Source of the DNA: an uncultured Clostridia bacterium
GTDB taxonomy: Bacteria > Bacillota > Clostridia > Oscillospirales > Ruminococcaceae
Assembly (NCBI GenBank): GCA_947627985.1
Contig: CANQYD010000006.1
Location: forward strand, 1-64,000
Length of the DNA: 64,000 nucleotides
Reading direction: 5' to 3'
A model generated the notes under the pieces. That model was not told the origin of the DNA and ran no database searches. It worked only from the letters and a program-made list of their open reading frames with translations. Shown here piece after piece: positions 1 through 64,000 of the stretch; within the stretch, counting starts at the first letter, position 1, and each line of letters starts with the position of its first letter. Both the position numbers and the translations under genes were made by a program.

Positions 1-23
1 CCGGTTTTTTGTTGGGGGAACCC

Positions 24-260
24 CCGGCGAGGGTTCCCCCGATGAAAACAGTCCACCGGACTGTTTTCATTTTCCCCCATCCTGCGCTTATTGAATAAAA
101 AAGCAAGACGACGGCTTACGCCGTCCTCTTGCTTGAAGATTTCGCCCGTTGCGACGGGCGACCAAGGGCTCCGCCCTTGGAACCCGCAAGCCTTTTGAAA
201 AAGGCTCGATCGAAAACTTTCGCCTTGTCTTTCACCGGCTAAAGTACAGAATCTGCCTTC
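24..260 (-). repeat. Copy 1 of gene-3'-end hairpin array (modules alpha-beta-gamma-delta plus further hairpins), co-directional with the upstream AraC gene
   Basis: Hairpins at 187-208, 162-180 (CCAAGGGC/GCCCTTGG), 142-161 (TCGCCCGT-CGCA-ACGGGCGA on minus), 103-132 (GTAA loop on minus); same module order as 3707-3815. Confidence 0.75.
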
Positions 261-263
261 TGC

Positions 264-1088
264 CTATCCGTCCTCTGCCGTCTCTTGGCTCCACCCCCCG
301 TAAGCCGCAAACTTCCTAAACGCCGTCGGCGTGACCCCTGTCCTGAGCTTGAACTGCCGCATAAAGCTGTAGCACGAATTATACCCGCACCTCTCCGCTA
401 CCTCCGACACCTGCATCTTCGACGACATCAGCAGCTTCTTCGCCATGCTGACCCTCGAATTCACAATATCCGAGATGATCGACGTCCCGAACGCCTTTTT
501 ATAGAGATGCTCAAGCCCCGAGATCGAGATATTCATCTCCTCGGCGATCCCCGTCACCGTGGGAAGCGCCGAGGGATCGTTATAAATCCGCATTCTCAAA
601 TTTGCAAGTTCGGTCCGTTTTTCCTCCGGCAGACCCGGCTTGTAGGTGAGTTTTTTGGTCAGAATTCTGCCGAGCCGCTTAAAAAATACCTCCGTCAGCA
701 GCTCCACGATATCCTCGTGATACGGCTCCGCACTGTAAAATTCTACCGTCATGTCGAAGATCATCGATGATAAAATATCCGCGGCGCCGATAAATGCCGG
801 CTGATCGACGGGTATGCCGAGGTCCGCAAGCGTCTTTTCACCGTTATCCGTATCAAAATAGAACCAATCGTCGATGTACTCGGCGCCCGTCGGACGGTAA
901 AACGTCGGCGTTTTCGGGTTGATGACGACGACGCTACCGGCTTTGACGTCGTGCTTGGTCTTGCCGAGGACAAACTCCGCCGGAGTCTTCACCAAGAGCA
1001 GAATGAATGCTCCGGGACCGTCCTTCCAATCGACGGAAAATCCCTCGGGGTGGGAACAGTTGTAGCCGATTGAACCGATCTTGATCAT
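264..1088 (-). CDS. AraC family transcriptional regulator
   Basis: C-terminal double HTH (SISGLEHLYKKAFGTSIISDIVNSRVSMAKKLL...VSEVAERCGYNSCYSFMRQFKLRTGVTPTAFRK); likely start MIKIGSIGYN after an AGGAGG-like RBS. Confidence 0.9.
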   Translation of the reverse strand: MIKIGSIGYNCSHPEGFSVDWKDGPGAFILLLVKTPAEFVLGKTKHDVKAGSVVVINPKTPTFYRPTGAEYIDDWFYFDTDNGEKTLADLGIPVDQPAFIGAADILSSMIFDMTVEFYSAEPYHEDIVELLTEVFFKRLGRILTKKLTYKPGLPEEKRTELANLRMRIYNDPSALPTVTGIAEEMNISISGLEHLYKKAFGTSIISDIVNSRVSMAKKLLMSSKMQVSEVAERCGYNSCYSFMRQFKLRTGVTPTAFRKFAAYGGWSQETAEDG

Positions 1089-1242
1089 GCGCTCCTCCTT
1101 TTGCAGAAAATGCAACCTGTACTTTTTTGCATTATTATAGCATATGCGACAAATTTTTTCAAGATATATCTAAGAAAAGCTTGAATTTTTTACGCCGCTG
1201 TGCTACAATGAAAAAAAGAAATCCCGACAGGAGGATGAATTT

Positions 1243-1773
1243 ATGAATATCTGGCATGACATAAACCCCAAGAGGATATCCGTGGACAGCTTTGAGGCGG
1301 TCATCGAGATCGCGAAAGGCGAGAAGTGCAAGTACGAGCTCGACAAGGAGACCGGCGTTTTAAAGCTCGACAGGATCTTATACACCTCCACCCACTACCC
1401 CGCGAACTACGGCTTCATTCCCCGTACATATGCCGACGACCGCGATCCTTTGGACGTTTTGGTGATCTGCACCGAATCTATCCGCCCGATGACGCTCGTG
1501 AAGTGCTACCCGATCGGCGTTATATCAATGGTCGACAACGGCAGAAACGACGAGAAGATCGTCGCGATACCCTTTAACGACCCGACCTATAACTGCTATA
1601 CCGACATCTCCCAGCTGCCGAAGCACATCTACGACGAGATGAGCCACTTCTTCAGGGTCTACAAGGAGCTCGAAGGCAAGGAGACTGCGGTCAAGGAGGT
1701 CGACGGAGCCGAGAAGGCGAAGGAGATCATCAAATCCGCTCTTGAAGGCTATATCGAAAATTACTGCAAATAA
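1243..1773 (+). CDS. ppa: Inorganic pyrophosphatase
   Basis: KCKYELDKETGVLKLDRILYTSTHYPANYGFIPRTYADDRDPLDVLV is the soluble family I PPase signature. Confidence 0.96.
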   Translation: MNIWHDINPKRISVDSFEAVIEIAKGEKCKYELDKETGVLKLDRILYTSTHYPANYGFIPRTYADDRDPLDVLVICTESIRPMTLVKCYPIGVISMVDNGRNDEKIVAIPFNDPTYNCYTDISQLPKHIYDEMSHFFRVYKELEGKETAVKEVDGAEKAKEIIKSALEGYIENYCK

Positions 1774-1842
1774 GGCGATTTCCCCTGCTGCCGGAAATAC
1801 CGGGGCGGGGGATAATTATACAAAATCTACAGGAGGCTCACC

Positions 1843-3243
1843 ATGTCCTTTATCACCGACGATTTTTTACTGAAAAACGGTACCGCGCGAAAGTTATATC
1901 ATGACTATGCGGAAAATCTTCCCATCATCGACTACCACTGCCACATTTCCCCCGCCGAGATCGCTATGGACAAGCGCTTTTCGGACATCACCGAGGTCTG
2001 GCTCGGAGGCGATCACTACAAGTGGCGCCTCATCAGAATGACCGGCGCGCCGGAGTCGGAGATCACCGGAAACGCCGATCCCAAGACGAAATTCAGGCGC
2101 TTTGCGGCTGCCCTTCCCCTCGCAGCCGGCAACCCGATGTATCACTGGACCCATCTTGAACTCAAGAGATATTTCGACTGCGACCTCACTCTCAAGCCCT
2201 CCACCGCCGACGAAATCTACGACATCTGCTGCCGCAAGCTTGCCGACCCGTCGATGAGCGCCAAGGGTATCATCAGAAGCTCGAACGTAAAAATGATCGG
2301 CACCACCGACGACCCCGCGGACAGCCTTGAGTGGCATGAAAAAATCCGCGAGGACAAGTCTTTTGAGACATCGGTGCTGCCCTCCTTCCGTCCGGATAAC
2401 GCTTTGAATATCGATAAACCCGGGTTTAGGGAGTATCTTGAAAAGCTCGGGAAAGCGGCTGATATCAAAATAAATTCCGCCCGAGATATCATGAAAGCCC
2501 TCACAAACCGTCTTGAATATTTCTGCGCGCACGGCTGCAAAGCCGCCGATCACGGTCTTGATTACGCTGTGTATTCGCCTGCCGACGAGGACGAGATCGA
2601 GAGGATTTTTGCCGACGCGATGTGCGGAAAACCGGTGACCCGGGGAGACGCAGATAAGTTCAGGACCGCGATACTTCTGCACTGCGGCTCGGAATATGCG
2701 CGCCTCGGGGTCGTCATGCAGATCCACTACAATTGCCAGCGCAGGGTCAATTCACGCTACACAAAAATGCTCGGACCCGACACCGGTTTTGACTGCATAA
2801 GGACCGACAACGGCGGAGAGGCGATCACCAGGCTCCTAAACGACCTCGACAGCCGCGGGTGCCTCCCGAGGACGATCCTCTACTCCCTCAACCCCGCCGA
2901 CAACGAGCTCTTGGACACCGTCGCGGGGTCGTTCCCGGGCGAGGACGGGGTCATGAAGGTCCAGCACGGAGCCGCGTGGTGGTTCAGCGACACGAAATCC
3001 GGCATGGAAGCGCAGCTCAAAAGCTTCGCAAACCTGCTTCCCATCGGGCAATTCGTGGGTATGCTGACCGATTCCCGGAGCTTTTTATCGTATGCTCGGC
3101 ATGAATATTTCAGACGGATTTTCTGCAATATTTTAGGAGAATGGGTGGAGAACGGCGAGTACCCGAATGATCCCGAATATCTTGAAAAAATAGTTAAAAA
3201 TGTTTGCTACTATAACGCCGCAAAGTTCTTCGGCATCGAATAA
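1843..3243 (+). CDS. uxaC: Glucuronate isomerase
   Basis: 466 aa; NLPIIDYHCHISPAEIAMDKRFSDITEVWLGGDHYKWRLIRMTG and GMLTDSRSFLSYARHEYFRRIFCNILG motifs of UxaC. Confidence 0.95.
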   Translation: MSFITDDFLLKNGTARKLYHDYAENLPIIDYHCHISPAEIAMDKRFSDITEVWLGGDHYKWRLIRMTGAPESEITGNADPKTKFRRFAAALPLAAGNPMYHWTHLELKRYFDCDLTLKPSTADEIYDICCRKLADPSMSAKGIIRSSNVKMIGTTDDPADSLEWHEKIREDKSFETSVLPSFRPDNALNIDKPGFREYLEKLGKAADIKINSARDIMKALTNRLEYFCAHGCKAADHGLDYAVYSPADEDEIERIFADAMCGKPVTRGDADKFRTAILLHCGSEYARLGVVMQIHYNCQRRVNSRYTKMLGPDTGFDCIRTDNGGEAITRLLNDLDSRGCLPRTILYSLNPADNELLDTVAGSFPGEDGVMKVQHGAAWWFSDTKSGMEAQLKSFANLLPIGQFVGMLTDSRSFLSYARHEYFRRIFCNILGEWVENGEYPNDPEYLEKIVKNVCYYNAAKFFGIE

Positions 3244-3244
3244 T

Positions 3245-3658
3245 ATGGAAAAATTCAGGCATAAAATAATGTATTACGAGACCGACATGATGGGTCTTAC
3301 GCACCACTCGAACTACGTCCGGTTCATGGAGGAGGCGAGGGTGGATTTTCTCGAAAAGATCGGCTTTCCGTACGAAAAGTTGGAGGGGCTGGGGATCATG
3401 TCGCCGGTGATCGGGATCGAGTGCAGGTTCAAAGAGCCGTCGACATTTGCCGATGTTTTGGAGATCGATGTGAAGGTCGATGATTTTCACGGCGCGCGGC
3501 TCGCGGTGAGCTACGAGATGAGGAACCAAAGAGGCGACATCATCTGCACCGCCCGGTCGGAACACTGCTTTACCGACAAATCCGGCAAGCCGGTGCGGCT
3601 GATGCGAGCTTGCCCGGAATTGGGGGAGAAGCTGGCGGAGATGATGGGGGTAGGGTGA
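3245..3658 (+). CDS. Acyl-CoA thioesterase, hotdog fold (YbgC/FadM-like)
   Basis: YYETDMMGLTHHSNYVRFMEEARVDFLEKIGFPYEKLE. Confidence 0.88.
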   Translation: MEKFRHKIMYYETDMMGLTHHSNYVRFMEEARVDFLEKIGFPYEKLEGLGIMSPVIGIECRFKEPSTFADVLEIDVKVDDFHGARLAVSYEMRNQRGDIICTARSEHCFTDKSGKPVRLMRACPELGEKLAEMMGVG

Positions 3659-3683
3659 GGGAGATTCTGCGCTGACTATAAAT

Positions 3684-3945
3684 TTGAGACAAGTCAGGTT
3701 TAGGATCAAGCCCTTTTTAAAGGGCTTGCGAGGGTCTCGGGGGCAGAGCCCCCGAGTCGCCCGTCGCAACGGGCGAAATCCCCGCAAAAAGGTCAGCGAA
3801 AGCTGTCCTTTTTGCTTTTTATTTGCCTTTAAAGAGGACGACGAAGTCGCCCGAAGCCGGAGGGGTGTGGGGAACCCCGCAGGGGTGCCCCACAGCCGGA
3901 AAAGGAGTTGGGGAAAACCCGGCACGGGTTTTCCCCAACATAGTA
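3684..3945 (+). repeat. Copy 2 of gene-3'-end hairpin array
   Basis: Consecutive hairpins CAAGCCCTTT-TT-AAAGGGCTTG (3707-3728), CTCGGGGGC-AGA-GCCCCCGAG (3736-3756), TCGCCCGT-CGCA-ACGGGCGA (3757-3776), GCAAAAAGGTCAGC-GAAA-GCTGTCCTTTTTGC (3784-3815), then GTGGGG..CCCCAC and GTTGGGG..CCCCAAC. Confidence 0.8.
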
Positions 3946-3990
3946 TAGTGGTGTTGAAAGAAATTAATCAACGGTTTAATTATGGAACAG

Positions 3991-4158
3991 TAATTCCCAC
4001 CCTACCCGACCCATAGTTAAAAGGTATTCGTTCATTTTCCCGCCGGAAAATGAACTCATGCTATTTTAAGCAGACCCCCACCCCCGGGTTACTTTTGTGC
4101 AGACTTATAGTCAAGCGTAACCCCCTCCCTCTAAAGGGGGAGGGACTGGGGAAAAGGT
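3991..4158 (+). repeat. Variable-palindrome element, copy A
   Basis: AAAAGGTATTC-[GTTCATTTTCC-CGCC-GGAAAATGAAC]-TCATGCTATTTTAAGCAG, C-rich spacer, TTGTGCAGACTTATAG, CCCCCTCCCTCTAAAGGGGGAGGG; four related copies in the window. Confidence 0.75.
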
Positions 4159-4388
4159 CAAAAATTCAGGAGATGTGGTCATAGTGAGGCATTCATCAAA
4201 ATTAAATTGTTTACCAGCATCGCTTTAAATCACTACCATACAACACCTTCACCTCATATCGCACATAAACTCCAACCCCGACCAAACCAACCCAATCCAC
4301 CCCGCCCCGTAAACAAACCGTAAAGATTCCCCCACCCCTCTTGCCAAGCCACCCCCGATCTGCTATAATAATCCCGGGAGGCGGGAGA

Positions 4389-5060
4389 ATGAAACATATC
4401 CTGATCGTCGATGACGACGTGCACATCGGAAACCTTTTGGAAGAAGCGCTCGGGCAGGAGGGGTACAGAACCTCGCGGGCATACTCCGGCACCGAGGCGG
4501 TGATGATCCTCGAAAAAAGCCGACCCGACCTTATACTCCTCGACCTCATGCTGCCGGGAATGAGCGGCGAAGAAGTCCTTGAAAAGATTCGTGGGATACC
4601 CGTCATCGTCCTTTCGGCGAAGGCTGAGACCGTCTCGAAGGTCAATCTTTTGATGAGCGGGGCGATGGATTATGTCACCAAGCCCTTCGACCTCAAAGAG
4701 CTTTTGGCGAGGATTCGGGTGCAGCTTCGTTCGGCTGAGAATTCAAGCGGCGGGGTCTGGACGTATGATGAAATCTCCCTCGACACCGTGAACCGGACCG
4801 TCTCGGTTTGCGGGATCGAAATTCACCCGACTCGGACCGAATTTGCGATATTGAAGCTGCTTATCCGCCATCCCCAGCAGGTCTACACCAAGTCACAGCT
4901 TTTGGATAAAATTTCCGCAGACACCCCCGACTGCACCGACAGTTCGCTCAAGATTCATATATCAAACCTGCGCAAAAAACTCCGCGAAGCCGGCGGCAAG
5001 GACTACATCGAGGCTGTCTGGGGCATTGGCTTCAAGCTCGAATGCAGGGGGCAGAAATGA
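4389..5060 (+). CDS. OmpR/PhoB-type response regulator (no adjacent histidine kinase)
   Basis: Receiver HILIVDDDVHIGNLLEEAL..DLILLDLMLPGMSG..VTKPFD and winged-helix C-terminus. Confidence 0.93.
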   Translation: MKHILIVDDDVHIGNLLEEALGQEGYRTSRAYSGTEAVMILEKSRPDLILLDLMLPGMSGEEVLEKIRGIPVIVLSAKAETVSKVNLLMSGAMDYVTKPFDLKELLARIRVQLRSAENSSGGVWTYDEISLDTVNRTVSVCGIEIHPTRTEFAILKLLIRHPQQVYTKSQLLDKISADTPDCTDSSLKIHISNLRKKLREAGGKDYIEAVWGIGFKLECRGQK

Positions 5061-5137
5061 TATGCATGATAAGTCAGGTTTAGATTATGCACTTTTAAAG
5101 CGGCAGATTCCGAACTTGACTTTTTTCCGCGATATTA

Positions 5138-5235
5138 GAAAGTGTACACTCCCTCATTATTTCCGCTATTTTAATATGTCGCCAACGGTGACACCTTGAA
5201 ATTCTGACAATCTGACATCTGACTTCTGTCATCTT
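5138..5235 (+). mobile_element. Decayed copy of the about 124-bp MITE
   Basis: AGTGTACACTCCCTCATTATT...GTCGCCAACGGTGACACCTTGAAATTCTGACAATCTGACATCTGACTTCTGTC; 3' hairpin lost. Confidence 0.6.
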
Positions 5236-5332
5236 AATATACCCCTTGCAATCCGCCTTCAACCGTAGTATAATCATAATAAAGCAACCGTCAAAAACTT
5301 CAACCGTCACCCCGAAAAGAAAGGAAGTCGCC

Positions 5333-6517
5333 ATGTCCAGCATACATATTTCCCAAAAATTTGAAAAAATTCTCAAAGACGAGATCGAAAACCGCAAATT
5401 TGCAGCCGGGGCGAATCTTCTCGTCCTCAGAAACGGTCGGGAGGAAGTCTACGCCGAGTACGGCTATCGCGATCTCGAAAACAAAATTCCATTCTCGCGG
5501 GACACAATCATGCGCCTCTACTCGATGTCGAAGCCGATCACCTCGGCGGCGGTCATGATCCTTGTAGACCGCGGGCTGATCGACCTTGCCGACTGCCTCT
5601 GCTGGACTATGCCGGGCTGGAGCGAGGCGAACTATCTCGAAAACGGCAAGCGGGTCAGGGCGCGCTATCAGATCATGATCAAGGACCTTATGAACATGAC
5701 CTCGGGTCTGCCGTATCCCGGCGGGGAGGGCAGCTCGGCTCAGGTTGCGGAGATTTTTACGGATATTGATAGGCGCCTGCGGACCGATAATCCCGTGACG
5801 ACCAAGGAATTCTGCGAACGCCTCGGCAAGGTCGATCTCGAATTTGAACCGGGAGACAGGTTTATGTACGGCACCTCGGCTGATGTGCTCGGCGGGGTCA
5901 TCGAAAACGTCACCGGAATGAAGTTCGGGGAATTTCTGAAGGAGAATATTTTCGACCCTCTCGGCATGACCGACACCGGTTTTTGGGTACCCGAGGGCAA
6001 GCGGGACCGCCTCGCGAAGGTCTACAGGACGAATTACGCGGAGTGGAAGGTGGAGCACTGCCCTACAAATCATCTTGGTATTGATTATAATCTCGATCGG
6101 GAACCTGCGTTTCAGTCGGGCGGAGCGGGACTTGTCTCGACGCTTGACGATTATGCGAAATTTGCGACCATGCTGCAAAACGGGGGCGAGCTGAACGGCA
6201 GGAGGATCCTCTCCCGCTCGGCTGTGAGGTACATGACGTCGCCGAGCCTCACCGATCATCAGCGCCGCGGCTTCGACTGGCAGGGGCTCAACGGCTACAG
6301 CTACGGCAATCTCATGCGCAATCTTGTCGATCCCGGGCAGGCGGTGACGATGGGGGAGAAAGGGGAGTACGGCTGGGACGGATGGCTCGGGTGCTACTTC
6401 CTGAACTGTCCGCAGAGCGGTCTGACGATTCTTTTGGGCACCCAGCGCACCGACAGCGGCACCAGCGCGATGGCAAGAAAGGTCGTAAATGCGGTTTGGA
6501 CGGAGATAATGGGATGA
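5333..6517 (+). CDS. Beta-lactamase-family serine hydrolase (class C/esterase-like)
   Basis: SxxK motif (LYSMSKPITSAAVMILVDRG), MYGTSADVLGGVIENVTG, and a GYG-type region typical of the beta-lactamase fold. Confidence 0.9.
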   Translation: MSSIHISQKFEKILKDEIENRKFAAGANLLVLRNGREEVYAEYGYRDLENKIPFSRDTIMRLYSMSKPITSAAVMILVDRGLIDLADCLCWTMPGWSEANYLENGKRVRARYQIMIKDLMNMTSGLPYPGGEGSSAQVAEIFTDIDRRLRTDNPVTTKEFCERLGKVDLEFEPGDRFMYGTSADVLGGVIENVTGMKFGEFLKENIFDPLGMTDTGFWVPEGKRDRLAKVYRTNYAEWKVEHCPTNHLGIDYNLDREPAFQSGGAGLVSTLDDYAKFATMLQNGGELNGRRILSRSAVRYMTSPSLTDHQRRGFDWQGLNGYSYGNLMRNLVDPGQAVTMGEKGEYGWDGWLGCYFLNCPQSGLTILLGTQRTDSGTSAMARKVVNAVWTEIMG

Positions 6518-6577
6518 AATCAGAGGACAGATAGTGAGAGGGCAGAGGACAGATTTTGCACCCAGCCTTAACTGATA

Positions 6578-7150
6578 CAAGTCAAAAAGTTCGCCAGCCT
6601 TTCAAGGCTGCGGGGGTCTCCATTACATGCTGGTTTTGTAGCTGCTCGACTTCCCTCGGCGTAAACGCTCGCCTCGGTCGTCTTGCAGACAAAACCCCGC
6701 ATGTAAGGCAGAGCCCCCAAGTCGCTCACCGCAGTGAGCGAAATCCCCGCAAAAAGGACAGCGAGAGCTGTCCTTTTTGCTTTTACCGTTCAAAAGAGGG
6801 CGACGAAGTCGCCCGAAAGCCGGAGGGGTGTGGGGAACCCTGCAAGGGTGCCCCACAGCCGGAAAGGGGCATGGGGAAAACCCCGCAGGGGTTGTCCCCA
6901 AAAAACCGGCGACGAAGTCGCCCGGAGCCGAGCGAAGCGAGGCTCAAATGCCCCCTCTCCCTTGGGAGATGGGGGTATGACTTGCGCAAAAACTTGCTTA
7001 TCGCACTTCGCAATCGAAAACGCAAGATTGCTTGTGCTCTGAGAGTTTTTGTCGCAAGTCGGGGGGTGAGGGTAAAGCCCGGAAAGGGGTTTGGGGAAAA
7101 CCCCGCAGGGGTTGTCCCCATAGGTTTGCCGAGCGAAGCGAGGGAAGCTT
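6578..7150 (+). repeat. Copy 3 of gene-3'-end hairpin array, extended form with long-range stem
   Basis: TTACATGCTGGTTTTGT...ACAAAACCCCGCATGTAA; TCGCTCAC-CGCA-GTGAGCGA (6722-6741); GCAAAAAGGACAGC-GAGA-GCTGTCCTTTTTGC (6749-6780); ACTTGCGCAAAAACT...AGTTTTTGTCGCAAGT. Confidence 0.78.
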
Positions 7151-7200
7151 AGCAGCAACTCTCAGTTCCTACTATAGTTAGGCGTTATAACCAAGCCTCA

Positions 7201-7990
7201 GCGCAAGGTGCGGTGCCTCTACCAACCCCTGATATGAGCAGAAGGGTAAAAGATTAAACTCTGACTTCTGCCTTCTAATCTCTGTACTCTGTGCGACCGG
7301 CGGGAGCACCGGGCGAAGCCCCTGCAGCCGAAGGCTGCGGCTGCCTCCGCTTCGCGGAGGCAGGAGCCGTGCTTCGCACGGCTGGGCTTCGCCCATACCC
7401 CCTGCTCCTACTGCACCTTGGCAGTATCGGCAAGCCCGGAACCAAGCTATCTGCCTTTTCCGAACCTTATGAGAAACAGAAGGCTTGTCACAAGGTCAGT
7501 GCCCCTACCAACCCCTGATATAAGCAGAAGGGTAAAAGATTAAACTCTAACTTCTTCCTTCTACCCTCTATCCTCTGTGCAACCGGCGGGGGCACCGGGC
7601 GAAGCCCCCGCAGCCGAAGGCTGCGGCTGCCTCCGCTCCGCGGAGGCAGGAGCCGTGCTTCGCACGGCTGGGCTTCGCCCATACCCCCTGCTCCTACTGC
7701 ACCTTGGCAGTATCGGCAAGCTCGGAACCAAGCCATCTGCCTTTTCCGAACCCTATGAGAAACAGAAGGCTTGTCACAAGGTCAGTGCCCCTACCAACCC
7801 CTGATATGAGCAGAAGGGTAAAAGATTAAACTCTGACTTCTACCCTCTACCCTCTACCCTCTATCCTCTGTGCAACCAACAGGGCACCGGGCGAAGCCCC
7901 CGCAGCCTTCGGCTGCGGCTGCCTCCGCTTCGCGTCGGCGGTCCCGCTTCGCGGGACGGGCTTCGCCCCCGTCCCCCCATTTTCCTAAAT
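7201..7990 (+). repeat. 286-bp tandem repeat, about 2.7 copies, each carrying a cloverleaf-like set of hairpins
   Basis: ACCAACCCCTGATAT at 7221, 7507 and 7793 (period exactly 286); third copy diverges after its 5' third. Confidence 0.85.
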
Positions 7991-7991
7991 T

Positions 7992-8115
7992 GGGAGTGTA
8001 CAAATCGCCCTCATTATCCTCGCTAATTAAATCTGTCGCCAACGGCGACGCCTTGAAATTCTGACAATCCGACTTCTGCCCTCTGTCCTCTTGATGCGGT
8101 CGCTTCGACCACATC
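7992..8115 (+). mobile_element. MITE (124 bp) with 9-bp target-site duplication TCCTAAATT
   Basis: GGGAGTGTACAAATCGCCC...GTCGCCAACGGCGAC...GGTCGCTTCGACCACATC; TSD TCCTAAATT at 7983-7991 and 8116-8124. Confidence 0.85.
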
Positions 8116-8131
8116 TCCTAAATTTCCCGCC

Positions 8132-8160
8132 TTGACAAACCCTCACCCCGGTGCTATAAT
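8132..8160 (+). promoter_or_regulatory. Consensus sigma-A promoter (TTGACA-17-TATAAT)
   Basis: TTGACA 8132-8137, TATAAT 8155-8160, 17-nt spacer. Confidence 0.85.
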
Positions 8161-8167
8161 GTAATCG

Positions 8168-8179
8168 GAACATATGTTC
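8168..8179 (+). promoter_or_regulatory. LexA/DinR SOS box GAACATATGTTC
   Basis: Perfect GAAC-N4-GTTC palindrome at the expected transcription start, 14 bp upstream of the ATG of a Y-family polymerase. Confidence 0.88.
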
Positions 8180-8193
8180 TTACGGAGTGAGAA

Positions 8194-9678
8194 ATGAAAA
8201 AAATATTCATCGCCATCGACCTGAAGAGCTTCTATGCCTCGGTCGAATGCCGGGAAAGGGGCATGGACCCGCTCTCGACAAACCTCGTCGTCGCCGATTC
8301 GAGCCGAACCGAAAAAACCATCTGCCTCGCAGTGTCGCCGTCCTTAAAATCATTCGGGATATCGGGGCGCCCGCGCCTTTTTGAGGTCGTGCAGAGGGTG
8401 GGGGAGGTCAATTCCCTTCGGGTCCGGCAGTCTCCGGTACACCGACTGACCGGGGAAAGCGTATACTCCTCGGAGCTGTGCCGAAATCCGGCGCTCGCCG
8501 TCTCCTACATCATCGCGCCGCCTCGGATGGCGCACTACATCGAGTACAGCACGAAAATCTACGACATCTACCTGAAATACGTCTCGCCGGAGGATATCCA
8601 CGTCTACTCCATCGACGAGGTCTTTATCGACGCGACCTGCTACCTTGCGAGCTACGGTCTTTCGCCTCATGATTTCGCGATGCTTTTGATACGCGATGTT
8701 CTCAGGACGACCGGGATCACCGCAACCGCCGGGATCGGCACGAATATGTATCTTTGCAAGATCGCGATGGATATCGTCGCCAAGAAGATGCAGCCCGACA
8801 AAGACGGCGTTCGTATCGCGGAACTTGACGAGATGAGCTACCGCCGCAGTCTTTGGGATCATCAGCCTCTCACCGATTTTTGGCGCATCGGAAACGGCTA
8901 TGCCGAAAAGCTCGAGCGTCACAGAATGCGGACAATGGGGGACGTAGCCGAGTGCTCGATAAGAAACGAGAAGCTCCTCTACGACCTCTTCGGGGTCAAT
9001 GCCGAGCTGCTGATCGATCACGCATGGGGCTGGGAGCCGGTCACAATACAGGACATCAAATCATATAAGCCGGAGACGAACAGCATAAGCTCGGGGCAGG
9101 TATTAAAAGAGCCCTACAGCTTTGAAAAGGCTCGGACAGTCGTCCGCGAGATGGCAGACCTGCTGACTCTCGATCTTGTGGATAAGGCAGTCGCGACGCC
9201 TCAGCTCACGCTCACGATAGGCTACGACGTTCAGAATATCCCGAACGGCTACACCGGCGAGGTGAAGATCGACGGCTACGGCAGAAAGATACCTAAGCAC
9301 TCCCACGGCACCGTCAATTTGGAGCGACCCATGAACTCTTCAAGAATCATCACCGAAGCCGTCGTAGGGCTGTATGATAAAATTGTCGGCAGGGATATGC
9401 TTATTCGGAGGATAAATATAGCCGCCTGCAACCTCATTCCCGAGGCGGATATCCCCGACGGTCTGCCGGAGCAGATGGACATGTTCACCGACTATGATCT
9501 GCTCGACAAAGAGCGGGAACGGCAAAAAATCAGGCTCGAACGGGAGCATGAACTGCAAAAAGCGGTGATCGGGATCAGGAAAAAATACGGCAAAAATTCG
9601 GTCTTAAAGGGCATGAATTTTGAAGACGGAGCCACCGCAAGAGAGCGTAACACCCAGATAGGAGGACATAAAGCATGA
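8194..9678 (+). CDS. Y-family DNA polymerase (UmuC/UvrX-like)
   Basis: IFIAIDLKSFYASVECRERG; SIDEVFIDATCYL; TAGIGTNMYLCKIAMDIVAKKM. Confidence 0.93.
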   Translation: MKKIFIAIDLKSFYASVECRERGMDPLSTNLVVADSSRTEKTICLAVSPSLKSFGISGRPRLFEVVQRVGEVNSLRVRQSPVHRLTGESVYSSELCRNPALAVSYIIAPPRMAHYIEYSTKIYDIYLKYVSPEDIHVYSIDEVFIDATCYLASYGLSPHDFAMLLIRDVLRTTGITATAGIGTNMYLCKIAMDIVAKKMQPDKDGVRIAELDEMSYRRSLWDHQPLTDFWRIGNGYAEKLERHRMRTMGDVAECSIRNEKLLYDLFGVNAELLIDHAWGWEPVTIQDIKSYKPETNSISSGQVLKEPYSFEKARTVVREMADLLTLDLVDKAVATPQLTLTIGYDVQNIPNGYTGEVKIDGYGRKIPKHSHGTVNLERPMNSSRIITEAVVGLYDKIVGRDMLIRRINIAACNLIPEADIPDGLPEQMDMFTDYDLLDKERERQKIRLEREHELQKAVIGIRKKYGKNSVLKGMNFEDGATARERNTQIGGHKA

Positions 9679-10229
9679 CATATAAAATCATACGCAGCAA
9701 AAGAAAAACCCTCGGAATCGAGGTGAATTCCGACGGCGTGACGGTAAGAGCGCCAATGAAGATAAGCGACAGGGAGATAGAAAAATTCGTATCCGAGCAT
9801 ATCTTATGGATCGAGAAAAATCTTAAGAAGATAAAAGCCCGGCAGACCGCTTTGGCGGATATAAAGCCTTTAAGCGATGAGGAGCTCGATGATCTTGTAT
9901 CCTCCGCCAAAAAACTTATCCCCGAGCGGGTGGAAATATATGCCCAAAAGATCGGCGTCAGATACGGCAGGATAACGATCCGCAAACAGCGCTCAAAGTG
10001 GGGGAGCTGCTCATCGAAGGGAAATCTTAATTTCAACTGCCTTTTAATGCTCGCGCCCCTTTCGGTCATCGACAGCGTCGTCGTGCACGAGCTCTGTCAT
10101 CTTAAGGAGATGAATCACTCCGAGCGCTTTTACGCCGAGGTTTTAAAGGCATATCCCGATTATTATCAGCAAAATAAGTGGCTCAAAGAAAACGGTCCCA
10201 AGCTTATGGCAAGGCTGAAGAAAGGATAA
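9675..10229 (+). CDS. YgjP-like (DUF45) zinc metallopeptidase domain protein
   Basis: RKQRSKWGSCSSKGNLNFNCLLMLAPLSVIDSVVVHELCHLKEMNHSERFYAEV (HELCH motif); start overlaps polymerase stop as ATGA. Confidence 0.9.
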   Translation: MTYKIIRSKRKTLGIEVNSDGVTVRAPMKISDREIEKFVSEHILWIEKNLKKIKARQTALADIKPLSDEELDDLVSSAKKLIPERVEIYAQKIGVRYGRITIRKQRSKWGSCSSKGNLNFNCLLMLAPLSVIDSVVVHELCHLKEMNHSERFYAEVLKAYPDYYQQNKWLKENGPKLMARLKKG

Positions 10230-10232
10230 CCC

Positions 10233-10625
10233 ATGGGAAAATACGACAGCATAATAAATCTTCCTCACCACCAATCAACCACCCGACCTCACATGTCAAA
10301 TCATGACAGAGCCGCTCAGTTCAGCCCGTTTGCGGCGCTTTCCGGTCATGAGGAGGCGATTGAGGAGACCGCCCGCCTCACCGACGGCAGGATAGTTTTA
10401 GGCGAATACGAAGCCGAAATTTTAGATGAAAAACTGCGGCTTTTAATAGAAAATCCCCGCCGCAAAATCGCCGTTACCTACTTCGTGCCCGACCCCAAAA
10501 AGCAGGGCGGGAAATATGTCACCGTCGAAAAGACCGCAAGAAGGGTGGACGAAGTATATCATAAAATCATCTTCGAGGACCGCTCCGAGATACGTTTTGA
10601 GGACGTCATCGACATCCTCCTTTAG
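10233..10625 (+). CDS. YolD-like family protein
   Basis: Short protein after a UvrX-like polymerase; HMSNHDRAAQFSPFAALSGHEEAIEETARLTDGR. Confidence 0.82.
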   Translation: MGKYDSIINLPHHQSTTRPHMSNHDRAAQFSPFAALSGHEEAIEETARLTDGRIVLGEYEAEILDEKLRLLIENPRRKIAVTYFVPDPKKQGGKYVTVEKTARRVDEVYHKIIFEDRSEIRFEDVIDILL

Positions 10626-10649
10626 GTCAAAAAATACCTCCGATTTTAA

Positions 10650-10678
10650 TTGACAAGAGAGGGGATTTATTGTATAAT
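10650..10678 (+). promoter_or_regulatory. Promoter for GH31 gene (TTGACA-17-TATAAT)
   Basis: TTGACA 10650-10655, TATAAT 10673-10678. Confidence 0.8.
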
Positions 10679-10720
10679 AAATATCACAAACCGTCAATAA
10701 AAAATGTCAGGAGGTTTAAC

Positions 10721-12703
10721 ATGAGATTTGATAATCAAAACGGCAGACTTACCTGCCGCACCGGAGGCGAGCTGCTCGTCATCGAGCCCTGGGGAAAGGA
10801 TTCGTTAAGAGTCCGCGCGACCATGCAAAGGGAGCTCACCGGCAGGGATTGGGCTTTGAGCGAGACCCCCGAGAAAACTCAGCCCGTCATAGATATAAAG
10901 GATCACGAGGCTGTCATAGAAAACGGCAGGATAAAGGCAACCGTCAACTTCGCCGGCGTCATCACATTCTATCGCGACGGCAAGATGATTTTGCGGGAAT
11001 ATTTCCGCTCCTACGGCGGCACTTTGTCCCAGAAGAGCAGGTGCTTAAAGATCGTAAACCGCGAGTGGAAGGGCGTTATCGGCGGGTCGGAGTATTCTCT
11101 GAACGTCAAATTCGAGCCGAATAAGGACGAGAGAATCTTCGGCATGGGTCAGTATCAGGACGGCTGCTTCGACCTCAAGGGCTGCGTTTTGGAGCTTGCC
11201 CAGCGCAATTCTCAGATATCGGTGCCGTTCATGGTCTCGAATTTGGGATACGGATTTTTATGGAATAATCCCGCCGTCGGTCGCGTGACGTTCGGCTATA
11301 ACTACACCGAATGGGTCGCAAGAGCCACGAAGGAGATGGACTATTACATCACCGTAGCCGATACCCCAAAGGCGATACTTGAAAACTATACTTCCGCGAC
11401 GGGACGCGCCGAGATGTTCCCCGAGGACCTCATGGGTCTTTGGCAGTGCAAACTCCGTTACCGTACTCAGGACGAAGTTTTGGAGGTCGCGAGGAAGTAC
11501 AAGGAAGAGGGGATAAAGATCGATCAGATCGTCATCGATTTCTTCCACTGGACGGTTCAGGGCGACTGGAAATTCGACAAGACCTACTGGCAGGACCCGA
11601 AAGCGATGATAGACGAGCTTCACAGCATGGGCATCAAGGTCATCGTATCGGTATGGCCCTCGGTGGACAGAAAGAGCGAGAATTTCTATCCGATGACGGA
11701 GCGGGGACTTCTCATCAAGACGGAACGCGGCGCCGCTCAGACCTACGACTATCAGGGCGACTGCGTGGAGATCGACCCCTTCAACCCCGAGACGAGAAAG
11801 TACGTCTGGGAGGTCTGCAAGAAAAATTACTACGACTACGGCATAGACGCCTTCTGGCTCGACAATTCCGAGCCCGACTACGGCGTATATGATTTTGAAA
11901 ATTACAGATACAGCGAGGGACCCGCGCTTGAGGTCAGCAACATGTACCCGCAGATGTACAGCAGAGTTTTCTATGACGAGATGTCAAAGCTCGGCAAGCC
12001 CGTCGTCAACCTTTTGAGATGCGCATGGGCAGGCTCCCAGAAATACGGCAACGTCGTCTGGTCGGGCGACGTCCCATCGACCTTTGAGGCGTTTAAGGAT
12101 CAGCTGAAATGCGGGCTCAACATGGGTCTTGCCGGCATTCCTTGGTGGACGACCGACATCGGCGGCTTCATGACCGACGACGTCAACGACCCCGATTTCC
12201 GGCAGCTTCTCATCAGGTGGTACCAGTTCGCGGTCTATTCCGCAGTCCTCCGTATGCACGGCGACAGGGGACCGTACGATATTCCTCCTCTTGACGATCG
12301 CGATTGGGGCGGCGGATATCTCCACACTGGTCAGCCGAACGAGCTTTGGAGCTACGGCGAGGAAAATTACAAGATCATGCGGCACTATTACGACATCAGG
12401 ATCGCGATGCACGACTACATCAAGAGCCTTTACAAAGAGGCTCACGAGAACGGCTCGCCGCTTATCCGGGCGATGTTCTATGAGTTCCCGGAGGACGAAA
12501 AGTGCTGGGGTCTTGACGATCAGTACATGTTCGGCGATAAATATCTCGTCGCGCCCATCTTCGAGCTGAACAAGTTCGAGCGGGAGGTCTACCTGCCGAA
12601 GGGAAGCTGGAAGCTGACCTCCACCGGGGAAATCTATGAAGGCGGAAAGACCGTCAGCGTAGCGGCGCCTATCGAATATTCGCCGGTGTTTGAAAGGGTT
12701 TAA
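10721..12703 (+). CDS. Glycoside hydrolase family 31 (alpha-xylosidase-like)
   Basis: GIKIDQIVIDFFHWTVQGDWKFD..WPDPKAM-like block, DAFWLDNSEPDYG catalytic region. Confidence 0.93.
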   Translation: MRFDNQNGRLTCRTGGELLVIEPWGKDSLRVRATMQRELTGRDWALSETPEKTQPVIDIKDHEAVIENGRIKATVNFAGVITFYRDGKMILREYFRSYGGTLSQKSRCLKIVNREWKGVIGGSEYSLNVKFEPNKDERIFGMGQYQDGCFDLKGCVLELAQRNSQISVPFMVSNLGYGFLWNNPAVGRVTFGYNYTEWVARATKEMDYYITVADTPKAILENYTSATGRAEMFPEDLMGLWQCKLRYRTQDEVLEVARKYKEEGIKIDQIVIDFFHWTVQGDWKFDKTYWQDPKAMIDELHSMGIKVIVSVWPSVDRKSENFYPMTERGLLIKTERGAAQTYDYQGDCVEIDPFNPETRKYVWEVCKKNYYDYGIDAFWLDNSEPDYGVYDFENYRYSEGPALEVSNMYPQMYSRVFYDEMSKLGKPVVNLLRCAWAGSQKYGNVVWSGDVPSTFEAFKDQLKCGLNMGLAGIPWWTTDIGGFMTDDVNDPDFRQLLIRWYQFAVYSAVLRMHGDRGPYDIPPLDDRDWGGGYLHTGQPNELWSYGEENYKIMRHYYDIRIAMHDYIKSLYKEAHENGSPLIRAMFYEFPEDEKCWGLDDQYMFGDKYLVAPIFELNKFEREVYLPKGSWKLTSTGEIYEGGKTVSVAAPIEYSPVFERV

Positions 12704-12734
12704 GGATATAATCCCGCCCGAAATATTCAAAAAA

Positions 12735-12764
12735 AAATCAGGATCAAGCCCGCAAGAGCTTGGT
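12735..12764. terminator. Bidirectional terminator-like hairpin between convergent genes
   Basis: AAAAAAAATCAGGATCAAGC-CCGCAAGA-GCTTGGTCCTGAAAATATTAT. Confidence 0.6.
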
Positions 12765-12788
12765 CCTGAAAATATTATACGGGAGATT

Positions 12789-13658
12789 TTAAATCTCCCG
12801 GAGCTCATACTCCCTCGACCCGTACCCGATCTTCGCCGCGGCTTCGACGGTGTGAACGCCGTTGCGGGACTCGACCCTCTCAAGAAAATGCTTCTGCCCG
12901 GGGTCGTCCTTCGCCGCATAGACGAGATCAAGGCACGCCTGATCGATCGCAATAGGATCAAGAGAAGCCAAAATCCCGATGTCCTTCATGCAGGGGTCCT
13001 CGGCGACGTCGCAGCAGTCGCAGTCCACCGACATGTTCGCCATGACGTTTATATACGCGATTTTTCCGTCAAAGAACTTGATGACCGAGCCGGCAGCGTC
13101 AGCCATCGACTCCAAGAACGCGTCATGAGGCGCAGCCCAGATGTTGTGCTCGGTGTCTCCGGAGCCGTGGATATAAGCCTTGCCGAACGAGGACGCTACG
13201 CCGATCGAGAGCTGTTTCAGAGCTCCTCCGTAGCCGCCCATCGGGTGACCCTTGAAGTGGGAGAGGACCAGCATCGAGTCGTATTTTTTGAGATTTTTTC
13301 CGACGTAATTTTTCTTGATGACCCTGCCGTCAGGGATATCCAAAACGAGATCGGGACCCTCGGCGTCCAAAAGATCGACATTGTAATAATCGTTCCAACC
13401 GTGCTTTTTGATGGCTTTGAGGTGTTTTTTTGTGGTATTTCTCTCGCCGTCGTAAGCGGTGTTGCACTCGACGACGGTCCCGCCGACGAAGTCCGCGACG
13501 GGCTTCCAGAAGGGAGGACGCAGGAAATTCTGATTCCCGACCTCACCGGAGTGAACCTTTAGCGCGACGTTGCCGGAAAGCGTTACCCCGAGGCGCTTGT
13601 AGACTTCGAGCGCCGCTTCCGGGGAGACTGTTTTTGTGAAGTAGACGATGGATTTCAT
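12789..13658 (-). CDS. DUF362 domain-containing protein
   Basis: VALKVHSGEVGNQNFLRPPFWKPVADFVGGTVVECNTAY...LSHFKGHPMGGYGGALKQLSIGVASSFGK. Confidence 0.85.
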   Translation of the reverse strand: MKSIVYFTKTVSPEAALEVYKRLGVTLSGNVALKVHSGEVGNQNFLRPPFWKPVADFVGGTVVECNTAYDGERNTTKKHLKAIKKHGWNDYYNVDLLDAEGPDLVLDIPDGRVIKKNYVGKNLKKYDSMLVLSHFKGHPMGGYGGALKQLSIGVASSFGKAYIHGSGDTEHNIWAAPHDAFLESMADAAGSVIKFFDGKIAYINVMANMSVDCDCCDVAEDPCMKDIGILASLDPIAIDQACLDLVYAAKDDPGQKHFLERVESRNGVHTVEAAAKIGYGSREYELREI

Positions 13659-13761
13659 GACGGACCTCCTGAAAATTTGTTTTAGGATATTATACCACGC
13701 GGCAAATAATTTTTCAATAGCGGGGGAGAAATTTTTGAATATATCCTCTTTCCTTCAATAG

Positions 13762-13790
13762 TTGACAATTCGGCAAAACAGTGCTATATT
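13762..13790 (+). promoter_or_regulatory. Promoter TTGACA-17-TATATT upstream of AraC-type regulator
   Basis: TTGACA 13762-13767, TATATT 13785-13790. Confidence 0.7.
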
Positions 13791-13861
13791 ATAAAAAAAG
13801 CGCTTATTTTTTATCACCCTTCGCAAAAATCTTGCGCGGAATCAGTCAGGAGGTTTGCAAA

Positions 13862-14731
13862 ATGGACTGTGAGCTCGTCGAATCGGCATACCCTGTCCTG
13901 TGTTATCGAAGAAGCACCAACCCCGGCATTCAGGGGGAAGACGCCGTGCCCTTCCACCGCCACGACGGCTTTGAATTTTATCTTTTCCTCGGCGGCACCG
14001 TCAACTTCTACGTCGGCGATACGGTATATTCACCCGCCCGAGGCGAGCTGTTCATCATCAGTCCCGACCGTGCCCACCGTGCGATCAGCAGGGGGAACGA
14101 GCCGTATGAGCGGTTCATCATCAATCTCAGAAAGGACAAAATTCTCCGCTACATGTCCGACGAGGTCAGCCTTTCGAGATGTTTCGACGGCTCCGATACC
14201 CAAGCTCTTAAGCGGCTTCGCTTAAGTTATGACGCGGTAGATGAATACTGCTCGATCGCGGAAAAGCTCTCCCGCGCGGTATATCTGAGGATGACGGGCG
14301 ACGATCTTTTGGTCGACGCGTACATAACCGAGATTCTGGTTCTTATCAGCCGTCAGCTCGAGGGGAAGCGGGAGACCGAGGCTCATCAGGAGGTCCCGGA
14401 GCTCGTCACGGAGGTCAAGAACTACATATTCGACCACCTCACCGAGCAGATCGCGCTTGAGGACCTCTCGGGGCAGTTTTATTTCAACGGCAAGTACATC
14501 TCGGCGACCTTCAAAAAGTACACCGGAATGACGATCAGGGCGTATATTCTCGACCAGCGGATAGCCCTTGCCAAGCGGCTTCTGCGGGAGGGCTCGAATG
14601 TCGGCGAGGCATGTTATCATTCGGGATTTTTGGATTATACGAACTTTATACGCAGCTTCACCCGAGCCGTCGGCATGAGCCCGGGAAAGTATTCAAGGTG
14701 CGCAAGAGCGGGAGCTCTTGGGAATTTTTAA
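13862..14731 (+). CDS. AraC family transcriptional regulator
   Basis: Cupin-like N-terminus (PFHRHDGFEFYLFLGGTVNFYVGD) plus AraC HTH. Confidence 0.92.
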   Translation: MDCELVESAYPVLCYRRSTNPGIQGEDAVPFHRHDGFEFYLFLGGTVNFYVGDTVYSPARGELFIISPDRAHRAISRGNEPYERFIINLRKDKILRYMSDEVSLSRCFDGSDTQALKRLRLSYDAVDEYCSIAEKLSRAVYLRMTGDDLLVDAYITEILVLISRQLEGKRETEAHQEVPELVTEVKNYIFDHLTEQIALEDLSGQFYFNGKYISATFKKYTGMTIRAYILDQRIALAKRLLREGSNVGEACYHSGFLDYTNFIRSFTRAVGMSPGKYSRCARAGALGNF

Positions 14732-14762
14732 GATGAACGGGTCCCCGGGTGGGGATATATTT

Positions 14763-14798
14763 AAGGGGAGACTGCTTTTTAAAAAGCGTCTCCCCTTC
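14763..14798. terminator. Hairpin terminator between convergent genes
   Basis: AAGGGGAGACTGCTTTTTAAAAAGCGTCTCCCCTT. Confidence 0.65.
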
Positions 14799-14811
14799 AT
14801 ATCGGCGATTT

Positions 14812-15486
14812 TTAATTCCCGCTCGGAATAAACCTCCTGATACTGTCCGCAACATTGGAAATCGGCATGGTTTGCAGCCAGATTTTGCCGGGACCGGTGA
14901 GGACCGTATTGAACAGCCCCTCGCCGCCGAAGAAGACGTTTTTGGCGCCCTTGACGGTCTGAATGTCGATCGAGACGGTCTCCTCAAAGCCGAGGACGTT
15001 GCCGGTATCGACGATCATCTGCTGACCCCGGGCAAGCTCATATTCCACCAGTTCGCCGTCTACCTCGGCAAAAACGGTGCCGCTTCCGCTCAGCTTTTGC
15101 ATGATGAATCCTTCCCCGCCGAAGAACCCCGCGCCGAACTTCTTATTGAAGTGGATCGTCAGCTCGACGCCAGTTTCACTTGCCAAAAAAGCGCCTTTTT
15201 GGAGCACGAACCTCTTGCCCTGCCCGACCTCGATAGGCATGATCCTGCCGGGGAACGACGAGCCGAACGCAATCATTCCGTCGCCGTGGGAGGTGTAGAT
15301 ATTTTGGAACATCGACTCCCCCGAAATCGCCTTCGAGAACATCTTTCCGATCCCGCCGCCCTTGGTCTGCATCTCCATGTTCGGGGTCATCCAGACCATC
15401 GAGCCCTTTTCGGTGATCATCGATTCGCCGTCTGTAAGGTTACAGATGACGACCGGGAACTTTCCGCCTTTAATGTCGTAATTCAT
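14812..15486 (-). CDS. TIGR00266/AIM24 family protein
   Basis: MNYDIKGGKFPVVICNLTDGESMITEKGSMVWMTPNMEMQTK...GGEGFIMQKLSGSGTVFAEV. Confidence 0.88.
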   Translation of the reverse strand: MNYDIKGGKFPVVICNLTDGESMITEKGSMVWMTPNMEMQTKGGGIGKMFSKAISGESMFQNIYTSHGDGMIAFGSSFPGRIMPIEVGQGKRFVLQKGAFLASETGVELTIHFNKKFGAGFFGGEGFIMQKLSGSGTVFAEVDGELVEYELARGQQMIVDTGNVLGFEETVSIDIQTVKGAKNVFFGGEGLFNTVLTGPGKIWLQTMPISNVADSIRRFIPSGN

Positions 15487-15663
15487 AATCTTCCGCCTTT
15501 CATTGTAAAAGTCGGGATTATTATACATCAAACCGTTAAAGATTTCAAGAGGTAAAGAGCATTTTTTGATGACGTATGCCCCGCATAATCTTCGCAAAAT
15601 ACTCTCTTGATTTTTCCCCCGCAGTATGCTATCATATATTCATCAAACCAAAGGAGACGTCAC

Positions 15664-16362
15664 ATGCCTAAACTTCCGACATCATCGACCGGGTTCAGCC
15701 GACCCTTCCTGCTTCCCGACAGGAAACACCGCATCAGCCGCTACTTTTTCGTTGACTACGAAAACGTCCACGAGCCCGGAATGGAGGGGCTTTCAAAGCT
15801 TAAAAGCGACGATTTGGTCATCGTCTACTACAGCAAAAACGTCAACACGATGACCTTCGATCTTCATAACGAGATCGTGAACGCCAAGGCAAATGTCGAG
15901 CTGATCCGGGTGACGGTCGGCTCCAAGAATGCTCTTGATTTCCAGCTCTCCTCAAATTTGGGATATTATATCAACTACAATATTGTCGCCGGCAACAAAA
16001 AATGCAGATATTACATCATCTCAAACGACAACGGCTACACGGTGCTGAGCTCGTTTTGGGAGCAGTTCGGGGCTGAGGTCTCGGTCGCGACGTCGATCCG
16101 CTCGATATGCGACCCGGTCGACACCTCGCCGTTTTTGCCGACCATAAAGACCCTCAGTCTGACCGAAGCCGAGGAGCATACGGTCGTCGGCTGCATACGG
16201 GCAGGAATGTACGGAAGCGCACTGCATGACGCATTGCAGCGCGACGTCAAGCCGCCCGAGCGCGCAACGGAGATATATCACGCCCTGCGCAGCGTCATCG
16301 ACAGCGGCAATAACTCCAAGCCCAAGCTCAGGGCAAGGGCGGCAAATAAGAAACAGGCGTGA
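15664..16362 (+). CDS. NYN/PIN-like domain protein
   Basis: RYFFVDYENVHEPGMEGLSKLKSDDLVIVYYSKN...CRYYIISNDNGYTVLSSFWEQ. Confidence 0.75.
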   Translation: MPKLPTSSTGFSRPFLLPDRKHRISRYFFVDYENVHEPGMEGLSKLKSDDLVIVYYSKNVNTMTFDLHNEIVNAKANVELIRVTVGSKNALDFQLSSNLGYYINYNIVAGNKKCRYYIISNDNGYTVLSSFWEQFGAEVSVATSIRSICDPVDTSPFLPTIKTLSLTEAEEHTVVGCIRAGMYGSALHDALQRDVKPPERATEIYHALRSVIDSGNNSKPKLRARAANKKQA

Positions 16363-16422
16363 AATGCCGCCGGTAAAAAATGCGTCCGCGAGGGCGTATT
16401 TTGCATATCCTAAAATTTTCTC

Positions 16423-16545
16423 GGGTGTGTACAAATCGCCCTCATTATCCTCGCTAATTAAATCTGTCACCAACGGCGACACCTTGAAATTCTGACAATC
16501 CGATATCTGACTTCTGTCCTCTTTATGTGGTCGCTTCGACCACAT
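16423..16545 (+). mobile_element. MITE (123 bp) flanked by 10-bp direct repeat AAATTTTCTC
   Basis: AAATTTTCTC at 16413-16422 and 16546-16555; internal sequence matches MITEs at 7992 and 30000. Confidence 0.85.
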
Positions 16546-16589
16546 AAATTTTCTCGGGAGTGTACAAACCGCCCACAACATGATATAAT

Positions 16590-16892
16590 ATGGTTGAGGT
16601 GATAAAAATGTCGAGAGTAGCAAAAATTGATGAAAACATATATTGCCCAAAATGCGGCAAGCACGAGCATCAGGTCAGACACGGCAAAAACAAGTCCGGC
16701 TCGCAGAAATACCGTTGCAACGACTGCAATATGGACTACACTCCAGAACCGCGCCCGTGGCAGTACAGTGAAGAAGTTCGCGAGCAAGCAATCAAGGCGT
16801 ACTACTCCGGAGTGAGCGGTCGAAAGGTAGGACTTTTGAACAATTTCAACAAATCCAACGTCTATAATTGGATAAAAAAACGAAATAAATAA
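16590..16892 (+). CDS. IS1 family InsA-like zinc-ribbon/HTH protein
   Basis: YCPKCGKHEHQVRHGKNKSGSQKYRCNDCNMDYT...VYNWIKKR. Confidence 0.88.
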   Translation: MVEVIKMSRVAKIDENIYCPKCGKHEHQVRHGKNKSGSQKYRCNDCNMDYTPEPRPWQYSEEVREQAIKAYYSGVSGRKVGLLNNFNKSNVYNWIKKRNK

Positions 16893-17439
16893 TCAACAGC
16901 TCGTTGAAAATCCGTCAAAAATTTCTGAAATTTTTAAAAAATTCATTAACAAGCCTAAACTTTTTGAACTCGACGAGCTTTACTGGTTTATCGGCAAAAA
17001 GCCGAAAACCGAGACGAAAGAAAATGTTTATTTGATGACTATGGTTGCCCGCAAACCGCGTATTATTGCCGGTTTACAGGTTGCCGAGGATAAGTCTGCG
17101 CACAGGATTCAGGAGATTGTCGACGGCGCTCCGTATGCAGATTTCTACTGTACCGACGGGTATTTCGGTTATCTGAGCGTTATCTATCCCGGAAAGCATA
17201 TCTACAACTGCCATGACAAAAGCGACACTTTCACCGTCGAAAGCGTTAATGCGGACCTGAGCGATTATATACCGCTGCTCAGGCGCAGGAGCAGATGTTT
17301 TGCAAGGAGTATTGAAACCCTGAGAGCCGTCGTTGAAGTTTTTGTTAACGCCTATAACAAATTCGGAATCGCAAAATTGATGTATCGTGAGAAGTATCCA
17401 AAAGGAGAATTGCCCTTCGGACTGGTTGATTTTCTTTAA
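16876..17439 (+). CDS. IS1 family InsB-like transposase (open in another frame from 16876; no ATG near the start)
   Basis: FELDELYWFIGKKPKTETKENVYLMTMVARKPRIIAGLQV...DGYFGYL...VESVNADLSDYIPLLRRRSRCFARS. Confidence 0.82.
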   Translation, partial: KNEINNQQLVENPSKISEIFKKFINKPKLFELDELYWFIGKKPKTETKENVYLMTMVARKPRIIAGLQVAEDKSAHRIQEIVDGAPYADFYCTDGYFGYLSVIYPGKHIYNCHDKSDTFTVESVNADLSDYIPLLRRRSRCFARSIETLRAVVEVFVNAYNKFGIAKLMYREKYPKGELPFGLVDFL

Positions 17440-17477
17440 TGTGGGTGGAATGGACACTCCCCATTTTTCCGCACATA

Positions 17478-17506
17478 TTGACAACCCTATTATAAAGTGA
17501 TATCAT
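17478..17506 (+). promoter_or_regulatory. Promoter TTGACA-17-TATCAT
   Basis: TTGACA 17478-17483, TATCAT 17501-17506; starts 16 bp after the IS right end. Confidence 0.65.
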
Positions 17507-17538
17507 AATTATATAATTCTCTTGAAAGGGATGATAAC

Positions 17539-18972
17539 GTGAAAAGCAAATCATTCGGGTATTTTCTTACAATGATCGCCGTTTTGGCGATGCTGATCTC
17601 CTCACTGGCGATCCCGGTCTCGGCATATAAGTCTGACCATATCAGAGCCGAGGTATCCGGCACTACCGTAACTCTTAGGTGGGACCCCGGCACAAGAGGA
17701 AGCGACGCGGGATACTGCGTTATGTACAAGTTAGCGGGTACATATGGCTACGACGTCATCGATATCACCTCCGAAACGTCAATGAAGGTTACCGGGCTCA
17801 AAGAAGGCAAGTCCTACGACTTTAGCGTGCTTGACCCATTCGATTCGTATTTTGACGATCTTTACGATGAGTACTGCATCACCGTTACCATTGAGAAGCC
17901 CTCTTCCACTCCCAAGCTCAAAGCCGAATTCAAAGACGGCAAGGTAAAGCTCAGCTGGTCGGAGGCTTCCGGAGCTTCAAAGTATACGGTTCAGTATAAG
18001 AGCGAAACAATGTCTTCCTTCAAAGACCTTAAGACGACTTCGTCAAAATCTCTTAGCGTCGGAAACATCACGCTCGGAAAAAAGTATACTTTCAGGGTTA
18101 TTCCCGATGTTGGAAACAGGTCTGACAGCGTGAGCATAACTCCTATCAAGGCGGGATCAAGTCAGGCGAAAACTTCCGCCTCGACTTCAACCTCGTCAAG
18201 CGTCTCAAAAAATTCTTCAAAAAGCACTTCAAAAGCGGTCCTGCCCGATCCCGTTGCGTTCTTCCACTACGAAGCAGGCTACGATTTTGCCGATAACGGA
18301 GGAATGTTCTTCTGGTTTAAAGATGACGACGACATTGAGGGAATCACCGAGTATATGGACCTCATTTTAGACAGCTATCCGTTCTCTGCGGAAGTTTATG
18401 AGGTAAAGAATTACCTCTCTCCCGAATATACCGCTTACTACGGTCTGAAGTATACCGGAAGCGATACGGTCGGTCATATCTCGGGAAAACTCAACGGCAA
18501 TAATTATGATGATCTGGACGTTTTGATCCAAATAGATTATTGGCCTAAAGACAGCATCATCGATATGTCAATTCGCTCTTCCGACGACATTGAGTTCGTC
18601 GACAACGACGACGGAAGTGTCCATACCGGATACAATAGCAGATATGCGCCCGGAAATCAGAACAAAAATTCAGGCAGCTCATCTTCATCGTCATCGTCGT
18701 CATCTTCTTCGAGCTTCTCCTCAAGTTCAAGAAATTCAAATACCGGCAAGCGTAAATGCCCATATTGCAGATTCGGCAAGGTCACATGCACTCGTTGCGA
18801 CGGAAAAGGCGAAAGTTATGAATATTCCTCTGTTGCGAATAACTCCGGTAAGATGAATAAATCTGGTAGACAGAAAACAGGAATCCGTACATATCATAAG
18901 TGCCTAAAGTGTAACGGTACCGGCAAGCTCGATTGCACACACTGCGGCGGAGATACTTGGCTCAACGACTGA
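17539..18972 (+). CDS. Secreted fibronectin type III-like protein with Ser-rich linker and DnaJ-type zinc-finger C-terminus
   Basis: GTG start with GAAAGGG RBS; signal peptide; two Fn3-like segments; poly-Ser; CPYC..CTRCDGKG..CLKCNGTG..CTHCGG. Confidence 0.8.
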   Translation: MKSKSFGYFLTMIAVLAMLISSLAIPVSAYKSDHIRAEVSGTTVTLRWDPGTRGSDAGYCVMYKLAGTYGYDVIDITSETSMKVTGLKEGKSYDFSVLDPFDSYFDDLYDEYCITVTIEKPSSTPKLKAEFKDGKVKLSWSEASGASKYTVQYKSETMSSFKDLKTTSSKSLSVGNITLGKKYTFRVIPDVGNRSDSVSITPIKAGSSQAKTSASTSTSSSVSKNSSKSTSKAVLPDPVAFFHYEAGYDFADNGGMFFWFKDDDDIEGITEYMDLILDSYPFSAEVYEVKNYLSPEYTAYYGLKYTGSDTVGHISGKLNGNNYDDLDVLIQIDYWPKDSIIDMSIRSSDDIEFVDNDDGSVHTGYNSRYAPGNQNKNSGSSSSSSSSSSSSSFSSSSRNSNTGKRKCPYCRFGKVTCTRCDGKGESYEYSSVANNSGKMNKSGRQKTGIRTYHKCLKCNGTGKLDCTHCGGDTWLND

Positions 18973-18991
18973 TCATGCAAAACAGATTACT

Positions 18992-19020
18992 AAAAGCTTC
19001 CTTGAAAAAAGGAAGCTTTT
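18992..19020 (+). terminator. Rho-independent terminator
   Basis: AAAAGCTTCC-TTGAAAAAA-GGAAGCTTTTTATAT. Confidence 0.8.
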
Positions 19021-19066
19021 TATATGTAGGAAAGCTGAATAAATTATGAAATTTTCCCCCACTCTG

Positions 19067-19094
19067 TTGACAATCCGAAATAATCGGTTATAAT
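19067..19094 (+). promoter_or_regulatory. Promoter TTGACA-16-TATAAT
   Basis: TTGACA 19067-19072, TATAAT 19089-19094. Confidence 0.75.
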
Positions 19095-19124
19095 TAACAT
19101 AGACCCCAAAAAAGGAGAGGTTTT

Positions 19125-21149
19125 ATGGCATATAAAAAGAAAAATTCCGCGGCTCCGGTCGTCATCATAATTTCGCTTCTGGTGATCGTCGCCGCGGTAC
19201 TTATGATGGTATTCATGGGCGGAGAGGGCGGCGGCGTCCTCGGAAAGATCAAGGACGATATCTTGGGCGGAGAGGGCGCCGAGAATCCCGCTCAGATCGA
19301 GCTGATGGAAGCAAGCGCCCTCCCCAACGCGACAACTCCCGTTCAGGAGACAAATGAAGACGGCGACACCGTCATCACCTTCAACGGCTCCGAGATCAAC
19401 GTGGAAGGACAGGGCGCCGCAGCTTCCGACGGCACGCTTCTGATCGTCCAAAGCGGCGTATATAAACTTTCCGGCACCCTTACCGACGGCAGGATCGTCG
19501 TCAACGCAAAGGGTCAGGACGTCGTTTTGATCTTGGACGGAGTGGACGTCACATGCTCAAACAGCGCGCCTCTTTACGTCTATAAGGCGGCTTCGGTGAC
19601 GCTTCTTCTGAACGGCACCACCCAAAACACCTTCACCGACGGCGAGGGCTGGAGTTATGATCTTGAATACTGCAATTCCGCCGAGGAAGAGCCCAACGCC
19701 TGCGTATTCTCTAAGGGCGACCTGATAATCCGCGGAACCGGTTCCCTAAAGATCAACGGCAACTACAATTCGGGACTTATAGGCAAGGATACGCTGAAGA
19801 TCATCAACACCACGGTCGACGTGACCGCGAAAAACAACGGTATCAACGGCAAGGACAGCCTGACGGTCCAAAACTCCACCGTAAGCGTGACCGCCGGCGG
19901 GGACTGCTTGAGATCGACTCAGGAAAACGACGCCTCGCTCGGCTGGGCAAGCTTTGCCGATTCAAATATTTATCTTGATTCTACCGACGGCGACGGCATG
20001 CAGATCGAGCGGGATATCACGGTCGACAACTGCTCGATAAGCCTTAAAACTGGCGAAAACGGCGCTCAGGGCACCGCGACTTCGTCCTCCTGCAAGGGCA
20101 TGAAGTCGTCGCAGGGGAGCATATCGATAAACAGCGGCACCATAGCGCTCGACACCATCGACGACGCCCTTCACTGCGCGGGAGACATAACCGTGAACGA
20201 CGGCAAGATATCCATCGCGACCGGCGACGACGCGCTTCACGCCGACACCGATATATATATTAACGGCGGAATTATCGAAATGCCCGACTGCCACGAGGGT
20301 CTTGAGGGCACGCTCATCGAGATCGCCGGCGGAGAGATCTATATCATCGCCGACGACGACGGCATTAACGCTTCCGGCGGCAACGATTCGAGCGGGGAGT
20401 GGGGCGGAATGTTTGAAAGCGACGGCTCGCATCTCGGCATCTCCGGCGGATTTGTCTACGTCAATTCGATGGGCGACGGAATAGATTCAAACGGCGATAT
20501 TTATATGTCGGGAGGCACCCTTATCGTCTCCGGTCCGACCTCGGGCGGGGACGGCGCTATCGACTACAACGGCGATTTTTATGTCGACGGGGGAATGCTC
20601 TTCGCCGCGGGTTCTGCAGGAATGGCTCAGGCTCCCGATAATCTCGGAATCAACGCCGTCGCGGTGACGTTTGATAAGGAGATCGAAGCCGGGACAGCGG
20701 TCTCGATATCCGGCGGCGGACAGGAATTTGTCTTTGAAGTCGAGAAAAATACCGGGAACATCGTCTTCGCCTCTCCCGACTTAGTCGCCGGCACCGAGTA
20801 TAAAATTTCCTACGGAGGAAAATATTCGGGAGAAGTCAGATACTGCGTCGCGAGCGGCGGAAGCTATTCGGGAGGCAGCGAGCTGACGACGGTCACGCTT
20901 GCCGAGGGCTTGAACGCATACGGCTCGGTCGGTATCGGCGGAAGTCTGGGCGGCGGCAGATTCGGCGAAGCCGGGCGCTTCGGAGGAATGGGCGGAGAAG
21001 GCAAGCAAAGCCCCTTCGGGCACGGAATGAAGGACGGCAGCATGCAGCCTCCCGAGATGCCGGAAGGCGGGTTCCCGCAGGATATGATGAACGGCGAGCA
21101 GCCTCCCGAAATGCCGGAGGGTGAAATGCCTCCGGAGATGGTGGAATAA
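19125..21149 (+). CDS. Carbohydrate-binding domain protein, Cthe_2159-like (beta-helix)
   Basis: Membrane anchor then YKLSGTLTDGRIVVNAKGQDVVLILDGVDVTCSNSAPLYVYKAASVTLLLNGTTQNTFTDG; repeated GDDALHAD/DDGINASGG turns; Pro/Glu/Met-rich tail. Confidence 0.85.
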   Translation: MAYKKKNSAAPVVIIISLLVIVAAVLMMVFMGGEGGGVLGKIKDDILGGEGAENPAQIELMEASALPNATTPVQETNEDGDTVITFNGSEINVEGQGAAASDGTLLIVQSGVYKLSGTLTDGRIVVNAKGQDVVLILDGVDVTCSNSAPLYVYKAASVTLLLNGTTQNTFTDGEGWSYDLEYCNSAEEEPNACVFSKGDLIIRGTGSLKINGNYNSGLIGKDTLKIINTTVDVTAKNNGINGKDSLTVQNSTVSVTAGGDCLRSTQENDASLGWASFADSNIYLDSTDGDGMQIERDITVDNCSISLKTGENGAQGTATSSSCKGMKSSQGSISINSGTIALDTIDDALHCAGDITVNDGKISIATGDDALHADTDIYINGGIIEMPDCHEGLEGTLIEIAGGEIYIIADDDGINASGGNDSSGEWGGMFESDGSHLGISGGFVYVNSMGDGIDSNGDIYMSGGTLIVSGPTSGGDGAIDYNGDFYVDGGMLFAAGSAGMAQAPDNLGINAVAVTFDKEIEAGTAVSISGGGQEFVFEVEKNTGNIVFASPDLVAGTEYKISYGGKYSGEVRYCVASGGSYSGGSELTTVTLAEGLNAYGSVGIGGSLGGGRFGEAGRFGGMGGEGKQSPFGHGMKDGSMQPPEMPEGGFPQDMMNGEQPPEMPEGEMPPEMVE

Positions 21150-21164
21150 GATTATAAAAAAGAG

Positions 21165-21199
21165 AAAAGTTCGACGGTCATGGCGGCTGTCGAACTTTT
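21165..21199 (+). terminator. Rho-independent terminator
   Basis: AAAAGTTCGAC-N13-GTCGAACTTTTTT. Confidence 0.8.
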
Positions 21200-21275
21200 T
21201 TATGAATTTGAAAATATTTAATTATATTATATGTCTGCACTAAACCGGGGCAGGAATGCATAATCCGCTTAATTA

Positions 21276-22337
21276 TTATCCGTTCCCCGCGCTATCCCTG
21301 ATCTCCCTCTCGATCTTCTCCGCAAGCCCGTCAAGCGCGGCGAAATCCATCGCCGAAATATAGAGCTTTTCGAGGCTGTCGTGGACGTCTTTTGCCTCCT
21401 TCAGAGCCTTCACCGCCGCGCCGAGGAGCTCTTCTCTAAGGGACGCCGCGAAGGCGATTCGGTTCTTTCTTGCGCGCAGAAGCGCGGGGTCGTAAAACCT
21501 CAGCGCGTTGATCTTTTTGACGCTCTCGGCACCCGTTCCGCTCGGCAGGAAGGCGATCCCGAGCTCCGGTATCGCGAGGATCTCATACCGCGTCCCGCGC
21601 TGTCTGACGTCGCGGGAAGCGACCGTCCCGAAGCCGTTTCGCGCGGCTGCCGTCGAGACCGTTTTCAAAAGAAAATCAGTCACGAAAAGGCAGGGATCGC
21701 TTATCTCGAAGACCGACAGCCCGTCGATCGCGCCGAACTGCGTCACGAAGCCGTCCGGGGTGACCGATGATATCTGCCGAAGCGCTATTTCAGCGGGTTT
21801 GCGGGAAGTTTTGGGTATGATCTTTTTGATTAGGCGAGCCGCATAATTTTCCAGTTTTTCGGATAATACAGCCCCGGCACCCTCGGCATAAATATCCTCC
21901 GAAATATCTGCCGCAGCGGTCAGGCAGCGCTGAGCACGCTTGTGAAGAGCGGCGTTTTCATCGAAAAGGCGGACGATATCCGAAGAATTCCGGACGAGCG
22001 CGGACATATCCCAAAAAGCGCCCAGATCGACGATTTTCTGCCCGATCCCGGGGTATTTCGGCTCGAAAACATGCGGCGGGGTGCCGTCGGCGACGATGAT
22101 CCCGAGCCCCCGAAAGACGACCGCGTCGAACGATCCGGGGTCGGAGGAGCAGAAGTAGAGCTCGGGCCCATCGAGGTCTCCGAGCGCCTGCGCAAGGCGT
22201 TTCATCAGGGTCGATTTGCCGGTGCCGGGACCGCCTTTGAGTATGTATGTGCGGAATCGGGGGTCTGCGATCAGCTCGCCGAATTTCGTCTCAAAGCCGT
22301 CGGGCGACGGCGCGCCGAGAAAGTATGATTTGTGCAT
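21276..22337 (-). CDS. P-loop ATPase family protein (PRK06851-like)
   Basis: YILKGGPGTGKSTLMKRLA Walker A; two-part architecture. Confidence 0.8.
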   Translation of the reverse strand: MHKSYFLGAPSPDGFETKFGELIADPRFRTYILKGGPGTGKSTLMKRLAQALGDLDGPELYFCSSDPGSFDAVVFRGLGIIVADGTPPHVFEPKYPGIGQKIVDLGAFWDMSALVRNSSDIVRLFDENAALHKRAQRCLTAAADISEDIYAEGAGAVLSEKLENYAARLIKKIIPKTSRKPAEIALRQISSVTPDGFVTQFGAIDGLSVFEISDPCLFVTDFLLKTVSTAAARNGFGTVASRDVRQRGTRYEILAIPELGIAFLPSGTGAESVKKINALRFYDPALLRARKNRIAFAASLREELLGAAVKALKEAKDVHDSLEKLYISAMDFAALDGLAEKIEREIRDSAGNG

Positions 22338-22519
22338 GATTTTTCCTCCCATGTTGCTTTTTTACAGTGTATGCGGGAGGTGTGGGAGAGGTTATAGATA
22401 TACGGGAGCGGGCACATTATCCGAAAATTTATGGGTAACACGGTGATATTACGACTTCTGATTCCCCCCTTGCATTTCCCCCTTCCCCATGCTATAATAA
22501 CAAAAAAGGAGGTGGCATT

Positions 22520-22915
22520 ATGCCTACAATCGAAGAGCTTCGGGAGAGGTTCAAGGGCGATCGGTTCGCGATGCTGACCGGCGCCGAGATACGCGAGGCT
22601 GAGCCGGGTCGAGCCGTCTGCGCGGTCAAACTTCGCGAGGAGCACATGAACGCCAACAACGTGCCGATGGGCGGCGCGATCTTCACGCTGGCGGACTTCT
22701 GCTACGCCGTCGCGTCAAACGGCTTCACCGAGCACATCATCGTCTCCCAGCACTGCTCGATCACGTTTTTATCGCCCGCGAAGGGGTCTGAACTGATCGC
22801 CGAAGCGAAGTGCATACGCGCGGGTCGCTCGACATGTCTCTACGAGGTCTCGGTCCGGGACGATCTCGGGACCTTCGTCGCTCATGTGACCGTCAACGGC
22901 TTCACGGTCAAGTAA
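22520..22915 (+). CDS. PaaI family thioesterase (hotdog)
   Basis: LREEHMNANNVPMGGAIFTLADFCYAVASNG. Confidence 0.88.
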   Translation: MPTIEELRERFKGDRFAMLTGAEIREAEPGRAVCAVKLREEHMNANNVPMGGAIFTLADFCYAVASNGFTEHIIVSQHCSITFLSPAKGSELIAEAKCIRAGRSTCLYEVSVRDDLGTFVAHVTVNGFTVK

Positions 22916-23160
22916 AAAATTGTGATAATCAATAAAAATGCGGATATAATTTTGTATATATTTACAGAATATCGATATCGCCCGACCCCGACTGCAAGCC
23001 GTTTTCGCCTACGGCGGCAGACTTTGGGTTTATCGTTTCTGCGCTGTCTTTCGGGTTCATGAGACCCCTGCAAGCAGCGCCCCAAAAATCTAAAAAACCG
23101 TCGGCTTCATGTGCCGGCGGTTATTTTTTATTATTTATTGACAGCAATCGTGAAGCCGGT

Positions 23161-23823
23161 TCACCCGAAAGAAAACGGCATAACGATATTAAGCGCCAAA
23201 GCCAGCGCGATGCCTATCGCTATCATGATCGCGGTACCCTTTACGGATTCACGCCTCAAAACGAAGCACCCGCATAAAAATGTCAATGCCTCCAAAAGAG
23301 AGCGGCATTTAAAATATCCCACCCCGAACGCAAACGACATGTCAAAAAGAACGGCTGTAATTCCCGCGGAAAGGATAAGCGATATCTTGCCCTGACCTTT
23401 TGCATACCAGCAAATAAAGGCAAGAAGAGGGGAGACGGCGGTAAAGCCTATCCAAATCATCGCGTAGCTTTTTGGGAAAAACCCTGCGACATAGTTTGAA
23501 TACAAATAGTAACTTGTAACCATACCGACAAAAAACACGAAAACATTAACGCTTGCTCTTATTGCAGAATTACTGTAAACAGAAATACACAGCGCAATCA
23601 ATACCCAAATTGCAAAACGCCCAAGGAAATTATGAACATCTAATGCCCCGTCTACTGCCATAAGCACACTCGGAAGTTCAGCCTGATGAAAATCCATAAA
23701 TTTTGAAAATGTACCCAAAGCTATCCCGAGGAACAATACAGCTGCGGTATTTATAATTTTTCTATTACCGGATATAGGATTTTCCGCGCTCCTTATATCA
23801 TTCAAAAACTTGTTCATAGACAT
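23161..23823 (-). CDS. Polytopic membrane protein of unknown function
   Basis: Multiple hydrophobic helices in an uninterrupted 220-aa ORF. Confidence 0.6.
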   Translation of the reverse strand: MSMNKFLNDIRSAENPISGNRKIINTAAVLFLGIALGTFSKFMDFHQAELPSVLMAVDGALDVHNFLGRFAIWVLIALCISVYSNSAIRASVNVFVFFVGMVTSYYLYSNYVAGFFPKSYAMIWIGFTAVSPLLAFICWYAKGQGKISLILSAGITAVLFDMSFAFGVGYFKCRSLLEALTFLCGCFVLRRESVKGTAIMIAIGIALALALNIVMPFSFG

Positions 23824-24012
23824 CTCCCAAAATCCCGATTTCCCGAGCAGTCTCCCGCCCGGTATTTATCATTATACCGCCCAAATGTGAAAAAATCTAC
23901 CGTCGGGTAAGATGATTAAATGATTTTCCTCTCAGATTCTCCCAAAAAGCAGGCGAATTTTTCCGCTTGCGGGGAAAATATAAAAAATTGTCAACTTTGT
24001 GGGTATTTTTAG

Positions 24013-24041
24013 TTGACTTTAACCGCTGAATGTTGTATAAT
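24013..24041 (+). promoter_or_regulatory. Promoter TTGACT-17-TATAAT for acyl-CoA ligase operon
   Basis: TTGACT 24013-24018, TATAAT 24036-24041. Confidence 0.75.
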
Positions 24042-24150
24042 ATTATATGTGCGATTACACGCTTTAAAGTGTAAAATAGCCGGAGATGTCGGGAATGTAT
24101 GAAAGCGCGTTCCCGATCTCCCGGAAAATTCATCAAGAAAAGGAGAAAAT

Positions 24151-25788
24151 ATGGTTATCACAGAGCTTTTGGAACGAAACGCCCGACTCTACGGCGACGA
24201 GACGGCTTTGGTAGAACTCAGTCCGACTGAGGAGCGCGACCGCGTCGTCACATGGAGGGAAGCAAGCCTAATCGAGAGCGCCATGCCCGACGCGCCCTAC
24301 CGCAGGTCTTTAAGCTGGCGCGACTTCGACAGAAGGGCAAACAGGATCGCCAACCTGCTTCTGTCAAGAAATGTCAGAAGAGGCGCGAAGGTCGGCATAC
24401 TGATGATGAACTGCCTCGAGTGGCTCCCCGTCTATTTCGGTATACTCAAGGCGGGCTGCATCGCCGTGCCGATGAATTTCAGGTACTCAAGCGACGAGAT
24501 CAAGTACTGCCTTGAGCTTGCCGACGTCGAGGTGCTGGTCTTCGGACCGGAATTCGTAAGCAGAATGGACGCAATCGCCGACAAAATCCCCGGGGTGAAA
24601 ATGATGTTCTTCATCGGTCGGGACAAGCCGGATTACACCGAGGACTGCATCAGGCTGATGGGCTTCTGCTCATCGAGCGCGCCTCCGGTTGCCCTTTGCG
24701 AAGACGATTACGCCGCGATCTACTTCTCCTCCGGCACCACGGGATTTCCCAAGGCGATATTACATAATCACCGGGCTCTTATATCCTCCTGCGAGACCGA
24801 GCAGGCGCACCACGGTCAGACCCGGGAGGACGTATTCCTCTGCATACCCCCGCTGTATCACACCGGCGCCAAGATGCACTGGTTCGGAAGCCTGATTTCC
24901 GGGGGAAGAGCGGTTCTTTTGCGCGGCGTGAAGCCGGAGTGGATTCTGCGGGCGATCACGGAGGAAAAGTGCACCATCGTATGGCTTTTGGTGCCGTGGG
25001 CTCAGGACCTTTTGGACGCCATCGATTCGGGAAAGGTAAAACTTGATCACTATCTTTTGGATCAGTGGAGGCTTATGCACATCGGCGCGCAGCCCGTTCC
25101 CCCGAGCCTTATAAGGCGCTGGAAGCAGGTATTTCCGCATCATCAGTATGACACAAACTACGGCTTGAGCGAGTCCATCGGACCCGGCTGCGTGCATTTG
25201 GGAGTTGAAAATATCGATAAAGTCGGCGCGATCGGCAAAGCCGGTTATCACTGGAAAGCCAAGGTCGTAAACGATAAAGGCGAAGAAGTAAAGGGAGATG
25301 AAGTCGGCGAGCTCATCGTCAAAGGTCCCGGCGTCATGCTCTGCTACTATAAAAACAAAGAGGCGACCGATGAAGTCCTCAAGGACGGCTGGCTCTATAC
25401 CGGAGATATGGCGAGGGTAGATGAGGACGGATTTATCTATCTTGTAGACAGGAAAAAGGACGTCGTCATCTCGGGAGGGGAGAACATCTATCCCGTTCAG
25501 ATCGAGGATTATCTGAGGCAATTTGAGAAGATCAAGGACGTCGCCGTCATCGGCATGCCGGATCAGCGCCTTGGGGAAATCACCGCGGCAATCATCGAGA
25601 TCAAGGAAGGCGTGAGCTGCACCGAAGATGAGATCAACGAGTTCTGCAAGGGCTTGCCGAGGTATAAAAGACCGAGGAAGATCATCTTTGCCGACGTTCC
25701 GAGAAATCCCACCGGCAAGATCGAAAAGCCCGCTTTGAGAGAGAAATACTGCGGGGGAAGACTGGTTGAGGAGCAGATACTGTCCTGA
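24151..25788 (+). CDS. AMP-dependent acyl-CoA synthetase/ligase
   Basis: IYFSSGTTGFPKAILHNH; DGWLYTGDMARVDEDGFIYLVDRKKDVVISGGENIYP; PRNPTGKIEK. Confidence 0.95.
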   Translation: MVITELLERNARLYGDETALVELSPTEERDRVVTWREASLIESAMPDAPYRRSLSWRDFDRRANRIANLLLSRNVRRGAKVGILMMNCLEWLPVYFGILKAGCIAVPMNFRYSSDEIKYCLELADVEVLVFGPEFVSRMDAIADKIPGVKMMFFIGRDKPDYTEDCIRLMGFCSSSAPPVALCEDDYAAIYFSSGTTGFPKAILHNHRALISSCETEQAHHGQTREDVFLCIPPLYHTGAKMHWFGSLISGGRAVLLRGVKPEWILRAITEEKCTIVWLLVPWAQDLLDAIDSGKVKLDHYLLDQWRLMHIGAQPVPPSLIRRWKQVFPHHQYDTNYGLSESIGPGCVHLGVENIDKVGAIGKAGYHWKAKVVNDKGEEVKGDEVGELIVKGPGVMLCYYKNKEATDEVLKDGWLYTGDMARVDEDGFIYLVDRKKDVVISGGENIYPVQIEDYLRQFEKIKDVAVIGMPDQRLGEITAAIIEIKEGVSCTEDEINEFCKGLPRYKRPRKIIFADVPRNPTGKIEKPALREKYCGGRLVEEQILS

Positions 25789-25884
25789 CGGACAGAGGAC
25801 AGAATTCGGAGATCAGAGGACGGATCTGATCTTTCAAACATACGCAAAAGAATCACCCAAAACTAAAGAAACGAGGAAAACATC

Positions 25885-27453
25885 ATGGACTTATTCATCA
25901 AACTCGCTATGCTGATCATCTTCTTCGGACTGATGGTCGCGATCGGTCTTTACTGCCGTCGGCACGCAACCGACGTCAACGGCTTCGTCTTGGGCGGACG
26001 CAACGTCGGTCCTTGGCTGACGGCGTTCGCATACGGCACCAGCTACTTCTCCGCCGTCGTATTCGTCGGATACGCGGGTCAGTTCGGCTGGAAATACGGC
26101 GTAGCAGCCACTTGGGCGGGTCTCGGGAACGCCTTCATCGGCTCGCTGATGGCTTGGGCGATCCTCGGTCGCCGCACCCGCGTCATGACCCAGCACCTTG
26201 ACAGCGCAACCATGCCGGAATTCTTCGGCAAGCGCTTCGACAGCCCGGCTCTTAAACTCTGCGCGTCGGCGATCATCTTCATCTTCCTGATCCCCTACAC
26301 CGCCTCCCTCTACAACGGTCTCAGCCGACTCTTCGCGATGGCTTTTGATATAGACTACGCCGTCTGCGTGGTCGTCATGGCGGTGCTCACCGGTATCTAC
26401 GTCATCGCCGGCGGATATATGGCGACAGCTATCAACGACTTCATTCAGGGCATAATCATGATCTTCGGCATCGTCGCAGTCATCGCGGCGGTCCTCAACA
26501 GTCAGGGCGGCTTCCTTGAGGCGCTCAACAAGATGGCTGCCGTCAGCGATCCCGCGGTATCGGAAGCTCCCGGCGTCTTCAACTCCTTCTTCGGACCCGA
26601 CCCGATAAACCTCCTTGGCGTCGTGATCTTAACGTCTCTCGGCACATGGGGTCTGCCGCAGATGGTCCAGAAATTCTACGCCATAAAGAGCGAGTCCGCG
26701 ATCAACAAGGGCATGATCATCTCGACGGTATTCGCTCTCATCGTCGCCGGCGGCTGCTACTTCTTGGGCGGCTTCGGACGTCTCTTCTCCGACAAGATGG
26801 AGATAATAAACGGCATTCCCAACGGCAGCTACGACTCCGTTATCCCGACGATGCTCTCGGGGCTTCCCACGCTTCTAATCGCCGTTGTCGTCATCTTGGT
26901 GCTCTCGGCTTCGATGTCCACCCTCTCTTCGCTTGTTCTGACATCGAGCTCCACCCTCACCCTTGATTTCATCAAGGGCACCGTCGTCAAGAAGATGGAC
27001 GAGAAAAAGCAGGTCCTCTGCATCCGCACTCTCGTCGCCGTATTCATCGCTATTTCCGCGGTTCTGGCGATCATTCAGTACCGCTCGAGCGTGACATTCA
27101 TCGCGCAGCTGATGGGAGTCAGCTGGGGAGCTTTGGCAGGCGCGTTCTTGGCGCCGTTTATGTACGGTTTATATTGGAAGCGCACTTCAAAGGCTGCGTG
27201 CTGGGTCAGCTTCGGATTCTCGACGATATTCATGCTGCTCGTCATCTCGCCTCTTAAGACCGCTTTACCTGCGCTTTTGCAGTCCCCGATCAATGCCGGC
27301 GCGTTTTGCATGATAGCGGGGCTGATCTTTGTACCGATCGTCAGCCTCTTCACTCCCGCGCCCAAAAAAGAGCGCCTCGACGAGATATTTGCATGCTATG
27401 ACAAGACCGTCACCGTCTCCGTCAAGACATCTATCGGAAACGATAATCAGTAA
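25885..27453 (+). CDS. Sodium:solute symporter (SSS) family transporter
   Basis: RRHATDVNGFVLGGRNVGPWLTAFAYGTSYFSAVVFVGYAGQFG and about 13 hydrophobic helices. Confidence 0.92.
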   Translation: MDLFIKLAMLIIFFGLMVAIGLYCRRHATDVNGFVLGGRNVGPWLTAFAYGTSYFSAVVFVGYAGQFGWKYGVAATWAGLGNAFIGSLMAWAILGRRTRVMTQHLDSATMPEFFGKRFDSPALKLCASAIIFIFLIPYTASLYNGLSRLFAMAFDIDYAVCVVVMAVLTGIYVIAGGYMATAINDFIQGIIMIFGIVAVIAAVLNSQGGFLEALNKMAAVSDPAVSEAPGVFNSFFGPDPINLLGVVILTSLGTWGLPQMVQKFYAIKSESAINKGMIISTVFALIVAGGCYFLGGFGRLFSDKMEIINGIPNGSYDSVIPTMLSGLPTLLIAVVVILVLSASMSTLSSLVLTSSSTLTLDFIKGTVVKKMDEKKQVLCIRTLVAVFIAISAVLAIIQYRSSVTFIAQLMGVSWGALAGAFLAPFMYGLYWKRTSKAACWVSFGFSTIFMLLVISPLKTALPALLQSPINAGAFCMIAGLIFVPIVSLFTPAPKKERLDEIFACYDKTVTVSVKTSIGNDNQ

Positions 27454-27476
27454 AATATTTGTAAAAGGAGATATTT

Positions 27477-28778
27477 ATGGAACGCTATTACCAACCGGAA
27501 ATCGAGTGCGCCTCCCGGGAGACGATCCTCGGGTGGCAGAACGAGCGCCTTGTCAAGCAGGTGCGCCATGTCTGGGACAACGTCCCGTATTATCGCAAAA
27601 AAATGGAGGAAAAAGGCGTGACCCCCGACGATATCAAGGGAGTTGCGGACCTTCACAAGCTTCCGTTTTTATCAAAAGAAGACCTGCGCATCGCATACCC
27701 TTACGGTCTTTTAGCGGAGCCTCTTGAGAAGTGCGTGAGGATTCAGTCCACCTCCGGCACCACCGGAAAGCGGGTGGTCGCATTCTATACTCAGCATGAC
27801 ATCGACCTCTGGGAGGACTGCTGTGCGCGGGCTATCGTAGCCGCGGGAGGCACCAACAAGGACGTCTGCCAAGTGAGCTACGGCTACGGTCTCTTCACCG
27901 GCGGACCCGGTCTCAACGGCGGAAGCCACAAGGTCGGCTGCCTCACTATCCCGACATCCTCCGGAAACACGGAACGGCAGATAATGTTCATCATGGACCT
28001 TCAGGCGACGATTTTATGCTGCACCCCGTCCTATGCCGCGTATCTCGGCGAGACGATGAAGGAGATGGGCTATACCCCCGATCAGATACCCTTAAAAGCC
28101 GGCATATTCGGTGCTGAGGCATGGAGTGAGGAGATGCGGCGGGATATCGAAAAGACCCTCGGCATCAAGGCTTACGATATCTACGGGCTCACCGAGACAT
28201 CGGGTCCCGGTGTGTCCTTTGAATGCAGCGAGCAGACGGGCATGCACATAAATGAGGACCACTTCATCGCCGAGATCATCGACCCCGAGACGGGGGAGGT
28301 GCTTCCCGAGGGTGAAAAGGGCGAGCTGGTATTTACATCGATAACAAAAGAGGCATTCCCGCTCTTAAGATACCGTACCCGCGACATCTGCGTGCTTTCG
28401 AGGAAGAAATGTTCCTGCGGCAGGACGCATGTCAAGATGTCAAAACCTATGGGAAGAAGCGACGACATGCTGATAATCAAGGGCGTGAACGTCTTCCCGT
28501 CGCAGATCGAGACGGTGCTCATTCAGCACGGTTATTCATCAAATTACCAGATTATAGTAGACAGAGTCAACCACACCGACACGCTCGAGGTGCAGGTCGA
28601 GATGACTCCCGAAAACTTCTCGGACAGCTTGGCGAAGATCACCGAGCGTGAGAAGGAGCTGGTATCGGGGCTCAAGACGATGCTCGGAATCGGCGCAAAA
28701 GTGAAGCTCGTCGCACCCAAGACGATCCAGAGAAGCGAGGGCAAGGCGGTCAGGGTCATCGACAAGAGAAAGATTTGA
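27477..28778 (+). CDS. paaK: Phenylacetate-CoA ligase family protein
   Basis: VRHVWDNVPYYRKKMEEKGVTPDDIK; IQSTSGTTGKRVVAFYT; YDIYGLTETSGPGVSFEC; GRSDDMLIIKGVNVFPSQIE. Confidence 0.94.
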   Translation: MERYYQPEIECASRETILGWQNERLVKQVRHVWDNVPYYRKKMEEKGVTPDDIKGVADLHKLPFLSKEDLRIAYPYGLLAEPLEKCVRIQSTSGTTGKRVVAFYTQHDIDLWEDCCARAIVAAGGTNKDVCQVSYGYGLFTGGPGLNGGSHKVGCLTIPTSSGNTERQIMFIMDLQATILCCTPSYAAYLGETMKEMGYTPDQIPLKAGIFGAEAWSEEMRRDIEKTLGIKAYDIYGLTETSGPGVSFECSEQTGMHINEDHFIAEIIDPETGEVLPEGEKGELVFTSITKEAFPLLRYRTRDICVLSRKKCSCGRTHVKMSKPMGRSDDMLIIKGVNVFPSQIETVLIQHGYSSNYQIIVDRVNHTDTLEVQVEMTPENFSDSLAKITEREKELVSGLKTMLGIGAKVKLVAPKTIQRSEGKAVRVIDKRKI

Positions 28779-28792
28779 AAGGGGAGAAAGCT

Positions 28793-29224
28793 ATGACGAT
28801 CCGTCAGATTTCAGTATTTTTGGAAAATCGTGCCGGGCAGCTTCGGGAGATCACCGGGGTGCTCTGCGACAGCCATATCAATTTGAGGGCGATAAGTATC
28901 GCCGAGACCGCGGATTACGGCGTTTTGAGGATCATAGCGGACGATCCCGCCAGCGCCTCCGAGAAGCTTTTGGAGCATGGGTTTATCCTGACGATGACCC
29001 CGGTCGTGGCGGTGGAGGTGCCGGATCAGCCCGGCGGGCTCAACAGCGTTTTGGGTCTGATTTCGGATTCCGGGATAGATGTTGAGTATATGTATGCGGT
29101 CTTAGGCGGCTCGAACGGCAAGGCGTATATGATATTTCGGGTCGCGGACGCGGAGAAGCTCTGCGAGGTGCTGGAGCAAAACGGGCTGAAATCGGTGCCG
29201 GGCGAAGTGCTGGGGGAGCACTGA
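28793..29224 (+). CDS. Tandem ACT domain protein
   Basis: ISVFLENRAGQLREITGVLCDSHINLRAISIAETADYGVLRIIADDP and a second ACT half. Confidence 0.9.
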   Translation: MTIRQISVFLENRAGQLREITGVLCDSHINLRAISIAETADYGVLRIIADDPASASEKLLEHGFILTMTPVVAVEVPDQPGGLNSVLGLISDSGIDVEYMYAVLGGSNGKAYMIFRVADAEKLCEVLEQNGLKSVPGEVLGEH

Positions 29225-29419
29225 GATCAGAAGGCAGAGGGCAGATGTCAGATGACAGAGGCGGGGGATTTTGCTCTCTGCGATTCAGATGGCTGACAGT
29301 GTGTAGAGGTTAGAAGATAGAGATTAGAAATCTCGTCCGACCTTAAGCGCGACAAGCCCGAGTAGAAGGCAGAAAACAGATGTCAGAGGTCAGATCCTGC
29401 ACATTACCTGCTAAAAGAC

Positions 29420-29585
29420 AAGGCAAGTTTAGGATCAAGCCCTTTTTAAAGGGCTTGCGGGATCCCATTACATGCTGGTTTTGTTCCTGCTCGACTTCCC
29501 TCGGCGTAAACGCTCGCCTCGGTCGTCTTGCAGACAAAACCCCGCATCTGCGGAAACCGCGCAACGGTGCCCCACAGCTGTCAAG
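29420..29585 (+). repeat. Truncated copy of gene-3'-end hairpin array (alpha module plus long-stem module)
   Basis: AGGATCAAGCCCTTTTTAAAGGGCTTG; ATTACATGCTGGTTTTGTTCCTGCTCGACTTCCCTCGGCGTAAACGCTCGCCTCGGTCGTCTTGCAGACAAAACCCCGCAT. Confidence 0.75.
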
Positions 29586-29771
29586 CAGAGAAGCAAAACA
29601 GAGGCAGAGACCTTCCGTCAGTTTTAGGAGTGGGGGATAGGGGAGAACCCTTTTATAAAGGGTTCTCCCCTCGGCTTTGCCGAGCGAAGCGAGGCAAAAT
29701 AGCCGCATGCTTTGAAAAACTGCTTTGTTACATACAGCATGGGAAATAAGGCAAGTCTTGATAATATTCAA

Positions 29772-29936
29772 GCACCCCATACCCGCCGCTCCCTTGGTCA
29801 AAAGGTATATCAAATTCCCGCAGGGGCGGAAATTTGATATGCTGTTTAAAGCAGCCACCCACCCCCGAAGAAGCTTGTGCAGACTTATAGCCGAGCGTCG
29901 CCCCTCCCCCTAAAAGAGGGAGGGGGCTGGGAAAAA
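29772..29936 (+). repeat. Variable-palindrome element, copy B
   Basis: AAAAGGT-[ATATCAAATTCCCGC..GCGGAAATTTGATAT]-GCTGTTTAAAGCAG...TTGTGCAGACTTATAG...CCCCTCCCCCTAAAAGAGGGAGGGG. Confidence 0.75.
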
Positions 29937-29999
29937 GATGCAGGGCCGGAGTGTTGCCCCGCCCTCCCAAACCAATTTCTTCACAACTGTTTTACCCAT

Positions 30000-30124
30000 G
30001 GGAGTGTACAAACCGCCCTCATTATTCTCACTAAATTAAATCTGTCACCAACGGTGACACCTTGAAATTCTGACAATCTGATTTCTGACTTCTGTCCTCT
30101 TGATGTGGTCGCTTCGACCACATC
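30000..30124 (+). mobile_element. MITE (125 bp) with 10-bp target-site duplication TTTTACCCAT
   Basis: TTTTACCCAT at 29990-29999 and 30125-30134; GGGAGTGTACAAACCGCCC...TGTCACCAACGGTGACA...GATGTGGTCGCTTCGACCACATC. Confidence 0.88.
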
Positions 30125-30140
30125 TTTTACCCATCTCCCC

Positions 30141-30169
30141 TTGCATTTTCTCCCCGCCTGTGCTATAAT
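30141..30169 (+). promoter_or_regulatory. Promoter TTGCAT-17-TATAAT upstream of metY
   Basis: TTGCAT 30141-30146, TATAAT 30164-30169. Confidence 0.75.
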
Positions 30170-30201
30170 ACCAATACTTCAACAAAAAAGGAGCGTTAAA
30201 A

Positions 30202-31479
30202 ATGTCAAAAATCGAAACGATCTGCGTCCAAGGCGGCTACACCCCCGGAAACGGCGAGCCCCGGCAGATCCCCATCGTCCAATCCACAACCTTTAAATAC
30301 GCCACCGGCGGAGAGATGGCTAAGCTCTTCGACCTCGAAGCCTCGGGATATTTCTACTCCCGCCTCCAGAACCCGACCTGCGACACCGTCGCCGCGAAAA
30401 TTTGCGAGATGGAGGGCGGCACCGCGGCTATGCTGACCTCCTCGGGGCAGGCAGCAAACTTTTTCGCCGTTTTCAATGTCGCGACATGCGGCGATCACGT
30501 CGTCGCCGAGTCGTCGATCTACGGCGGCACCTTCAACCTCTTTGCGGTCACCATGAAGAAAATGGGAATCGACTTCACCTTCGTCGCCCCGGATTGCTCC
30601 GACGACGAGCTCGAAGCGGCGTTCAAGCCCAACACCAAGGCGGTTTTCGGCGAGACCATCGCAAACCCGGCTCTGCGGGTCCTTGATATTGAAAGATTTG
30701 CCGACGCGGCTCACGCCCACGGCGTTCCGCTCATCGTGGACAACACCTTCGCCACCCCGATAAACTGCCGTCCGTTCGAGTTCGGAGCCGATATCGTCAC
30801 CCACTCCACCACCAAATATATGGACGGTCACGGGTCCGCGGTGGGCGGCGCGATCGTAGATTCCGGTCATTTTGATTGGATGGCTCACCGCGATAAATTC
30901 CCCGGGCTGACCACCCCCGACGACAGCTACCATGGTATTACATATGCGGAAAAATTCGGAAAAGAGGGCGCATTTATCACAAAGGCGACCGCGCAGCTGA
31001 TGCGGGATTTCGGCTCGACCCCGTCGCCGCAGAGCGCATATCTATTGAACCTCGGGCTCGAGAGCCTGCACGTCAGAATGGCGCGCCACTGCGAAAACGC
31101 AAGGGCAGTTGCGGAGTATCTAAAGACCGACGACCGCGTTTCATGGGTATTTTACCCCGATCTGGAGGGAAATCCCGACTATGAGCTTGCGAAGAAGTAT
31201 CTTCCGAAGGGCTCCTGCGGGGTCATCAGCTTCGGCGTGAAGGGCGGAAGAGCCGCGGCTGAGAAGTTCATGTCGAACCTCAGGCTTTGCGCGATCGAGA
31301 CCCACGTTGCCGACGCGAGGACCTGCTGTCTGCACCCCGCTTCGACGACGCACAGGCAGATGTCCGACAGCGAGCTCGAAGCCGCGGGTGTATCCCCCGA
31401 CCTGATCCGTTTATCATGCGGCATCGAGAGCGCGGAGGACCTGATCGATGACGTGAAGCAGGCGCTTGAGCGCATTTAG
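30202..31479 (+). CDS. metY: O-acetylhomoserine sulfhydrylase (PLP-dependent Cys/Met metabolism family)
   Basis: QSTTFKYATGGEMAKLFDLEASGYFYSRLQNPTCDTVAAKICEMEGGTAAMLTSSGQAA; VTHSTTKYMDGHG. Confidence 0.93.
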   Translation: MSKIETICVQGGYTPGNGEPRQIPIVQSTTFKYATGGEMAKLFDLEASGYFYSRLQNPTCDTVAAKICEMEGGTAAMLTSSGQAANFFAVFNVATCGDHVVAESSIYGGTFNLFAVTMKKMGIDFTFVAPDCSDDELEAAFKPNTKAVFGETIANPALRVLDIERFADAAHAHGVPLIVDNTFATPINCRPFEFGADIVTHSTTKYMDGHGSAVGGAIVDSGHFDWMAHRDKFPGLTTPDDSYHGITYAEKFGKEGAFITKATAQLMRDFGSTPSPQSAYLLNLGLESLHVRMARHCENARAVAEYLKTDDRVSWVFYPDLEGNPDYELAKKYLPKGSCGVISFGVKGGRAAAEKFMSNLRLCAIETHVADARTCCLHPASTTHRQMSDSELEAAGVSPDLIRLSCGIESAEDLIDDVKQALERI

Positions 31480-31532
31480 AAGTCAGAAATCAGAGGACAG
31501 AGGTCAGATTCAGCACTTTACCATCTAAGAGA

Positions 31533-31990
31533 CAAGTCAAAAAGTTCGCCAGCCTTTCAAGGCTGCGGGAGTCTTGATTACATGCTGGTTTTGTAACTGC
31601 TCGACTTCCCTCGGCGTAAGCGCTCGCCTCGGTCGTCTTGCAGACAAAACCCCGCATGTAAGGCAGAGCCCCTCGTCGCTCGTCGCAACGAGCGAAATCC
31701 TCAAGCAAGAGGACGGCGGAAGCCGTCGTCTTGCGATTATCGTTCAAAAGAGGGCGACGAAAGTCGCCCGAAGCCGGAGGGGCGTGGGGAACCCCGCAGG
31801 GGTGCCCCACAGCCGAGCGAAGCAAGGCAAAAAAGCCCCCCTCCCTTGGGAGATGGGGGTATGACTTGCGCAAAAACTTGCTCATCGCACTTTGCAATCA
31901 TAAACGTGGGATTGATCGTGCTCTGAGAGTTTTTGTCGCAAGTCGGGGAGAGGGTACGCCCGGGAAGGGGCAAGCAGAAGCCGGTTTTGT
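31533..31990 (+). repeat. Copy 4 of gene-3'-end hairpin array
   Basis: TCGCTCGT-CGCA-ACGAGCGA (31676-31695); GCAAGAGGACGGC-GGAA-GCCGTCGTCTTGC (31705-31734); long-range ACTTGCGCAAAAACT/AGTTTTTGTCGCAAGT. Confidence 0.78.
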
Positions 31991-32118
31991 ACCTGCCCGA
32001 CTTCCCTCGGCAAACAAAGCGTTAAAGCTGTCTTTTCACCTTCCCTCGGCGTAAACGCTTGTCTCGCCCCGCTCCACCGCCCCCTCACCCACACAATCCA
32101 CACTAAGGAGTCTTTCAC

Positions 32119-33039
32119 TTGCCCATAAAAATACCAAATTCGCTCCCTGCGGCGAAAACGCTCGCGGACGAAAACATCTTCGTGATGACCGAGACCCGAG
32201 CACTCACTCAGGACATTCGACCTTTAAAAATCCTCATCTTAAACCTAATGCCGACAAAGATCGCGACCGAGACCCAGCTCGTCAGGCTGCTCGGAAATAC
32301 TCCGCTTCAGGTTGAAGTCGAGCTCATCAGAACCGCTACACATGAATCCAAAAACACCTCGCAGGAGCACCTTCTGAGCTTCTACAAGACCTTCGACGAG
32401 GTAGCCGATCAGCGTTTTGACGGCATGATCGTGACCGGCGCGCCTGTCGAGCACCTCGAATTTGAGGAGGTCGAATACTGGGAGGAGCTCTGCCGCATCT
32501 TGGAATGGTCGAAAAGCCACGTCCATTCGACACTGCACATCTGCTGGGGCGCCCAAGCCGGGCTCTATTATCACTTCGGGATCAAAAAGATCATGCTCCC
32601 TAAAAAGCTTTTCGGGATATTCCCGCACACCGTCGATTACAAAAACCCGATCCTTTTCAGAGGCTTCGACGACGTCTTTTATGCGCCTCATTCCCGGAAT
32701 TCGACGGTCGATACGGCTGAGGTGATGTCCTGTCCGGACCTCAAAGTCCTCGCGACGGGAAGGGACGTCGGGGTTTATGCATGCATGACCGACGGCGGCA
32801 GGCAGATATTCATCACCGGTCATTCGGAATATGACGCCGACACCCTCGCCAAGGAGTATTTTCGGGATATTGAAAAGGGCATCGACATCGACGTCCCAAA
32901 AAACTATTTCCCGAACGACGACCCCCAGAACCCTCCTCGGGTCACATGGCGGGCGCATGCAAATCTCCTGTTTTCAAACTGGCTCAACTACTTCGTCTAC
33001 CAGACCACGCCGTTTGAGATCAGCGAGATCAAAGAGTAA
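32119..33039 (+). CDS. metA: Homoserine O-acyltransferase (MetA family), TTG start
   Basis: [63 protein letters not shown] 8 nt before TTG. Confidence 0.93.
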
Positions 33040-33044
33040 AAAGT

Positions 33045-33080
33045 CACGGCTCCGGTGCTTTCCGAAGCCGTGTTTTATTT
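33045..33080. terminator. Hairpin terminator between convergent genes
   Basis: AAAAAGTCACGGCT..AGCCGTGTTTTATTTTTG. Confidence 0.65.
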
Positions 33081-33093
33081 TTGATATTTTTGA

Positions 33094-34206
33094 TTATTCG
33101 GGTACTCCGACTTCTATCGTGACATTCCCGCTCGAAGCGTCTCCGACCTCGTTGAATCCTTGTAAGCTGATATATACCTGCGAATTGTCCGGAGTGAGAT
33201 TTAAGTTGAGCATCGACTGATAGAGCCTCTCGCCGCTGACGCTGCATTTAAAGCCTTCATCGGTCATCTCGATGTCGTCGGCGGGGACGAATGTGATAAT
33301 GCTGTAGTCGTCTGTGCCCTGATAGCCGATCGTCACATGTTCCGGCACTCCGTCGGTGAATCTGTCAGCCCCCATATCCGAGCTGATGAACACCCTTGAG
33401 CCGGGTTTTGCAATCTCATCAGAGAATGTCACGACCAATCCGCTTCCGTCCCAGCTTGAGAACATAGGGCTGAACCAGTCATAGTCGCCTTTTACGACGT
33501 TTTCCTTGGTGAATGTGAACGTCGTATTGTAGCTGACGTCGGCGGGCATGAGGTCCTCGTCCCTCGGGACAATTACCTCGACGGTGACGTCGCAATCCAT
33601 GGCGTCAGCCTCCTCGGTCAAGCCGGAGAACTGTATATAGAGCTGCGTAAATTCCGGCTTTATGCCGAGATCATCTATCAGCGAGAGCAGCTTGGCGCCG
33701 TCGACCGAATACATCGTCATGCCGCCGTCGAAGGATACGTCGTTTGATCTTATCTGCGCAAATTGATCAAAGTTTCCGTCCTCGGTATTCTGGAAGCCGA
33801 CGTCGAATGTCGCGGTCTCGGGGTCGGCAAAATACTCCTCCGGGAAGTTGTTGAGGTAGACATAGAGCCGCGAGCCCTCGGTCTGAAGCGCCGAATACAT
33901 CTGCATGAAATACTTGATGTCGCCTTCGCCTTCCCACGGGTCAACCACCGCGTTGAACCATTCCCACTCGCCCTTGTTTACGGTCTGAGAATGGCTGAAG
34001 AGCACGTCGTCATACCTAAAACCCGGCTCTGCGGGTACGTCCTCTAAAATCTCGACCTCCGGCTCCGTCTCCTCCGGTTCGGTCTCGATGATCTCGGTCA
34101 CGGGCGCTTCCGTCACCTCGGGTTCACCCTTTTCCGCTTCGCCTCCGCAGGCGCTGAGGGATAAGATCATCGCGGCGGCGGTCATCATCATAATAAATTT
34201 TTTCAT
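33094..34206 (-). CDS. Lipoprotein with internal domain duplication
   Basis: MKKFIMMMTAAAMILSLSACGG lipobox; two halves KGEWEWFNAVVDPWEGEG / KGDYDWFSPMFSSWDGSG. Confidence 0.75.
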   Translation of the reverse strand: MKKFIMMMTAAAMILSLSACGGEAEKGEPEVTEAPVTEIIETEPEETEPEVEILEDVPAEPGFRYDDVLFSHSQTVNKGEWEWFNAVVDPWEGEGDIKYFMQMYSALQTEGSRLYVYLNNFPEEYFADPETATFDVGFQNTEDGNFDQFAQIRSNDVSFDGGMTMYSVDGAKLLSLIDDLGIKPEFTQLYIQFSGLTEEADAMDCDVTVEVIVPRDEDLMPADVSYNTTFTFTKENVVKGDYDWFSPMFSSWDGSGLVVTFSDEIAKPGSRVFISSDMGADRFTDGVPEHVTIGYQGTDDYSIITFVPADDIEMTDEGFKCSVSGERLYQSMLNLNLTPDNSQVYISLQGFNEVGDASSGNVTIEVGVPE

Positions 34207-34221
34207 ATTTTTCCTCCCGAT

Positions 34222-34671
34222 TTAATTTTTCCCGACGACCTGATAGGACCGCTCGGTGTACTGCATGAACTCGATCTTGTTGCCGTCGGGGTCGTGGGAC
34301 CACATCTGCCATGTGTTGTCGATGCCGAGCGACGGCTCGGAGTCGATCGGAACGCCTTTTTCCTTGAGCTCGCGGCATGCCTCGTGAATGTCCTCGACGA
34401 TGAGCGCGAGGTGCTGATAGTTGAAGGTGTTCCAGTCGGGAACGGCGGATTTATCGGCGTTTTCGGGATCGAACAGCTCAAGATAGAGGCTGTCCGAAAT
34501 CTTTAAGTAGACTATCCATTCCCTGTCTTTCGGAAATTTCGTGTCAGGGGATTGGTCGCCGTAGGTCAGCGAAAATGCCCGCTTGAAGCCTAAAATATCG
34601 CTGTAAAATCTTTCCGATTCTTTAAGATCGCGACATTTGAAAGCCACATGCCCCAGCTCTTTGATTTTCAT
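34222..34671 (-). CDS. VOC/glyoxalase family protein
   Basis: KELGHVAFKCRDLKESERFYSDILGFKRAFSL...DPDGNKIEFMQY. Confidence 0.92.
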   Translation of the reverse strand: MKIKELGHVAFKCRDLKESERFYSDILGFKRAFSLTYGDQSPDTKFPKDREWIVYLKISDSLYLELFDPENADKSAVPDWNTFNYQHLALIVEDIHEACRELKEKGVPIDSEPSLGIDNTWQMWSHDPDGNKIEFMQYTERSYQVVGKN

Positions 34672-34675
34672 AAGA

Positions 34676-37600
34676 TCACTCCTTAATAAATTTAATTGAT
34701 TTAAAGTCGAAGTCGGTACCCGGCAAAAATACCGCCGTCATTTCCTCCAAGCCGCTTATTTCCGGTATTTTTGTTTTCACGGCCGTGACTGAATCGCTTC
34801 CCGGGAACTCGATATTCACATCATCGTGGCTTGTAAACGACAGCCTGATGACGTCCTTTTTATTCCTTGTGCGACCTGTGATCTCGACGGCGTTGGCGCC
34901 ATCCGCAAGGTCGATCCCCTTAAACTGCACGCTCACGTTGTTGCCGATCTTTTCGATCATCTCGCTTCCTAAAGTGAAGCTGTCGCCGTAGACGCCGTCG
35001 TTGTCAAGCGCCGAAATTTCGACCCCGAGGCGCCTCGGATTTGCGAATTTAAAGCCCTTGAACCGCAGCTCCTCATGAAAAACAAACGCGATATCATTAA
35101 CGCCTTTAAGCTTTTCCGGTAGCCTGAAACTGCGGTATTTATAGGTATTCCACTCGTTTTCAGCCTGAAAACCGAGGGTCATCACCATCTTCCCGCCGAC
35201 CAAAAGTTCGACCGGGATCACCGACTGATTATAGGTGTAGATGCCGATCGTGACCTCGTCGGAGCCGGCTTTTCCGAAATCGACGTTTTTAAACTCGACC
35301 GTCTTCTGCTCGCCTATCCGAACGCCTCCGCCCATGTCGCTGTCCAAAGTCTCGGCGTTCGAGCAAAGAGAGGCGCAGACGATCTCGGTGTAGGGATCGA
35401 AGCTTGCGGGACCGAAGCCCGCGATCTCGGCTTCGAGCTCGGAGATGATCTCTTCGCAGATCGAGCCGTTTTTGTGGTATGCTCTGATCCTGAATTTTCC
35501 GTCGCCTCGGGGGATAAGTTTAGCCCCGTCGGGAATTTTTTCAAATTCGCAGAGATTCGTCTCGACCCCGGTCAGAGTCATCGCCTTAAACCCGACTTCA
35601 CCCGGGTCTGCCGTCGTATTTTCGGGCAGGACAGACGCTGTGATGATCACATCACCTGTATCCGGGGTGATAAGCTGCGCAGAGGATTTGATATCGATCT
35701 TTCTTATCGGAATATCCGCGCCGACATCATGCGAAACGACTTCGGTTTTGCAGGAAATCCCTTCCTTAGCCCTTGCGGGGACGGATTTCAGCATGAGAGT
35801 CTCGGTCGGAAGACCCGGGGAAGAGACCGTCACCAAAACATCACCCGGCTCGATCTTTGCGGCAAGCATGATCAGAAGTTTACCGCCGAAGAGCTTTCTT
35901 GAGGAGGTCTTATACTCCTCGTAATCGGTGCTGTCGCCGTTGTCAAGACCCATCAGCCTTGCCCCGCCCGACACCGTCACGTTTATCCTCGACCTCGCGT
36001 TATCAACTGGGTTTCCGTCTTTATCGACAGCCGAGACCTCGATGAATGCCATGTCCTCGCCGTTTGCAAAAATCGCCGAGCGGTCGGATTTCAGGATAAT
36101 TTTCGCGGCGTCGCCGAAGCTTCTGCGCGCGCAGAAGCACATCTCCCTGCCGTTTTCATCATATCCCACGGCTCTGAGTTCGCCTTTTTCATATTCAGCC
36201 TGCCAGCGACCGGTGAGGCGGTCCCCGTCGGTGTGATTATATTTCTGCCTGCCGAGCGATCTGCCGTTTATGAAGACCTCGGCGGAGTCGCAGTTTGTGA
36301 AGGCGAAGATGTCTATAAGCTGACCCTCGTTCCAATCCCAGCTCGGGAAGAGGTGGATAAAGGGTTCGGCGCCGTGATTCCACTCGGCTTTGTAGGCATA
36401 GAAGCTGTCCTTGGGAAAGCCCGCGGTATCGACATGCCCGAAATAGGAATTTTTTGTGCGATAGGGCGTCGGCTCGCCGATGTAGTCAAAGCCGGTCCAG
36501 ATAAACTGCCCGAGGGAGAATTTTCTGTTGCGGTCGACGGTGATGTTGTACTCGCAGTTAGGCGCGCCCCAGCCCGTCGCGCAATTCAGAAGCGATGAGC
36601 ACTGAAGATCATCATAAGTCGTCGTCATGACCGAGGCGGGGAAGTGATAAATACCCCTTGACTGCACCGTCGAAGCGGTCTCGGAGCCGTAGATTATCCA
36701 GTTCGGGTGATTTTTGTGGTGCTCGTCGTAGATGGATTCAAGATAGTTATATCCCACCGTTCCGAGCTCTTCGGCACAGTTCTGGGCGCCCTGCCAGCGC
36801 ATGTGGTTGGAGCCTATCGTCACCGGTCTTGAATTTTTATAATCATCGATCCTCACGCACCTTGAAAGCTCTTTTGTGAGTTCGGCACCCCTCGGGATAT
36901 CGTTGGTGTCGCCGATTTCGTTTCCGATGCTCCACATGATGACGCTCGGGTGATTTCTGTCCCGCCTGATCCAGCTTCTGACGTCCCGCTCATGCCAGTC
37001 GTCAAAGAATCTCGCGTAGTCGTAATCGGTTTTCCTGTCCTGCCACATGTCGAGCAGCTCGCTGTCCACCAAAAATCCCATCTCGTCGCATAATTCCATA
37101 AATTCCGGAGCAGGGGGATTGTGTGAGGTCCTGATGGCGTTGACCCCCATCTCTTTTAAGATAGTCAGCTGCCTTCTTGCCGCCGCCTTGTTGAACGCCG
37201 AACCCAAAGCCCCGAGGTCATGATGCATGCACGCGCCGTTTAATTTTACGCTCTTGCCGTTTAAGAAAAATCCCTTGTTGCTGTCATAGCGGCAGTATCT
37301 GTAACCGATCCTCTCATACCGCTGATCTACGCTCTCCTCGCCTATGATTATCTCCGTCAGAAGCGAGTAGAGATAGGGATTTTCGACGCTCCAAAGCTCG
37401 GGCTTCATGATCTCAAAGCTTTGGGATATCTTATCATTCCCGGCGGGCACGTTTGTCTTAATGCTTAAGACTTCCCCGCCGTCGCGATCGATAAGAGTAT
37501 GCTTTAAAACGCAGTCGGTATCGATTTCAAGCTCGGTATCTATCTCGGTGCTCCAAAGGTCTCCCTCGGGGTAGCTGACGACATATGTCCCGTCCTCTTT

Positions 37601-38020
37601 GATTCTGTTGACCCCCGTCTCGCGGAGCCACACATTTCTGAAAATTCCCGCGCCCGAGTACCATCTTGTGTTGGGGGAGCGGTATCTCACCAAGACCCTG
37701 ATCTCATTTTCCCCATCGATCGGCTCAAACGGCACGTCGAAGGTGGTGTAGCCGTATTTCCATTCAAAAATCTGCCTGCCGTTTAAATATACCGAGCTGT
37801 CCATATATACCCCTTCAAAGCGAAGGGTATATACCTTCCCGGCGGGCTTTGAGACGGTGAATTTCTTGCTGTACCAGCCGTCGGAGGTCTTATATAAGTC
37901 CCCGACATGCCAAATCTGCCAGTCGTGGGGGATATCGACCGGGCTGAAATCCTCCTCCTTGGGAAGAATATCCGGCTTCATCTCCGCAAACTGCCAGCCG
38001 TCGTTAAAAAGTCTGTACAT
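34676..38020 (-). CDS. Glycoside hydrolase family 2 (beta-galactosidase-like), about 1114 aa
   Basis: [76 protein letters not shown]. Confidence 0.95.
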   Translation of the reverse strand: [1114 protein letters not shown]

Positions 38021-38072
38021 TTTCCTGCCTCCTTTAGTCATGATAAAAGGGCGGAATTATCCGCCCGAAAAT

Positions 38073-38762
38073 TTATTTTTGGGGATAGCTGTCGTAGTCG
38101 CGCATGGTGATGGCGACGTCAAGATTCCCGTTTCTCTCTCTTATCTCATCTAAAAGCGCCCTGCGATCGGCTTTTTCGGATATCGTCGCTATGTATCTCA
38201 GCTCATAGACCGCGCCGAAGTCCGAGGTCCTGACCTGCTGAAGATCGAACCCCTCGGTATATTTATCCAAAATCTCATCAAAAGCGCCCTCGAAGTTTAA
38301 ATCCTCCGGGACAAAGATTTTTATCATCACGCGGTTGTTTTTTGGGATTCCGAACCCGGTAGCCGAAAGGATCGCGGTGACGGCGCAGAGTATCAGCGTG
38401 ATGACGATGGTGACGCCGTAATAACCCGTCCCGCAGCCGATCCCGATGACGATCGCAAACAAAAGCGTCGTTATCTCCATGGTATCTCTCGGGTTGCTTC
38501 TTATCCGAAGAAGAGCCAGTGCTCCTCCCAAAGACACAGCCACAGCGACGGAGGAATTCACCAAGAAGATGACGGCAGCCATCAGCGGCGCCAACAGAAC
38601 CACGGCAGCCGGGAAGTCGGAGGTATATCCTCTTCGGCGGTTAGTCAAAAGATAGACGGTGCTCAGGATAAGCCCGAGGACAAAGGCGATGCCGACCGAT
38701 GTCAGAACTCCCTTTGCGTTGAGCGCCACTCCTCCGATGTCGGGAAATAAAAATTTAACCAT
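38073..38762 (-). CDS. DUF4956 domain-containing membrane protein
   Basis: SVAVAVSLGGALALLRIRSNPRDTMEITTLLFAIVIGIGCGTGYY; next to VTC-domain gene. Confidence 0.85.
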   Translation of the reverse strand: MVKFLFPDIGGVALNAKGVLTSVGIAFVLGLILSTVYLLTNRRRGYTSDFPAAVVLLAPLMAAVIFLVNSSVAVAVSLGGALALLRIRSNPRDTMEITTLLFAIVIGIGCGTGYYGVTIVITLILCAVTAILSATGFGIPKNNRVMIKIFVPEDLNFEGAFDEILDKYTEGFDLQQVRTSDFGAVYELRYIATISEKADRRALLDEIRERNGNLDVAITMRDYDSYPQK

Positions 38763-39567
38763 GTGACAGTTTCCTTTCTATCGCCAAGCGGTCGGATATG
38801 TGGACAAAATCCCGTCCGCGAAGCCTTTTGTATTCGTTTCCGTATTTTGAGAATCTCTGCATGAAAATCCTTTCGGAAGTCAAATAGTCGCAGAGTTTTT
38901 TAGGCAGAGCATGCATGAACTTTATCTCCATCAGCCTCTCGCCCGGCTCCAGAAGAGGCGTTCCCCCGGGACCTTTCAGCAGATCGACGTCCTCCCGGCG
39001 GGTTAAGATATTCCTATCGAAAGTGATGCGAAGGGAGGGGTCGGATTTATCAAAAAGCGCTTCTCTTTCGTATGATATCATCACTGCGGGCATGACCTTT
39101 TTCCTCTCAAGAAAGAAAGCGATCTCGTCATACATTCTCTTTTTTGAATATTCATCCGTCTCGGGAGGTATCCCGGTCCGCACAAATTCCATAGCCGAGT
39201 TATAGGGAAGCGTAGCCCTTCTTTTGGTGACGATGCCGCCCACTTTTCGCTTGAGCTCCAAAAAGACCTTTTCCTCGCCCGTTTCAAGGCAGTCATAGCT
39301 CCGAATCCGCAGTTTTTCCTTGAACTTCGGCCTTGAAAGAGAAGCGTTGATGACCGAGTTTTCACCGTCGTCAAAATAGATATTGTATATCCCGTAGACC
39401 TTGCCGCCGCGGCAGTAGGCGTCGAATTCCATGCCCATATCCCGGGAGAGAAATTCCGTCAGCCGCTTTTCCTGCTCGTCGGTCACGAGAAATTTCTTTT
39501 CATAGCGTTCAAATGTATATATCGCCAAAGCAAGATTCCTCCGTGAAATTTTAACACCGAAAACCAT
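38755..39567 (-). CDS. Polyphosphate polymerase (VTC) domain protein
   Basis: TFERYEKKFLVTDEQEKRLTEFL...YNIYFDDGENSVINASLSRPKFKEKLRIRSY...KVFLELKRKVGGIVTKRRATLPY. Confidence 0.88.
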   Translation of the reverse strand: MVFGVKISRRNLALAIYTFERYEKKFLVTDEQEKRLTEFLSRDMGMEFDAYCRGGKVYGIYNIYFDDGENSVINASLSRPKFKEKLRIRSYDCLETGEEKVFLELKRKVGGIVTKRRATLPYNSAMEFVRTGIPPETDEYSKKRMYDEIAFFLERKKVMPAVMISYEREALFDKSDPSLRITFDRNILTRREDVDLLKGPGGTPLLEPGERLMEIKFMHALPKKLCDYLTSERIFMQRFSKYGNEYKRLRGRDFVHISDRLAIERKLSHG

Positions 39568-39650
39568 TGTACCAAAAAAAGTGTGAAAAGGCAATACGAA
39601 AAGCTGAAAAAAGTATGAAATTTTTTAAAAATTCGCGGGATATAAAAATC

Positions 39651-39674
39651 GCCTCCCGGAAAATTTCGGGAGGC
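39651..39674 (-). terminator. Terminator of ferredoxin gene
   Basis: GCCTCCCG-GAAAATTT-CGGGAGGC. Confidence 0.65.
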
Positions 39675-39691
39675 AGGATTTTTAAGGAAAA

Positions 39692-39862
39692 TTATTCCTC
39701 GTTAGGAGCTCCTACAGGGCAGACGGAATTGCAGTTGCCGCAGGAGATGCAGGTGTCGGGATCGATGACGTACTTGTCGTCGCCCTCGGTGATAGCGCTC
39801 ACGGGGCACTCGGCAGCACAGGCTCCGCACTTGATGCATTCGTCGGAAATCTTGAAAGCCAT
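39692..39862 (-). CDS. 2x[4Fe-4S] ferredoxin, 56 aa
   Basis: MAFKISDECIKCGACAAECPVSAITEGDDKYVIDPDTCISCGNCNSVCPVGAPNEE. Confidence 0.95.
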   Translation of the reverse strand: MAFKISDECIKCGACAAECPVSAITEGDDKYVIDPDTCISCGNCNSVCPVGAPNEE

Positions 39863-40068
39863 GGTATGTAACCTCCTTAAGGTAATTAGAGCTTGGTATT
39901 CTCCAAGATGATTATAACATATATTTTGAAAAATGCAAGCGTTTTTCAAAATTTTATTGAAGCTTAAGATTTTTGCCCGCAAATTCTGTTGCATTTTTTT
40001 ATGCGCTGTGATATACTTTACTTTGTAACGGCTTTTTAAGATCATCATGAAAAGGAGGCGGTGGAGCC

Positions 40069-41241
40069 ACGGTAAGAAAAATATTTTCCGCAATATGGCA
40101 GTATTTCCGCCGTCTTGACAAAATTTTGCTCTTGCTGACGATCCTGATCTGCTCTTTCAGCGTTCTGCTTCTCTATTCGCTTGTTCAGAACAACATGACC
40201 CAGCAGATCACCTCTGTTGACGTGACCTTGGATTACACCGACTACCGTAATCAGGCGATAGCGGCGATGATGGGTCTCGGCTTCTCGATAGTCGTCGCGG
40301 TCTGGGATTACCGAAAATTTTCAAAACTTTGGTTTATCTACCTTCCGCTGATGATAGGACTGACCTGCTTAACATTCACATCTTTGGGCGAATCGGGTCT
40401 TGAAGGCGCCGACGATAGGGCATGGATAATGCTCGGGAGCTTCTCCTTGCAACCCGCGGAATTTTTAAAACTCGCCTTTATCCTGAGTTTTAGCTATCAC
40501 TGTCACAAGACGCAGGAGATTTTTAACAATCCTTTGAATATCATCGCCCTCTGCGTTCACGGCGCGATCCCGATCGGGCTTGTCATGCTTCAGGGCGACG
40601 ACGGCACGGCTTTGGTTTTCGCGGCGATTTTCTTGGCGATATTTTTCACGGCAGGAATATCTTGGAAATATATCTTGGGCGCAGGTATCTTATCTCCGAT
40701 AGCGATTTGGTTCATGTGGACGCATTATCTGCAAGACGTCCACAAAAACAGGATTCTCGCGATCATCAATCCCTCAAAATACGCGACGAAAGACATGCTA
40801 TATCAGACAAATCTTGCCAAAATTGCGCTCGGCTCGGGTCAGGTGCGGGGCAAAGGGCTCTTCGGCGGGGATTATTCATATGTACCCGTCTGCCACAACG
40901 ACTTCATCTTCAGCTACGTCGGACAGACCCTCGGATTCATCGGCTGTCTCGGGCTGATAATCCTGATCGGCTTCATCTGCCTGCGGATCTTGGGCAACAG
41001 CCTTCGGTCCTCGGACCCGCTCGGGAAGTTCATCTGCGTCGGCGTATTCGCCTACATTTTCAGCCAGTCGGTCTTAAATATCGGCATGGTGATGGGCTTG
41101 ACCCCCGTCATCGGAATCACTCTTCCCTTTGTGTCGGCGGGAGGCAGTTCGATGCTCTCGGCGACGGCTTCGATGGGGCTTGTGATGTCGGTCTACTACC
41201 ACTCCGCGCGCTTCGACACGATATTTGCAAAGAAAAAATAA
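40069..41241 (+). CDS. rodA: FtsW/RodA/SpoVE family SEDS protein (RodA-like), start uncertain
   Basis: FSLQPAEFLKLAFILSFSYH; GDDGTALVFAAIFLAIFFTAG; GLTPVIGITLPFVSAGGSSMLSATASMGLVMSV; frame open upstream of the called start to an ACG codon behind AGGAGG. Confidence 0.88.
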   Translation, partial: TVRKIFSAIWQYFRRLDKILLLLTILICSFSVLLLYSLVQNNMTQQITSVDVTLDYTDYRNQAIAAMMGLGFSIVVAVWDYRKFSKLWFIYLPLMIGLTCLTFTSLGESGLEGADDRAWIMLGSFSLQPAEFLKLAFILSFSYHCHKTQEIFNNPLNIIALCVHGAIPIGLVMLQGDDGTALVFAAIFLAIFFTAGISWKYILGAGILSPIAIWFMWTHYLQDVHKNRILAIINPSKYATKDMLYQTNLAKIALGSGQVRGKGLFGGDYSYVPVCHNDFIFSYVGQTLGFIGCLGLIILIGFICLRILGNSLRSSDPLGKFICVGVFAYIFSQSVLNIGMVMGLTPVIGITLPFVSAGGSSMLSATASMGLVMSVYYHSARFDTIFAKKK

Positions 41242-41256
41242 TTCAGGAGGTTTACC

Positions 41257-42477
41257 ATGAAAAAAGCCACGCTTAAGGATTTAGGCGGTTCGGAGGAGAG
41301 ATTTTCCGGGCTTGTCAAAATGTTCAGAATGCAGTATTCAGCCGAGCCGGAGAGGTTTTTCTCTGCCCCCGGCAGGACGGAGGTGTGCGGCAATCACACC
41401 GACCACAACCGCGGAAAAGTAGTCGCGGCGGCAGTCGATCTTGACGTCATAGCCGCCGCGGTACCGACTTCGGACGGGGTCGTCGCCGTGAAGTCGGAGG
41501 GATATCCCGAGGACGTAATAGAGATAAGCGACCTTGCCCCTAAAGAGGAGGAAAAAAACACCTCCGCCGCTCTGATAAGAGGCGTGCTGGGGGGATTTGT
41601 CAAAAACGGCAGGAATATCGGGGGATTTCGGGCTTATACCCGCTCCAACGTCTTAAAGGGCTCCGGGCTGTCGAGTTCGGCGGCGTTTGAGGTTCTCATC
41701 GGGACGATTTTAAACGGCTTATACAACGGCGGAGAGGTTTCGGAGATCGAGATCGCAAAGACCGCTCAGTATGCGGAAAACGTCTACTTCGGCAAGCCGT
41801 CGGGTCTGATGGATCAGATGGCGAGCTCGGTCGGGGGATTTACGAAGATCGACTTTAAGGACCCCGAGAACCCGATCATCACGCCTCTTGAATTTGACCC
41901 GGCGAAGTACGGATACCGCCTCTGCATCATCGACTCAAAGAGCGATCATGCCGACCTCACCCCCGATTACGCGGCAATTCCCGCCGAGATGAAATCAGCC
42001 GCAAAGTGCCTCGGCAAGGAGTATCTGAGGGAGACCGACCGTGAGACGGTCATTAAAAATATCTCGAAAATCAGGAGCGAGTGCGGCGACAGAGCGGCAC
42101 TTCGGGCGCTTCACTTCATGGACGAAAACGACCGGGTTGATAATCTCGCCGAAGCCATCGAAAAGGGCGATATTTCGGCATTTTTGAAGATCATCAACCT
42201 CTCCGGCGACAGCTCATACAAATATTTACAGAACGTATTCACTTGCTCTCACCCCGATCGTCAGGGAGTGTCCTTGGCGATCTGCCTTGCGTCGTCGCTT
42301 TTGGGCGGAGAAGGGGCATGCCGGGTCCACGGCGGAGGCTTTGCGGGCACGGTTCAGGCGTTTGTGCCGGAGAAAAAGCTTGAGGGATTCATCGCCGGGA
42401 TCGAAGAAGTCTTCGGCGAGGGAAGCTGCTATGTCCTGAATATCCGACCCTACGGCGGCACGGAGGTCTCTTTATGA
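41257..42477 (+). CDS. galK: Galactokinase (GHMP family)
   Basis: FFSAPGRTEVCGNHTDHNRGKVVAAAVDLD; NVLKGSGLSSSAAFEVLIG; GEGACRVHGGGFAGTVQAF. Confidence 0.92.
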   Translation: MKKATLKDLGGSEERFSGLVKMFRMQYSAEPERFFSAPGRTEVCGNHTDHNRGKVVAAAVDLDVIAAAVPTSDGVVAVKSEGYPEDVIEISDLAPKEEEKNTSAALIRGVLGGFVKNGRNIGGFRAYTRSNVLKGSGLSSSAAFEVLIGTILNGLYNGGEVSEIEIAKTAQYAENVYFGKPSGLMDQMASSVGGFTKIDFKDPENPIITPLEFDPAKYGYRLCIIDSKSDHADLTPDYAAIPAEMKSAAKCLGKEYLRETDRETVIKNISKIRSECGDRAALRALHFMDENDRVDNLAEAIEKGDISAFLKIINLSGDSSYKYLQNVFTCSHPDRQGVSLAICLASSLLGGEGACRVHGGGFAGTVQAFVPEKKLEGFIAGIEEVFGEGSCYVLNIRPYGGTEVSL

Positions 42478-43151
42478 GAATGCGGAGGAAGGCTCGCCTC
42501 ACCGAGCGGATAGAAGCCGCTTCGGAAAGCGGGAAGCTGCTCGTTCTGAATGTCGAGGATCGGCACTTTCAACGTGCCGTTTTGGATAAGGAATATCTCG
42601 ATTACGACGCGCTTTTTCACAATTCAAACCCTGTTGTTCTTGAGATCGGCTGCGGCAAGGGTGCATTTTGCTGTGCGCTTGCCGAAAGGGAGCCGGATAT
42701 CAACATAATCGCGGTCGAGAAGTCCTCAAACGTCATCATCGACGCCGCCGAAAAGGCGATATCGATGGGTCTTGAGAACCTGATTTTAGTGAGGTGCGAC
42801 GCCGAATATCTCGAAAAATATATCCCCGCGGGATCGATATCCAAAATCTACCTGAATTTCAGCTGTCCCTTCCCCAAAAAATCCTACGAGGAGCACCGCC
42901 TGACCCACCGCCGATTTCTTGAAATGTATAAGAGGCTGATGGCTCCGGGCGCCGAAATATTCCAAAAAACCGACAATCGGAAGTTTTTCGAGTTCTCCAT
43001 CGGCGAGTTTACGCAGACGGGATTTGCGCTGAAAAATGTCAGCCTCGATCTTCATGAGGACGCGCCCGCGGACAACATCGAGACGGAATATGAGCATAGA
43101 TTTGCCGAGCAGGGGCTCAGGATATACAGCTTAGAGGCGTATTTATTGTAG
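42474..43151 (+). CDS. trmB: tRNA (guanine-N7)-methyltransferase
   Basis: VLEIGCGKGAFCCALAEREPDINIIAVEKSSNVI..YLNFSCPFPKKSYEEHRLTHRRFLEMYKRLM. Confidence 0.93.
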   Translation: MRMRRKARLTERIEAASESGKLLVLNVEDRHFQRAVLDKEYLDYDALFHNSNPVVLEIGCGKGAFCCALAEREPDINIIAVEKSSNVIIDAAEKAISMGLENLILVRCDAEYLEKYIPAGSISKIYLNFSCPFPKKSYEEHRLTHRRFLEMYKRLMAPGAEIFQKTDNRKFFEFSIGEFTQTGFALKNVSLDLHEDAPADNIETEYEHRFAEQGLRIYSLEAYLL

Positions 43152-43237
43152 GAATTCACAAAAATTCGCAAAACTATTGAAAATTTTGTCCGAATATGTT
43201 AAAATGTATACATCTTAAAATCAAGAAGGTGTTATAC

Positions 43238-43825
43238 ATGAAATCGATGATTACCGCACTTTGGGAGCGCGCAAAGGGTCGCGAGCGCGTCGAGAGAGCA
43301 AATCCGAGCGAAGCCGTCGAGATGAAGTTTTCTTTCGGAGATATGCGTGCCCCGGGCTCCTGCGGATTTTCGCTCGACGAGGACACGTCGCTTATGCACA
43401 GCGCCCAGAACGACGGTGATTTCGGGGTCTATCTCGCCGGAAACTGGCGTTTTGAGGTGCATGTCGATTCCGAAACGGGCGAGTGCCTGAAGCTCACGGC
43501 GTTTATGTCGAAGCTGACGGCAAGGCGGGCGAGTCTGAAGATCCCCGAGAGCAAGCCGATGAAGATGATCTTCTCATCGCCCGGAATGAACGCGGGTATG
43601 GCTTGCTATTCGGCAACTCCGGCGAATTCGGTGCATTTTGATCCCGAGGAAAAAATCCTCTGCATCGGCGATCCCGACGGCGAAGGCGAAGCCGGAGAGT
43701 TTGCGGACAAGACCACGGCGGTGATCAGGGACGGCAAGCTGACGGCGGTCTGGCTCGATCTTAAGGACGTGCCGGACAATAGGAAGAACGGGATTGCGCT
43801 GGGGGATTGCTTGGTGGTGGTGTGA
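43238..43825 (+). CDS. Hypothetical protein
   Basis: Open 195-aa ORF with normal codon usage; no family recognised. Confidence 0.6.
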   Translation: MKSMITALWERAKGRERVERANPSEAVEMKFSFGDMRAPGSCGFSLDEDTSLMHSAQNDGDFGVYLAGNWRFEVHVDSETGECLKLTAFMSKLTARRASLKIPESKPMKMIFSSPGMNAGMACYSATPANSVHFDPEEKILCIGDPDGEGEAGEFADKTTAVIRDGKLTAVWLDLKDVPDNRKNGIALGDCLVVV

Positions 43826-43919
43826 TGGTTAGAGCCGGGCGGTTGCTTACGGTCCGAACTTATGATTAAAAGGAATCCTTACACTTCCGGTCTGAACCTA
43901 TGTTTAATCAGAACCTTTG

Positions 43920-44050
43920 TTTAAAAGGTATTCCCACAATTTTGCAGGGGCAAAATTGTGGGAATGCTGTTTTTAAGCCCCCATCCCGGCGGAGTTTGCG
44001 CAGATTTATAGGGGAATACAGCCCCTCCCCGGTGGGGAGGGGGTTGGCTA
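43920..44050 (+). repeat. Variable-palindrome element, copy C
   Basis: TTAAAAGGTA-[TTCCCACAATTTTGC-AGGG-GCAAAATTGTGGGAA]-TGCTGTTTTTAAGC...GCAGATTTATAG...CCCCTCCCCGGTGGGGAGGGG. Confidence 0.75.
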
Positions 44051-44089
44051 CGGGGGGCTCTGCTTTCGGGTAGGGCTTGGTGCGGTGTG

Positions 44090-44280
44090 TGGGGGTGCAG
44101 GGCGAAGCCCCCGGCGCTTTCGGCGCCGGCTTCCACGGCTTTGCCGTGGAAGCGACCGCGCTCGCGCGCGGTCGGGCTTCGCCCCGAGCCTTCTGCTCTT
44201 ACCAAGGTCTGGTAGGGGCACCCAACCCTGAGCCAAGCCTTGATACAGTACCCAGCCCATGTTAGAAGCAGAATGCCCCC
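44090..44280 (+). repeat. Cloverleaf-like repeat, divergent copy, with 3' flank repeated at 44410-44510
   Basis: GGGCGAAGCCCC..hairpins..GGGCTTCGCCCC; flank CAAGGTC..AGGGGCACC.AACCC...CCAAGCCTTG.ATACAG.ACCCAGCCCATGTTAGAAGCAG twice. Confidence 0.7.
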
Positions 44281-44619
44281 CTGCTGATTTTGCCTCGCCT
44301 TGCTCGGCAAGCCAAGGATAGACCCATTTATAAAAGCGGTCTCACCTATAAACCCCTCTCGCAATTTTTCACCCCTCCCCAGCATCTCTCAAAGGAGAGG
44401 GGGTGGGGCTTCGCCCCGAGCTTTCCGCTCCTATCAAGGTCCGTCAGGGGCACCAAACCCCTGTGCCAAGCCTTGCATACAGCACCCAGCCCATGTTAGA
44501 AGCAGTGCTGATTTTGCCTCGCTTTGCTCGGCTCTGTGTGGCACCCCTCCAGCTTTTCCCTACCCCACCCACCCAAATCCTCCCACCCTCCGTCCCTCAC
44601 ATCTCTATCCCCCAACTAT

Positions 44620-45198
44620 CTACCCCCTGACCACCGGGCTCACCTGCCTCCCCGCCATCGCTTCCTCAAGCGCCGTCTCCATCAAATCGAAATCCGCCAC
44701 CATCGACGCGGGCTTCTTCACCGGGTCGTCCTGCCGATACGGCACAAAAAAGTAATTTTTGCGGCACTCCAAAATCCCGATGTTTTTGGCAGCAGCCGTC
44801 AGGGCGTCGTTTGTTGAGACCGCGATCAGAACCGGTCGGGAGTTCCTCAGATGACTCTTCACCGCCATCGTCACCGGCGTGTCGTTGACCCCCGTCGCGA
44901 GCTTTGCAAGCGTGTTAGAGGTGCAGGGCGCGACGATCAGAATATCAAACATCTTCTTGGGACCTATGGGCTCAGCCTCTTCGATCGTCGATATGATGGG
45001 CTTTCGGCAGATATTTTCGAGCTTTTCGCGATTGGCTTGGGCGGTGCCGAATCGCGTCGAAAGATTAAATGAGTTAAATGACATTATCGGGGTGATGTCA
45101 TGCCCCGCGGTCGCAAGCCGCTTCAGCGCTTCAAAGCTCTGCGAAAACGTGCAGAAGGAGCCGGTCATCGCATAGCCGATCTTCAGCTTCTCAATCAT
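44620..45198 (-). CDS. dpaB: Dipicolinate synthase subunit B
   Basis: KIGYAMTGSFCTFSQSFEALKRLATAGHDITPIMS; FDILIVAPCTSNTLAKLATGVNDTPVTMAVKSHLRN. Confidence 0.95.
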   Translation of the reverse strand: MIEKLKIGYAMTGSFCTFSQSFEALKRLATAGHDITPIMSFNSFNLSTRFGTAQANREKLENICRKPIISTIEEAEPIGPKKMFDILIVAPCTSNTLAKLATGVNDTPVTMAVKSHLRNSRPVLIAVSTNDALTAAAKNIGILECRKNYFFVPYRQDDPVKKPASMVADFDLMETALEEAMAGRQVSPVVRG

Positions 45199-46027
45199 TC
45201 ACACAGCCCCCTCCGCAAATTCTGATTATTTCCTCTGCGATGAGCCGACCCGCCGTCTTCGGAGCCGTCTTTCCGGGAAGCCCGGGCGCCAGAAGCGCCG
45301 TCAGACCGAGCTCCTCGGCGGCACGAAAATCTACGCCGTATGGTGCCGAAGCGAGATCGATGATCAGCGCGTCCTTTTTGACAAGTTCGAGATGCTCCCT
45401 CTCAAGCACTCGGTCGGGAACGGTGTTGATGATGACGTCGGCGCCCGCGAGCGCTTTTTTATCGATGAACGGCGCCGCCTCAAAGCCCATGTTAAAGGCG
45501 TCTTTTCTTGCATGAGAGGTCCGGGCGGCTATATTGATCTTGGCGCCTACACACTTCAGTATTCCCGCGCATGCCCTTGCGACCCGACCCCAGCCGAGGA
45601 TCAGCACCCTTGTCTCAAAGATCGCAGATTCGGTCTTCCTTAAAATTATCTCCAATGCTCCCTCAGCCGTCAGCCAAGCGTTTTTGACGGTCAGCTCCTC
45701 GTTGTCGAAGAAGTCGTAGACCTTCGCGCTTCGCTCGGCGCAGTAGCTCAGAAATTCCGGATTTAAACCTCCCCCGAAGAGCGTGCCGCCGTATCTCAGC
45801 ATGTCGAGAGCCGAGACCGCCGGGATTTTATGCGAAAGCGACGGCGCGTTGATGTACTGTCCCGAGAGCGACATATACGGCAGGACGAGCACGTCCGCCT
45901 GCCTCAGCTCCCAGATGGGCTTCGAGCCCGAAAATCCGTAGGTATAAACTTCAAAGGCGTCGGCAAGCCGTTCGGAGCAGTATTCCATTCTCCTGTCGCC
46001 GCCCATGACAAGCAGTGTCTTTTTCAT
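45191..46027 (-). CDS. dpaA: Dipicolinate synthase subunit A
   Basis: TLLVMGGDRRMEYCSERLA; VLILGWGRVARACAGILKCVGAKINIAARTSHARKDAFNMGFEA; 8-bp overlap with dpaB. Confidence 0.95.
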   Translation of the reverse strand: MKKTLLVMGGDRRMEYCSERLADAFEVYTYGFSGSKPIWELRQADVLVLPYMSLSGQYINAPSLSHKIPAVSALDMLRYGGTLFGGGLNPEFLSYCAERSAKVYDFFDNEELTVKNAWLTAEGALEIILRKTESAIFETRVLILGWGRVARACAGILKCVGAKINIAARTSHARKDAFNMGFEAAPFIDKKALAGADVIINTVPDRVLEREHLELVKKDALIIDLASAPYGVDFRAAEELGLTALLAPGLPGKTAPKTAGRLIAEEIIRICGGGCVND

Positions 46028-46154
46028 TGTATTTCACTCCGTTGGATGAAAATGGTATTCATGCTTCAAATTATGCGGGCTGGGGACAAATGGTGAGGGG
46101 AAAGGGGGATTATTATGAAGGTTAAGCATATATGGGGCGGGCTTTTACTATTGT

Positions 46155-46312
46155 TCAAGCCCCCTCTCCCTTTTAGGGGGAGGGGGCGACGTTTGCCTAT
46201 AAGTCTGTACAAGCTTCTCTGGGGGTGGGGGTCTGCTTTAAACAGCATATCAAATTTCCGCTTGCGGGAATTTGATATACCTTTTGGCAAAGGGTCGGGC
46301 AGGGAGGGTTTT
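46155..46312 (-). repeat. Variable-palindrome element, copy D
   Basis: Reverse complement has AAAAGGT-[ATATCAAATTCCCGC-AAG-CGGAAATTTGATAT]-GCTGTTTAAAGCAG...CAGACTTATAG. Confidence 0.75.
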
Positions 46313-46609
46313 CTCTAAATCGGATATTTGTCATACCTTTTGACCAAGGGCGCGGCGGGTATGGGGCACTTGCACATTATCAAAGCTTGCCTAATTTCCC
46401 ATGCTGTGTGTAACAAAGCAGTTTTTCAAAGCATGCAGCTATTTTGCCTCGCTTCGCTCGGCAAACCCGAGGGGAGAACCCTTTTTGCAAAAGGGCTCTC
46501 CCCGCAGACGCCGGGCTTTGTCTGCGAAACAACCGAGGCAGCATTTGTTGCCGAGGGCAGTTGAGCAGGAACAAAACCGGCTTCTGCTGACCCCCTTTCC
46601 CAAAATCTT

Positions 46610-46785
46610 TCCCCCTCCCCAGCCCCCTCCCCCTTTTAGGGGAGGGGGCTACGCTCTACTTATAGCTTTGCACAAGGAATGCCGGGGTGGGGGTATGCTT
46701 AAAACAGCATGAGTTCATTTTCCGGCGGGAAAATGAACGAATACCTTTTACCAATGGGTAGGAGAGGGTGGGGACTATTATTTTA
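46610..46785 (-). repeat. Variable-palindrome element, copy E
   Basis: Reverse complement has AAAAGGTATTC-[GTTCATTTTCC..GGAAAATGAAC]-TCATGCTGTTTTAAGCA; palindrome as in copy A. Confidence 0.75.
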
Positions 46786-46959
46786 TATTTAAGTCGTTGT
46801 TTATTTCCTTCCTACGCTACTACTATGTTGGGGACAACCCCTGCGTGTTCTTGTCTGCAAAACAACCGAGGTAATCGCTCAACAACGCGATTAAAACTCT
46901 TTGAGCCGACCGAGGCAATCGTTGCCGCTGAGGGAAGGCGAAAAGATAGTTTTAACGCT

Positions 46960-47075
46960 TTGTTTGCCGAAGGCAGTTGAGCAGGAACAAAACCGGAATG
47001 TAACGGAGACCCCCGCAAGCCCTTTAAAAAGGGCTCGATCCAAAACTTGACTTGTCTCAACTAAGGTTGGGTGCA
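46960..47075 (-). repeat. Truncated copy of gene-3'-end hairpin array on the minus strand
   Basis: Reverse complement: ATTCTGCACCCAACCTTAGTTGAGACAAGTCAAGTTTTGGATCGAGCCCTTTTTAAAGGGCTTGCGGGGGTCTCCGTTACATTCCGGTTTTGT. Confidence 0.7.
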
Positions 47076-47270
47076 GAATTTCTAATCTCTAACCTTCTAA
47101 CATTCTAACTTCTAAAAGCAAAAGCTGGGCAAAACCTTTTTGCCCCGTCTCATTTCAACCTAACCGCAAAATCCCGCCCACCAATCTCTACCTTCTATTC
47201 TCTAACTTCTATCTTCTAAGTTGACTTTCCCCCGCAAATTTGCTATACTTATCAAAAAGGAGGAATTACC

Positions 47271-50200
47271 GTGTTTGACGAAAGAAATCGCTATGTTATC
47301 AAAAACTATCAGAAAAAGCCCACCTTCTCGAGCTTCCTGCCCGGGATCGCAGGTCCGATGGGCGTGCCGCTCTGGTGCTACTACAACAACCGCGGACAGG
47401 CTGTCTGCTCATTCGGCGCCCGCGACCGCGACCACGCGATCATGGAATTCTCAGCCGCTCACTCAGCCTATCGCGACGTCTCCCGCAGGGGCTTTCGCAC
47501 ATTCGCGATCATCGACGGCAGCTTCAGGGAACTCTTTACCTCCTCAGCCGACATGCACATAGGCGCCGGCGAGGTAGAAATCGTTTCGGAGGATGATAAA
47601 CTGCGCGCCTCAGCCCTTTACTTCGGGCTCCCGGGCGAGCGTACCCCCGCGCTTGTCAGGATTTTGCGGATCAAAAACATCACCCAAAATACGGTAAATC
47701 TCTCGGTTCTTGACGGCATGCCGGAGGTCGTCTGCTTCGGGGTCAATCAGGATTCCCTGAAAAACATGCCCCAGCTCTCAAAGGCATGGATGAGGGCTGA
47801 GAACTTTGATACCGGGCTCACCTGCTTCCGCGTGCGGGCTTCGATGGAAGACGCGGCTCGCGTCACCGAGGTCAAGGGCTGCAACTTCTGCATCGCGAAA
47901 GACGAGACGGGCGCGCTCTTAAAGCCGATCGTCCAGCCCACGCTCGTATTCGGGGAGGACACATCTTTAACGGTTCCCGAGGGATTTATTGAGATGGGTA
48001 TAGACGGATTGTGCGCCGCGCCCCAGTTTGCCGAGAACTGTTTCCCCTGCTGCTTCCTCCCGAAAAAGTGCGCTCTTGAGCCGGAAGGAGAGATCATCAT
48101 CTACTCCCTCTACGGTCAGGCTGAGGAGAAGAGCCGTGCAGAAGCTCTTGCGGATAAATTATCTCCCGAATATTTCGAGGCGAAGCGCAAAGAGGCTGAG
48201 GACTTGGTAGATGAGATATGTTCCCCGGCTTCCGTAAAGACCGCCGACCCTGTATTTGACGAATATTGCAGACTTACATATCTTGACAACGTCCTTCGCG
48301 GGGGAATGCCGGTGTTCTTTGAGCACGGCGGGAAGAAGACACCGTTCTACATCTACTCAAGAAAACACGGCGACCCCGAACGCGAGTACAACTATTTCAC
48401 CGTCGGCGGGGAATATTTTGCACAGGGCAACGGCAATTTCCGGGACGTCAACCAAAACCGCCGAAGCGACGTACTCTTTGCCCCGAAGCTTAGGGATTTG
48501 AGTATCCGCACATTCTTTGAGCTCATTCAGACCGACGGCTATAACCCGCTTGTGATAACCGCGGCGAGCTTTAAGATCACTTCCGAGGGCTTGCGCGAGC
48601 TTCTTGAATCGGTGCCGGACGGCGGAAAAGATAATGTTCGGGATTTATTATCTGCTAATTTCACCCCCGGACGGCTTGCCATGGATCTTGAAGACTGCGG
48701 TCTTGATCGCGATAAAGTCCTCGAACTTACTGCCGCGGCGGTCACGAATTCCGAGAGCGAACCCGACGCCGACTTCGGCGAGGGGTATTGGTGCGACCAC
48801 TGGACCTACAACATCGACCTCATCGAGAGTTATCTTGCGGTCTATCCCGAATGCGCCGAGGAGCTGATGTTCGGTTCCCCCGATTACCGGTGGTACGAGC
48901 CGAGGGCGACGGTCAGACCGAGAGCCGAGAGATATGTCATGACCGAAGGCGGGCTGAGGCAGTATAACGCCGTCGCGATGAGAAATCCGGCTGGCAAGTG
49001 GTCGAAAGACCGCTCGGGCAGCGAGATGAAGAGCCCGCTGATCGAAAAAATGCTCCTTCTCTGCGCGATAAAGACCTCCACCCTTGACCCCGCAGGAATG
49101 GGTATCGAGATGGAAGGCGGCAAGCCGGGTTGGTATGACGCGCTGAACGGGCTTCCGGGGCTTTTGGGGTCCTCTGTAGCCGAGACGTGCGAGTTGCTCC
49201 GCTATATCAGATTCACCGAAAAAGCCCTGAATTCAAGACCCGGAGCCGTCGAGATATATGCCGAAACCGCGGAACTTTTGGATCAGGTCTCAAAGATAAT
49301 CTCGACCGGGACCGACCTCTTTGCGCGCTGGGAGGCTCTTAACGATCTTCGGGAAAGCTACCGCGAAAAGACGGCGGCGGGATTTGTCGGGAGAAAGGTT
49401 TTTGTCGAGAGATCGAAGACCGCCGAGACCCTCGGTATCCTTGAAAAAGCCGTTGAGAGCGGGATAGATAATGCTCTTAATTATTGCGATGGGATTTGCC
49501 CGACCTACTTCACCTACGATGCCGAGGGCTTGATGCAGACGGATAACGGCGTTTTCCCGACATCATTAAAACCCACCGTCCTGCCGCTCTTCTTGGAAGG
49601 ACCGGTGCACTGGCTGAAGCTGGGCGACGACATATCCAAAAAGCGGGAGACCGTCGAAAAAATCCGCCGAAGCGGGCTTTACGATGAAGAGCTCAAGATG
49701 TATAAGGTCAACGCGAGCCTTCAGGACGTGAGCTTCGAGGCGGGTCGGGCGAAGGCGTTTGTGCCGGGCTGGCTGGAGAACGAGTCGGTCTGGCTACACA
49801 TGGAGTATAAATATCTTCTGGAACTTTTGCGCAGCGGGCTCTATCCCGAGTTTGAAAAGGCATTCAAGGACGCCGCCGTGCCCTTCTTAGACCCCGAAAA
49901 ATACGGCAGAAGCCCGCTCGAGAACGTCTCCTTCATATCCTCCTCCGCAAACCCCGACAAGACCGCACACGGCAGGGGATTTGTAGCGAGACTGTCCGGC
50001 TCGACCGCAGAATTTTTACAGATTTTAGAAATTATGCTCTTCGGCAAGACCCCGTTTGAATATAAAAACGGCGAGCTGAAACTCAAATTCGAGCCGACGA
50101 TACCCGGCTATCTCATGCCCGAAAACGGCGAAATTTCGGCGATGTTCTTGGGGCAGATCGAGGTTAAGTACAAAGCACCCGGGCTTAGGAGCCTTACCCC

Positions 50201-50342
50201 CGGAAAGACCAAACCGGCAAGCTATGAGCTGGAGTATGTGAGCGGCACGAAGAAGGAGATCGTCTCCGACCGCCTCGGAGCCGCGGACGCGGAAGCCGTG
50301 AGGGACGGTAGGATCAGGGGGATCGTTGTGCAGTTCGGATGA
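47271..50342 (+). CDS. GH94-type glycoside phosphorylase (cellobiose phosphorylase-like), GTG start
   Basis: GPMGVPLWCYYNNRGQAVCSFGARDRDHAIMEFSAAHSAYRDVSRRGFRTF; WSKDRSGSEMKSPLIEKM; 1023 aa. Confidence 0.85.
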   Translation: MFDERNRYVIKNYQKKPTFSSFLPGIAGPMGVPLWCYYNNRGQAVCSFGARDRDHAIMEFSAAHSAYRDVSRRGFRTFAIIDGSFRELFTSSADMHIGAGEVEIVSEDDKLRASALYFGLPGERTPALVRILRIKNITQNTVNLSVLDGMPEVVCFGVNQDSLKNMPQLSKAWMRAENFDTGLTCFRVRASMEDAARVTEVKGCNFCIAKDETGALLKPIVQPTLVFGEDTSLTVPEGFIEMGIDGLCAAPQFAENCFPCCFLPKKCALEPEGEIIIYSLYGQAEEKSRAEALADKLSPEYFEAKRKEAEDLVDEICSPASVKTADPVFDEYCRLTYLDNVLRGGMPVFFEHGGKKTPFYIYSRKHGDPEREYNYFTVGGEYFAQGNGNFRDVNQNRRSDVLFAPKLRDLSIRTFFELIQTDGYNPLVITAASFKITSEGLRELLESVPDGGKDNVRDLLSANFTPGRLAMDLEDCGLDRDKVLELTAAAVTNSESEPDADFGEGYWCDHWTYNIDLIESYLAVYPECAEELMFGSPDYRWYEPRATVRPRAERYVMTEGGLRQYNAVAMRNPAGKWSKDRSGSEMKSPLIEKMLLLCAIKTSTLDPAGMGIEMEGGKPGWYDALNGLPGLLGSSVAETCELLRYIRFTEKALNSRPGAVEIYAETAELLDQVSKIISTGTDLFARWEALNDLRESYREKTAAGFVGRKVFVERSKTAETLGILEKAVESGIDNALNYCDGICPTYFTYDAEGLMQTDNGVFPTSLKPTVLPLFLEGPVHWLKLGDDISKKRETVEKIRRSGLYDEELKMYKVNASLQDVSFEAGRAKAFVPGWLENESVWLHMEYKYLLELLRSGLYPEFEKAFKDAAVPFLDPEKYGRSPLENVSFISSSANPDKTAHGRGFVARLSGSTAEFLQILEIMLFGKTPFEYKNGELKLKFEPTIPGYLMPENGEISAMFLGQIEVKYKAPGLRSLTPGKTKPASYELEYVSGTKKEIVSDRLGAADAEAVRDGRIRGIVVQFG

Positions 50343-50383
50343 CAAAGATCAGAAGATCGGAAGTCGGTTTAAATTTCAGAAAT

Positions 50384-50421
50384 CCCGCAGGATTGTGTTT
50401 TGGGCATGATCCTGCGGGGTT
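50384..50421 (+). terminator. Rho-independent terminator of GH94 gene
   Basis: CCCGCAGGAT..ATCCTGCGGGGTTTGTTT. Confidence 0.7.
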
Positions 50422-50489
50422 TGTTTATAATAAATGTATGGCAGGGGAGCAGGTTACAAAAATTCCCTGAAAAAATTTTCTTAACCCCC

Positions 50490-50537
50490 TTGACAGCTCC
50501 ATTATACCGTGGTATAATACATTATACAAAAGTATAA
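50490..50537 (+). promoter_or_regulatory. Promoter TTGACA-17-TATAAT with twin operator dyads TTATAC-N4-GTATAA
   Basis: TTGACA 50490-50495, TATAAT 50513-50518; dyads at 50502-50517 and 50522-50537, centres 20 bp apart. Confidence 0.85.
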
Positions 50538-50550
50538 CGAGGTGATCCCA

Positions 50551-50943
50551 TTGAAAAAATCCCTGAAAAAACTCGGCGACGCCGAGCTTGAGATCATGCA
50601 GGCGATATGGTCTGCAGAACCTCCGCTGACCTCCGTCGCGATCCGAAAAAAGCTTGAAAACCTCCGCAGCTGGTCGCTTTCGACCATCATGACCTCCCTC
50701 TCGCGGCTCGAGGACAAGGGCTACGTCGTCTGCAAGCGGGACGGCGGCGCCAACCTCTATTACCCCGCCGTCACCGAGAACGACTACAAAGCGGGCGCGA
50801 GCGAGAGTTTCTTAAAAAAACTCTACAACAATTCCGCGCGAAGCCTCGTCGCCACGCTCTACGACAACGATCTTTTGGACGGCGACGACATTCGCGAGCT
50901 GCGTGAATATCTCGACAGACTGGAGCGTGAAAACCGTGACTGA
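50551..50943 (+). CDS. blaI: BlaI/MecI/CopY family repressor, TTG start
   Basis: LGDAELEIMQAIWSAEPPLTSVAIRKKLENLRSWSLSTIMTSLSRLEDKGYVVCKRDGGANLYYP. Confidence 0.93.
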   Translation: MKKSLKKLGDAELEIMQAIWSAEPPLTSVAIRKKLENLRSWSLSTIMTSLSRLEDKGYVVCKRDGGANLYYPAVTENDYKAGASESFLKKLYNNSARSLVATLYDNDLLDGDDIRELREYLDRLERENRD

Positions 50944-53900
50944 GCTGTTTATGACGGTCCTTGCGATCTCTCTTTCGACAGGCATTATCGCGCTTATTCT
51001 GATGATTTTATCGCCGCTCGTCAACATGCGCTACGCTTCAAAGTGGAGGTTCATGATCTGGGTCGTGATCGCTTTGAGGCTGATGATTCCCATCAGCGGC
51101 TTTATACCGAGGAGTGAGTCCGAAAAAAATGTAACTTCTCCCGACGCGGCTCTGCCCCAAGCCGAGGTATATGAAGAGGCTCCGAGGCAGGTCTATCCAA
51201 GGATCGAGATCACCGTGCCCGAGCGCTTTTCCGAGCCCATCACCCCGGCAAATCAGCCCGAGATTTCCGCTCCGATACCCGAGTATACGCCTTTGGAGAT
51301 ATGCTCGTTCATCTGGCTGGCGGTCGCTTTATCGGTATTTTCGGGGCAGATGATCATCTTCATCATATATAAACGCCGCCTGATAAAACGCGGAAAAGAG
51401 ATAGATTCCGGCGAGCCGATCGACATCTTTAACGCCTTAAAATCCGAGATGAATACCGGTCGCGGGCTGAGGCTGTTTTGGTGTCCCAAGGCTCCGAGCC
51501 CGATGATCATGGGCTATTTCCGACCCGTTTTATGCCTCCCGAGGAAGGACTACGACCCCGAGCAGCTAAGATTCATAATCCGCCACGAGCTGACCCATTT
51601 TAAGCGCCGCGACGTCTGGTTCAAGCTTTTATTCACCGCGGCAGCTTCTGTTCACTGGTTCAACCCGGCTGTCTGGATAATGAGACGGCGCGCCGACGTC
51701 GACATGGAGCTTTCCGTAGATGAAAAGGTCGTCGAGAGGTCGGATTTCGATGAAAAGAAGGCTTACACCGAGGCGCTTCTATACACCGCGAGCGAGCAAA
51801 GGTCCCTTTCCTGCGCGCTTTCGACGCATTTCAGCGGGGGAGCAAAAGTTATGAAAAAGAGATTTTCAAATATATTATCCAAAATCAACCGCAAAAACGG
51901 CATTTTACTGCTTATCTTGGTCGTCGTGATAGTGGCGCTTGCCGGGGCTTTGATCGGCTTCTCGATAGCCGATAACCCCTTGGAGCGCGCAAACAGTATC
52001 ATCGCCGAAATGCAGGAAAATAATGATTTAAGGCTCGTTTCCGAGATCATCTATCACGAACTCTCTTCCGAATTTATTGACGGCGAGCAGCCCTATCCCT
52101 ATTACACCGAGCGGCAGACCATCGACGGCTATACCGACCAATTCGCCGCCATGCCGACGCCCTATAACACCAAAGAGCGCTGCATGGAAGCCCTCGGCAG
52201 GGTGTTCACCGAATCGGCGTGCAAGGCGAGGGAGAACTGCTTCGAGCCGGGCATGTACTGCGACGTAGACGACGACGGCACGCTCTGGTATGCATTGGGC
52301 GAACCCGCAAGATATCTCTTCATAGTGCCGTTTGAGAGCGCAGAGAAGGTCTCGGGTCGGATAATCGCAAAGACAAAATTTGTCTGGCAGGACAATTCCC
52401 TCACCGACTGCGAGATCGCCTTTAAAAAGGAAAACGGCGTCTGGAAGATCGACGGGATCACCGACCCGGACAGCAGTTACGTCATCGACATTGCGACCCC
52501 CGTCACCCGAGAGGATATGGGTCTGCCTCCTGCCGAAATTCCCGAAGAGAACGCAAAAGAGCTTGAAAATACCATAAAAACCGCCTCCGGCGCAGATACC
52601 GTCTACGCCTTTGAAGCCCGCGATTTTGACGGCGACGGCACATATGAAGCCTTCGGCGTGACCGGTCAGCCGCTTGATAGCGGAACGCTTTGGTTTGCAA
52701 ATTCGGGCGGCGCCGAGGCTGTATATGAAAACGAGGGCTTCGCGGTATCGGAAGACGGCGGCGGGCATGTTTTGGAGTTGGGAAGAACCTCTCTCTACAC
52801 CGTCGAGCAGGGCTACGGCACCGTCACTTTTTCGCTCGTCATGGGCGTTAAAAACGGAAAGTGGTATGAGGACGAGATCTCGGGTCGCGGCTCGGATATC
52901 CGTGCCGAAAGCGCCGACGGCGTCACCGTCATCGACGCCTCGGGATATGACGCTTTTATTGATCCGAACGGCGAAAATTCCGGCGGGCACACATACAAGA
53001 CCTACTATTTATATTACGACGGCGAGGGATTTAAAGAATACGGCGGCAGCGAGATCACCGAAAAGGAGTTTGAGAGCCTCGGCGGTCGGGAGATTTTGGA
53101 CGAGCTTTCAGACAGCGGATACGAAATCAGAAACATTATCCGCAGAAGCAATCAGATAATCAACTTAAATTATTATTTCACCGATCCCGACGGCACCGTT
53201 GAGAATAAAAACCGCACCTATGGGATCGCCGACAGGCTGATCTTAATAGAAGAGGGCGACGGGGTTTATGAGACCTCCTTCCTGCCCGACATCGTGGTCT
53301 ACCCAGACGGCGCAGACTACGGTCCCGAGGCAAGCGAGGTGGAGAGGCTGATCGAGAATGATCTTCTGATCACCCGCCTTATCGATTACGAGAGCCCCGA
53401 ATATGACCCGAACGACACGATTGAAGTGGATTCTCAGACATATTATCACATCACCGACGAGAGATTTGACACCCCCGAGTGGCAGGAGTTTGTGGGATCG
53501 GTATACGCGGGAGGCGAACTCACGCGGGCAAGCTCGGCATTTGTGGAGCATGACGGCAAGCTCTATTGCGACGGCGGGAGCAGGGGATATGACCGCACCG
53601 ACCGCTACACCTACACCGTCATGTCAAGATATGTAAACGGGGACGACGCGGGAGCCGTCGTCAGGGTAGCAAACGAATACACCGACGGCACGCAGACCGA
53701 TTTCATCTACTACCGCCTTGTGAAGCTGTCAGACGGCTGGAGGATTGCGCAGAAATCTGCAGAATATTCCGAAGTCGCAGGAGCTGCGGGAACGCCTGAC
53801 GAGAGCGATGCAAGAAAGTATATCGGTTACAACGTGGACAAGGCGCTTGTCGAAATCTCAAGTAATGAGGAGCAGGACGAGATCATGAGGCTGAGTTTTG

Positions 53901-55384
53901 ATCTGCCGGAGGACTGGGCCTATGACGGCTGGTCGGTCGCGCTTTTGGGCGACAGGAAAGTCCTTGAAATTTCAAGCCCGTTCTCGATCGACGAATACGA
54001 CCCCGACTTATTCCGCACATTCCCCGAGGGCACCTCATACCCGCAAAGCTATACCCCGGACGAGGGCGAATTCTCGGAGGTGACGGTGCTTTCTGAGGAG
54101 GAGCATGACCCCGAGGCCGGCGCTCCGTATGTATTCCTGAAAAAATCTGTAGTGACCGAGGGGAACAGTGAGTTCGGGATCTCTCGGTATGTCGCCCAAA
54201 GCGGCAGCTATGGGGTATATCTGAGTTTCTTCAATACCGCAAATATCGACAGCCGAGAATTTGACGGGATCTGCATAAACGTCATAAGAACGCTCGGGAT
54301 CTCCGAGGCTCCGGACGAGCAGGAGAGCGGGGAATATAAAAACTACACCGCGGAGCTCGGCGTGAGCCTCCCCGAACCGGACGGCTCGGGTCTCAGCTTC
54401 AGCTACACCGGCGAGCGGGTCAACGCGGAGTATTCTCTGCCTGCGGCTTGGCAGCCCGACGGCGCTAACAGCGCGGAAATTCCGGGCGGCGGCGAGTTTG
54501 CGATAATGAATATCTTCCCCGAGAACCGCTGCGACCCCGAGGACTTCCGCCGCGTTCCCGAGGGCGCGAAGTTCCCGCAGATCATCAACGCCGGCGAGGG
54601 CGAGAGCGCCGATATCACGGTCGTGCAGGAGGAGGTCTCTGCCGAAAGCGGCGAGCGGATCATTTATTATTGCAGCTACATGACGGGCGGCAGGGACTAT
54701 TCGGAATATATCGTAACCGCGGACGGCTACGCGTTCCGGATACGCTTCACGGAGCCCGAAGTCGGCTATGAGGAGTTCTACAGCGAATGCTCGGCGGTCG
54801 TGTACAGCCTCGGGGCAAGCCCGGTTTCGGACGGCGGTGAGACGGGCGTGACTGATCCCGAGCCGGACAAATTGATAAGATACAGTGTTGAAATGCCGCT
54901 TTCCGACGTATCGAAAAGAGGCGACAGCGTTGAATTTTCCTCACGCGACGAGCGGACGGCGGTCGGGTTTGCGCTGCCGTCTGATTGGGAATTCAACGGC
55001 TATTCGGTCGCGGACGTTGACGGCGCAAAGGTCTTTGAGATCGCCTATCCTTTCCCGATAGAGGAATTTGACCCCGAAATTTTCCGCCTACTCCCCGAGG
55101 GCACGGTTTACCCGCAAAGCTATACCCCATCGGACGGTGAGCATGGCGAGATAACGGTATACTATGAGCAGGCGAACGAGCAGAATGAAGAAATGCCCTA
55201 TATTTTCCTGCAAAATTATCGCACCGAGGGCTACTACGGCGGGCAGGATGTGGCGGCATATGTCGTAAAATGCGGAGATTACGGCGTTTATATGTCGTTC
55301 ATAAAGCCGGACGGCATGACCGATCAGGAGTTTGACGGGATATGTCTTAATGTCATAAATACGCTTTCGGTCGCGGAATTTTAG
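50936..55384 (+). CDS. BlaR1-like M56 metallopeptidase with very large extracytoplasmic sensor region and three C-terminal repeats
   Basis: GTG start overlapping blaI stop; FIIRHELTHFKRRDVWFKLLFTAAASVHWFNPAVW; repeats FDLPEDWAYDGW.., YSLPAAWQPDGA.., FALPSDWEFNGY.. Confidence 0.9.
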   Translation: MTELFMTVLAISLSTGIIALILMILSPLVNMRYASKWRFMIWVVIALRLMIPISGFIPRSESEKNVTSPDAALPQAEVYEEAPRQVYPRIEITVPERFSEPITPANQPEISAPIPEYTPLEICSFIWLAVALSVFSGQMIIFIIYKRRLIKRGKEIDSGEPIDIFNALKSEMNTGRGLRLFWCPKAPSPMIMGYFRPVLCLPRKDYDPEQLRFIIRHELTHFKRRDVWFKLLFTAAASVHWFNPAVWIMRRRADVDMELSVDEKVVERSDFDEKKAYTEALLYTASEQRSLSCALSTHFSGGAKVMKKRFSNILSKINRKNGILLLILVVVIVALAGALIGFSIADNPLERANSIIAEMQENNDLRLVSEIIYHELSSEFIDGEQPYPYYTERQTIDGYTDQFAAMPTPYNTKERCMEALGRVFTESACKARENCFEPGMYCDVDDDGTLWYALGEPARYLFIVPFESAEKVSGRIIAKTKFVWQDNSLTDCEIAFKKENGVWKIDGITDPDSSYVIDIATPVTREDMGLPPAEIPEENAKELENTIKTASGADTVYAFEARDFDGDGTYEAFGVTGQPLDSGTLWFANSGGAEAVYENEGFAVSEDGGGHVLELGRTSLYTVEQGYGTVTFSLVMGVKNGKWYEDEISGRGSDIRAESADGVTVIDASGYDAFIDPNGENSGGHTYKTYYLYYDGEGFKEYGGSEITEKEFESLGGREILDELSDSGYEIRNIIRRSNQIINLNYYFTDPDGTVENKNRTYGIADRLILIEEGDGVYETSFLPDIVVYPDGADYGPEASEVERLIENDLLITRLIDYESPEYDPNDTIEVDSQTYYHITDERFDTPEWQEFVGSVYAGGELTRASSAFVEHDGKLYCDGGSRGYDRTDRYTYTVMSRYVNGDDAGAVVRVANEYTDGTQTDFIYYRLVKLSDGWRIAQKSAEYSEVAGAAGTPDESDARKYIGYNVDKALVEISSNEEQDEIMRLSFDLPEDWAYDGWSVALLGDRKVLEISSPFSIDEYDPDLFRTFPEGTSYPQSYTPDEGEFSEVTVLSEEEHDPEAGAPYVFLKKSVVTEGNSEFGISRYVAQSGSYGVYLSFFNTANIDSREFDGICINVIRTLGISEAPDEQESGEYKNYTAELGVSLPEPDGSGLSFSYTGERVNAEYSLPAAWQPDGANSAEIPGGGEFAIMNIFPENRCDPEDFRRVPEGAKFPQIINAGEGESADITVVQEEVSAESGERIIYYCSYMTGGRDYSEYIVTADGYAFRIRFTEPEVGYEEFYSECSAVVYSLGASPVSDGGETGVTDPEPDKLIRYSVEMPLSDVSKRGDSVEFSSRDERTAVGFALPSDWEFNGYSVADVDGAKVFEIAYPFPIEEFDPEIFRLLPEGTVYPQSYTPSDGEHGEITVYYEQANEQNEEMPYIFLQNYRTEGYYGGQDVAAYVVKCGDYGVYMSFIKPDGMTDQEFDGICLNVINTLSVAEF

Positions 55385-55431
55385 AATACCGCATATCAGC
55401 TATATACCCTGTAAAAGAAGTGTAAAATAAA

Positions 55432-55453
55432 AATCCCCCTCATTCGGGGGATT
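55432..55453 (+). terminator. Rho-independent terminator
   Basis: AATCCCCC-TCATTC-GGGGGATT. Confidence 0.7.
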
Positions 55454-55617
55454 CATTATATCAGAAAATGATAAAGAGCGCCGCCGACCTGCAACCTGCC
55501 CGAAATGCTGAAAGATGAGGATTTTTTCAGCGAGGTATTTTACAGAAAGGCTTGAAATAAGCAGAATATTTTCACAAAGTGCGCACTTCTATACCCACCC
55601 TATGGGGGTATGTGTTC

Positions 55618-55825
55618 TCTGCGAGGCTTGCCCATGCCCCGCCCGAATACTCCAATCGCCAGTCCATTTGGAACTCCGTCGAAAAATCCGAGCCGTACCC
55701 CAAAGCACAGCTTGCATATAGCTTTGACATCGCCTTGCAAAACGAGTTTTCCGCCGAGGAGAACATCACGCTTGCAAGGCGGTTTTTGTTAAGCGCGTTT
55801 GTGAGCCGCAGCATAAATTACAGCT
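55618..55825 (+). pseudogene. Remnant of MobA/MobL (MOBQ-type) relaxase
   Basis: FSARLAHAPPEYSNRQSIWNSVEKSEPYPKAQLAYSFDIALQNEFSAEENITLARRFLLSAFVSRSINY resembles relaxase NREaLWNaVE...LAREi.iALP.Els.e.ni.Lar.fv...FV.rGM. Confidence 0.7.
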
Positions 55826-55867
55826 TGCTATTGAATGATGGGATGATGGGATGCGCAGCAATCAATA

Positions 55868-56721
55868 TCATTCTTGCTCTATCTCCCCAACCGCCAGCAG
55901 GTTATCCTTGCCCATTCCGCAGACATACGGATTAGAATCAAATTTATAGCAAAAATCCAGAAAATCTCTCTTCTGCTCCGGGTCGGACATCAGCCTGAGC
56001 AAAATCTCCCGCGGAATCGTGCACCGTATGCGCCGGGACCGGACAGCTGAATATTCCTGACCCCAAAACCGCGCAGAATTCGCTCCAGCTCGTCGGTCAT
56101 CACCCGCTCCGCATTTTGCTTATCAAAATGAAAATCCCGTATCATCTTTTCACAATTGGCAACGCTCCACTGCACGAACGGGTCCGCGCATTTTTCATCA
56201 AGAATAAACTGCGTTTTCTGCACGGGATTGCACAAATACGGCAGCGTGCCCAGCCTGCTCGAAACGCTGAACGCTTTGCGTTTTTTCGCCATTCGCATAA
56301 GATTTTCAATCACCCGGTTTTGGTTAGGATATGTATATGAAATCGGCGCGTCGAAGGACATAACCAAGTCAAAAGATTTATTAGGATAATTATTTAATTC
56401 TTCATGCGCGCCCTTCACAAAAGTGATGCGGTCCGACACCCCGGCGGCTTCCGCAAGTTCTTTTGCCTTGTCGATCATCGGCTGAGAGATGTCAAAATGC
56501 GTCACCCGGCAGCCCTGCTTTGCCGGCAGAGCGGGAAACCGCCCGCTTCCCGCGCCGCCGTCGAAAACCGTCCGAATGCCGTCCATATGCTCCAAAAGTT
56601 TCCGCTGAATGTGGTCTTTCTGAATGATGTCATCTATGTACGTCTCCTCGCGCCGGCTCTCAAGCTCCCCTTTTTCGGGAAGATTCCACTGTCGCTCGGA
56701 TATTTTTTGGCTGTAGTCCAT
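55868..56721 (-). pseudogene. Class I SAM-dependent methyltransferase with C-terminal frameshift
   Basis: FDGGAGSGRFPALPAKQGCRVTHFDIS; ORF ends GAYGARFRGRFCSG*, but another frame continues TIPREILLRLMSDPEQKRDFLDFCYKFDSNPYVCGMGKDNLLAVGEIEQE* to 55868. Confidence 0.8.
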
Positions 56722-56871
56722 ATTTTATCTCCAATATGATTTTGTTGGGGCGCTATTGTGGCATATTGTGGGGTGTTTGTACTCTCCCCGTGGAACGAAT
56801 ATTATTGACATTTTCTTATTCGCTTGATATAATTTACTTATAAAATAACTCGGAAGTCAGGCGGTAAATAA

Positions 56872-57303
56872 TGAAAAAAATACTGCATAATACCTCAGAT
56901 ATTGCTTCTTCCCCGGTTTTTCCTTGATATGACAGGCGCCCGTTTCGGGAATGCTTGTTTAGTAACTCGTTCATATAAGGATGACGGAATATTTTTCCTC
57001 ATTTATTTAGCAACGGTGATATTATTCATATTTAAGGAAAAATTAGGAAAATAGGCTGTTGCGGTATGGGCGTCAATATGGTTTGTGATTCAATTTTTAT
57101 GCCACGAATGGTATACAATTTTTGGCAAAGGGATAATGGGCTCGCTTGAGGGGAAGATAAAGTTTTTTTCGGGGACTCTGAAGTGGCTTGAGATTGACGG
57201 AAGATATATTCCCGATGCTTATCATACTCTTTTGCATATTCTCATTTTAACGGTTGTTATTACGACGGCAATTTATATCAGAAAAGATAAAAAGGAAATA
57301 TAA
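56872..57303 (+). pseudogene. Degraded small membrane protein gene
   Basis: IFFLIYLATVILFIFKEKLGK*AVAVWASIWFVIQFLCHEWYTIFGKGIMGSLEGKIKFFSG: in-frame TAG inside continuous coding-like sequence. Confidence 0.6.
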
Positions 57304-57399
57304 ATTGCCGGTTGAATTACTGCTTCGGCGATTGATATGCCTTGGATTCTTCCCTCAACAAATGAGTACCCGCCCCTCAAAGGCAGGTACTCATTTTTT

Positions 57400-57555
57400 C
57401 AATACCAATCGTGCTTCTCGCGGCGGTCAAGCGCGTTGATTTGCGTGATTTCTTCCTCACTCAGCTCAAACCCGAACAGGTCGAGATTCTCCCTGATATG
57501 CTCGGGATTGCTTGACCCCGGGATCACAACCACGCTCTTTTGTATATTTCCGTTT
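57400..57555 (-). pseudogene. C-terminal remnant of aldo/keto reductase
   Basis: Minus-strand translation NGNIQKSVVVIPGSSNPEHIRENLDLFGFELSEEEITQINALDRREKHDWY*. Confidence 0.72.
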
Positions 57556-57603
57556 TCAAAAGTCCGTCCTCGCTGCCGTCATTCAAACGCGCCGTCTCTC
57601 AAC

Positions 57604-58653
57604 TCAACTATCGACCGAAACCGTAACCGTCACATCGCCGTCGCCGAATATTTCCGAAAGCTCTTCCGCCGTCGCATTTTCGATCTTCCCAAGGCGCGTG
57701 TAGCTCCAGGAATTTTCGCCGTAAAAAACAGTCATTTGATTTCCCTGATAGAGCATAATATCGCCCGGCTGCGCAGTCAGCTGTTCATCGCTTTTTGTGA
57801 GGGACTGCGGAAGCTTTCCGACTTTCTCAAAGCTGCCGTATTCATTTAAATCAACCGTCAACGGCTCGTTTTTGATGATTTCATAAAGCTCCTGCGCCGC
57901 CTTTGTATCCGCCAAAGTTGCCATCAGGATATGCCCGTTTACCGAAATTTTCATCGTTCTTTCCTCTTTTTTAATATTGTTTTCGACCCAATCCGCAATT
58001 TCTTTTTGTGATGTATCAGCCGCGAACCTCTCCCCGTCGAGCCAGTTTGCATTCGGGGCAAGTTCATGCAGATTATCCGCACTCGACCCTATCCCGCTCG
58101 AATGCGACGTGCAGAACGGCAAAATTGTCTTGCCCGAAAAATCGTAGCTCTCTAAAAAAGTATAAATGATTTTCGGCGCCTGACCGTGCCAAATCGGGTA
58201 TCCTAAAATCAAGGTGTCGTACTTCTTCATATCCTCGACCGAGCCGGAAATTTCGGGTCTTGCCGATGGGTCAGCCTGCTCTCGGTCGGCTCGGCAATCG
58301 GTATAATATGCCAAATCCTCGTCGGTGTACGGTTCGGCAGGGGTTATTTCGTAGATGTCCGCGCCGAGAGTTTCCGCGGCATAATCCGCAAGCTTCTCGG
58401 TCGTTCCTGTCGCGGAAAAATATGCAACGATGATTGATGAATTTTCAGATTCGACCAATTCTTCCGGCTCAACCTGTTTGGTCGGCGCAGCTTTAGGCTC
58501 GGTGACAAATAATTTTTCCGTCACTTCAAAATTACTTATATCATGTGTTTCCTGCATGCCCGGATAGGATTCGACGGACTTATTATCTGCGCAGGAGACA
58601 AGGCATACGCAGCCGACGAGAGCGACAAAAAAGCAGCAAATTATTCTTTTCAT
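57604..58653 (-). CDS. Flavodoxin fused to cyclophilin-like fold domain, lipoprotein
   Basis: SSIIVAYFSATGTTEKLADYAAETLGADIYEITPAEPYT; C-terminal MKISVNGHILMATLADTKAAQELYEIIKNEPLTVDLNEYGSFEKVG; N-terminal lipobox-like VSC. Confidence 0.88.
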   Translation of the reverse strand: MKRIICCFFVALVGCVCLVSCADNKSVESYPGMQETHDISNFEVTEKLFVTEPKAAPTKQVEPEELVESENSSIIVAYFSATGTTEKLADYAAETLGADIYEITPAEPYTDEDLAYYTDCRADREQADPSARPEISGSVEDMKKYDTLILGYPIWHGQAPKIIYTFLESYDFSGKTILPFCTSHSSGIGSSADNLHELAPNANWLDGERFAADTSQKEIADWVENNIKKEERTMKISVNGHILMATLADTKAAQELYEIIKNEPLTVDLNEYGSFEKVGKLPQSLTKSDEQLTAQPGDIMLYQGNQMTVFYGENSWSYTRLGKIENATAEELSEIFGDGDVTVTVSVDS

Positions 58654-59651
58654 ATCTGCTTCCCGAGATTCTCCACAAAGAATTTTTCAAGCTTGTCAAA
58701 CGGTATAGCATTTTTCCCGCCGCCGTCATAGAGGTCGGTATGCGACGCGCCCGGGATAATCAAAAGCTCCTTATTTTCGGCATATTTGCTGTCGCGGGTC
58801 ATGTCGGCGTAAGCGTCTTTGCCGAAATAGAGCGAATGCGCCTTTTCGCCGTGGACGACGAGCACCGCCGAGCGGATTTCGCAGGAATATTTCAGAATCG
58901 GCTGGTTCATGAAACTCATGCAGCCGATAACGTTCCAGCCGTCGTTTGAGTTCAGGCTGCGCTTGTGATAGCCGCGCTTGGTCTTGTAATAATCGTAATA
59001 GTCCTTAACAAAATAAGGCGCGTCGTCGGGCAGCGGGTCGACAACTCCGCCGCCGAGGGTGTAGCTGCCGTTCTTGAAATCTTCGGTGCGTTGTGCATTG
59101 AGTGCGAGCTTCTTCTGATAGCGCGCCTCCTCGCTGTTTTCCGCGTCAAAGTAGCCGTTTGCATTGACGCGTGTCATGTCGTACATCGTCATCGCCGCCG
59201 TCGCCTTGATTCGCGTATCAAGAGCCGCCGCGTTTATCGCCAGCCCGCCCCAGCCGCAAATGCCGATGATACCGATCTTCTCGGGGTCAACATTTTCGCG
59301 AGTGGAAAGAAAATCCACCGCCGCCATAAAGTCCTCGGTGTTGATGTCGGGAGAAGCCATGTACCTCGGCACCCCGCCGCTCTCACCGGTAAAGGACGGG
59401 TCGAAGGCGAGGGTGAGGAAGCCGCGCTCAGCCATCGTCTGGGCATACAGTCCCGAAGCCTGCTCCTTGACCGCGCCGAAAGGACCGCATACGGCAATCG
59501 CAGGCAACCTTCCTGCCGCATTTTTGGGGATATACATATCCGCCACGAGGGTAATTCCGTAGCGGTTCGGAAATGTCACCTTGCAATGCTCGACAGCCTT
59601 GCTTTTCGGGAAAGTTTTGTCCCATCTCGTACCCAATTTCAGTTCAGACAT
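58650..59651 (-). CDS. Alpha/beta hydrolase
   Basis: LPAIAVCGPFGAVKEQASGLYAQTMAERGFLTLAFDPSFTGESGG; IGIIGICGWGGLAINAA. Confidence 0.9.
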   Translation of the reverse strand: MSELKLGTRWDKTFPKSKAVEHCKVTFPNRYGITLVADMYIPKNAAGRLPAIAVCGPFGAVKEQASGLYAQTMAERGFLTLAFDPSFTGESGGVPRYMASPDINTEDFMAAVDFLSTRENVDPEKIGIIGICGWGGLAINAAALDTRIKATAAMTMYDMTRVNANGYFDAENSEEARYQKKLALNAQRTEDFKNGSYTLGGGVVDPLPDDAPYFVKDYYDYYKTKRGYHKRSLNSNDGWNVIGCMSFMNQPILKYSCEIRSAVLVVHGEKAHSLYFGKDAYADMTRDSKYAENKELLIIPGASHTDLYDGGGKNAIPFDKLEKFFVENLGKQI

Positions 59652-59792
59652 CAAAATCTTCCTTTCAATTTGTTTTTTTATTATTATATCACCGCCGTGC
59701 AAAAATATCAAATACATATATTATATGGTATAATATACTTGAAAGGTATAGCTAAATATGTTATAATATAATCAAAAAATGGAGGATAAATT

Positions 59793-60680
59793 ATGGATAT
59801 TCGGGTTTTGGAATATTTTCTGACAGTTGCCAAAGAGGGAAGTATTACGCGGGCTGCGGAGGCTCTGCACATGACCCAACCGCCGCTTTCAAGGCAGTTA
59901 AAAGACCTTGAAGATGAGCTTGGCAAGCAGCTTTTTGTGCGTGGGAGCAAAAAGATCACCCTCACCGAAGATGGAGTTCTGCTTCGGAAAAGGGCTGAGG
60001 AGATAGTTGATCTACTTAACAAAACGAAGTCAGAACTGAGCTCGGACGACGGCAATATCTCGGGGGATATATACATCGGGAGCGGCGAAACAGACGCGTT
60101 TTCGGTGGTCGCGGAGACCGCAAAAAGGCTGCAAAAAACATATCCCAAAATTCGCTACCAAATCTACAGCGGCGACGCCGAGAGGATCACGGAACGGCTT
60201 GACAAGGGGCTTTTGGACTTTGGGCTGCTGGTCGCGGGCGAGCCGTTTGATCCTAAAAAGTACGATTATATAAGCCTTCCGGCGAGGGACAGGTGGGGCG
60301 TTTTGATGCGCTCCGACTGCAAACTGGCGCGAAAAAAGTCCGTCAAGCCGGAGGATTTGCACGACCTGCCGCTGCTGATTTCGCACCAAACCGCCGTGGG
60401 CAACGAAGTTTTTGATTGGCTTGGTAAAAGCATAAACGAGTTAAATATCGTGGCGTTTTATGATCTTTTGTATAACGCCTCGCGGTTCGTAAAATCGGGG
60501 CTCGGCTATGCGATCACGCTCGACAAACTGACCAACTTCGGCGAAGGAAATGAGCTGTGTTTTCGTCCTCTGAGACCGAAATTGGAAACCGGTCTTTGCA
60601 TAGTTTGGAAGCGCGGGCAGGTGTTTTCCAAGGCTGCAGAGATGTTTTTAAGCGAGATGAGGGGCGAAATGTTAGAGTAG
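59793..60680 (+). CDS. LysR family transcriptional regulator
   Basis: MDIRVLEYFLTVAKEGSITRAAEALHMTQPPLSRQLKDLEDELGKQLF. Confidence 0.95.
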   Translation: MDIRVLEYFLTVAKEGSITRAAEALHMTQPPLSRQLKDLEDELGKQLFVRGSKKITLTEDGVLLRKRAEEIVDLLNKTKSELSSDDGNISGDIYIGSGETDAFSVVAETAKRLQKTYPKIRYQIYSGDAERITERLDKGLLDFGLLVAGEPFDPKKYDYISLPARDRWGVLMRSDCKLARKKSVKPEDLHDLPLLISHQTAVGNEVFDWLGKSINELNIVAFYDLLYNASRFVKSGLGYAITLDKLTNFGEGNELCFRPLRPKLETGLCIVWKRGQVFSKAAEMFLSEMRGEMLE

Positions 60681-61147
60681 TTTACTGCTTAATATTTTTT
60701 GAAATGAAAAGACCGCGCCGTTTCTCGTCCCGACCTCGCGCTTTCGCTGCTCGGGATTGGGAGCGTTCATTTCATCCAAGCGGTTGAGAATTTCGGAGTC
60801 GGATATGCCGTCTACGGACTGTTCAACTGTAATTTTTCTGCTTTTTCTTGCCATTTCTCGCCTCCTTAGCTTGCTTTGAGCATACTTTATAGCCCAGCTA
60901 AAATATGTAATCCTCCAAAACAACCTTGTCGTCCTGCCTGAGATATTTGACGAGCTTTTCAACAATCGGCGGAATGCTTTCTTCAAGATGTAATATAATA
61001 ATTATAGCACGGTTTGAAAGGCATAGCAATAAGATATTTGCGTTTGGCAAAAGAAAAGGCTTTCGCTTGTTTTGGGGGCAAAAGCCTTTTGTTTTTTAAA
61101 TGTAATGTAAGCGTGGGGGTGAGGGTCTTTAAGTGTGGGGAACGCAC

Positions 61148-62248
61148 CTACCCCCTCACCCCCACATGCCTCGTCACCCCGTCCTCCTCATACTCCGCCA
61201 CAAAACCTCCCTCGACCGCTACGACCCTCATCAGCTCACACCCCTCCGGCAGGCTGCATCTCACATGCCCCGCCTCGCTTCCGTCGGTCGGGAAAATCCA
61301 CGCCTCGGCTTTCCCGGAACCCGGCTTGCGCCAGATCACCGCATAATCCCCATCAAAGGCACTCGACAGCCCGCCCGAGGGGATATCCTCTCCCCAGACA
61401 AAGTCGCTGCCGACCACCAAAAATCCCTCGCCGCGCGGAAAAATTCTCAACTCCCCGCCGAAATCGGTCTCAAACAGCCTCTCATACCCCTCAAGCAGCC
61501 CGCTCAGGCTGTACCTGTAGAGATTATAGACGAAAATCCCGTCCTCCAAGCCTCGTCCGAGCGCGCAAATTTCGCCGTCCTTAAAGCAAAAATCCATCAG
61601 CTCGGCGCCGCTCGAAGAGCCGTTTTTGAAGTCCTCCTCGGCGACCTCGCGGGCGATTTCCGTCAAGCCGTTTTCGTTTTTGATATATATCGCCGCCTCG
61701 CAGCTCCTGTTTTCCTCGTTTTCTTTTATGGATTTTGTAAGTACCCCGATCTGCTCCTCCCCGAACCTTATCGAAGCCGAAAAGACGCCGCCGTCCTCTA
61801 TCTGCATATCCCCGACGATTGAGACATAACCGTCCGAAGCCGCCGCCAGCCTGACCGTCCCCTTCTTATCCTCGGGGTGGATCGCAAAATACATCTTCCC
61901 ATCTACTGACCCCGCAAAATCGCAGATAGAGCCGTTTATGCCTTCCTGCTCATTCAATGCGCCCAGCTCCGTCTTTACGCCGTATTTCCAGCACCTCAGA
62001 TTACCGCCGTCGCCGGTCGGCACCGACATGTCGTAACCGTAAAATTCACCGATTTTCCCGCCTAAGAGCCGGCAGCCGTCGATCTCGGGGTGATCGGAAT
62101 ATTCCCCCTCAAGCTCGGAGATATTGACATAATCTTCCTCATCATATACCTCCGCCGTGACGTTTTGCGTCTCTTCCCGATCGCGAGCGCCGGGAAAACC
62201 GCAGGAGACGAGCGTCATCAATATCAAAAAAATTATCGCTTTTTTCAT
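61148..62248 (-). CDS. Putative lipoprotein of unknown function
   Basis: MKKAIIFLILMTLVSCGFPGARDREETQNV lipobox; 366-aa open frame. Confidence 0.65.
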   Translation of the reverse strand: MKKAIIFLILMTLVSCGFPGARDREETQNVTAEVYDEEDYVNISELEGEYSDHPEIDGCRLLGGKIGEFYGYDMSVPTGDGGNLRCWKYGVKTELGALNEQEGINGSICDFAGSVDGKMYFAIHPEDKKGTVRLAAASDGYVSIVGDMQIEDGGVFSASIRFGEEQIGVLTKSIKENEENRSCEAAIYIKNENGLTEIAREVAEEDFKNGSSSGAELMDFCFKDGEICALGRGLEDGIFVYNLYRYSLSGLLEGYERLFETDFGGELRIFPRGEGFLVVGSDFVWGEDIPSGGLSSAFDGDYAVIWRKPGSGKAEAWIFPTDGSEAGHVRCSLPEGCELMRVVAVEGGFVAEYEEDGVTRHVGVRG

Positions 62249-62496
62249 CAAAAACCACTCCCAAAAAAGATTATCCGATAAAATTATAGCCCATCGCGCG
62301 CCCGATTTCAATCCCGAAAATCTTAAGAATTTCTTAATTTTCCCTGCCAAAAGTTACAATTCGGTAACACGGTGACGCAATAAATTACAATTCGGCAACA
62401 AAACGGTTAAGGATTGGTAAATCCCCTTGACGTCGGGCTTTGCGGGTGATAGTATATACTCGGGAAACAATTTCGGGACAGGATCGAGGGGTAAAA

Positions 62497-63033
62497 ATGA
62501 AAAAGCTGATCTCACTGATTTTGGCAATCTGCACGCTCACGGCTATGTGCGCCTGCGCCGAGAAACTTCGGGAGATTTCACCCGATGAAGCGCGGGAGCT
62601 TGCAAACGGAGCGCTCATGCTCGAAGCGGTGCTCGACGGAGGTTCCCAAAACGTCTCGGGAGCCGGGATAGTCACCGAAAACGGCGAGGATTATGCGCCC
62701 GCCGAGGACCCGAAATATGCCGTTTGGAGCGATTTTGAGGCAGCGGTCAAAGATGTTTTTGATGATGATTATGCCTGCGCGCTTCTTTCCTCAGGCAGAT
62801 GCCTTGAAATGAACGGCTCGACCTACCTGAAATATAACGAAACAGACTCCGACCCGACCTACTCCGCCCTCAGCTTCGGCGATGTAGATATCGACCCCGA
62901 AAGCAACTCCGAGACCGCCGCCGGCACCCTCGCTCTCACCACCCCGACCGGCGAAAAAACGCTGTATATCGATTACGTCAATACCCCAAACGGCTGGAAA
63001 ATTGCGGGGATAGATTTTGGGGATTTAAGGTAA
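62497..63033 (+). CDS. Putative lipoprotein of unknown function
   Basis: MKKLISLILAICTLTAMCACAEKLREISPDEARELANGALML lipobox. Confidence 0.7.
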   Translation: MKKLISLILAICTLTAMCACAEKLREISPDEARELANGALMLEAVLDGGSQNVSGAGIVTENGEDYAPAEDPKYAVWSDFEAAVKDVFDDDYACALLSSGRCLEMNGSTYLKYNETDSDPTYSALSFGDVDIDPESNSETAAGTLALTTPTGEKTLYIDYVNTPNGWKIAGIDFGDLR

Positions 63034-63290
63034 ATAAGAGGCAGACTTATCTGCTCCGCCCTCAGCTTCGGCGATGTAGATATCTACCCCGAAAGCAACT
63101 CCGAAACCGCCGCCGGCACCCTCACCCTCGCCACCCCGACCGGCGAAAAAACGCTGTATATTGATTACGTCAATACCCCAAACGGCTGGAGGATTGCGGG
63201 GATAGATTTGGTGGATTGAAGGTCAATAAGAGGCGGGGTTATCTGCTCCGCCCGCAGCTTTGGTGATGTAGATATACCCTCAAAAAAGCA
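62863..63290 (+). repeat. 192-bp direct repeat, about 2.2 copies, derived from the 3' end of the preceding lipoprotein gene
   Basis: TCCGCCCTCAGCTTCGGCGATGTAGATATC at 62863, 63055 and degraded at 63247; equal spacing of 192. Confidence 0.88.
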
Positions 63291-63567
63291 CCTTCGACCT
63301 CACACCCCAACCGGCTTTCAGATATTAAATATCAAGCTTCCGACCACCTTTGAGAGCCGAAAAAATAAAAATTTAACACCTTAAAGCATGAGTAACCCAC
63401 ACCCCCGGACGCAACCCACTCCTGCTGCAAGAAGAGGTTTATAAAGCCCCGGCTGATCAAACGGGGAAGGGGCGGGGGCGAGGTGAATCCCTCCCGCCCC
63501 TCAAACCCATTCCCGCAGGCAACACCTTATAAATCTACCCTCTGACCGTCTGCCTTCTGCCGTCTAT

Positions 63568-64000
63568 TCACAGCTCCCTCCCCCTATAAAACACCCCCGA
63601 CAGCGCCCACGACCCCGCAAAGATCAGCAGGCTCACCGCCACCGCCGCAGCCATGATCCACGCCCCGCTTGCGGTGATATTCCCGAGCGTCTCCGTCACA
63701 CCTTTCTCGGTGCCGAAGCTGACACCCATCGCGCCCAAGCCTCCGCACAAGCCTCCGAAAACCATGAACATAAACCTGCCCTTTTCCACTCCGAGCTTGA
63801 AAAGGAAAGGCATAATTATCGAGATCACGCCGAGAAGTATCAGATACAGCGCAAAGCACGGGAGGATCAGCTTCAGACCCGTGAGGTCCTTGAAGCCCCC
63901 TATTGCCGCGTTTATTATTATGCTCACCGCAGTCAGTATGCAGAAAAATACATAAAACACAATCATTGTGATATATTTGACCGAGACGAACTGAACCCTT
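63568..64000 (-). CDS. C-terminal part of a polytopic membrane protein (ABC-2 permease-like), truncated by the window edge
   Basis: Frame stays open past the first Met to the window end (RVQFVSVKYITMIVFYVFFCILTAV...). Confidence 0.55.
   Translation of the reverse strand, partial: RVQFVSVKYITMIVFYVFFCILTAVSIIINAAIGGFKDLTGLKLILPCFALYLILLGVISIIMPFLFKLGVEKGRFMFMVFGGLCGGLGAMGVSFGTEKGVTETLGNITASGAWIMAAAVAVSLLIFAGSWALSGVFYRGREL

Follow-up and report, generated by a model that had tools for sequence, protein, structure and literature searches.

The hairpin array at positions 3686–3939 of contig C6 raises the question of whether the paired changes among its copies mark a structured RNA held by selection, or whether they arise in repeated DNA that moves and recombines. 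The contig is from G000, the 2.16-Mb draft genome of an uncultured Clostridia bacterium. The window is the whole 64,000 nt stretch of this contig that was analyzed. A first-pass annotation had called the array a candidate undescribed RNA family, with copies elsewhere in the window. The structure of the array, its distribution, the pattern of changes in its stems and its sites of insertion are considered in turn below.

Structure of the array in the window

The array at 3686–3939 (copy 2; 3680–3950 with margins) is on the plus strand. It opens with a leader, after which seven hairpins stand one behind the other. Alleles are counted over the own genome, G000, and each hairpin position is termed a slot:

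3686–3707, plus strand: leader GAGACAAGTCAGGTTTAGGATC, present in about 65 genome copies
3708–3727, plus strand: slot alpha, hairpin of allele a1 AAGCCCTTTTTAAAGGGCTT; four alleles; the alpha helix covaries
3736–3756, plus strand: slot beta, hairpin of allele b1G CTCGGGGGCAGAGCCCCCGAG; six alleles; the beta helix covaries
3757–3776, plus strand: slot gamma, hairpin of allele g1 TCGCCCGT-CGCA-ACGGGCGA; four alleles, with more in relatives
3784–3815, plus strand: slot delta, hairpin GCAAAAAGGTCAGCGAAAGCTGTCCTTTTTGC; five alleles; terminator-like with one T-T mismatch, followed by a T-run at 3816–3820
3836–3852, plus strand: slot epsilon, hairpin GGACGACGAAGTCGCCC; allele e1 in 41 of 54 copies
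3867–3893, plus strand: slot zeta, hairpin GTGGGGAACCCCGCAGGGGTGCCCCAC; apex alleles CC, GT and AT; compensated changes
3907–3939, plus strand: slot eta, hairpin GTTGGGGAAAACCCGGCACGGGTTTTCCCCAAC; apex alleles GG, CC and TT

The 262 nt sequence of copy 2 folds with a z value of -9.1 relative to dinucleotide shuffles. A GCGGGG/CCCCGC stem that would close over beta and gamma, considered by eye, was rejected as several alleles do not keep it. The leader is usually 10–130 nt from the end of a flanking gene (about 65 copies, own genome). The left and right ends of the element in G000 are not sharp. Degenerate AGAxGTCAGA-type repeats are present upstream of the leader, and more hairpin modules are found downstream of the quoted element. 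In many copies degenerate repeats of the AGAxGTCAGA type separate the gene end from the leader (e.g., 31480–31530 and 29200–29400).

Three other copies and two truncated copies are found in the window:

98–230, minus strand: copy 1, with alpha a2, beta b2, gamma g1 at 142–161 and delta d2, from BLAST and slot parsing
6571–7150, plus strand (quoted core 6707–6901): copy 3, with gamma g3 at 6722–6741 and the beta slot disrupted by a nested module
31528–31990, plus strand (quoted core 31662–31815): copy 4, with gamma g4 at 31676–31695, in the gap between cgs and metA
29415–29570, plus strand: truncated copy, leader and alpha, then nested module
46840–47060, minus strand: truncated copy, leader and alpha (47060–47006), then nested module

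All of the copies named in the annotation, four and two truncated, are thus present, with the leader and module order described there. The gamma alleles that it quoted, with an invariant CGCA loop, match the window sequence exactly: g1 in copies 1 and 2, g3 (TCGCTCAC-CGCA-GTGAGCGA) in copy 3 and g4 (TCGCTCGT-CGCA-ACGAGCGA) in copy 4. A fourth gamma allele, TCGCGCTC-CGCA-GAGCGCGA, occurs frequently at other places in the genome. The description in the annotation has to be corrected in two respects. Repeats flank the quoted element on both sides, as described above, and a nested module of about 100–150 nt (ATTACATGCTGGTTTTGT...ACAAAACCCCGCATGTAA) interrupts the beta slot of copies 3 and 4. The arms of this module are GGTTTTGT..ACAAAACC together with variable, complementary outer arms. 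Its sites in the window are 6617–6710, 29470–29560, 31580–31665 and 46850–46996, and in both the own genome and G022 it occupies the beta or the zeta slot of arrays.

The window also has tandem duplications at 7213–7862 (286-bp units) and 62859–63242 (192-bp units).

Copy number, distribution and slot alleles

The array has many copies. Searched by BLAST with copy 2 as the query, the own genome yields 74 matches (E ≤ 0.001), which are ordered homologous copies with identities of up to 91% over about 250 nt. A covariance model of the alpha-beta-gamma part of the array (R1) gives at least 72 matches there, 72 being the number of scored candidates, with E-values down to 1e-24. Among the congeners, 11 species have 20–67 matches to this model and most of the others 0–2; copy-rich relatives include G022 (63 matches), G028 (67), G003 (32) and G010 (35). 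Of 298 genomes sampled from the order, 43 have one or more model matches; outside the order, a sample of 300 genomes from across the phylum shows a single marginal match. The named GTDB records that have the alpha hairpin are from Clostridia of gut and rumen, among them Candidatus Faecivivens (Oscillospiraceae). The repeat family is thus almost absent outside one order, which by these records is probably the Oscillospirales. A phage or plasmid origin was rejected, since phage, plasmid and viral collections searched with the array gave zero matches.

Comparison of the window with Rfam at the gathering threshold gives no matches, and the best sub-threshold E-value in the array region, 0.26, is at chance level. 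Searches of open-access literature found no relevant description of such a repeat family in these bacteria. Judged by this literature and Rfam alone, the family is real, abundant and apparently undescribed. In copy-poor congeners a different hairpin repeat with varying stems, CTCAGTC..GACAGCTCCCC..GGGGAGC, is found in the gap behind the cgs orthologue (stretches L151, L155, L156, L159, L162, L163 and L165).

In stretches of the own genome around the copies, 68 oriented arrays were parsed. Exact copies of an allele were found in 59 of these for alpha, 51 for beta and 65 for gamma. As read from the parsed arrays, the leader of a copy is followed by hairpin slots in a fixed order, and the stem in any slot comes from a small set of near-invariant alleles. 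In the 62 arrays that were fully called there are 36 distinct alpha-beta-gamma-delta combinations. Association is significant for the adjacent slots alpha-beta (p = 0.009) and beta-gamma (p = 0.0004) and is not significant for gamma-delta, also adjacent (0.38), or for alpha-gamma (0.45), alpha-delta (0.55) and beta-delta (0.18). At the level of sequence, alleles therefore combine almost freely between copies, with significant association between adjacent slots only. This is the pattern that would be expected of recombination or conversion over tens of bases.

Paired changes in the stems and insertion of the arrays

Covariation across paralogues and species, which the annotation had taken as support for its proposal, is found. 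When 77 sequences of six species are aligned with MAFFT, both sides are changed in 14 of 21 pairs, and the covariation score is 0.488 compared with 0.200 for shuffled and at most 0.137 for slid alignments. The gamma rows of this set (A1) were picked by near-complementarity, which inflates the gamma percentage; alpha and beta were picked otherwise. Another set (A3), drawn from additional genomes of the order and aligned to the covariance model, so that it is fitted to the structure, agrees (0.372 versus 0.122). By these alignments the stems keep their self-complementarity while their sequence is swapped.

Changes within allele groups of the array hairpins were pooled over six genomes and 6,284 pairs. 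Single changes number 36 and compensated doubles 34, and uncompensated doubles are absent; broken stems are undercounted, as the hairpin finder allows at most one mismatch. About 0.05 doubles are expected under independent mutation at the observed single rate. The 34 compensated doubles represent about 20 distinct changes, and alleles shared by recombination make the number of independent events smaller. They include A-T to T-A, A-T to C-G, C-G to G-C and G-C to T-A, changes that have no path through a G-U intermediate. Single mismatches are G-T and A-C in similar numbers (14 versus 12 in one count, 15 versus 9 in another), which gives little sign of wobble tolerance in a sense-strand RNA; with so small a bias, wobble was rejected as a mark of RNA-level selection. 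Variation is 1.2% in arms and 4.3% in loops, which is compatible with constraint. Loop inversion, a possible footprint of template switching, was not seen (0–1 inverted against 10–60 forward loops per module).

Template switching is described as a source of instantaneous compensatory changes (PMC8794818), and the hairpins of REPINs, which are mobile DNA, are reported to show compensatory changes as well (PMC3116915). Doubles about as frequent as singles, no uncompensated doubles and paths that avoid G-U are what template switching in DNA would be expected to leave. With these and with little excess of G-T over A-C mismatches, the paired changes are not a safe proof of a selected RNA. The annotation had regarded them as the classic sign of selected structure, and in this the data do not follow it. 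DNA copying between the arms looks to be at least as good a fit as a selected RNA gene. Quick compensation under selection could also make uncompensated doubles scarce, and the stable tetraloops, the conserved unpaired linkers and the terminator-like delta hairpin leave room for selection on RNA.

The positions of the arrays show insertion. In the own genome the cgs-metA gap is about 650 nt and has copy 4; in G022, G016, G018, G010, G017 and G007 there is no array in this gap, and the metA coding start is about 25–85 nt from the gene end. Similarly, G000 has an array behind a uronate isomerase-thioesterase gene pair, and it is missing in G004, G007, G016, G017 and G018. Because neighboring genes are conserved at both sites, the arrays are inserted DNA, shown by two syntenic sites in related species that are without them. 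A position conserved relative to particular genes was not found, as context differs between genomes and the arrays are species-specific at these two sites. With approximate gene calls from a simple codon model, array locations in G000 are convergent in 23 cases, divergent in 3 and tandem in 18, of which 11 are sense and 7 antisense. A co-directional gene ends upstream of 39 of 51 copies, with the stop codon within 65 nt in about half. Gene ends are the main context in G000 and G022; G017 copies are often in divergent intergenic regions.

By direct reading, delta is the only one of the first four slots with a T-run after it, and in most copies it has the form of an intrinsic terminator with an A-tract, GC stem, T-tract and T-run. 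The delta of copy 2, which has one mismatch, is missing from the output of a simple terminator scan, and the scan found no clear excess of terminators around this copy. At the thioesterase site, where G000 has an array, a plain terminator-like hairpin is present behind the gene in, e.g., G016, G017 and G020 (in G020 just 180 nt of the site are visible). Together with the form of delta, this suggests that the array may stand in for a terminator.

Arrays of G017 often form inverted pairs, and G022 has such pairs as well; these elements measure about 440–715 bp and end in AAAAGTTTTCG..CGAAAACTTTT. Most G000 copies are single. In G004, nearly identical copies are located inside a MITE with GGGAGTG..CACTCCC ends, and at least three of these MITE copies have 8–9 bp target duplications (AAAAGGATA, TGGTTTTT and TTTTCGCTA). 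G004 has 12 matches to the IS256-type transposase PF00872. A search of G000, G022 and G028 for PF00872 gave no match, and IS256-type mobilization was rejected as a general explanation. None of the copies in G000, G017 and G022 was seen inside an IS256-type MITE, and terminal inverted repeats with 8–9 bp target duplications were not seen for the window copies. No transposase or exact target duplication assignable to the G000 copies was found, and no autonomous element with a gene between two array ends was noticed among the listed hits. A repeat in the window beginning with GGGAGTGTACAAACCGCCCTC (7992, 16423, 16556 and 30000, plus strand) resembles an IS256-type end, and the array-carrying MITE of G004 is bounded by the same ends.

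Interpretation and comparison with known systems

The array at 3686–3939 is probably a copy of a non-autonomous, interspersed mosaic repeat, i.e., mobile intergenic DNA, that is built of hairpin slots and is unnamed. The two arms of each stem would be kept matched mainly by hairpin-templated correction, that is, template switching at the stem in replication, and weak selection for the hairpins probably helps. The similar numbers of doubles and singles, the lack of uncompensated doubles and the non-G-U paths fit such correction combined with short-tract recombination. New stem alleles would spread among copies by short-tract ectopic gene conversion. The delta slot, with its GC stem, A- and T-tracts and the T-run that follows, could terminate transcription, so that an insertion behind a gene would do no harm or would even be of use. 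The spread of the repeat may depend on a putative enzyme acting in trans, and in the relative G004 copies would ride inside the IS256-like MITE. In a variant of this scheme that we consider rather doubtful, the stems would be exchangeable cassettes; both arms would be rewritten in single template-switch events and shuffled among copies, and the slot combination would be read by a factor of the host or element, e.g., a hairpin-binding transposase or an RNA-binding protein.

Other explanations were weighed against the mosaic repeat. A selected structured RNA, consisting of transcribed 3'-UTR or non-coding modules with stems held by selection for RNA pairing, is unlikely. The strong covariation with both sides changed in most pairs, the z value of the fold, the conservation of loops and linkers and the frequent location shortly after the stop codon of a co-directional gene are all in its favor, but gene context is not conserved and divergent sites are common in G017. 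Sense and antisense tandem locations in G000 are also not far apart in number, G-T mismatches hardly exceed A-C, the insertions are species-specific and Rfam has no match. Thus the proposal of a candidate undescribed RNA family holds as to an undescribed family with many copies and covariation, but is not supported as to an RNA gene or riboswitch-like element, given inserted DNA and a context that is not conserved. Retention of a mobile array as a replaceable, bidirectional terminator block, in which delta and other hairpins end flanking transcription, is likewise improbable. The excess of convergent over divergent locations in G000, the terminator form of delta in most copies and the plain hairpins of G016, G017 and G020 agree with this, whereas alpha, beta and gamma lack a T-run, many G017 copies are in divergent regions, copy 4 separates cgs and metA, which are nearly adjacent in relatives, and the scan around copy 2 gives no clear terminator excess.

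It is very unlikely that the arrays are REP/REPIN elements moved by a RAYT (REP-associated tyrosine transposase), even though they are intergenic, palindromic and present in many copies, form inverted pairs in G017, and show compensatory changes such as are reported in REPIN hairpins (PMC3116915). Two Y1-transposase genes are present in G000, one of them about 0.35 kb from an array (IS200-like element with a 149-aa transposase, L042:3140–3870, C5), but these appear to belong to an ordinary IS200-type element (149 aa) that has hairpin ends of its own. A search for the Y1 transposase (PF01797) gave no match in copy-rich G022, G028, G003 and G010, and RAYT/REPIN mobilization was rejected on this basis; membership in a REP-like family, which the annotation had named as evidence against novelty, is therefore not indicated. 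Perfect palindromes are common in these GC-rich intergenic regions, but an origin of the array by chance or low complexity has a negligible probability and is refuted by the genome-wide homology: the copies are ordered and closely similar, the covariance model E-values are very low and the family is nearly absent outside the order.

Compensatory changes are the standard proof of a selected RNA structure. Here they are found in abundant, recently diverged paralogous hairpins in which doubles are about as frequent as singles. The array family can serve as a test bed for how far template switching, and not selection, yields compensatory patterns, and it calls for caution when covariation among mobile repeats is used to define RNA families. 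It is possibly an undescribed intergenic repeat of many gut Clostridia genomes, and of use in annotation and typing.

Rfam families are the natural home for a structured RNA, and the array matches none of these at the gathering threshold. It resembles REPINs and BIMEs with RAYT (PMC3116915, PMC2817692) in being extragenic, palindromic mosaic DNA with inverted pairs and compensatory stem changes, but it is much longer, has other ends, and is found in several copy-rich genomes that have no RAYT-type transposase. The G004 copies, in an element with GGGAGTG/CACTCCC ends and 8–9 bp target duplications, are like IS256 (Mutator)-type MITEs; the copies of G000, G017 and G022 differ in not being seen inside such an element, and G000, G022 and G028 differ in having no PF00872 match. 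BOX elements have a modular build. The BOX repeats of pneumococci are interspersed, structured and patchy between related species, and have been read as parasitic DNA that possibly affects co-transcribed genes (PMC3049150). The array is likened to BOX by description and not by sequence: both have ordered modules and are intergenic, dispersed and non-coding. Unlike BOX, the array has seven or more hairpin slots in succession, and the alternative stem alleles of each slot occur in almost free combination.
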